From positions 9,019,135 to 9,083,134 of the forward strand of contig NC_049993.1 in assembly GCF_000003815.2 (NCBI RefSeq): a stretch of DNA of 64,000 bases, given 5' to 3'. A program made the position numbers and the translations under genes. The DNA is from Branchiostoma floridae (taxonomy: Eukaryota > Chordata > Leptocardii > Amphioxiformes > Branchiostomatidae). The notes under the pieces were generated by a model that did no database searches, was not told the origin of the DNA, and worked only from the letters and a program-made list of their open reading frames with translations. This document shows positions 1-64,000 of the stretch, in pieces (the first letter of the stretch is position 1; the number at the start of each line of letters is the position of its first letter).

Positions 1-313
1 ATAGTAACTTGAACGCCATAGCCTATACAAAACGTTTTTAACTGCGACGTCTCCAATCGGTTACACAGGTATGTTTGCTAAGATTCTATGTGAAGAATGA
101 GTCAATGTTTAAATTAGGGGGTAGTTCGACCTATTTGATTTATGACGCTTATTTGAGAAGTCTCGCCGTCGTGTTAAATGTGTTAAACCGGTAAAAGATT
201 ACCATATTTTCTACCTGTGTTTCTACGTGATAGCTTCTATGATGTTTATAGAGTGTACATCTATTTTTCCATAGGCTGAGAGTTGACAACATTTTGGAGC
301 CCTCCTGACCACA
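1..313. other. Upstream flank of the receptor phosphatase gene
   Basis: I see no gene here. The segment lies just upstream of the signal-peptide exon, so promoter and 5' UTR sequence are expected in it, but no clear TATA box or initiator stands out. An in-frame TGA at 284-286 precedes the first in-frame ATG at 314, which supports that start. Confidence 0.4.
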
Positions 314-19945
<19,632 letters not shown>

Positions 19946-20597
19946 GTGCCCCAGCACCTGATAGGTACTTTGAGCTAAAAGAGACGTGATAACAGGACAG
20001 AATGGGAGACCCTTGTAGTGGATTTTACTGATGAATCATTCGATGCAAAGTTTCTCCACAATCAACAGAATGATATGCCTTACTAACACTGTACATATTT
20101 TCCGTAACGCTTCCTAAATCATTGAAGATTTTTAAATTACCAGATTATTTTCACACACAGAAATTTTAAATCACAAGAAAACAAAACATTATGTACTCAC
20201 AAAATTACATGGCTCGATTTGTAAGCCTTGATGTATATATGTATTTTATTCGCTCATAATGAAAATGAAATAATAATTGTATACATTTATAGGCACAGAT
20301 CCCTGCAGGTTTCCAGGGATGAAGGCGTTTGATAGGGAAAATCTAAAAGAAATATTAGTATTTTTTAAAATCATAAATCATATATTGAAATCAAGAGAAT
20401 AACTTTGCTCGTTAGTTTTCCTATTGATAACCTTTTTGCTTGAGAAGTTACGACTTTTATCTGGTTGGAAGTTACGGCTACACTAGCGTATTGCTCGTGA
20501 CAAATGTAATCTTTACGTATGGAAATATCGTTCATATTTTCTAGTAATCAAGTGTCACTGCAAACAGTTGATATGTTAAATGATTTAAGAATTTATC

Positions 20598-20603
20598 AAT
20601 AAA
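20598..20603 (+). terminator. Polyadenylation signal of the receptor gene
   Basis: AATAAA about 650 bp after the TGA at 19943-19945. The convergent NADAR gene ends at 20665 on the other strand, so the two 3' UTRs are expected to meet or overlap here. Confidence 0.55.
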
Positions 20604-20664
20604 AGTTACACCTAATTCTGTGTTTTCGTTGTTCTTGGATGACGTTTACAACAATAACTCGTCT

Positions 20665-23600
20665 TCAAGTCTGGTCATCACTGCTGGATTCCCCCGAGCT
20701 CCCTGCCCCCTCCGCTATCAGCTCGTCCCGCAGCTCCGTCAAGATGGCGCCCAGCAGGTTCTGGCCCCGCCATGTTTTTCTGTTATGTGCCTTCATGTTC
20801 TTCTCAGACAGCCCGATCCCCCATTTCCTGTCCCTGGGGCTGGCCTCCACCAGGGTCGTACCTTGGGTAGCAAGCAGCGCCTTCCGAAGATGCGGGTTCT
20901 GTGTGAACTGCAAATTAAGAAATAAGTATGGCGTCCATTAGTTACCCATCATCTGAGAAATTGTATGTATCTACGTATTATCTATGTTTATCTATATCTA
21001 TTCATATCTATATCCATCCATAACTATCTATAGATAGATAGACAGATGATATGTAGAGACAATCAAATAAAGGAGCAGTATACATACATACAAAAAGATA
21101 TCGGGTTTGAATTGTTACTTTGTTTGACACGTCAGTTTTCATGCGATCTATTGTAAGTTGTCCACTGGCGTTTTATCTTTGACTGAATGTAACAAGTTTG
21201 TTTGTTTCACATGTACGAGATGGTGGGTCCCATTGGAAATCAACTTTCAAAAGTTGCAGAGCCACCCACCCGTTTTGAGATGAATAAATAAGTAAAATAA
21301 ATAAATGAATAAATAAATAAAGGAACAGTAGAATGGATGCTGTACCTTTGCTCTGTTACCCTCTTTCACGACTCTCTGACAGTGAGCGTTCCAGACGTCA
21401 TCGTTATAGTTGCGCACCTGGCGGCCAAGAGCTTTGATTTGGGGTGGAACATCACACTCCAGAATCTGCTGACCGATTGCATGGTCTTCAAACACCACTG
21501 ACAAACGCAAAGAAAATACGCACAGATGTAAAAGTATTGTAGTTTCAATTTCATCTCCCCTTCGATTGTAAATACTTTCTTTATCAGAAAGGCAATAATG
21601 GCGACGGAATGCTCCCAACTAGACATTCATGTAAACTTTAGAAAAAGACTGACGGATACATACAGTGTACCACTCTAAATGCCAATAAACCAAACTATGT
21701 ATATAAAATCTACATATGTAGGCGTTGTTCTGTCACGCACCTGCTTTCTGGTACATCATGTACTGTTCTGCACAATTGAACGTGACGTCATCGACCTTGA
21801 ACTCCGCTGGATGAAACTGGCTGAAGGGCGACTCCTTACGGAAGAAGAACGTGAACTGCTCCTCTTCTAAAAGGTGAGATCAAATAAGATTGATTTCGTT
21901 GTAAAGAGGAATACGTCTAAAGATCGAGCACAATCAGCAATACTGCGTTTTGGTACAACATAAAAGGCTAACTGAATTTATTGATTTCAGTCATCATCAT
22001 GTTGGAATGACCATTCACTTAGAACACGTGACCAACTGGTCCATATATATACTTACCGCTATTTGACTCCTCTGAGCTCCCTGCCATCTCAGTAAGCAGT
22101 TCGTCCCTGAGCTCAGTAAGGATGGCTCCGAGCAGGTTCTGTCCTCGCCATGTGCTCCTATTGAAAGCCTTCGGGTTCTTCTCGTGCAAACCGATGCCCC
22201 ATTTAGTGTCATTGGGGCTGGCTTCCACCAGTGTGGTACCTTTTGTCGCCAGCAGCTTTTTCAGTAGAAGCGGGTTCTGAGTGAACTGGGAAAAATCGTA
22301 ATCGTAATCTTAGAATTGGTGTCACGAAAAAATCTTTAACATCCGTAAATCACCATGTGTATTATTCATACGGTACCAATTGTCCTGAAGTAAATGAATA
22401 TAAATGTACTAACAGTTTAAAGTATATTTGTCAAAAGAAACAACTAACATCAATTAATGATGTACCTTTGATCTGTTACCCTCCTTCACGACCCTCTGAC
22501 AGTGAGCGTTCCAGATGTCATCATCATAGTTGCGCACCTGGCGGCCAAGAGCCTTAATTTCAGGTGGGACATCAGTCTCTAAAATCTGCTGCCCGATTTC
22601 ATGGTCCTCAAATACCACTGGCAAACACAAAGCAATGTGGGAGCCTTGTACTTTTCATTATATTTCAGCCATACCAGATATGGTATGGTGAAATATATTG
22701 TATTCGTAATGTTTCTTTCTTTCTTTCTTTCTTTCTTTCTCCTGTCAAATCTTCAAATCGAATCATCTCCGTCGTTCCGGGACCGAATGACCTGAAATTT
22801 GGCACAAGAGTAGAGTGGGTCAATACCGAGGTGCTTTTTTCTCATTTTTTTCATATCTGCCTCTAAAATGATTTTATTGAAGTTTAAAGGTCACGTTTTG
22901 ACCACAACGGTATATTTTGACCCCCTGTACCATTGAATTACAATGGAATGACCTTAAATTTGGTGTAGATAGGCATTAGATAGTTGGTAAAATGATCCAA
23001 GTAAAATTTTTGGCATGAACCAATTTCAAATTATTAATTTCTGCACTTTTCTGAGGGGAAATTGGTTTTCTTTCGGCCTTCTCCCGTGAACTCCCGTGAC
23101 CCCAGAGCCCACAGGCGCCAGGTGCCAGCGGTCTGGGGAGAGCGAGAGTTAATTACTTTATGGACGCCAGCCAATCAGCGACGAGAAAGGCGAATGCTAG
23201 TTAATATTCATAAGCGGGGCCTTGCAATCCCGTTTATACACAAACAGATGCATATTACAGCCTTACAGTGGCCATATGTTACCCTGTGCCCGGTTTGAAA
23301 TTGTAGTTTGCGAGGATTTGGAGTTCAGACAGGGTCATTTGAGCGGTAGCGGACGGTACGCGTGCATTGAACGTCAGAATACAAGTCTGTGTCGATGAAT
23401 TTACCAACATTCCGCATGGCACTATCAATCATTTTTGGCAGATTTGACTTTGGGGGTTAGTTGAGACAATCGAGAAAATCTTACTTGGCAGAAAACGCGG
23501 GAAAATTGGACAGTTTGCGTTTAGTTTTGATACGTAAGTTTGACAGTGGCGAGAATGCATGTATTTTTTCCCAAACAAATGTAGGTACTTCTAACGTTAG

Positions 23601-25542
23601 TGTTGTTGTTGTTCTTTTTTGACGTAAACTTTGTACATTCAAATTGTAAGTAACTTTAAACTGCCAGAGTTTGAGCCCAATAAAACACTCTTAGTACCAG
23701 AGTATCACCACTGACCTCCGAAAAGAAACCCCCGAACAAGGTAGAAACTCCTATCCTCCTGGTCTCGCACGCTACGAGCAGGAAATTACAACACTCAGAC
23801 AAGATTACGTCCGATGGCTGATTGCATACAAAGTAAAACAATTTAACAGTGGTATGCAGGGCATATACTTAACAAAGAATTCGAAGGAAAATGAAATATA
23901 TAGATAAAGCCAAATCAAGTTAACTTGTTGGTCCTGGGATTTTTCAGAAAAGAAATGAAGCGACAGGGTGGTAAAATTCTTGTAAAAATTCGAGACGTGT
24001 CCGTTTATGTAATGGCTCATACAAAACAAGAAGATTGAAGTTTTTAGCTTGAAAAAAACAACAATAACAACACACTCCTACTACACAACACCTGCAGCTG
24101 CTTGACAATTATTAAAACGTATGCCCTACTTGATTAAAAAAAGTTCAATGCAATAATAAATGTACCCACATCACAAGGAGATTATGACGGTACTTAGACC
24201 TAGTTATCGAAGTGGAAATTGTTGAATGGCGTCATGTAATTTCATGATGAAAATCTTCTGAATGGAAGATGCGTTTTTTTTTCACTCTCGGAAAAATAGG
24301 AGCTGCCGAAATTCTAAAAGCCAATCAGTTATGCATAGGCGCTCCTGTGGAAGATTATATTCTTCCATATGGGCCCGGTTCATATTGGGCAAGCTCTGTT
24401 TTGACCTGGAATCAATTCACAATATTAGTTCTCTTTTGGGGATAACTTACAGTTTAAATATTGCACTTTTGCGCAGGGGTGACTTGGAACAGTCCAATGT
24501 TGCGTGGGAATGGGTATGGCTGAAATATGCTGTATTTGCACCCAAGCAAATGTCGGCCTTTCTAGTTGCATTCTCCTTCTCTAACACATGTTACAATTTC
24601 GCGATAAAACAATTGGAGACAAACAAAACAAACATTTCCAATCAAGAATTCCTGTTTAAGAATAGAACTAAAATGCATAGTTGAAACAGACTAGGTGTCA
24701 CGTGATATGTCAGTAATACAAATAAGCAAGGGCGTGTCGGTTTATATAGGATTAACGGCACCATGCCGTACTTCAGTTCATATAGATCAGTGTCCAAAGA
24801 GAGATCGTATGCAACTGCCGTTACTATGATGCACCGTTGACCAATGAAAGACACTCGGTAGCTATAAATAGGTTTAGATACCATGTATTACGTTCCGAGT
24901 TAAGTGTCTAGTTTGTATCTAAAACAGCTAAGTTATTATAGAACATAATAGATCCTAGTTCTATCACCTACCTGCCTTCTGGTACATCATATACTGTTCG
25001 GCACAGCAGTACATGATGTCATCGACCTTAAACCATGACGGATGGAACTGACTGAAGGGTGAATCCTTCAGCCAGAAGAAGGTGAACCTCTCTTTCACTA
25101 TAAATTGATATACAACAGGACAAGCACTGGTTTACAAATTAAATATCACGAGTGAAATCATGCACAGTGTAATTTTGTGTGTCGATTTCTATATGGTATG
25201 ATATTTGTCCAGCTAAAGAGAAAAAAAAAAGCAGCTTCTATCAACTAGTTGATCATCAGTTGAGGTCCGTATAGGTCCTATATATGATCATATATAGTTT
25301 CGGCTTCCAGTTTCGATGTTTCGTCGTATAAAACAACAACAACGCTGTTTTAGTCCCAGAATTTGCCGAATTCAGCAACTTGAGGTCTTGTTACATATTG
25401 GTTAGAAACTGATTGGCGTCTCTGTCTTGGCATTTCTTCGGCATGCATGTAGTACTAGCACTGCACCAATCTGGATCAACCTGGCTTTAATTAATAATAT
25501 AAACGTACACGTACCTTCGTTCTGTTCGCTTGCTGTTGCCAT
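20665..25542 (-). CDS. Protein with two tandem NADAR domains
   Basis: Exons, 5' to 3' on the minus strand: 25542-25515, 25097-24972, 22617-22466, 22285-22057, 21866-21741, 21497-21346, 20907-20665; they give 351 aa starting MATASEQNE. Each domain has the NADAR pattern: FFW/FFF...SPFSQFHP, then CAEQYMMYQKA, WNAHCQRVVKEGN, FTQNP...LLAT, LVEAS...KWGIGL and TWRGQNLLGAIL. NADAR proteins (the YbiA/RibX family) are N-glycosidases acting on riboflavin-pathway intermediates or ADP-ribose-type substrates; the substrate here is unknown. No signal peptide or membrane segment is seen, so it is probably cytosolic. The domains (about 10-179 and 180-351) arose by duplication of a three-exon block: exon sizes 126/126 and 152/152 and all phases repeat. 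The acidic, Ser-rich end GSSGESSSDDQT echoes the linker between the domains. It converges with the receptor gene and diverges from SMIM15. Confidence 0.88.
22618..24971. other. Second intron of the NADAR gene, repeat-bearing
   Basis: A 2.35 kb intron holding a (TTTC)n tract at 22711-22741 and two diverged copies of an AATGACCT-AAATTTGG motif near 22788 and 22950, which look like old repeat sequence. A 140-aa plus-strand frame at 24262-24684 has no family signal. I see no gene. Confidence 0.5.
22711..22741 (+). repeat. (TTTC)n microsatellite
   Basis: Thirty-one bases of TTTC repeats in an intron of the NADAR gene. Confidence 0.9.
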
Positions 25543-25939
25543 GGCACTCTGTTCCCTCAAACAGACCCTAGATACAAAGTACGCTGATTTCTTAGATAGG
25601 CAGGCTCTCTTGAGCATTAAATACTTCTCAACTGGCTTATATGTTACTTATAGTGCCGTTATTACACGCCCTGTCGTAAGGAATGCTGTTGTATCATTAC
25701 ACAACTGATCGCAACGTTCTGCTTTGCTTTCACTTCCGGCTTTAGGAACGCGCCATATGGAAAAGGGGGTCTTTTATCAAAACATTATGTATCAAAAAGG
25801 TACGCACTTTGTGATAATACTGAGATGAATGACACATATTAGCACGAGTAAAGTACACAACTTAATGTAAATTTTGATTGTTTGACATTTTGTCTAAAAG
25901 ATGGAAAAAGCCAACCTTTGCGATTCTTATAGTGGTTTC
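25543..25939. promoter_or_regulatory. Divergent promoter region, NADAR gene / SMIM15
   Basis: This interval lies between the NADAR start codon on the minus strand and a probable SMIM15 5' UTR exon on the plus strand. The spacing suggests a shared bidirectional promoter. No decisive core element is visible, so this is inferred from gene geometry. Confidence 0.35.
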
Positions 25940-26075
25940 TCCCACAATAAAGATGGCGACGCCCTTGTAGTGTTTTGGACGGAAGTTGTACTTTCCCGAA
26001 GTTTTCTCTTCCTTCGCTCAAAACTAGAGCGTCTTCACACATCAGCGGGCCGAAAAGCAGTAGGTTACTTTCTTG
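25940..26075 (+). other. Candidate non-coding first exon of SMIM15
   Basis: Begins near AAAGATGGCGAC, a YY1-like core typical of metazoan start regions, and ends at a strong donor, TTG|GTAAGT (intron from 26076). It could splice to the acceptor at 27621, 16 bp before the SMIM15 ATG. The start coordinate is approximate. A second start region near 27550 competes with it. Confidence 0.4.
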
Positions 26076-26607
26076 GTAAGTGACTGCACGAATATTTGTT
26101 GGCCTGATGACCGCTTGCTTTTAGTAGCGAGGTTCTTTCCGTGGTCTTCACCTGTCGTCAACTGGTACCGGTGTCGTCTATCGCTTTGTTTACTTTTCAT
26201 GAATGATTGATACAAGTATCAGTTTTCTGGCAACCTACCTCATCTGATCCTTGCTATTGAAATATTGACTTCATTGTAAAATACATGAGGACAAGGGAAA
26301 TTATTATAAATAGCTGCCAAAATTATGGTAGGCTACTTCCTGTAGTATGGCCTATGTACTAGTACTAGTAGTAATTTGTGTGAGCCCCCCTCCCCACACA
26401 CTCCAAGGTGGTTAAACTTTAACTAAGGCGGTTGTTTTTAACCTCCTTGCTTTAACTGAAACTTTGTTTAAAGGGAGATAAACTACTTGGAAACACTATT
26501 AAAAATGCAAAAAAATGCAAAAAATATAACCCACTTGTCTATGTGGATAATTTTAATTGTCAACCGCGAAGAACCGATAGTAGTGCAACTGTTCATATCC
26601 CTAACAC

Positions 26608-26704
26608 AGGATGTCCCGATGTAGTGGACTCTAAGTCTGTGAATGAGTTCAAATCCAGGTTAGATAAACTGTGGGAGAGCAAAAAGTACAAACGACAAGA
26701 GTGA
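26608..26704 (+). pseudogene. 3' remnant of a non-LTR retrotransposon reading frame
   Basis: An open stretch reads GCPDVVDSKSVNEFKSRLDK, then LWESKKYKRQE and a stop. The pattern VV-SVN-FK-RLDKLW is typical of the C-terminal end of CR1/L2-like reverse transcriptase ORFs. Only the tail is present, so it is a 5'-truncated, dead copy. Confidence 0.45.
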
Positions 26705-26838
26705 AGTCTGAAGATCAGCAGCTTACAGGGGTTGGATCTGCCTCCATGCCGAGGATGGTATCAAAGTACTAAAAAGTAAAAGTAGACCACTCGTGTAATG
26801 CAGCTTTGTCATGGCTAGTGTCTTCATCCAAGCACCCC

Positions 26839-27446
26839 TAGTCTCTACCAGACTCCGGATCGCTGGAAAAATCGTAGAAATGGAACAAATCAGAGGAGTA
26901 AGCCGGCCAGAGGAATATAACCGGCCAGGGAATAGCGCGCGAACAACCTTGAAACGACACTTCGAATTCCCCGGAATAGAAAATAACTTTAATTCTGACG
27001 GCATTCCGGCTCACTCTTGCTCTCATGTAAAGGGGACTTAAGCCACGTAGGGATCATGCCCGTAAGTGCCAAAAACGTCTGTGAATTGATAGACAGGGAC
27101 CTCTTTTTCCAATTGTGACCTAAGAATTACACTCGTTCGCGAAGGGGCTCTGCTGCGGTGCCTCTACCTTTCCCATGTGGTGAAAGTCTGCACCAATCCG
27201 TGGCTTGGTCAATCCGCAGTTCGACGGATTCACTTTCCACATGTGAAACGAAATCCTGCCGTGCCTTTGTGGAATTANNNNNNNNNNNNNNNNNNNNNNN
27301 NNNNNNNNNNNNNNNNNNNNNNNNNNNNNNNNNNNNNNNNNNNNNNNNNNNNNNNNNNNNNNNNNNNNNNNNNNNNNCGGTTATATTCCTCTCTATTTGT
27401 TCCATTTCTACGATTTTTCCAGCAATCCGGAGTCTGGTAGAGACTA
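26839..27446. mobile_element. hAT-like element with perfect 8-bp TSD, interrupted by a gap
   Basis: The ends are TAGTCTCTACCAGACTCCGG and its complement. The inverted homology extends about 70 bp inward on each side. The 8-bp direct repeat AGCACCCC at 26831-26838 and 27447-27454 is the target duplication. The 100-N gap at 27278-27377 lies inside, so the true length is unknown. A single end of the same family is at about 59859-59876. Confidence 0.8.
27278..27377. other. Assembly gap, 100 N
   Basis: A 100-N placeholder inside an inverted-repeat element, which is a likely cause of the assembly failure. Confidence 0.95.
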
Positions 27447-27524
27447 AGCACCCCTACCTATATCTATAAGTGTATTGTTCTCTCATTCATATGCAATTAG
27501 GTTTAACATCTGTGGCTCCCCCAT

Positions 27525-27580
27525 ATATGTGATTGGTTTGGCTGCATCATGTGACCAAGATGGCTGCCTCCATGGACAGT
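27525..27580 (+). promoter_or_regulatory. Candidate proximal SMIM15 start region
   Basis: Contains an inverted CCAAT box (GTGATTGGTTTGG, near 27530) followed by CCAAGATGGCTGCC (near 27557), a good YY1-type element that often overlaps TATA-less start sites. It lies about 80 bp upstream of the SMIM15 ATG. Confidence 0.4.
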
Positions 27581-27637
27581 GTGTAAAACAGAACATATTT
27601 ACTATAGTATACCTTCCACAGACTACAGCATCAGAAG

Positions 27638-27865
27638 ATGGCAGATATTCCACCTTGGCTGGAGGATATCCTGAAATGGGCTGCGACGAACCCCTGGGAG
27701 TTCATCTACTACGTCCTGCTGTGCCTCTCCCCGTTCTTCTTCATCAGTGCCCTGTTGTCATGGAAACTGGCTCAGCAGATCGACGCCCGCGACAAGGAAA
27801 AGAAGAGGAAGGCCAAGAAGGAAGCCAACATCGCCAGGGCACGGGGGCGGGCGAAACAGGACTGA
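27638..27865 (+). CDS. SMIM15: Small integral membrane protein 15
   Basis: A single coding exon of 75 aa: MADIPPWLEDILKWAATNPW, one hydrophobic segment (FIYYVLLCLSPFFFISALLSWK, about residues 22-43), then a highly charged Lys/Glu/Arg/Ala-rich tail. Length (human about 74 aa), the WAA-P start, the P-F--SA-LSWKLA core and the basic coiled tail match SMIM15, a conserved single-pass membrane protein of unknown function. An acceptor at 27620-27621 shows that the 5' UTR is spliced. Its place beside NDUFAF2 and ERCC8 matches human 5q12 and supports orthology. Confidence 0.92.
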   Translation: MADIPPWLEDILKWAATNPWEFIYYVLLCLSPFFFISALLSWKLAQQIDARDKEKKRKAKKEANIARARGRAKQD

Positions 27866-28877
27866 CGCTAGTGACAGTAGTTTGTAGTGTTACATTTGGG
27901 CTGTAACCGGTGATGGGCATCAACTGTGTTTTACTCATCCTGGTTAGTTTATACATGTACCTGCTTCAATAGTTCAGAACTAGTGTGGCAAGCAGGCTTT
28001 CTGTATGTGTCATCTTTTTTGGAAAGAAGTTTTACACATTCTCAGTGCTCGGCATTTAAAAAGAGAACCAGCACTATGGCCCAGTTTTTCTTCTCGCCAA
28101 TTTTAGTTCCACATCTTGGTGCTATTCTTTATCCTTTTAGACAATAGATCTGCATTATTTGTGGGCTAGACAGCAGTCATCAGGTTTAGTAGTTTGAACA
28201 TTTGTGAAAATTTTCGTCTTGATGTACATGATTTTTCATGATTAATCCAACAATTGAGATGATGTTTTCATGTAACTGCCAATGTCATGATACCCTATGT
28301 TCAGCAACTAATAGCATGACTATGGATGTATCAATAATAAGGGTCATTTTGATTTTGATTACAACACCTCAGGGTCCAAACAACTTCATTTGGACTTATT
28401 CTACAGTGAATGTACTTTCATTTCGTGTGTGGAGTATGGTGTTTTTGCATGTGACAATGAAGACATTTTCAGTGTACGTTAACATTGATAGAATCAGACT
28501 GTAAACTGTTGTGATCTCTAGTCTAGAACAGCAAACTGATCAAAGCATATGAAATGCTGAAATTTATGTTCCATCAGGGCTAATGATCACTTGGAACACC
28601 ATGTCATTCCATTCTTCTCAGCCATCTCAGAGACTCTCTTAGTCCCACTTTGTTGTTCAATACATTTGTATTCACAGAAAGTTGTTACTAGTGATTAAGA
28701 ATTGCCAATGTGTATCTCAGCAACTCTATTTACTTGAAACAGTGGACTCTGATGCTTGTACCAGTACTACTACTAGCACTTGAGACTAATGTTATCAAGC
28801 TGATCAGAATGATTATGGGTGGATGTCGTCAACATAAAAATTGAAACAACTCCTTTGCCCCAGTGTGTATATTTCTG

Positions 28878-28883
28878 AATAAA
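28878..28883 (+). terminator. Polyadenylation signal of SMIM15
   Basis: AATAAA about 1 kb after the SMIM15 stop codon. The sequence between is AT-rich with no supported ORF and reads as a long 3' UTR. Confidence 0.55.
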
Positions 28884-29443
28884 GATTGCTGTTTTGAATT
28901 GTATATGCATTAGCTCTCAGCTGTTTCTTTTTATGAAGTAATTCGGCAAGGATTTTTCAGCACTGGTAGGAAACTCCCACGGAATACATTTATACCTTAT
29001 ACAAGTTGTACACAGAAGACATAAAGTCCTTGACATCTTTATGTATTTTATTGCATCATGAGTAGTTTTGTGGCTGTACTTTCATCTCGTAATAAGCAAG
29101 ACTATCAGAGGAAAAGGCAAGAATATCTACTGTTGGAAATGCCTGATTTCTCTAATAGAAGTAATAGTTGAGTTTCCAAACTTCCATACTACTGTATATA
29201 CAAGACTGAATATTTTGATTTGTCATCAATACCTCCATCCATGTTTGTAGTGTGATTCTCCCATATTCACATCAAACTGATTCCATATCACATTTTGTGT
29301 TTTCCAGTTCCATTGAGACTCTTCCATGTAAAATGCTCATAAGGTGTGGTTGAGGTTTTATTCACTCACGGTTCATGACTATGAAGGGATAAATACAATG
29401 TAAGGAGAACTGTTCCTGCTAGCTCCCCAGATAGTCCTCAGAG

Positions 29444-29615
29444 GGTTTACGGAAAAGGCTGGGCTGCACATACAGTTCCTTCACACATAGCTTCTTAATT
29501 GAGCACAAACAACCCCTACTGCTAAAACAGCTTTTGTGCCAATGGGCTTTCGTAAGTCCAAGTAGCCTGACGTGATAGCCAGCCCAGGTAGACAGCCCAG
29601 CCTTTTCCGTAAACC
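29444..29615. repeat. Perfect 23-bp inverted repeat, MITE-like
   Basis: The arm at 29444-29466 begins GGTTTACGGAAAAGG, and its exact complement lies at 29593-29615, with a 126-bp loop. It sits just past the NDUFAF2 stop codon, so it would fall in the 3' UTR if that extends so far. Confidence 0.75.
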
Positions 29616-29637
29616 TGTTCTCAGAAATATCCCAGTG

Positions 29638-30984
29638 TCATGACTTCTTCCCAGGCACCCATGATGAAGGTTGGAAGGTTCCTCCAGTACTGCTCTCATG
29701 CTCTGTATCTGGCTTCTCATAGGATGGGGCTGAAGCGTGTCCTGGCAGAGAGAATAGGTCAAAATTCTTAATTGAAAGAGCAATGAACTAAGTTAGTATT
29801 GGAATCGATAAAATGGTGAAACTATTTTTATAATTCTTTTTATATGACTACTTACCAGTGTGTACTTTAGGTGCTGGTCTTGCAACAAGGCCCTCTGAAA
29901 GTTAAAAAAAGGTATTTGTTAAACTTGAAAACCTTGAATCTGATACTATGCTCCCTAATATACAAAGCATCATGTTTGTCAACTTACTACAAAGCACAAA
30001 TCATAAAGGATAGTGTAAGAAGTAGATTGGCTTAAACTTAACATTATAGACAAATATGAGAAGTAAGCTAAGAGACCATCATATTCCTGCTGCTGTCTCT
30101 CCATGTCCCTCTCCTCCACCTCCTTCCCTCTTTGCTGTTTCAGCAGCATCATTTTCTCATTCTTCATGATCTCTGCATCTGTGGGAGGGTCCTTTCTCCT
30201 GCCACGGATCCAGGCTGGATAGAAGCAGAAACAAATACACACACATACATTCAGGCAATAGCTATGTACAGGAAAGAAGGTTTCAAATTATGAAAAGACA
30301 TGTTCTATCAGTTTTATTTGGATAATGTCTTTACTCCTTCATATGATATATCTACAATGTGATAGAGCTCTATTGTATGATAAGCGTACATGGTACAAAA
30401 TGATATTCCTTAATCATCACAACGTAACGCTCCAATCTTACAGTTCTAACTCGCTAGCTGTACCTTCCCATTCCAGTGGTATGTCTCCCAGCTCATAGTC
30501 CATGGTGGCTGTGGGGGACTCTGCCAGCCTCCGGCCCTTCCGTTTTCCTGATGAAAGTATCAAGTGTCTAAAATATAGATCCTATAGTGTGTTAATGTTT
30601 ATAATTATATACAGTATTTTAATGTAAATGAACTCTCTCCAAGTCAAACGGAATTGGTTTATTTTGTTGTTCTTTGACTCAACTGACTTTTGTCACCGAT
30701 GTTTACGTCATGTAAACATACTGCACATATTTAGCAGCCCTGTCTTACAAGAATATCCGTTTTGGGTTGTGTTGCGTAACGCTGTGTAAGTCCTAGCAGA
30801 CGAATTTGCCCCCCTCCCCACACGTCACAACTGAAAAACAAATGAACCTTTGGCTTTCCCCACCTTGCAAGAACTTACCTAATATGGTTGTGCGTTCCGG
30901 GATTTCATAGTACTTATTTCCGAGGTGATCTACTCCGACAAACTTTTTTGCGGGACCAATCAAAGCTCTTATTCTGTTAAACAT
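29638..30984 (-). CDS. NDUFAF2: Complex I assembly factor NDUFAF2 (mimitin / B17.2L)
   Basis: Exons on the minus strand: 30984-30879, 30547-30464, 30214-30077, 29894-29856, 29741-29638 (156 aa; human 169). Conserved segments: VGVDHLGNKYYEIPE; MDYELGDIPLEWEAWIRGRR; KDPPTDAEIMKNEK; and the C-terminal block GHASAPSYEKPD with TGGTFQPSSWVPGKKS. The protein is a mitochondrial paralogue of complex I subunit NDUFA12 and acts as an assembly chaperone. The third exon uses a weak donor, GATG|GTCTCT, but the frame and phase fit and the next exon joins correctly. It starts 248 bp from ERCC8 in head-to-head orientation, as in human. Confidence 0.92.
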
Positions 30985-31232
30985 CGTTCAGTGTGCATGT
31001 CGTACATCCGGGATATTGATTCTACAGGAAACCAAAAATCTCCGTTAACTGCAACCTGATTGGTCAGAATTATGGCCTTAGCCAATCAAAAATGTTTTAA
31101 GGTTAGAAATTGCATGTTGGGATGGCAATGGCGTTGTACGTGTGTGAATGATGCTGTCTTTGTTTCTTTTCGATTTTCCTCCGTTTCTCACCATTTTGGC
31201 TTGATTGTTAGTGATGTATTGCGTGTTCTGTG
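30985..31232. promoter_or_regulatory. Bidirectional promoter NDUFAF2 / ERCC8
   Basis: Only 248 bp separate the two start codons. Two CCAAT boxes in opposite orientations, GATTGGTCAG near 31058 and GCCAATCA at 31081, lie about 20 bp apart, a typical NF-Y arrangement in TATA-less bidirectional promoters. The shared promoter is inferred from geometry and these sites. Confidence 0.6.
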
Positions 31233-34200
31233 ATGCTGAACTTCCTGAGTTGTCGGGAGAATGGCACACTCGACCCGCTGGCGCTGGTTCGCGCCGAGAC
31301 GACCCGCCGAACCTTCAGCCTGGAGCTGAGCAAAGAACAGGACGTGAAGAGGATCCACGCGAGCGGCGCCAACTCACTGGACCTGGACCCGGCCGAGTCC
31401 AGATAGTGAGTATGGCCTAGGAAGGACTGTAAAAGTCTTAGTCTGGTAGCGTCCAATACAATGTAGTTGAAACTACGCTTTAAAACTATTTACCTGCATG
31501 TATGCAGGTATGGTTTTACGGGCGTGGGAAAATTTGGAAGCTGGGGATTTAGGGCGCTGTATCTCGAGAACGGATGGTGCGAGCACGACGATTTTTGGTA
31601 CGTGGGTTGGGGGTGGTGGCCTGACACTCAGGTTTGATTTTGGGCCTCCTGGCGTTTGAACTTGACATTGCAGGTGGCATTTTTGGTGTTTTGGGGGCAC
31701 TTTTGGCGCTGTGTGTCCGGAACGATACGCGCGATTGCAACGATTTTTGGTGCATGGGTGGGGGGTTGTTGCCTGTTGCCTAGGATTGACTTTGGGCCTT
31801 GCCGCGTTTGAACTTGACCCGGCAGGTCGAATTTTGTGTCCGGGAGGCAAAACTACCGAAGTCACGGGTTCCTCTCTCAGCACTCGGTGTCTAGTGCGGA
31901 AGGGGCCTTCCGCACTAGAAGTCTAGTGCCGACGTTACGTCCGCACTAGGTGTCCAGTGGTGAGTCGACTTCAGCACTGAAAACCCCCGATTCACCACTA
32001 GAAACCGAGTGCTGAGACTACCATCCGCACTAGAAAACGAGTGACGACAAATATTCCGCACTAGAAAACGAGTGACGACAAATATTCCGCACTTTGAAAC
32101 CGTGAGTGCTGACAGCCTGCCTCCGTTACGTTATTTACAGTTCCGGGCAGTTAAAGGTACACATATACAAATGTAATACATAAAAGAAGTGTAACAAAAC
32201 GTTCACCTTGAGCCTGAGAAAGCTGCGTATGGGAGGAAATATCCGTGTCGGGTTTTCAAAGAACAGTACATATCAATTATCTTTCTTATAAGTAGAACTG
32301 TCTAAACTGTCTGTAGCCGCCACGAATCAACAAATGATGCATGCGAACGATTGATTGAAAGTAGTCTGCAACTCAAACACGACAAAGGGAGCTGTAATTT
32401 ATTGGCATTTCATCTTCGTGAAATTTAGAAAAAGGGAACGAAGCTGACACACTGTTGACATGAGGTCATCATATACATAACACTATATACATGTAGGATG
32501 TAGCGTATGATACACACATGCTGTTTCGAGTTCCGACAGAGACAAGACTAGGGCAAAATTGATTTTAAATACTGAGTAAGTGACCGTCCGAAGGTGAGTA
32601 GGCGCTGCTGCATGTCAACTATGTGTTTGAGTAACGATTTGGACGCGAGCACTGGAAACCCAGTGCTAACGGTCTTAAAATGATAGTAGCACTCGGCTTC
32701 TAGTGCCGAAGTGGTCTTAGCACTCGGCCTCTAGTGCCGAAAAGTCACCGAGCACTAGAAATCCCAGTGCGGAACCCGTGACTTAGGTAGATCGGCACTC
32801 GGTTATCCAGTGCTCAAAGACCTCCGCACTGGGTAACCAGTGCTGAACGACCTTTGAACCACCCTTCCGCACTAGAAACCGAGTGCTGAGCGGAGATCAG
32901 CACTAGAAACCGAGTGCTGGACGGAGTTCGGCACTGGAAAACGAGTGCCGAGACAAGGTGTAGCTCTGGAATTCCAGTGCTGACGGGTCTTCAGCACTCG
33001 AACAAAGCCGTTCCGCACAGGAAATCCTGTGCGGAAGTTTCTTCCGTACTGGGCCCCGAGTGCCGACGCCAGTTTCTCCACGAATTCCGCACTGGGCGCC
33101 CAGTGCGGAACCCGTGACTTCGGTATACTTGCGTCCGGGAGGGGTATTTCCGGAGTTATGTCTTCTGAACGGTTGGTGCTGGCGCGATGATATTTGGCAC
33201 ATGTGTCGGCGATGGGTGAATAATTCTCAATTTTGATTTTGGCGCCCTTGGTGCTTGAACTTGACATTTTAGGTTACCTTTTGTGCGGGCACGGGGCGTG
33301 TGCTGTATCTCCGGAACGCAAGGTGCCATTGTGTTGCTATTTGGTACGTGAGTTGTTGGTGGTGTCCTGGTAGTGAGGTTTGATTTTGGGCCTCCTAGTG
33401 CTTGAACTTGATACTGTATAGGTTGACCCTGTTTTGGTGTGGTTGGGGCATCCCCCCAATATCTGCTTGGTTGCTGACGGTTGGGTTGGGTAGAACCATC
33501 ATCTGTTTTGGTTGATTGAGAGGTCTTTAAGTTTACACCTAGAACCATCATCTGGCCTGGGCCACCTTCAATGTATCAGGTTACTTTGTATCAACAGTGT
33601 CTGACCTGCCAGATGATATACTTAGTCTAGTATCTGTTGCTGTATTTGTTAGGTACAGTTTGAGTTTGCTTCTTAGTCCGAGTTTGTGGTGTTTTGAGAG
33701 CTGTGTAGTACTGGGTTTAATGTTCTGGTACAAGTTCCTTTACCCTGTTTGGCAATCAGCAGAAGATACAACTTTCTAAAGTGGAGGAGAACTGTATAGA
33801 GCTTGAGTGTAAGACAAAGGTATGTGTAAGATTTTTCCTGTTTCTTGTTGTTTCTTTGGGGATGCGATTTCCGTATTGTATGCAGGTAATTTGTAGTTTG
33901 GGGCTAGTCATATTTGCTTGATTTTTGGGCCTGCTTAATCTATAGTACAGGCAAGGTTAAGTGGTAGAGGCTTTGTTTTGTTTTAAATTTGGTATCGTTT
34001 GTTGCATTTTGTCACTGCAAAAATATGATGAAATTGTTTCCTCCTCTAAGCAGCTGCTCATTGATTTGGGGGGATGTTTGCTGGGTGTTCACTCTGACTA
34101 CGACAGCTTTCTGAACTTTTTAAAGTTGCCAGCAGCTTGCCATTTATGAATGGGATTGACAAGGACATTTTGAGTAGTAAATTCTGCTGTAAAATTTGGC

Positions 34201-37200
34201 TTAGGTACTTCAGGAGATTTAGGTTTTAGTTGGACGGATTGAACAAAATATCATACCACCCTAATGCTGCTGGATGGGGCCTACCACTATTCATATTGTC
34301 TATGGAACTACTGTAAAAATATAATTTTTCAAATTATGCAAATAACCTTCCAGTGTCAAGTGATATAACACTCCAGAAATAAATCTTTAATGAATATCAT
34401 TGGTACAATAAGGAGATTTAGCAGCTGCATTAGGTCAGTACATTGAAATAGGAAGATATCAGTACTGAATATATCATATGTGACAGAACAACTACATGGG
34501 CCATCTGACTCTGAGACCAAAAAAGGTAGGAAAAGTCGTCTCAATAACTTTAAGGTACTGTGGTTGGTTACATGCTTAAGAAATCCAAAATAATTAATGT
34601 TCATCCATGCCCAAACTTACACATTCTGAAAATGGAATTTCAGACTTTTGCATGGTGCACAACCAACACGGTAAAAATACGCAACCAGGGACGAAAAGGA
34701 AAAAAAATACACAATAGGTCTACAGACACCTAATACATTTCATGCAGGCCTGAGGTCTACGAACTCTTGTTCATAATGTGTGTGATCTCGAACTCCAAGC
34801 AGATGTAACGTTTTCGTCCAGCTGGGTTTCTTGTCAACCTCACCACACGCTTGGGGGGCTGTCAGAGAAGCCACCTGCAGTTCAAAAAGCTTCATACCTT
34901 TCACCTTAACATCTGCTTGGTGGTTTTATATTTTCGTTGATAACTAGGGGAAAAAATTAAAATCGCAGAAGTTTGACCAAGTGACATCCAACATGATGAT
35001 CAGACCTTTTTTCTGAGAAATCGGGTTAGAATCCAAAAGTTTCATCTTGTGTGTTATTTATAAATAGAGCTTGCGTGCAAACTAAGAAATACATGTTACT
35101 AAAGTGATACAGTCTGATATTTCTGTATAAAAATATTAAGATGAATAGGTTGAAACTAAAGTTTGTACGTTTTGTTCCAGTCTGTTATCCGGAGGTGCAG
35201 ATGGAGTGATTGCTGTTTATGACACCCACAACCTGTCAGGCACACCCAGCAGTACTGCTGAGGCTGTCTGTACAGTAGGAAGGTATGTCCCTCTTTATAA
35301 CCATTACAAAACATACACATTTACAGTTCCAAGTACACATGTGTAGTGACAGATATTTGGGGTGATATGTCAAAGCTGAAGACCTCTTACTTGTTAACTA
35401 ACAGTTTGCATAATAATGCATAGGCATGTCCTGTTTATGTCTCAGATGCCTTCACAACAGGGCTCTAGCCAGCTCGACATTTTTTTTCGTCAGCCAATTC
35501 CCATTGTCGCGAAAACACTATTCCAGGAGTAAGAGAGACTGAACTGAGACTTTGAAATCGGGTTTTAATGAGATTATCGTATGCGAAAGGGCACCGACAC
35601 ACATTGTCAACAATCATAACAATAGCAAAACAAACAGTGTGTGGCTTTTACGGCCGTGGTCGGCGTCCCCAAGCAGCCTGTAGCTTCCACCAAGGAGCTT
35701 TTATCAGATTTTGTCTGTCAAAGTTGACGGATTGGTTTTAAAATTTTTCCGTCACACGCAGCAAATTTCCGTCAATTGACGGAAAAACGGACACTGGCTA
35801 GAGCCCTGCTTCACCATGACAAATATAATACCAATACCAGTAATTCTTGTCACTGCACATGCACACTTTGAATTGTGAGCTTGCTTGCTGCTAAAAATAC
35901 CTTAAGGTATAACACCTGTCCAGTTTTGTACAGCAAGTACAAGCTCTGTAACTTGTAAGCCCAGACTGATGTGATAGGTCTTATCCACCCACACTGGGGT
36001 GGACCTATTTTGTGACACACCACCTTTCATTGTGAACAGTTTTATCAGAAAAATACATTGTATAGCCTAATCTCCAAGCAGACCAAATCATCTCACAGGG
36101 ATTGCTGCCATTTGCTGGTCAAGACTATGTCCTACTACCATGCCACAGAAGGGCATACTCTTGGCTGGCAATTTTGCCACTGGAAGATCTGCTTGTCAAG
36201 GAACATTATGATTTTCCCTGCTTTGAGATAAGCCACCACTCTCTCCCTCCCCCCAGGTCCCACCGCCATGTGCACAAGTACAGTGTGGAGACAGTCCGCT
36301 GGTACCCACACGACACCGGGCTGTTTACATCCAGCTCCATGGACAAGACACTGAAGGTGTGGGACACCAATGCCCTGCTGCCTGCCGAGGTCTTCCAGTT
36401 CGAGGGCACGGTGTACTCACACGCCATGTCTCCTGTAGCCAAGAAACACTGCCTCATCGCAGGTGGGTTAAAGTTACATATTGCCTTAGTAACCTCTGCT
36501 TCGTCTGGTTAGTTTGAACAAGTTGAGCTTCTCTAGAGCATGATGTTTCAGCCTAATTCATGTAACACGTACATCATGTAAGTGGCTTTTGTGTCATGTT
36601 ATGTGGCGACAAAGGAATTGACCATTATACTTACATTTTCATACATTATTGGCACATTGATAATACCTCAAAGATGTATCCTTAAAAGTTAGATGCCTAG
36701 TTGGTGGTGTGTTTTTCTCTAATCATTGAAGCAATTTTTTTCATCCCCAGTTGCTACCATGACCTCCATTGTGACCCTATGTGATCTGAAGTCTGGGTCA
36801 TCCACACACATACTGAAGGGTAGGTCCTTTTTTTACATGAATGGAATTGCTATGTGATATGCAGGTATAGATGATACCATTATGATAACTTTGCACATTG
36901 TAGCTATATGATGATAAGTACCCGCATCCCTTGCTTTCCTTCCTAGACCCTGTCGTGGTCTAGGTGCAGGTAGACATCAGAAGTCAGATTTATTTGTAAA
37001 ACATCGCAGCCTATAGTATAGGCTACACAACTTCAATTTTACATTAACTAACCTATACATACATGTGGTATTTGAGCCCTGACCGTGCATAGGTTTTGTT
37101 GAGAGTGTCAGTATTATTAGTATCATATCTTTTCTGTATCCAGGTCACCGAGCAGCGGTGAAGTGTGCCCGCTGGTCTCCCAGGAACCCGTACCTGCTGG

Positions 37201-40200
37201 CCACGGGCAGCCAGGACAACAAGGTACTGCTGTGGGACGTGCGGAGTGCCAAGAGCAGCCTCATGTCACTGGACCAGCACAATGGGGAGCTGGCAACCAG
37301 CACTGCGGCAGGTCAGTAGGTCAGGGGTCACCAGGTCAGGGGTCACGAGGTCAGGTGTTAGTGCTGTTAGCCTCATGTCACTGGACCAGCACAATGGGGA
37401 GCTGGCAACCAGCACTGCGGCAGGTCAGTAGGTGAGGGGTGACCAGGTCAGGGGTCACGAGGTCAGGTGTTAGTGCTGTTAGCCTCATGTCACTGGGCCA
37501 GCACAATGGGGAGCTGGCAACCAGCACCGCAGCAGGTCACGAGGTCAGGGGTCACGAGGTCAGGTGTTAGTGCTGTTAGCCTCATGTCACTGGACCAGCA
37601 CAATGGGGAGCTGGCAACCAGCACCGCAGCAGGTCAGTAAGTCAGGGGTCACGAGGTCAGGGGTCACAAGGTCAGTTGTTAGTACTGTTAGCCTCATGTC
37701 ACTGGACCAGCACAATGGGGAGCTGGCAACCAGCACTGCCGCAGGTCAGTAGATCAGGGGTCACGAGGTCATCTGTTAGTAGTGTTAGTACAATAGCAGC
37801 CTCATGTAACTCGCAATGCATCCTGTCTTATCTTGGACTGTTCTCCTACCTCTAGGTAGGGTTCTTTAAAGAATACCATGCCAGGATATGCAAGACTTTC
37901 GTGTGTGTGGAAGGGTCTTAGATCTTCTCTCTGGCTTCTCTATGCATGCATGTTACTATTTATGTGTTGATCTATGCTGATTCACAACACATGTTACAAT
38001 ACTGTTAATAGTAGTGTCAAAATGTACTCTATCAATGAAGACATCCTTTCCTCATTTCTACAGTGAACACTGCCCATAACGGCCATGTGAACGGTTTGTG
38101 CTTCACACCTGAGGGGCTCCACCTCCTGAGCTTTGGCACTGACCACCGGCTCAGACTGTGGGACACGGCTACTGGCAGGAACACACTGGTCAGTGGCATG
38201 GGCACCCCTTCATGTAGAGCTTTGCTTGAGCTAAACTAGTATAGTAGTGCATTTCTCTACTATCTAAGCATTTTCTGTGACGAAGTCTATTTTTATGAGA
38301 CACTCCTGTATTTTTCTTGATCTATGTTTCCCAAAGGTAAAAGTTTGAAACATAATGTTTTTGCTGGTGTGTTCTTCTTTTTTTTCTTCTGTCATAAACC
38401 AATCAGAACTTAGTATAGCTAGTGACATTAGCATATTAGCTGTTACAGCAAATATGAACAATTACAGGATTGCAATAGCAAAACCTGTATCGGTAATTAC
38501 AGGTTTGTGATAGGAAAACCTGTGAAAGGCAAATTACTTGGAGGGAAACATCCTGCATTTTCTCGAAAATGTCACCTTTCCAGCTTTCTTTTAGATTCTA
38601 GTATTAGTAAGTGTAAAGTAGAAATGTCAAGTCACATTGGTCATGAGCCTGGGTATGTTTCCTAGTCACCACATTGAATGATATATTTTGTAGTTTTTAT
38701 GAAAAGTGGATTGAATCAGACACCAACAGATAGAATCCCGTTCAAACATTATTTTTGTCCATACCCAATACAAGGGTTTTACATGTTCAGACTTTTAAAC
38801 ATATACATAGATACAGGTACACACTTTTCCTCTATAGGTAACTACGGGAAATCTGCAATGATAGTAAGAAGTCTGTTCAGTTCACGTTCTCGCGTGCNNN
38901 NNNNNNNNNNNNNNNNNNNNNNNNNNNNNNNNNNNNNNNNNNNNNNNNNNNNNNNNNNNNNNNNNNNNNNNNNNNNNNNNNNNNNNNNNNNNNNNNNATG
39001 TTCGACTTTTAACATATCTAGATACAGGTCACACTTTTCCTCTATAGGTGAACTACGGGAAAATCTGCAATGATAGTAAGAAGTCTGTTCAGTTCACGGT
39101 CTCGCGTGGCTCGTCCCCTGACGTGGTGTTCGTTCCGGACGACAGTTCCATCGCGATGTTTGACGTGTTCGGCGGGACCAGTCTACACCGGTTGGTGGGG
39201 CACTACAACTACGTGCAATGCTGTGTCTTCAACCCTGATACTCAGGTACAAAGCTACTTAAACCGTTAAACCATCCCCTTGCTGCCTTACTTAATAACCA
39301 CTAGAGAAATGTTTTTTTAGGGATCAGCCAATACCTACAGGTCACTGAGCTCTGTTGAATATGATAGATCTAAAGAATTTGTGTTGCATCTTGCCTTGTA
39401 ATCAATGAATATGGCCAAACATCCGTAACTTAATATGTTTGCTTTAGTTTTTCTTAAATTTTCTGACAACTACGTGCAATGTTGTGTCTTCAACCCTGAT
39501 ACTCAGGTACCACTGATTCCTTCAAAGGAAAACTCTGGGAATGTCTAGGTGACCCTTAAGCATACACTCACCCTGACCTCTTGCTGTAGATATTGTTGTT
39601 GATGACTATTGTAGATACTATGTCGGCTATCTTGTACCATGTATGTATAAAAGTTCTTTTATTGGTGTACTTAGAATATTGTTATTGATAAGTATCCTGT
39701 CCTTGTCCAATTTTGTTTTGTGTGGCAAGGGTTTTAGAACTGTAATCAATTTTAGTTCTTTTCAAATTTCCTGACAATTTTCTTTATTTTGAGCCCAGCA
39801 AACTACTTTGTTATGTTACATGTACTGTTTGTTCTACTGCAGGAGCTGTACAGCGGGGGGAGTGACAGTAATATCCTGGTGTGGGTGTCTGATCTGTGAC
39901 ATGTTTATTGTACTGTACCTGTATTTTCTACTGCAGGAGCTGTACAGCGGGGGGAGTGACAGTAATATCCTGGTGTGGGTGCCTGATCTGTAACATGTTT
40001 ATTGTACTGTACCTGTATTTTCTACTGCAGGAGCTGTACAGCGGGGGGAGTGACAGTAATATCCTGGTGTGGGTGCCAGATCTGTAACATGTTTATTGTA
40101 CTGTACCTGTATTTTCTACTGCAGGAGCTGTACAGCGGGGGGAGTGACAGTAACTTACTGGTGTGGGTGCCTGATCTGGGTCATGTTTATTGTACTGTAC

Positions 40201-41547
40201 CTGTATTTTCTACTGCAGGAGCTGTACAGCGGGGGGAGTGACAGTAACTTACTGGTGTGGGTGCCTGATCTGGGTCATGTTTATTGTACTGTACCTGTAT
40301 TTTCTACTGCAGGAGCTGTACAGTGGGGGGAGTGACAGTAATATCCTGGTGTGGGTGCCTGATCTGTAACATGTTTATTGTACTGTACCTGTATTTTCTA
40401 CTGCAGGAGCTGTACAGTGGGGGGAGTGACAGTAACTTACTGGTGTGGGTGCCTGATCTGGGTCATGTTTATTGTACTGTACCTGTATTTTCTACTGCAG
40501 GAGCTGTACAGCGGGGGGAGTGACAGTAACTTACTGGTGTGGGTGCCTGATCTGGGTCATGTTTATTGTACTGTACCTGTATTTTCTACTGCAGGAGCTG
40601 TACAGTGGGGGGAGTGACAGTAATATCCTGGTGTGGGTGTCTGATCTGTAACATGTTTATTGTACTGTACCTGTATTTTCTACTGCAGGAGCTGTACAGT
40701 GGGGGGAGTGACAGTAACTTACTGGTGTGGGTGCCTGATCTGGGTCATGTTTATTGTACTGTACCTGTATTTTCTACTGCAGGAGCTGTACAGTGGGGGG
40801 AGTGACAGTAACTTACTGGTGTGGGTGCCTGATCTGGGTCATGTTTATTGTACTGTACCTGTATTTTCTACTGCAGGAGCTGTACAGTGGGGGGAGTGAC
40901 AGTAACATCCTGGTGTGGGTGCCAGATCTGGGTCATGTTTATTGTACTGTACCTGTATTTTCTACTGCAGGAGCTGTACAGTGGGGGGAGTGACAGTAAC
41001 TTACTGGTGTGGGTGCCTGATCTGGGTCATGTTTATTGTACTGTACCTGTATTTTCTACTGCAGGAGCTGTACAGTGGGGGGAGTGACAGTAACATCCTG
41101 GTGTGGGTGCCAGATCTGGGCAGGGGGGAGGATTATGAAGAGTCCAAAAAACAGGTTAAGATTCTACTTTCAAAGCCCTTTCAAAAAGTCTGCATTCAAT
41201 TTTTGAAAGCTCACTAAGTTCTACATCTTCACTCATGATGTATGTGAATTCAGATATGATCCTCCTTGATTGTATGTCTGTTATGTTTAGGATATTATTC
41301 TTCACCGGAGATGTATAGTGCCTCAAATGTTTTGGTGTAATGTATTTAAGAGACACAATAAGAAATGCCATGTCACAGTGGATTTTTAAATCTCAGCAAA
41401 AAGTATATACATGTATTCGTGTGTGACTTCCATGTGAGATGTTAAACAAACTTTTTTCATTCTCTTGTTTTGTAGAAAGCAGAGCCAAGCCAGAGAAGCC
41501 AGAATCTCCAGGCATATCAGGACACATGGAGCAGTGATGAGGATTGA
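31233..41547 (+). CDS. ERCC8: ERCC8 / CSA, WD40 subunit of the transcription-coupled repair ubiquitin ligase
   Basis: Exons: 31233-31405, 35181-35282, 36257-36462, 36751-36819, 37144-37311, 38064-38188, 39048-39245, 41065-41154, 41476-41547 (400 aa; human 396). The start [20 protein letters not shown], then [91 protein letters not shown] and the acidic end DTWSSDED match CSA throughout. CSA is a seven-bladed WD40 protein that links DDB1-CUL4 ligase to stalled RNA polymerase II and CSB in the nucleus. Oddities: the end of exon 5 is repeated about five times into the intron; the end of exon 7 is copied once; and exon 8 is preceded by 13 tandem 94-bp copies of its acceptor and coding start. Only the last copy has the donor and keeps the frame. 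Confidence 0.93.
31550..31850 (+). repeat. Diverged tandem units of about 155 bp, left group
   Basis: Two units at about 31550-31700 and 31711-31840 share an ACGATTTTTGGT core, a GTGG(G)TTG stretch and TTTGGGCC...CGTTTGAACTTGAC. Related units lie at 33150-33420, on the other side of the hairpin field. Similar core wording recurs in the 45.4-46.5 kb and 58-62 kb repeats. Confidence 0.6.
31853..33126. repeat. Hairpin-repeat field bounded by an inverted repeat
   Basis: The edges carry ACCGAAGTCACGGGTTC (about 31855) and its near complement GAACCCGTGACTTCGGT (about 33108), with a third copy near 32767. Inside are clusters at 31880-32110 and 32640-33110 of short hairpin motifs such as GCACTAGAAACCGAGTGC, recurring every 25-45 bp with changing loops. 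The middle, 32110-32640, is ordinary AT-rich sequence. No ORF is supported. It lies in ERCC8 intron 1 and is probably a transposon with palindromic subterminal repeats, but I cannot name a family. Confidence 0.7.
33150..33420 (+). repeat. Diverged tandem units of about 155 bp, right group
   Basis: Two further units related to those at 31550-31840, each with a TATTTGGYAC core and GATTTTGGGCC/GGCGCCC...GTGCTTGAACTTGA. They suggest the hairpin field was inserted into, or grew within, a pre-existing tandem repeat. Confidence 0.55.
33421..35180 (+). other. Rest of ERCC8 intron 1
   Basis: About 1.75 kb of AT-rich sequence. Short frames exist (for example 33961-34149) but none shows a domain or splice support. 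I see no gene. Confidence 0.5.
35458..35808. mobile_element. hAT-type MITE, CAGGGCTCTAGCCAG ends
   Basis: Perfect 15-bp inverted ends, CAGGGCTCTAGCCAG and CTGGCTAGAGCCCTG, are flanked by an 8-bp target duplication with one mismatch (CTTCACAA at 35450-35457, CTTCACCA at 35809-35816). CAGGG-type ends and 8 bp are typical of hAT. The 351-bp body has no transposase and contains repeated CCGTCA/TTGACGG words. It lies in ERCC8 intron 2. Confidence 0.88.
37257..37800 (+). repeat. Tandem array copying the 3' end of ERCC8 exon 5 and its donor
   Basis: Units of 112 bp start at 37257 (the real exon end), 37369, 37481, 37578 and 37690; the third unit is 15 bp shorter, and a decayed sixth start lies near 37796. 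Each carries the coding segment [19 protein letters not shown] plus the donor GCAG|GTCAG; copy three has GTCACG instead. The spacer is built from GGTCAGGGGTCAC words. Using any later donor would read through GGT CAG TAG, an immediate stop, so only the first donor gives full-length protein. Confidence 0.9.
38797..39110 (+). repeat. Duplicated sequence on both sides of a gap
   Basis: The left copy, about 38780-38897, and the right copy, about 38998-39110, are the same intron-exon junction of ERCC8 exon 7. The left copy carries single-base indels that break the frame. The 100-N gap separates them, so this is more likely an assembly redundancy than a real duplication. The right copy is used in the gene model. 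Confidence 0.7.
38898..38997. other. Assembly gap, 100 N
   Basis: A 100-N placeholder between two near-identical copies of the ERCC8 exon 7 acceptor region. Confidence 0.95.
39466..39511 (+). repeat. Partial duplicate of the ERCC8 exon 7 end
   Basis: Repeats the last 41 bases of exon 7 (39205-39245) and its donor, with about two changes; it encodes [13 protein letters not shown] followed by GTAC. No acceptor of its own is obvious, so it is probably silent intron sequence. Confidence 0.85.
39834..41125 (+). repeat. 14-copy, 94-bp tandem array containing ERCC8 exon 8 acceptor and coding start
   Basis: The exon-start G of GAGCTGTACAG recurs at 39843 and then every 94 bp to 41065, fourteen copies with no change of period. 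Each copy has the tract TTTTCTACTGCAG and the code [18 protein letters not shown] (or NL). Copies differ at four places: CGGGG/TGGGG, AATATCC/AACTTAC/AACATCC, TCT/CCT/CCA, and TGTGAC/TGTAAC/GGGTC. Copies 1, 2, 3, 6 and 9 stop right after DL. The GGGTC copies read on and stop in the next unit, because 94 is not a multiple of three. Only copy 14 continues to the donor at 41155. Copy 12 is its closest relative. Confidence 0.96.
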
Positions 41548-42026
41548 AGGGGACTTTCATTGTGCATTGTGGAGGATGGCATGTTTTAGGGATGGTGCAG
41601 AAATGAACCTCAGGGAATCTGGAGTAGAATTAAAAGTACAAGATAGTGCTTGTGTGACTATTGCAACAGAGTAATGTAAAAAAGATCAAAATGTTTCTTT
41701 TTCTGTCTTTTTTTCCCCATACATTCAAACTATGTCACTTTAGTATGTGTGCTCCCAAAAAGACTGCATTTTGCTTCAAAGACCTATGTATGAAAACACA
41801 GGCTACTATGTGTAGGCTTTGTGTTGTTTAACAAAGGCAAATATCATGACATCAGAATCATGAATTGATAATGTTGTTGCTGTTATTTTAAGTATTGAAA
41901 GAAAACCCTGTCATTTGATCATTGCTGTCTTTTCAGGTAATTCTACAGAGTACTGCATTTGTATGGATGGTTTAGTATAAAAATGGCTTGAAACTGTTTC
42001 TGTTATTTATTGCAATGACTTTGTGA

Positions 42027-42032
42027 AATAAA
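42027..42032 (+). terminator. Polyadenylation signal of ERCC8
   Basis: AATAAA about 480 bp after the ERCC8 stop codon at 41545-41547, at the end of an AT-rich 3' UTR. Confidence 0.55.
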
Positions 42033-42946
42033 CACCTGAACAACATCATCAAACAACCGTTGAACATGTTAGGGTATTGCAGGTATATATTTATCCATTT
42101 CCAAACAAAAAAATAAAAGATGCATACAATTTATACATTAGGTTCTTTGTGATTCTTTGTGACTTTGAAGAAGTTTTAACATTGTGAGAAATACACTGGG
42201 CTTGTGAGTATTGTATATGTAATGTTACATTTGTAGATTAGTAATTGATAGCCACTTTAAGGTTCTTACCAAAAATAATGGATGTCATCCAACTCAAAGA
42301 CCTTGCATCTCCTGATTTTCTCATGGCCCAAATCCTGAAATTAAACCCTCGCCAACATAAATGAATCAGAAAATGTTACACTTGTTAGTTCATTTGTTAG
42401 TTAGTTTAGGATTCTATATTTTTCGTTGTGTGTGTCTGTTTGGCTTGGTGTATGTATGCAGTTATTTGAATGACAGTTATCTATCACAAGTGACTGGGAA
42501 AATGACTGCAAAGGTCAAATTTGATTGTGACAGGAAGTACAGGTCAGAGGTGGCAGAACTAGTCGTTAATTGTACTTGGAAGAGGCTACTAAGTTATTGA
42601 AAGGTATTATTTCTGGTCTGTTCATTTGTGTTTTGACATGCTATAGTCACATTTGCCGTCAAGTGAAAGAAAGTGATTGATGGACACGAAATGATAATCG
42701 AAACTTTTTTGCATAATTGAACTACCATTAAACAAGACATTCAAAAAAGTACATTACGGAGTCTTGAGGTCTTTTGAAAAATCACATTGAGTTGATTTCT
42801 TGTTTTGAATTAGAGGAACTAGTCTTGTTATCACAAGCCGAATGATCTGTGGAGTATATTGGGGTTCATTCTACTTGCAAAATTCTGCATAGATCATTCA
42901 ACATGCAAGCGTAAAGTCCAGTGGACCATAACTTGGCTTCTCGTCC

Positions 42947-42996
42947 TAATACCTCTGTCACATTGCGCGAAAATCGACCAGACGACGAGTCTGCGG
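42947..42996 (+). mobile_element. End of a MITE related to the one at 11975-12169
   Basis: TAATACCTCTGTCACATTGC, then GCGAAAATCG and GACGACGAGTCTGCGG follow the outer arm of the 11975 element closely. I did not find a matching right end nearby, so it is a solo or decayed copy. Confidence 0.6.
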
Positions 42997-43893
42997 CAAT
43001 CGTCCGCGTCCGAGCCTCACTTATAATAATAGATTCATTGCACAACAATATTATGCAAGGTACAAAGTATGGCTTATATGTGACAGGGATGGTTTTCAGG
43101 CGAAAAATACGCGCAACCCTCTGTCGATCTTAAATATGGCCGACCTTCCATCTATGGCTCGTTCTCATTTAAATGTCGAAATGCTGTCGCCTGACTTTAC
43201 GCCTTGATATGGAGCAAATTATAGACAACATCACTGGTTCCATCATTTTCCCACAACCCCATTAATGTTTACAAAAGATGCACCACAACATATACGTATA
43301 GGTTGATGGGCTATAAGATTATTTTAGCCACGGGTGGGATTTCACACCCTAAAAAATGGCTGTCGCCTGAGAAGAAACGAAGAATTCAAATAGTAGCCAA
43401 AAATGTAACAATTCAGTTCCCAGAATGATTGTTTGGCAGGTGAAACCAGCTACCCAGTCCCTCTGCCCGATCACGTCAAATCGCTCCTGTCACTGATCTT
43501 GGAGCTGTGTGAGGTGGTTTATGCCTGTCGCCAGATTCTGTAACATTAACGATACCACCACTAGTATGATGGTTGCCACGGTTATATTATGCGCGTATAA
43601 GACTAGAAATAGCCGTTTTTGTGACGCTGTACAGTTTTTCTGGCTTTCTAAAGAAACGAGAAAGGGTTGTTGACTGTCATTTGTATCCCAACTTGCTTAA
43701 CAAAATGTTGTACAGAAATGACTGTAACAAACGTTAACGTCACCATTGTTCGATGCTGTCTAAGCTTTCTATTTGACCTGGTGTAAAAAAAGCTGCCCAC
43801 TTTTCATATGTCCCTAGAGACATCCACTTATACCTAAATGATGTAGTCAATAAGGTAAGTCCTTTCGACGAAAACAGGGTGAAGTCTACTGTT

Positions 43894-43923
43894 GTAACAA
43901 ACGTTACCGGTAACGTTTGTTAC
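43894..43923. repeat. Perfect 30-bp palindrome
   Basis: Half site GTAACAAACGTTACC is followed directly by its exact complement, with no spacer. A related word, GTAACAAACGTTAACG, lies about 165 bp upstream. It could be fused transposon ends or a protein binding site. Confidence 0.85.
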
Positions 43924-44552
43924 CTGCCCTGTAATGCATTACCAATGGGACCGAAAATAATAAGTTGCCATTTTTTGGCTATGGTTAAAAGAGGAATTTT
44001 CCCAAACAACCAAGTTTCGACATTTCATTGAGAACGAGTGCTATACGCCCGAAGATCGTGGATATTGTGACAGGGGCAACGTTGCAAGAAATTACAAGGA
44101 CTACAGACTGCGCCAGTAGCGTGCATGTCAGGGAGAGTTCGATTGGCGGGGAAGATGCCTTCCCATGTTCTATAGAACAACCGAAAACGACTGCTTGCGT
44201 TTTGATTTTCGCAACGCGACATCGTCACATGCAAACAACAGTTGGATGACCCAGACGTAATTTTCCTGAAAGACAAATTAAGGTAATGAATACTAACTAT
44301 TGGTACTGAAATCATTTTAAGTGTCAACGTAACATGGTACGACACCGTTATGCCTCGTTTTGCGTTCTATAATGTTAACGGTAAATTCGTTTCTTCGATT
44401 TTTGAATATCATCGTACGATGCAGTTGAAGTTCCTCTTTGCAATTGTACCCATTGGAGAGCTTTACGATAAGGAATATTTTCAGGAAGCGCAGCACTGCG
44501 ACTGGTATGACTCCAGGAGAAGTCTATTGAGACCGAGGGCCGAAACTCCAGG

Positions 44553-45011
44553 ATGAAGACACAACCATGCGTTCTTCTCATGGCTTTACTACCCGTCCTT
44601 GCGCTCAACGACAACTTGTCAAAGAACTTGGGGGACAAGTCGCCCTCGCTTGTGAAATATCCAGACTTGCAGAAAATCTTAGAAATCAGAAACAGTCTTA
44701 AAGAGATGCTACCAAAGAGGAAGAGCCCACATTCATTGTTATTGGACGATGATGACATTCGCTTGTTGGAGAGGGAGAAGAAGAGCCAACTGAGTGGACA
44801 CCAACATGGCGCCGAAACACGTGATTCGCAGTTCAACCAATCAAGGCACGGGATATATTTGCCGGGAAGCGTGGATGGAATCGTCATTGTTGTTTCAACG
44901 ATGCTTTCCACGGTGGCAATTCTGACTCTTATAAGCCTAGCAGCTTACATGATATGTCTTACAACTGGAAGGTATTACCGATTGAAAAGGAGACAAAGAT
45001 ACCATGTTTGA
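44553..45011 (+). CDS. Orphan type I single-pass membrane protein, 152 aa
   Basis: I do not recognise a family. From MKTQPCVLLMALLPVLALND, a good signal peptide, the frame runs through a charged ectodomain (residues 21-105, with an LDDDDIRLLEREKK segment and one NQS glycosylation site). It then has one hydrophobic span (SVDGIVIVVSTMLSTVAILT onward, about 107-136) and a short basic tail ending RYYRLKRRQRYHV. The layout of signal, stalk, membrane and basic stop-transfer is coherent, which favours a real gene. No intron is needed. No clear polyA signal follows. A chance ORF cannot be excluded. Confidence 0.5.
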   Translation: MKTQPCVLLMALLPVLALNDNLSKNLGDKSPSLVKYPDLQKILEIRNSLKEMLPKRKSPHSLLLDDDDIRLLEREKKSQLSGHQHGAETRDSQFNQSRHGIYLPGSVDGIVIVVSTMLSTVAILTLISLAAYMICLTTGRYYRLKRRQRYHV

Positions 45012-45402
45012 TCGATGTCCTTTAAACCTGACTATTCAGAGTTACTTCAAGTATGAACTTCCCGGTTACATTGAAACAATTGTCTAATGTCAAATTTGAA
45101 ACCGAATGATACTGGCATTCGTAGTAAAATCTGAATGGGTTGAACTTTGTTTTTGAGTCTTTCTTTGGGCTACTTTCCTTTGTTGTATTTAACGCTGTGG
45201 CTATTAGAAACTGTAAGCAGTTTCATGTAGCCGTTGTTCAGATACTGAATTTTTCCCAACATAAGATAAAGTTTTGTCTTTGCGACTTTTGTATGTACCG
45301 CTCTTCCAGGATTTAGACAGGATCTCTACTAGGATTGAAACAAAACTAATCTGTACATCTAAGTGCCCTTTCATTAGTCTTTGTACCATCCGGGTAGTAG
45401 TT

Positions 45403-45440
45403 ACCTCCATGAAATGTCATGGAGGTTATATTTTACCCTG

Positions 45441-45471
<31 letters not shown>

Positions 45472-46462
45472 CTGTCTGTCTGTCAATAACACAAGAACAG
45501 CTGGGCGGATTGGTTTCATACTTGGTGTGTTGGTGGGGTGTGATGAAAGCTAGAAATGATTAGATTTTGGGCCCCCTAGCGGCTTCCCTTGGTACTGCAG
45601 CGCAACTTCCGGTTTTGCTATCTCGTGTTCTGAACAAGCTATGGTCACGATTTTGAGGTGTTAGATAGCTCTTGTGCTCAGAAATAAGTGAAAAAAAGTT
45701 TGGGCCCCCTAGCGGCTAGTTTGGGGATAGCAGGGGCATTTTTGTCAAAAACTTCTGAAGACGATAACTCAAGAAGGGAACAACGGATTTTCATGATTTT
45801 TGGTATGTAGGTACCTTAGACAATGTTGTACAAAATGAAATACTAATTATGCATAATAGGAGTATATTTGCATAATTAATGACAATATTCTATCATAGTA
45901 GTTTTTTCTATGTTTCTCTTGTCCCAAACGTGATATGGTCTTGACATTTGGGTGGTAAATAGCTTTTAGTGTCATGACAATGTGAAACAAGTTTCAGCCC
46001 CCTAACATTTAATTTGGGAACTGCAGGGGCATTTTTGTCAAGACATTCCAAAGAGGATAAATGCAGAAAGAATTGGCGGATTGCCATCATATTAGGCATG
46101 CGGGTACCTGAGGCAAAGATGTTCATAATGATATACACGTTATGCAAATGAGGAGTTAATTTGCATAATTAATGAGGAAATTGTATAATTCCGTTGTTTT
46201 CAATAACTGGACTTCAATAAATGTAACACATGTTAATTATCATAGGTGGAATATAAGCAGATACCAAATATGGTAATGAGCAAATTATTTGCATAATTTA
46301 TGTAAAAATTGCAAAACCGCTTTATGATTAAGAATAAGAATGGGAATTTTATAATTGTGACATGTGTACGTTAGTCAATGCTGAACAACGCCATGCATAA
46401 ATTATGTTAATGTGTTAGTTAATTGCATGAAATTTACAAAAGCTCTAAATTTTCATGGAGGT
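45403..46462. mobile_element. Repeat element with ACCTCCATGAAA ends
   Basis: The inverted ends ACCTCCATGAAA (45403-45414) and TTTCATGGAGGT (46451-46462) bound 1.06 kb. The left end forms its own small hairpin (ATGAAATGTCAT) and is followed by a (GT)n/(CTGT)n run at 45445-45484. The body repeats phrases such as GGGCCCCCTAGCGGC and CAGGGGCATTTTTGTCAA at intervals. The outer right sequence is GAGGTCGCCGAACTCTAGTT. The same family fills 58353-62163. No transposase is visible. Confidence 0.65.
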
Positions 46463-46699
46463 ATGAGGTCGCCGAACTCTAGTTGCTCCTATGTTCGTTT
46501 CTGCTCCCCAGCAAAAGAAGTGATATATAGTATATGATATATATGAGAGCGAGAAGCGACTGTATATAGTGTATAATTAACGCCGGATCGTCTTTTCTGG
46601 ATCTGGTTGTACATGTTGAAAAGAGAAACATTAAAAACAGACATACAATGATTTACAGGCAATTCTCCAATGTCTTAATGTTGGTATGAGTGAAGTTAT

Positions 46700-46806
46700 A
46701 GTTTAACCCGATTCGATGGGCCATGTCCATTCTGGAGTCCAAAGATTATCGTTGTCAGAGGATAAGAAGTGAACAAGACCGGACGGACCTTAACGACCTC
46801 AGGCAG
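46700..46806 (+). other. Candidate 5' UTR exon of the AADAC-like gene
   Basis: The segment ends with CTCAGGCAG|GTGAGT at 46806/46807, a strong donor. A good acceptor, CCCACTCAAACAG, lies 4 bp before the coding ATG at 47375. The start coordinate is a guess; a TATA box is not obvious. Confidence 0.4.
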
Positions 46807-47374
46807 GTGAGTCGATTTTAATCATGGCACTTCGATCCCAACTGTAACTGCATAGGTAATCATTAGATTCGGCATCGTTGTGAGCTGTCCAGTGAGCTGG
46901 CGTTCAGCTCCCTCCCAGGGCGAAAGGTGGGGTTCCTTCGGCACTGTAAGCTTCTGTCCCCGACTGCCCTGATTAGCCCATCCAGGTAATTTTGTTTGCC
47001 TAAAAGACCGGGGTGGGAGTTGGCTCGGGTGATGATATATCTTTGAGGTATTCCGTAGAGCTGGACTGTTTACGTCCTTAGAACAACTTGGATTGTAGGC
47101 TAGCACGTCTCAGGAAACATTAACAGATACTAATTATGTGAAATAACGTTATAATTTGCATGATGCAAAAATGTCTTTACTCCTAATAGCCCTAAATTTC
47201 ATACTTGAGAAATGTAGTTAGTTAAGCGAGATGAATACCATACATTGATTATATAAATGTAGAAGGCACTTGAATAATATTTTTGAAAAGCTTTAAGTTG
47301 GTGTGAGGTCTCCCTACTTTTGTTTGTCATGTAAGTTGTAATTTTGCACTTTGCCCTCCCACTCAAACAGAACC

Positions 47375-50209
47375 ATGGCCATGTTGGTAAAGGCGGCTCT
47401 GGCCTTTGTGGCGGTGGCGGCTCTCATAGCGTACTACTGTCACGAGCCCGTTCCACAGGACATTGCGCAACCCGGGTTCTTTGCAACACAGGGAATAACT
47501 TTCCGAACAGTTCACCACATGGTAATTTCACCAATTTCACTAATTTTTCACCACTGTGTTTTGATCAGATTTGTCGCACGATCAGAAAGGAATATTGGTA
47601 TAGCCGTACACATATCTTGTAGAATGTCAGCCGTGTTAATTGATACAAAAAAAGTTGTCTTTAATACTTGTCGGTTTCGTCATAACTTGCTTGAAAATGC
47701 TACATCAATAAAGATCGTACGTAGCTGACGACAAAAGCGGCAAGGCCGTCATTCTATCTGTACAGGAGACAAATGCGTTTCGTTTTTAAAAGCTGTGAAT
47801 ATTTTTTTAAAGACGTTTAGAGAATTACCTGTAGATTCAGCACACGCAAATCTCAGTGAGACTGTGCAAAAAAAAACATTAATATTTTTTTTTGATAAGA
47901 ATTCCACATAAAACTGATAACAAAATTATTGTTGTGTTAGATAGGTAATTCATAAGGTATATGACAAATTCAATGTATGTATATTCAAATTTGTAACGTT
48001 TTGGCGTCATTTTTTTAGGCTAAATTTGGAGAATATATCGGCATAGGTACCGAGCCTGCGAACCTCCGCTACATCATGGAGGAGATGATGAGGGCAGCTC
48101 GGGAAAAGAAAGGCAACTACCGAGAGGGACTGAAGTGTACGGACACCACGTTTGACGGGGTCAGGGTCCGCGTGTACGAGCCAGTGTCGGCGGGAGAGAG
48201 CAGCGGCACACGGCCAGGCTTAGTGTACATCCATGGAGGCGGCTGGGTTGTTTTTAGTGTCGGTAAGGCGCCCTTTCCACTAGACGGCGATCGCGCTGCG
48301 ATCTCACTGCGACCTAAATAGGATACTCACTCACACTGGGTATATCATGCAAACGTAAAAGTGTGAATGAGAAGACAACAAAACACAGAAAAGTGTGAAA
48401 ATATTCGATTCTTTACTATACAATTCGTTGAGCGCTATGAAAATTTTAGGTCGCAGGGAGAGCGCGACGAGAGTGCCTTCCTAGTGGAAAGGAGGTATTA
48501 GACCCATTTTCCAAGCAGACATAAGAATCCGACTCAGTCTCAGCGTTTTACAAGAACTTTTGCAACATTACGCCTTTCTAGTAGTGCACCTTTATCTCTT
48601 CGCCGGCTATGAAATGTACTAGATGTTGCAAAAACACACGTAAAACACAGATTCTTACACGAAGACAGGTTCAACATGAAATACACGAAAAACAACTGCC
48701 ATAGCCTGACATAAAATGTCCCAATCTTTACCTTTTTCACTACTGTTAAGTTAAGAAGTACAAATGTATGTTGTTGTTTTCAGATGTCTATGATCATCTG
48801 ACAGCTCATCTTGCTAAACAACTAGGGGTGGTCGTTGTGTCAGTGGAGTGAGTATACTTTGGTGTGTTTTTTTTTTTGGCGAAGCGCCAGGGTCGGGGTT
48901 GTATCCTATGAGATTAGCTTTTCAAGTACATGTATTCTGAAATGTTTCTCTATAACCGTTACATTCCCTATAAATCTGTTTTTTGTTTGCTCGTTCGCTT
49001 GTGTCACACTACAATAGATGTGGTAATTCTTCAATATATTACTTATATTCTAACTGGTATGTTTTAGGGAATTCTTTAATTTCATTTTCGATTAATGAAG
49101 TTTCCAGTTAGAAATTGTCTCATTACACTAACCATAATCTATTACAACATTTACGAATCGAAATCTACATTTTATGCTACTTTCAGCACACAGAGCTAAA
49201 TCTTTGTTCCGATACAAATAAGCGAATCGAATTTCGAATGCCCTTTGGAATTGTCTTCCTTGGTATTAAAGACACCAATGATCTAGATCACGTGACCGTA
49301 CGTACTGGTGACGTCAGCAAGTGATCAAAAGTTCCAGGAAGTTTGTTCTGGCCGCCATCTCTATAACGTCAAGGTCGGTGTACTCTAATGTAGATGGCAT
49401 CCTTGATTCCCCTCATCATTATTCAGTATCTAAAAAAAGTATCTTTCATATCACCTCACAGGTACAGACTCGCTCCTGAGCACAAATTTCCGGCGGCTTT
49501 CGACGACAGCGTTTCCGCCACAAGGTTCTTCCTCCAGAACGCAGAGAAGTACAACGTTGATCGCACCCGAATCGGCATCAGTGGGGACAGCGCAGGGGGC
49601 AACCTGGCCGCAGCCGTCACTCTCGCGCTAGCTAAAGAAAAGGGACTTCCTAAGTTAAAGACACAGGCCCTTATTTATCCAATCGTGCAAGCCATCGACT
49701 TTAACACGCCTTCCTACTCAGACCATGGCCACTTGAATACTTTAAGCAAAGATGTAATGGTGGCATGTTGGCTATGGTATCTAAATAATGACCAGTCACT
49801 TAAGGCCGTGTTCAAAACCAACAACCACACAAGCGACCAGCTGAAGAAATCTCAGTATTTCGGGTACGTGGATACCAAAATGCAACCAAAAGTGGTCATT
49901 AAGAAGGAAAACATGAAATTTCCTGACATTCCTAACATCGCTGCCATCTTAGATCCACGTTTGGCGCCTTTGATGGCAGATGACGCTGATCTGAAAGGTC
50001 TCCCACCGACGTACGTGATGACGTGTGAGTATGACGTGTTGAAGGACGAAGGTGTAATGTACGTCACACGACTGGAGAGGGCTGGGGTTAAAGTCGAACA
50101 TGATCATTATGAACGCGGCTTCCACGGCTTGTTAAACCATTTTGATGTTTATGAGTTAGGAGGCACTGCCATGGAAAAATATGTCATGTATCTAAAGAAG
50201 GCTCTATGA
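47375..50209 (+). CDS. Arylacetamide deacetylase / neutral cholesterol ester hydrolase-like serine hydrolase
   Basis: Exons 47375-47521, 48019-48262, 48784-48847 and 49462-50209 give 400 aa (human AADAC 399, NCEH1 408). The N-terminus MAMLVKAALAFVAVAALIAY is a signal anchor followed by YCHEPVP, as in AADAC, so a type II ER membrane protein with a lumenal catalytic domain is expected. HGGGW (about 121) forms the oxyanion hole of the hormone-sensitive-lipase family. The triad is Ser195 in GDSAGG, Asp343 in CEYDVLKDE and His373 in GFHGLLN. YRLAPEHKFP, RIGISGDSAGG and LDPRLAPLMADD are also family blocks. It should hydrolyse lipid or xenobiotic esters. AADAC and NCEH1 are not separable from sequence alone here. 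Confidence 0.92.
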
Positions 50210-50320
50210 ATCTTACCCACTTTGTAGCACTCCATCCCTGCACCACTTGACTTACTGTCACATATTGTGCAATTTCTCAAACATACGCCATTCAAGAATG
50301 TGAATATGTAGAGTTCAATC

Positions 50321-50326
50321 AATAAA
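50321..50326 (+). terminator. Polyadenylation signal of the AADAC-like gene
   Basis: AATAAA 112 bp after the stop codon, in a typical position. Confidence 0.7.
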
Positions 50327-50688
50327 GGTTGTAATGAATATTTGTTAATGCAATGAAACAATTTTTTTACTGGAAAATTCACTAATCAAAAACATGAGGA
50401 ATTCTGTAAAACATACCAGTCAAATACCAGTCATTCTAATGAAATATAAGACAAAGGGCATGTTCTCATGCATTTGTCTGGTCAACCAACCGAGAACATT
50501 AAATTAGAACAAAGTTTTCACATGTCAGTTGTTGGGGGCGTATGAGCCTAGACATAATGTTATGTTGTGACCTTGTAGTCTCTAAATTACGCTTCATTTA
50601 GTAATATCACTATTAACTTCTCCAAAAAAGAAAAGGAATGGTTTCGTCGTCGTTATTGTCTTGACCCTCTAGTATCTTCAAACATACC

Positions 50689-50832
50689 GGTTTGATCTTT
50701 AAAGCTTAATACATCTGCTTGGAGAATACAATTTGTCACTTTAACCTGACCTTGCCTATGCCCAGAACGCCACTGCGCATGCTCACACGTGACTGTTTCC
50801 GACCTTTCGGACCCTATAACTCTGTTTTTTTA
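50689..50832 (+). repeat. Direct repeat, copy 1, left of the LINE
   Basis: About 145 bp, roughly 80% identical to 56036-56190; both contain ACATCTGCTTGGAGAATAC and CTCACACGTG-CTGTTTC. The pair brackets the LINE but is too diverged and too long to be its target duplication. Confidence 0.8.
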
Positions 50833-51002
50833 CACATCTATTAGATATCAGACAGGAGTCGTTTGGAGGATTGATTGTTTGTTCATGAATAGGACGAAAA
50901 CGTCTCCTGTTACTGTTTTTTTTTTTTTTTTTTTTTTCTTCCTGATTCCGTGTTCGTCACGGCACTTTATTACATGTCACAGAGAGCTGTACAATATGTA
51001 GC

Positions 51003-54000
51003 TTATATCATATTTCTAAGAATACATTCTGATTTGAAAATTTTCAGAATGATTTCTGCATCTTGACATAGTGAATTCGGGGATGACACTGTAGACTTAT
51101 ATTTTACAATGGATAGTTTCGCAACTAGCAGCAGTTCATTGATGTGCCGAAACTTGTTTAACATATGAGGGTTGTATCCAAAAATAATGTCATGTACAGT
51201 GAGAGATATGGAATAACTAAACAAACTTTCCACATAATCCCATAATGGTTTAACAATTTTACAGTCAAAGAAAAAATGCTCTATATATTCTATAATATCG
51301 CAAAAAATACACTTATTATTTTCTACAATTCTCATCTTATGCAACAATATTTTGGTCGGATAAATATTATGCAAGATCTTCCATTGCAAACTAATAAGTT
51401 TGGGTTCTTTAGTGGTCAAGAAGGGAGATTTCGATAGTACATGCCAAGAAATGGAACGAAAATCGTACATAGGAAATCGTTTCTCCCAGAAATTCTGTGA
51501 GACTGGGACTGCTTGGTATTGCATGATACAGAAATTCTTAAAGAAGCTAGAGTCTAGTAAGCGGATGTCTTTACCACAAAGTTTGATACTAGGAGATTCT
51601 TCGTTGTCTAATCGAGAAACACCTTTCCATTGTTTGGGAATTGAATTGATTAAAGCATGATACTGTAGTAATACATGTGCATCATTACCAACAATAGCTT
51701 TTACATCATCAAAAGATATAAAGTTACCCTGATCATCCACAATATCATTTACATAAAGAATATGTCGTCTAATCCATTTCTTAAAATAAAGCATGTTGCC
51801 CTTGTAACTTATACAAGCATTGTTCCATAACAATTGCCAATTTACTTGATTTACTTCAATATCATTGACATTCTGTACAGGTTTCATTTCATACCAAGTA
51901 AGTATGAGTTTACGGTAATAGAGAGGTAAGGGCAACAGTGAATCTTTAGATGACACATGGACTGCCGAGCAGTTATGTCTCAATATACAAAGATCAGGTC
52001 CTAACTTCTTAAAATAATACAGTTGTATCTTCTTCCATGTAGGAGTAGGAGTTTCACTACCGGATAACAATTTTTTTTATCGATCGTAATAAACAACATT
52101 TGTGCATTATTCTTATATCTATCATTTTCAATCCTCCCTGTGAATAGTCTTGAACCATCACATTACGCTTTACTCTATCTCTTTTCCAGATAAATCTGTA
52201 AAACATCAAATTAACATCCTTTAAGAAGCTATCCGGTGGTATAAGTGCACCAAAACTGTAAGACAGTTGTGAAGCTACAAGGTTTTTGAGCACTGTTATT
52301 TTTCCTATAAGACTAAGGTTGCGTGAAGCCCAAGATAATAAAATGTTTTTCATCTTACAGTATTTTTTGCTCCAATTTACTTCTACTTCAGAGGCACAAC
52401 ATGCAGATGAGAAAACAATCCCTAAACATTTTGCTGTGGTGCACCATTTTAGCCCACTAGCTTGTTCAGAGCAGTGTCTCCAAGGGCCTAGCCACATGGC
52501 TACTGTTTTTTCTTTATTCAAAACTAGACCAGAAAAAACGGAAAAATGTCTAATAATATCTAAACTTCTATCAATAGAAATTTTGTCACCAAGTATCAGT
52601 TCAGTATCATCTGCATATTGAAAAATTCGAGATTCAACATCGGAGTCGCTAAGCCCAGATAATGTAATACCTTTGATTTCGGAAGACTGGCGGACTTTAA
52701 GAGCAAAGAGCTCTGTGGCTAGAATAAACAGAAGAGAAGACAGGGGACATCCTTGACGTACACCTCTTCCCAGGTCAAACCATTCAGAGATATGACCACA
52801 ATGATTGATACAACTACGGGCATTATTAGTGTATACCTTTACCCACTGAACAAAATCTGAACCGAAATTGAACTTTTCAAGAACTTTTATAATGAGGTCT
52901 TTGGAAATAGTATCAAAAGCTTTGCTGTAATCTAAGAAGAGAATGGCACCTGGAACATTAGAATCTCTAGTAAAGCAAATTATGTCATCTATGGCTCGTA
53001 TGTTATTCAAAATACTACGTCCCTTGATATATCCAACTTGGTCTGGTCCAACAATGTGAGAAATAATGTTCTGTAATCTATTTGCTAATATCTTTGCACC
53101 TATTTTGTAATCCGTATTTGTGATTGAGATAGGTCGCCAGTTAGACAGCTGGTCTCTACTTAAATCTTGGTGTTCACCCCCTTTAAAGAGTAAGGATATA
53201 ACCCCTTTACGTTGAGTGGAAGAAAGCTGGTTCTTCGTGTAGCCCTCATTTAGTGAGTTCAAAACCATAGATCCTATTCTGCTCCAAAAGACTTTATAAA
53301 AGTCAGTAGTAAGGCCATCTAGGCCGGGACTGCAATTTGTCATGTTACGTAGAGCAGATGTACATTCCGTCATAGTAAACAACCCTTCACAAGATTTACT
53401 TTGCATGTCAGACAACGTCGGAAAATTTACGTCTGTAATAAAGTCATCAAAGCTTTCTATGTCGAAATCGTCGTTTTTACTGTATAGTTTTCTATAGTAA
53501 TCGACTTGTTGTTCCAATAATTTATTTTGATCTGTTATTATGTGACCGTCAGGTGTTCTGAGGCTTGTAATAACATTGTGTATGGCACGTGACTTCTCAA
53601 GTCGAAGAAAGTAGGCTGTGTTTTTTTCTCCTTCCTCAATCCATTTAACTTTTGAGCGGATTTGTGCACCACGCGCCTCGTGAAGGGCTAATGCTTCAAA
53701 CTCAGCCTTTGTGTTGTGCACCTGTTGCTGTAATGTTAAATTCTTTGGATCGGAAGCTAATTGTTTTTCCAGCCGTTCTAATTTTTCATCAATTATGTTG
53801 TGTTTGGATCGTTTTTCAAGAGCCTTTTGTTTCCCGTAACTAATTGAGAAAGATTTTATCTTACTCTTACAGATGTCCCATATTAACTGTTTATCTTCGA
53901 TCACAGAGTCACTAAGGCCTTCTTGGATGTTTCCTATGATTTCATTAACACGATCAACAAACACCTTATCTTTTAGAAATGAATTATTGAATTTCCAATA

Positions 54001-54738
54001 TGAAGGTCCTTTGTCAAACTGTGTTACAGACATATCCAATACAACAGCTCTATGATCACTGCAGGGGAAAGAGATGATTTCACATGCAGTAGTTTTATCA
54101 AACAAAAAGTCATTAATCAGGAGATAATCTAGTCTCCTGGCTGTAAAAGGGTTTCTCTTAGACCATGTGTAATCCTTGTCTTCACTATGGAAGACTCTCC
54201 AGATGTCAAGTAGTTCAAGGTTGTCAGTCAAATTATTAAAACATTTAACCTCTGCTTTATCATGCTCTTTCCCTGCTACATTGTCGAGATCACGATTGAG
54301 TACTGTATTGAAATCACCAGCTAACATAAAATATTCACCGTCACAACAATGTTCTTGCAGTTGAGTTAGAACCTGTTTGTAGAACAGTTTCTTACTCACT
54401 ACATTGTTAGGAGCATATACATTGAAACAAACAAATTTCTCACCATGGTGTATGAATTTTATACCAATGACCCTCTCAGATATATCTATAAATTCCACAT
54501 TTTTAATGTTGGAACCTTTAGATATCAAAATAACTTGTCCTTTGCTATGACAGGTACCAGGGTGTGCGTAAAGCATCCCTCCCCATTCTGTCTTCCATGT
54601 CTCTATATCAGCACTGCTGATGTAAGTTTCTTGCATAAAAGCAATGTCTATCTTCTTATCTTTAAGGTATTGAAAAACAGTTCGCCGTACCGTTCGTTTC
54701 CTTAAGCCTCGCGTGTTGATGGTGAGTAGTCGAACCAT
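51003..54738 (-). pseudogene. LINE ORF2: endonuclease and reverse transcriptase, one frameshift
   Basis: Frame one, 54738-52057 (893 aa), starts MVRLLTINTRGL. It has the APE endonuclease residues (QETYI, GDFNTVLNRDLD, RRLDYLL, SDHRAVVL) and reverse transcriptase blocks (WRPISI, LDYSKAFDTI, GCPLSSLLF, YADD near residue 706). Frame two, 52070-51003 (355 aa), holds the C-terminal part with the zinc-binding CIFC...EHFFFDC motif. The frames meet at an 8-A run (T run 52071-52078), so a one-base indel or sequencing error there splits one protein of about 1240 aa. The WLGPW...KCLGI block and CCHC end favour the Tx1/L1 group. Confidence 0.9.
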
Positions 54739-54766
54739 GGGTGTTGATGGAAGATAGACCTAAGTC

Positions 54767-55876
54767 CTACCCATTGTCTTTGTTTCTCCTCTGATCGTTG
54801 TGGCGACCGTCGTCTTTGTACAGTTTGTCCGGCTTCGACTTGTCAGGCGGAGTCAGAACATTCTTTCTCTTCCTAGTTGACCTTGATGTCCCAGGTTGAC
54901 GCCGTTGACCTTGATCTCTAGTGTCCTCAGTGCTGGTGGGCGCTGGGCGCGTTGAACGTGTAAGTCTTCTCTGATTGGTTCCACCAGAGAGACCGGCTTG
55001 TTCCTGATGTGGGGGGTTTGCAATTGACTCTGTCTCACACCGAGTGTTCTCTGCGCCATCACTGTCCCCTGTAACTAGACTCTCGGCTGTCTCATCGGGA
55101 TCACCAGAAGCCCAGTCTGTCCAGTCTTGATCTTCTCCACTATTTTTGTTATTAACGACTGCTTTTGAAGCACTAGTCGATCGAGAGTTGGACGCCTCCC
55201 GGGCAGCTCTGAGTCCTTGCTGAACTTTCTGCTCAACATCTCTTCTTTCTCTTGATTGATTGCTTCTTTCGGCCCTGCACCACTTTTTTGTGTGACCTTT
55301 TTTTCCGCAGTTGTGGCAAGTGATGCGATGAGGGCATTCGTGGAATGCATGGTCCTCTGACTTGCAAGATTTGCAGTTGATATGCTGGCCATCGTGGAAA
55401 ACTGTCACTTCAATGTCAATCAGAGAACCTGTATCCGTAGGGTCAGGTATGCTGTAGGTACCGTACCGCTGGAATGGGTTGGTGATCTTCGACGCATAAC
55501 AGAATCTGTGGCCCGAGTACAGGTGCTGAAAGGGGGAGTCCGCATTCCTGTTCTTCTTCTGATGTCTCAGGACTTCTGTCGTCCTTTCAGCTCTCGAGTC
55601 CACCCATTGTGCAACCTCATCATCCGATACACTATGCGGAATACCATGGATAGAAATCCTGATTTCGGTTTTCCTTAAACCCGTTTTCTGGAAATCCAGG
55701 ATTCCGTAGGATTTTGAACCGACAACCACTCGACCTACGCTGATTGCTTTCGCCTTAGCATCCAGGCATGTAAAATTAATTACCCAGGTGCGCTTCTGGC
55801 TCAGGTACTGTGCGCCTAGGATTTCTCCTGTTACTGTTATACCGTGTTTGTTTGCGAACGCTCTTAAAAAATTCAT
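54767..55876 (-). CDS. LINE ORF1: nucleic-acid-binding protein with two CCHC knuckles
   Basis: 369 aa. The N-terminal half resembles the RRM-like fold of Tx1/L1 ORF1 proteins (GAQYLSQKRTWVINF, then IRISIHGIPHSVSDDEV). Two zinc knuckles follow: CKSCKSEDHAFHEC (168-181) and CHNCGKKGHTKKWC (187-200). The rest is a long disordered tail rich in Arg, Ser, Thr and Gln, ending RRNKDNG. It would bind the element's RNA. If the 15-bp repeat at 55824 is a target duplication, the first 17 or so residues come from flanking DNA and the true N-terminus is missing. Confidence 0.88.
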   Translation of the reverse strand: MNFLRAFANKHGITVTGEILGAQYLSQKRTWVINFTCLDAKAKAISVGRVVVGSKSYGILDFQKTGLRKTEIRISIHGIPHSVSDDEVAQWVDSRAERTTEVLRHQKKNRNADSPFQHLYSGHRFCYASKITNPFQRYGTYSIPDPTDTGSLIDIEVTVFHDGQHINCKSCKSEDHAFHECPHRITCHNCGKKGHTKKWCRAERSNQSRERRDVEQKVQQGLRAAREASNSRSTSASKAVVNNKNSGEDQDWTDWASGDPDETAESLVTGDSDGAENTRCETESIANPPHQEQAGLSGGTNQRRLTRSTRPAPTSTEDTRDQGQRRQPGTSRSTRKRKNVLTPPDKSKPDKLYKDDGRHNDQRRNKDNG

Positions 55877-56035
55877 TGCCAGACGGCGATTACACAGTAA
55901 AGTATGCCTCTGGCATCAAACAAGTTGTCGCGGATCTCACCAACCGTTAGAACAGTAGAGAAAGAGGATTAGATCGGATCATGCTTCTGGGTCTTTTTCC
56001 GTGTGTTCACTTGATGTCCTTGTTGAAATCATCCC

Positions 56036-56190
56036 GTTTTGATGTTTACAACTAAACACATCTGCTTGGAGAATACTATTTGTAACTTTAGGCGGACCTT
56101 GTATACGCACTACCCAGTACATATACGCCGCTGCTCACACGTGGCTGTTTCTGACCTATCAGACCCTATAGCTCTGTTTTCTTTACAAAG
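56036..56190 (+). repeat. Direct repeat, copy 2, right of the LINE
   Basis: Partner of 50689-50832. It starts GTTTTGATGTTTACAACT and ends CTATAGCTCTGTTTTC. Two such copies about 5.3 kb apart point to an older local duplication or two insertions of a short repeat. Confidence 0.8.
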
Positions 56191-57054
56191 TCAAGTCAAA
56201 GTTTCAAAGTTCGCATTGGCTTCTATTGTTCTGTGTGGAGGAAGCAAACTCAAGACACTCGGTGGCTACCATATACAGAACTTGGGTCGCCTAACCCTTT
56301 CACGTAAACAACGGCTCAACCGATATACCGGTAGGTTTTATGATTTTGATGTTGTTGTGCATAAAGATGTTGGCTAGTATTCAAGATGTAGACTATAGCT
56401 ATGGACGGTTAGGTCACAGAACTCACTCATAGCAAGAAAATGATTTTCGACCTTTCCGAGTTTGTTTTGTCACAAGTCTTCAGCGACTTTGAAAGACTAG
56501 CTAGTAGGCAACCACTCCGACCAATTCCCAACCATAGTTAGGCGATGTATAGAGTCTATAGACCATGGTCGGCTATGTGTGACAGCGGCTTAATATCTCT
56601 TTCGGTCGTGTAGCCATGCAAAAATGATGGTTGAAGCATTTTAGCGTTGTAAATTCTTGATTTCCTATGGATTTATGTTGATGAGAATATAGTATACTTG
56701 ATAACAAGTATAGATATAGATTCCAACACGGTGTATTCCGTACCACCGAGGTACCAGCCCGACCGCGGGAAGGATCGCCCGAAGGCCGGCGGGTGATCCG
56801 ACCCGCGGGTAAGGCTGGGACCGCTCGAAATGGTTCGATTCACTCGAAGAAAGCCTGTGTGATACAAACTTCGAACCTGTGTGATACGGAAAGTTATCAC
56901 ACGGTCCGGAACACCCGTATCGAACGTTTTCGCGTCACAGGTATGACATAAGAAGGGATATTGCCTGTGAAGTTCTTTCTGTACCGTTGTTATGACGTAT
57001 TGATACTGTGTTAGGACTCTTGATCCGAAACAATTTCATACGTGTAGGTGAAAG
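56191..57054. other. Spacer upstream of the secreted-peptide gene
   Basis: No gene seen. 56720-56940 is GC-rich, with CCGACCCGCGGG-type palindromic words and repeated TGTGTGATAC near 56850-56885, possibly a short transposon remnant or a CpG-rich regulatory block. The peptide promoter should lie in the last few hundred bases, but no TATA box is clear. Confidence 0.4.
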
Positions 57055-57868
57055 ATGAAAGGACACATGAAAGCCCTGCTCCTGTTAATCGTGTTGGTTG
57101 CCATGGTGCCTGACGGTGCTGTTGGACGCTGCCCGCCACACTGCGGGTACCCTTGCCCGCCATTCTGCGGCTTTAAACCGGCTGCTCCAGAGCGCAAACC
57201 GCGAGACCTGCCAGCAGGTACGAGTGCCACGACATATGGCATGACATAGCTATAGAAATGTTACCGATAGAGAAAAGCATAGATTCGCACAGTAAAAGGA
57301 TTTTTAGCCTGTGGTAACTTAATATTTAGATTTGCCCTGTAATTTTGCATACATAGTCGTTTCTTCGTAGCAACGGCACAGTGGTCTGCCTCTCTGACGC
57401 TCAGCCGAATCGCGCAATTCATGTGGCTCCTGAGGTATGAGTTTGACTTTGACCGCTTGACAGTCAACGTCTGCTTATTGCTTGTTTATGTATTTGTTCT
57501 TTGGAGGGCTGGTGCATTGATTTATCCCTAAATGTTGAACATCTAGCATAATGTAAAGAACCAAACACACGTATCTATCAGGGGTGACCCGGTATACTGA
57601 TAACTATCACGTGCACATTTTGTATCATTTTGTATAAGGCACATTGAGGAGTGTCCATACCACCTCTGTCATCAATGGTCAATTTTCTGTCAAAATAGCA
57701 TATACTCATTTGACAGTAAGGGGAGGCGGTACTTGTAAACCGAATCCTGTAAAATGATGTGTATCTGTCATTTTTTTATCGCGCTTTCTTTTGTTTGCAG
57801 ATGGAGCCTCGACCGAGATTGTGCATGAGGCAAACGAAAACGAGGCCCCACACCATCCTCTTATCTGA
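57055..57868 (+). CDS. Small secreted Cys/Pro-rich peptide precursor, two exons
   Basis: Exons 57055-57217 and 57801-57868, joined in phase 1 with GCAG|GTACGA and TTTGCAG|ATGG, encode 76 aa. MKGHMKALLLLIVLVAMVPD plus GAVG is a signal peptide with a good cleavage site. The mature part begins RCPPHCGYPCPPFCGFKP, a doubled CPPxCG motif with four cysteines, then APERKPRDLPA. Exon 2 adds the acidic tail GASTEIVHEANENEAPHHPL and ends in Ile. I do not recognise a family. Size, signal peptide and compact cysteines fit a host-defence peptide, a venom-like mini-protein or a signalling peptide, but no function can be assigned. RK and KP-R sites could allow processing. Confidence 0.55.
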
Positions 57869-58352
57869 CCATGACGTGGATACAGCACATACAGCAGCAT
57901 TTATACGTACTGCAGAGATTGTACACAATAGCACTTATCCCTTTCGTCTGTCACACAGCAGGGCAACCGATCGGTCGACGAATCTTCGAGCTTGAAATTA
58001 AGATTTTCGGCAGTAATGCGCCCGAAGATCACGCAACTTTTAAGAGAGACTGTGAATAATAGGAAAAAAGTAAGCTATTGCTAGACTGTCGACTTAAATG
58101 TCGGGCGCCGTCTGGCGATTTAACTCCGAAGCGCGTCGACTGTGTAACAGCTACGCATGCTTTAGGACATCTATTTCAACCATTTTGCCTAACTGTTTCA
58201 GTATCATGAGTATTTTATACCCAAGTTGAATACCATTGTTTGTTCGCTTGTAAATCTAGGACCTTGATTTTCAAATAGGTAACCATTCATATCTACTCAT
58301 TAATTAAAATAAAAACAAGACTGCTTATACAAAATGTATTTATTGACATTAT
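57869..58352. other. Spacer 3' of the peptide gene
   Basis: No gene seen. Words such as CCGATCGGTCGACGAATCTTCG and CGCCCGAAGATC (57967-58030) resemble ends of the short palindromic elements elsewhere in the window. Confidence 0.35.
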
Positions 58353-61300
58353 TACCTCCATGAAATGTCATAGAATGGAGGTTATATTTTCTGTTATGTG
58401 TCTCTGTCTGTGTAGATGATTACTCAAGAACGGCTGGATGGATTGGTTTCATACTTGTTGTGTTGGTGGGCTGTGATGAAAGCTCGAATCGATGAGATCT
58501 TGGGAGCCGTATCTGTCGTTATAATCGATGTAATAATATCAGAAATCACCCCTATATTTGAGATATATTGGTACAGGCATCGTGCTGTACTGTATGTGTT
58601 TGTTAATGGGCTTAGCTGCAAGCAGATAGTGAGGTGACAGCTGTTTGGGGAACCCCCAGTAGTTTTATTTATGTCTGCTTAGGACTGTTTGAAATATTTG
58701 TAACAGTTGGCACAGTAGTTACCTCCATGAAATGTCATGGAGTTTATATTTTCTGTTATGTGTCTCTGTCTGTGTACAAGATTACTCAAGAACGGCTGGA
58801 TGGATTGGTTTCATACCTGTTGTGTTGGTGGGCTGTGATGAAAGCACGAATCGATGTGATTTGGGGCGCCGTATCTGTCGTTATAATTAGCTTCGCCAAG
58901 AAGCTTATGTTTTTGCCGACTTGGGTCTGTATGTAGGTCAACAGGATATAACTCGAGAAATTGTGGATGGAACTTTTTTATTTTTTGCAGGTGTGTAGCG
59001 GTTGTTTAAAGGCATGCCTAGTTCGAAAATGGGTTACCTGGCGTTTTCCTATGGTACATTAGCGAGCTTGGTATTTTTTTTTGGTGTTTTTTCGGGAGGC
59101 ATAAGTCAAATGTAGCTGGGCGATTTCCACGATATTTGGCAGGTCTGTAGCGGCTGTGGAAAGGATTGCCATGTGCGAGAATGGTTTAGCTACCTTTTAC
59201 CTATGGTGCTGTAGCTGGCTTTGTATGTAAGTGCGTTTGTCTGTAAGCAAGATAACTCGAGATGTTCTTGATGGATGTTAATGATATTTGGTTGATAGGT
59301 AGGGGACACAGAAAGGAAGGTCAAGTTCGATAATGGGCCTCCTGGCAAATTGTTTTGGTACTGCAAGTGAGCATCAAAGTTTGCGCCTAAATTTTCCAGA
59401 AGTGCCAGGTTCGTGATTTTTTACTGGTGGATAGCTGTTGGTACTAGGAGTCAATGGTCTAATTTTGGGCCCCCTAGCAGCTTGTTTGGAATTGCAGTGG
59501 GTGTTATATTTCGTAACTTTTTAGATGGATAACTCCTGAGGGGATTGATGGATATTTTTTGTTTTTGGTAGGTAGGTACTTTGGATGATTATCAACATAA
59601 TGAGATGCAAATTATATAAATCACTCTGTATTTAATATAATTACTTAGGGAAACTTCTATAACGGTTGAAAAATACTTGTGACGGAGTCACCTGAAAGGA
59701 CTTGAATCGACCCATAGATGTCTAAAAATAGAGAAGAAGTATGTCAAAGGAGCCAGTGGAAGCAGGGGCTCCCTGATAAACAGACGTTGTCTTGGAAGCA
59801 TGAAATTCTGATTGACCAGGGATGTTACTAGGTCATCCGTGTACTATTCCGCCAGGATGGAGTCTGGTAGAGACTACTGGCTGAAAAATGCCTATAAATG
59901 GTCATGGTTCATGTTAGCAAAATACAAAGCCTGACCGTGTCCAACACGTATCTATAAAATTAAGCAATTAAATAGCTTGCTGAATTGATGTCAATACGAC
60001 GGCACACAGCAAAGGATTCATAGCAGTTGAAATATAACATATCTATATACAAGTGTTGCTTATATCTATATACAGATCAACAATAAAAGCAACACTATAT
60101 CATGGGAACGGTAAAAATGTAGTAGAGGGAACTTGACGAATATCACTTGATATAAAGATGTAGAGCTAATATCTACGAGACACTTCAGGTGTATTTTCTT
60201 ATGATGGACTGCAAGGAAACTTGGTGTTCCATGTGCCAGTAACACTACATGGGTCTAAACAAACGAATAAGTACTATGTAAAGTCAGTAATATAACATAA
60301 TTGAACAATGACGGCTTGTAACACATAGTACTTACATCTGTGAACTAGGTTAAAACAACAAGTGACCAAGTGCTGGGACAAGACAAACCCAACATGTTGA
60401 AGAACAGCACTTAGGTCAAAAGGGTCACCGTCAATTATCCACGCATTCCTCAACTCTTAACAGAGATGTCATGTTGTAAGGGAAAGGTCGGCTAGAAAGA
60501 ACTGACATCATTGCGAGAAATACAAATCGCCAAAGGTGACAGGCGGCTGTCATCGGACAGTCGCAGAAATCATAACCTTGGACTCTGTAAAATACCTCTG
60601 ACTTAACTCGCGACTGCAAAACTTTACTTTCTATTTTCATGAGATTGAAACAAACGTTCACCAAGGCGGGGGTCGTAGCAATCCTTACATATGGCCCTTA
60701 GATGACCCTTGGTGAGTTAAAAAGTTCCGTAAATTGGAAGGAACAACTGTTACAGTAGCCGGGGTTTGGTGAGTGACGAATGCAATTATCGGCGTGACTT
60801 CCTGTGGTTTCCAGGTTTCCAAGACCTACCCACATACCAAATATCACTTCAATCCATTCAGCCGGTCTTCAATTTGCTGGTTTCTACATACATACATACA
60901 TACATACATACATACATACAAACGCTACCCAAAACATAACCAGCTCTCCGAAAGTAATTATGACAACACAAAATAGAACAGTAACCTCATACCTGTACAA
61001 ATTGTTCTGATTATGCAAAGACATTCATTCACATCGCCAAAACATTTGCTGCATTATGTACACCGACAGAATAGACTAATCTACTCACAATGTTCATAAT
61101 CCAACCAACCACTACATGATGTGACTAGATAACATATGGACTTATACACATTAATCATTCAAAAAGAACTATCTTCCATAGAAATTGTTTATTTGGCGAA
61201 GATATGTGTTCGAGGAACTCTAGTTGATGTAATAATATCAGAAATCCCCCCTATATCTGCGATATATTGGAACAGGCATCGTGCTTTAAGTGTTTGTTAA

Positions 61301-62163
61301 TGGGCTTAGCTGCAAGCAGATAGTGAGGTGATTTGTATGACAGCTGTTTGGGGAACCCCGAGTTTTTTGAATATGATAATTAGATTTATTTATGTCTGCT
61401 TAGGATATCATGGAGATGTGAAGCGTAAGTATAATTGTAAGAAGTTGAGGTACATTTAACGGTAATGCTTAAAAGGTATGGATGTCTCACATACTGTACT
61501 GCTGATTTGAGTGACATGGTGATTAAAATGCCATTAGGTCCTCTCATCTTAGATGGGTTGGGTGTCAGAAGTTTTATGGGTGATACAGATGTTCTGATTT
61601 CGTTACGATAAGGGACAGTTGTTAGTTGTCTCTTTCGTAGCCAATGGTACTTGTTTTTTAGCAGACGGGGTTGGCGCCAAGTATTCATCTTACAGTTGAT
61701 GTAGGGCTATCAGAGGAAAGTGTGCATCTCATTTTTGTACCGTGTGAACAGCTGATGTTATGACATATTGGTGGAAAATCAAATCACCATCTGACTAAAG
61801 TTGGCCACATCCCTTCTTCTTTCTGAGTTTCCCAACTTCCTCCCACCACACCGCTCTGAGGCACATAGTCGAACCTCAATAATGCTGACAACCTTAGACA
61901 GTTTAAATGCCAAACATCAAGCTTAAGGAACACCACGCTACCATATGCCGTCGACCTCTTAAACGCACATTACACAATTAAGTGTCACATTTTAATAATT
62001 ACTAATCAGATGGACATCCTCTGTGTCATTAAATAAATACACCACTACTTTCCCATAACATTTATAACCATTACTCTCAAATACAACCGACTATAAACAT
62101 ACATACCATCCACAAAAAAGCAATAAATATTTCATGGAGGTATGAGGTCCCCGAACTCTAGTT
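58353..62163. mobile_element. Compound of ACCTCCATGAAA-type repeat elements
   Basis: Left-end copies lie at about 58356 and 58717 (each ACCTCCATGAAATGTCAT), each followed by the same CAAGAACGGCTGGATGGATT and GTTGTGTTGGTGGGCTGTGA words. The matching right end, TTTCATGGAGGT with ACTCTAGTT, is at 62132-62163. A partial right end is at 61205. The segment is thus at least two copies, one nested or truncated, of the family at 45403-46462. A hAT-like end (GGAGTCTGGTAGAGACTA) sits at about 59859-59876. No transposase or gene is visible. Confidence 0.55.
60885..60920 (+). repeat. (CATA)n microsatellite
   Basis: Nine tandem CATA units within the repeat-rich block. Confidence 0.9.
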
Positions 62164-64000
62164 CTAACACTGTTTCTTTCTCTAGATTGCAGCTTCTTGC
62201 TGCGACTGCTGGGGTGGTGAGACATCGCCAGTGCTACTTACCTGAGAGATCTTCTGCTTACAGCCATACATTCTGATTTACTAGATGGACGCTGGTGCTT
62301 GTGTGGTTGCCAGGTGATCAACTTGAAAGCTACCCAAATCTCACTTATAGTGAACGCCCACATTAAATGAGCACCCAAAATAGCATCATCACGCCTTCAA
62401 TTAAACTCTGTGGTGGAATGATAATCCGGCTTTTAGATCGTATTGTGAAATGACCTGAGGCTATCATAGTTCCTGAATAGCAATTGGTCAATTAAACCAG
62501 GATGTGATATTTTTGATGTGTGGTAATGGTCATAACATTTTCCGTCTGCACTTCAACGTAACCAATCAGCGTCCACATCACACTAAACTGGTTGCACAAC
62601 ACAGTTTTTATCCGCGGTAAAGATTAGTGCGACTGAAATCTCCAATCTGTCTACCTTGATGTTGTATCATTACGGAAATTTGTACACTATTTGTAAGCTT
62701 TATAACGATATATAGTTGTAATGTAAAATCCTGCGAGGCTTTAATTGTGTGTTGGTGTGATAAGCCGGCTTTTAGAGCGTATTGCTAATTGACTAGAGGC
62801 TATGAATCGCTAGGGGACCTCATTGACTCATAAGAAGATCCAGATAACTGACATTCCGTGACTGTTAAAAATTGATCATAAATCGTCAACATGCAGGAAT
62901 GAAACTCCTTATTCCTGATTCGTGATATGTAGATAGTTGGGATGAGTTTCTACTAGCAGTGTGTAAATGGCACTAGACCGAACTGTCGCTTTTGCGGTTT
63001 GCTAGGAGCTTGTAAAACTATTATTTGTCTAAAGGTATTCTAAAAGATAGACGCTTAGCTTGAATGAAAACTTTATTTCTGAGTATGATGTACTCAGAGA
63101 AAAGGCTAATAATGTTATATACTAGTATACATATATACAGAGCTCCGAGCAGATGTTGAGGTGAAAGCTCGTAATGCTCTCTGAGTGACGGCCAGGCTTG
63201 TTTGACAGTATCTATCCCCATATAAACAAACGAACAGTCAAGTCTAAGGTTAAAGCTTTCAAAGGAAATCAGACAAGGTTCATATATATCCTTGAAATAC
63301 TCAATACGCACAATACATGATGTGTAAATGAATGTAGGTGGCGCTTCGACAGGCAAACATGGTGGATCATGGGTTCCTCGCGCGGTGCCGAAAAGTCATT
63401 CCTTTTTATTTGAACTGGTACCGTAAAGGTTATTCTATATGTGTCATGATACTTGGACATATCTTGGAATATCTTCACTGACTTGAAGTCTAAGTTAATG
63501 TAATTCTCACATCATAAAGGTACCCCACTGTATACCCCATGAGAGCCCAATCTGCAGTACCTCCCCCGGCCGCGTCCTGAAAAGTCGCTAAAGCGACCGC
63601 CAAATTACTAATTTTCCGTCTTTTCGGGAATGGGGAAATGGCGAAAGGCTCGGAAAGGGTTTTAATTTTTTACATTCATTTAACTTCGAATTCGATAATG
63701 TGACCTTTTAAAATCATAAATGGAAATATTTAAGACATTTCAGTCACAAAAAAACATGGGATAATAGATCACAAATGACAAGTAGCCTGGGAACCATCCG
63801 GAAAGTAGTTCGCTCCGGAGTTTATGATACATTAGATACAGTCACTTCTCGCTCTAACATTTATTATGCACTACATGTATATACAGTCGCTTCTCTGCTG
63901 AGTAGCAAAAGCGAGCATAGGAGCTATAAAACTACTACCCGGGTGATAATTACCAGGCTGGTACAAGTAGATAAATACGGCACTTCTTGTTCACTATTGT
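62164..64000. other. Right-hand 1.8 kb, no gene recognised
   Basis: AT-rich with small unsupported frames (for example minus 63021-63356). A diverged direct repeat of about 50 bp, containing CCGGCTTTTAGA-CGTATTG, occurs near 62425 and 62763. Nothing else stands out. Confidence 0.5.

Follow-up and report, generated by a model that had tools for sequence, protein, structure and literature searches.

How does a gene yield its correct product when the start of one of its exons, acceptor included, stands fourteen times in a row? Exon 8 of the ERCC8 gene of the amphioxus Branchiostoma floridae raises this question within the 64,000-nt stretch of DNA analysed here, which we call the window (contig NC_049993.1, positions 9,019,135 to 9,083,134). 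In-silico splicing of the plus strand places the gene at window positions 31233-41547 and joins nine coding exons into a protein of 400 amino acids, with AG and GT present at all eight introns. The protein matches human ERCC-8 in the PDB over residues 1-399 (E = 1.4e-154), which identifies the gene product as CSA, and its 97% identity over the full length to the ERCC8 protein of B. lanceolatum marks the gene as cephalochordate. The B. lanceolatum protein gives the same 400-residue reading with a single, ordinary exon 8.

The surroundings of the gene can be described briefly. A putative NDUFAF2-like gene on the minus strand (30793-30987 and 29982-30287) would lie head to head with ERCC8, its start some 250 bp away. 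Its first exon has a weak NDUFA12-family match below the cut-off (E = 0.0074); neither exon has a Pfam match at E 0.001, and neither has a match in the PDB. The human ERCC8/NDUFAF2 pair is arranged head to head. ERCC8 intron 1 holds 30-31-bp repeats with CACT...GAGTG cores (31996-32093 and 32795-32952; Tandem Repeats Finder) that have the look of a dispersed element. Elsewhere in the window lie a LINE-like retroelement with endonuclease, reverse transcriptase and zf-RVT matches (51006-54759, minus strand), an alpha/beta hydrolase coding stretch (49394-50206, plus strand), and PAN, immunoglobulin and fibronectin type III domains in the coding stretches 473-991, 2352-2768 and 3078-3569, all on the plus strand.

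The repeated exon edge is highly regular. Tandem Repeats Finder reports a single array of period 94 with 13.8 copies, 95% matches and 0% indels (Table 1), and an exact string search places 14 exon 8 starts (AG/GAGCTGTACAG, the slash marking the splice boundary) at 39843, 39937 and onwards to 41065, with all 13 spacings exactly 94 bp. Three core words of the array were absent from the rest of the window on either strand in the same kind of search. Each unit consists of about 37 nt of intron, including the acceptor, and about 57 nt of the start of exon 8. The intron part of copies 2-14 ends in TTTTCTACTGCAG, and these 13 of the 14 copies agree at all 37 intronic bases preceding the exon; copy 1, the sole divergent one, departs further upstream and keeps TTCTACTGCAG. 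CTGCAG stands at every one of the 14 acceptors, which are pyrimidine-rich by eye. Exon 8 itself is 90 nt long with phase 0 at both ends, and copy 14 alone runs on into GGCAGGGGGGAGG and the donor CAG/GTTAAG. Purines make up 79% of the 33 nt unique to this copy and 61% of the part that it shares with the others. In blastn, copies 12 and 14 show no difference over 116 nt, from -60 to +56 of the acceptor. In this one assembly the copy at one edge of the array is identical to an inner copy, and copy 1 at the other edge has a divergent intron part, a mixed picture as to whether edge copies of a mirage escape homogenisation. An earlier note, written from the sequence alone, had described fourteen starts with a strict spacing of 94 bp, of which the final one alone has the donor and the remainder of the exon, had called the array a minisatellite born from an exon edge and had named copies 12 and 14 as sisters; all of this is borne out.

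Duplication of exon edges is a property of the gene more widely. When each ERCC8 exon with 60-nt flanks was compared with the whole window by blastn (E up to 1e-4), partial copies were found for exons 5, 7 and 8 only, all on the plus strand and all including an exon edge; outside these duplicated edges no ERCC8 exon matched elsewhere in the window. Four of the 16 internal exon edges are thus duplicated, in both polarities, two of them as regular arrays (the exon 5 donor and the exon 8 acceptor). The five exon 5 copies follow one another in steps of 112, 112, 97 and 112, each with CAG/GTCA, and on the sequence the real donor is the first, exon-attached copy. Exon 7 has one extra visible copy at each edge. 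The additional donor-edge copy lies 261 bp downstream of the original, its CAG ending at 39506; among the duplicated edges, four in all, this is the weakest case. The two visible acceptor-edge copies are separated by a 100-N assembly gap (38898-38997), one of three in the window; since the gap falls exactly there, arrays of this kind may break or distort assembly.

Table 1. Features of the ERCC8 locus (window positions) and exon-edge arrays in randomly sampled 10-kb pieces of the same genome (piece:positions).
Feature	Position	Strand	Basis
ERCC8 exon 1, coding part	31233-31405	+	in-silico splicing; CSA match
ERCC8 exon 2	35181-35282	+	in-silico splicing
ERCC8 exon 3	36257-36462	+	in-silico splicing
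ERCC8 exon 4	36751-36819	+	in-silico splicing
ERCC8 exon 5	37144-37311	+	in-silico splicing
Donor-edge array of exon 5, final 55 nt of the exon and its donor in five copies	37257-37788	+	blastn, Tandem Repeats Finder
ERCC8 exon 6	38064-38188	+	in-silico splicing
Exon 7 acceptor edge, two visible copies (38783-38896 and 38998-39108; 92%)	38783-39108	+	blastn
ERCC8 exon 7	39048-39245	+	in-silico splicing
Exon 7 donor-edge copy, last 41 nt and 4 nt of intron, CAG/GTAC	39466-39510	+	blastn
Exon 8 acceptor-edge array, 94-bp unit, 14 copies	39821-41120	+	Tandem Repeats Finder, string search
ERCC8 exon 8, sole copy with donor (CAG/GTTAAG)	41065-41154	+	in-silico splicing
ERCC8 exon 9, end of coding sequence	41476-41547	+	in-silico splicing
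Kelch-type exon, donor-edge array, 51-bp unit, 41 units	L003:4730-6922 (contig 2)		homology support
RANBP9/10-type SPRY exon, six copies of a 37-bp donor-edge unit	L007:4579-4946		homology support
ATP6V1C exon, three copies of a donor-edge unit of ~110 bp	L018:2400-2786		homology support
NTR-domain exon, six acceptor copies of 60 bp	L017:1517-1990		E 2.4e-4, just under family cut-off
Exon-edge array, probable mirage	L015:8857-9460		open frame and splice signals only
Exon-edge array, probable mirage	L025:9479-10000		open frame and splice signals only

This class of array is already known in amphioxus, and ERCC8 is a striking further case. Tandem duplications of exon-intron boundaries, termed mirages, are described in the accessible text of a study of the globin genes BflGb6 and BflGb9, which traces the term to work on Adh3 and states that regular splicing, as the Adh3 data and RT-PCR of the globins suggest, is not interfered with (PMC3087553); the accessible part of another report adds PGBD5 and troponin C (PMC3902484). 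The ERCC8 units of exons 8 and 5 likewise straddle the exon-intron boundary and carry splice signals (CTGCAG in 14 of 14 copies, CAG/GTCA in five of five), both exon ends are affected, here within one gene, and the published cases, presumably in the same genus, have units of tens to ~160 bp in the text available. ERCC8 differs in its copy number, 14 with a strictly constant period where the globin and PGBD5 genes have 2-7 as far as these are given there, in having four duplicated edges in one gene, and in a three-unit higher-order pattern. VCBP3 introns contain complete or partial exons, some with splice sites (PMC2632668, accessible portion); these resemble the adjacent exons and are in this respect similar to the intronic partial copies of ERCC8, whereas that portion of the description has no regular minisatellite arrays. 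Our literature search, which covered few subscription papers, found no published account of ERCC8 in amphioxus; the one paper matching both words is a transcriptome study of a salamander infected with an iridovirus. In the same search no genome-wide survey of exon-edge arrays was recognised by title or abstract among the matches listed.

Two other known arrangements were considered and rejected. Mutually exclusive or tandemly duplicated exons also present repeated coding sequence with acceptors, but the extra exon 8 copies are not complete exons, because the donor of the exon, the one donor considered here, lies beyond them and only copy 14 reaches it. Recursive, zero-length-exon splice sites likewise place serial acceptors in an intron, but all 14 copies read AG/GAG, with no donor GT after the acceptor.

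By our reading of its protein, another ERCC8 model of B. lanceolatum (P0002) lacks the start of exon 7: exon 6 connects directly to mid-exon 7, the frame is shifted, and exon 8 is read in a different frame. Such a form may be genuine or may reflect an error of the model close to a repeat; it is possibly the trace of an exon 7 mirage in B. lanceolatum too. Given this departure in exon 7, alternative ERCC8 forms may exist.

The consequences of using the wrong copy were followed by computational joining of exon 7 to every exon 8 acceptor, 14 in all. Acceptor 14 gives the 400-residue protein, and all 13 upstream acceptors lead to a premature stop: five give 365 amino acids, with the stop right after the repeated exon part, and eight give 385, with the stop in the next unit. 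The copies encode ...(I/L)LVWV(P/S)DL, and the 365- and 385-residue forms would lose the tail of CSA after VPDL. The claims that the copies stop after VPDL or in the following unit, and that correct CSA needs all 13 upstream acceptors to be skipped, thus hold. A stop more than 50-55 nt before the last exon junction is the usual signature of targets of nonsense-mediated decay. The 13 premature stops lie 70-1,258 nt 5' of that junction, and by this rule all 13 RNAs would be decay targets. At the other duplicated edges, splicing from any downstream donor of exon 5, of which there are four, runs into a stop two codons beyond the first one (241 amino acids), and reading past the first exon 7 donor meets a premature stop before the second.

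With the anatomy of the array, the identity of competing sites 12 and 14 and the reading-frame outcomes established, the choice of acceptor can be considered. As acceptors 12 and 14 are indistinguishable from -60 to +56, the choice between them must come from farther away. Exon definition would be the simplest explanation: the splicing machinery would define exons as acceptor-donor pairs, so that the copy attached to the exon body is used. Acceptor 14 would be selected by the nearest donor, 90 nt downstream, together with the purine-rich unique 33 nt of exon 8, and by the mirror logic the first of the five exon 5 donors would have to be used. Such duplications would be tolerated because the pairing picks the copy still attached to the exon body, and the few mis-spliced ERCC8 RNAs would be degraded. 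The extra exon 8 copies are most likely simply ignored by the cell, and the array would be without selected function. Our preferred reading is, then, that the ERCC8 arrays are amphioxus mirages in which the exon-attached copy is chosen through exon definition and which serve no selected function; we give this a probability of about three in four.

The array would have grown by unequal exchange or slippage, and the order of its units suggests how. Six of 54 exonic columns vary among the copies, giving nine unit types including that of the real copy (12 and 14 share the same exonic part), and over copies 4-12 the order of types is AAB repeated, a three-copy period. The observed similarity at lag 3 was reached in 43 of 5,000 shuffles, and those at lags 1 and 2 in 1,548 and 1,737 (three lags tested, uncorrected). 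Expansion in three-unit blocks would fit this order better than growth from the 3' side, which the earlier note had favoured and which we have set aside as the less well supported.

How common such arrays are was estimated from a random sample of the same genome (assembly of 513.4 Mb in 431 contigs). With a fixed seed, 160 pieces of 10 kb were defined in the first 14.9 Mb of contigs 1-19 (17-35 Mb each), and 28 of them, in list order, supplied 265,232 non-N bases. At a period of at least 30 and a score of at least 100 these contained 22 arrays, of which six were classed as mirages by our own reading, with no blind rule: four at exons with homology support and two with an open frame and splice signals only (Table 1). 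For the NTR exon the PDB match, to Netrin-1, is not significant (E 0.54), and the exons of the last two, in pieces L015 and L025, have no family or PDB match. The Kelch array has as its unit the last ~47 nt of the exon with the donor, in frame; 12 copies carry GTAAGT, the exon-attached copy has GTGAGT, and the 17-aa repeat stays open for ten further copies. The frame of the L015 array is open through the second copy, and both cases argue against a universal rule of decay. The Kelch mirage could amount to the lengthening of a protein.

The other arrays were not counted as mirages. Three are low-complexity sequences with the lowest entropy (L003:346, L012:1185, L023:465); three have open frames that mark them as coding repeats in frame (L018:9162, L019:3893, L019:1017); one of period 297 has an ankyrin-repeat look by eye from the DNA (L006:9344); and one, also judged by eye, adjoins an apparent acceptor with units that lack one (L020:5646). 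For the other eight the verdict came from the consensus unit only, and the number of mirages could therefore be an underestimate. A kinase-family search of the same genome gave 129 matches, most of them covering almost the entire domain, and so could not serve to count mirages per exon.

The sample corresponds to 22.6 mirages per Mb (95% interval 8.3-49.2), or ~11,600 genome-wide (4,300-25,300); the four homology-supported cases only give 7,700 (2,100-19,800). This suggests thousands of mirages in the B. floridae genome, and that exon-edge arrays are not strongly purged. The bolder statement, that such arrays are a pervasive state of the amphioxus genome, present at thousands of exon edges and above the expectation of uniform duplication, we regard as doubtful. 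The related proposal that exon edges are hot spots, where something linked to transcription or splicing (R-loops, for instance) seeds tandem duplications more often, is in our view unlikely. Six mirages among 22 random arrays and four duplicated edges of 16 in ERCC8 would accord with it, and a hand estimate gives ~2.1 mirages as the uniform expectation for the 19 arrays left when those of low complexity are set aside. This estimate assumes a density of ~0.9 coding-exon edges per kb. With ~2.1 expected, any enrichment is at most modest; the excess is small and depends on that density and on our own classing, ERCC8 is not a random pick, and uniform duplication with tolerance nearly suffices.

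The exon 8 array might alternatively be a regulatory splicing decoy, its upstream acceptors being used at a set rate to give unproductive RNA, so that the level of CSA falls with copy number. The stops upstream of the last junction from 13 of 13 alternative acceptors agree with such a role, as does the identity of the 37 intronic bases in 13 of the 14 copies, but this identity is equally expected from homogenisation, and the presence of such copies at both kinds of edge in unrelated genes points to a general mutational process. We consider a decoy quite improbable. It is very unlikely that one or few copies were inflated by mis-assembly: the gap between the exon 7 acceptor copies would suit an artefact, as would the accessible statements that PGBD5 arrays vary between assemblies (PMC3902484) and that the draft had one of the globin arrays wrongly assembled (PMC3087553), but nine unit types in a three-unit pattern are not uniform copies (the copy number may still be off), and the PGBD5 repeats were, in the same accessible text, upheld by new sequence data (PMC3902484). 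The suggestion of the earlier note that the array tunes or diversifies the C-terminus of CSA, with truncated proteins that keep the propeller and lose only the tail (the propeller end being our reading) made and used, is unsupported and highly improbable, given stops at least 70 nt before the last junction in all 13 cases, a far C-terminus conserved with human AFEDAWSSSD, which suggests that the full tail matters, a full form with an ordinary exon 8 in B. lanceolatum, and copies at other edges and in unrelated genes.

Read as tolerated mirages, the ERCC8 arrays offer a natural experiment, in that acceptors 12 and 14 are identical over 116 nt and, on the anatomy, only one is expected to be used; this makes it directly testable which influences beyond the local sequence of a splice site decide its choice. 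If the sampled rate holds, mirages would stand at thousands of amphioxus exon edges, with a bearing on gene annotation, assembly quality and intron gain by tandem duplication. Should the arrays prove to be a pervasive state of the genome, above the uniform expectation, this would imply that the duplications arise by a mechanism coupled to splice sites or to transcription, and the amphioxus genome would hold a constant stock of sequence from which new exons and introns could form.
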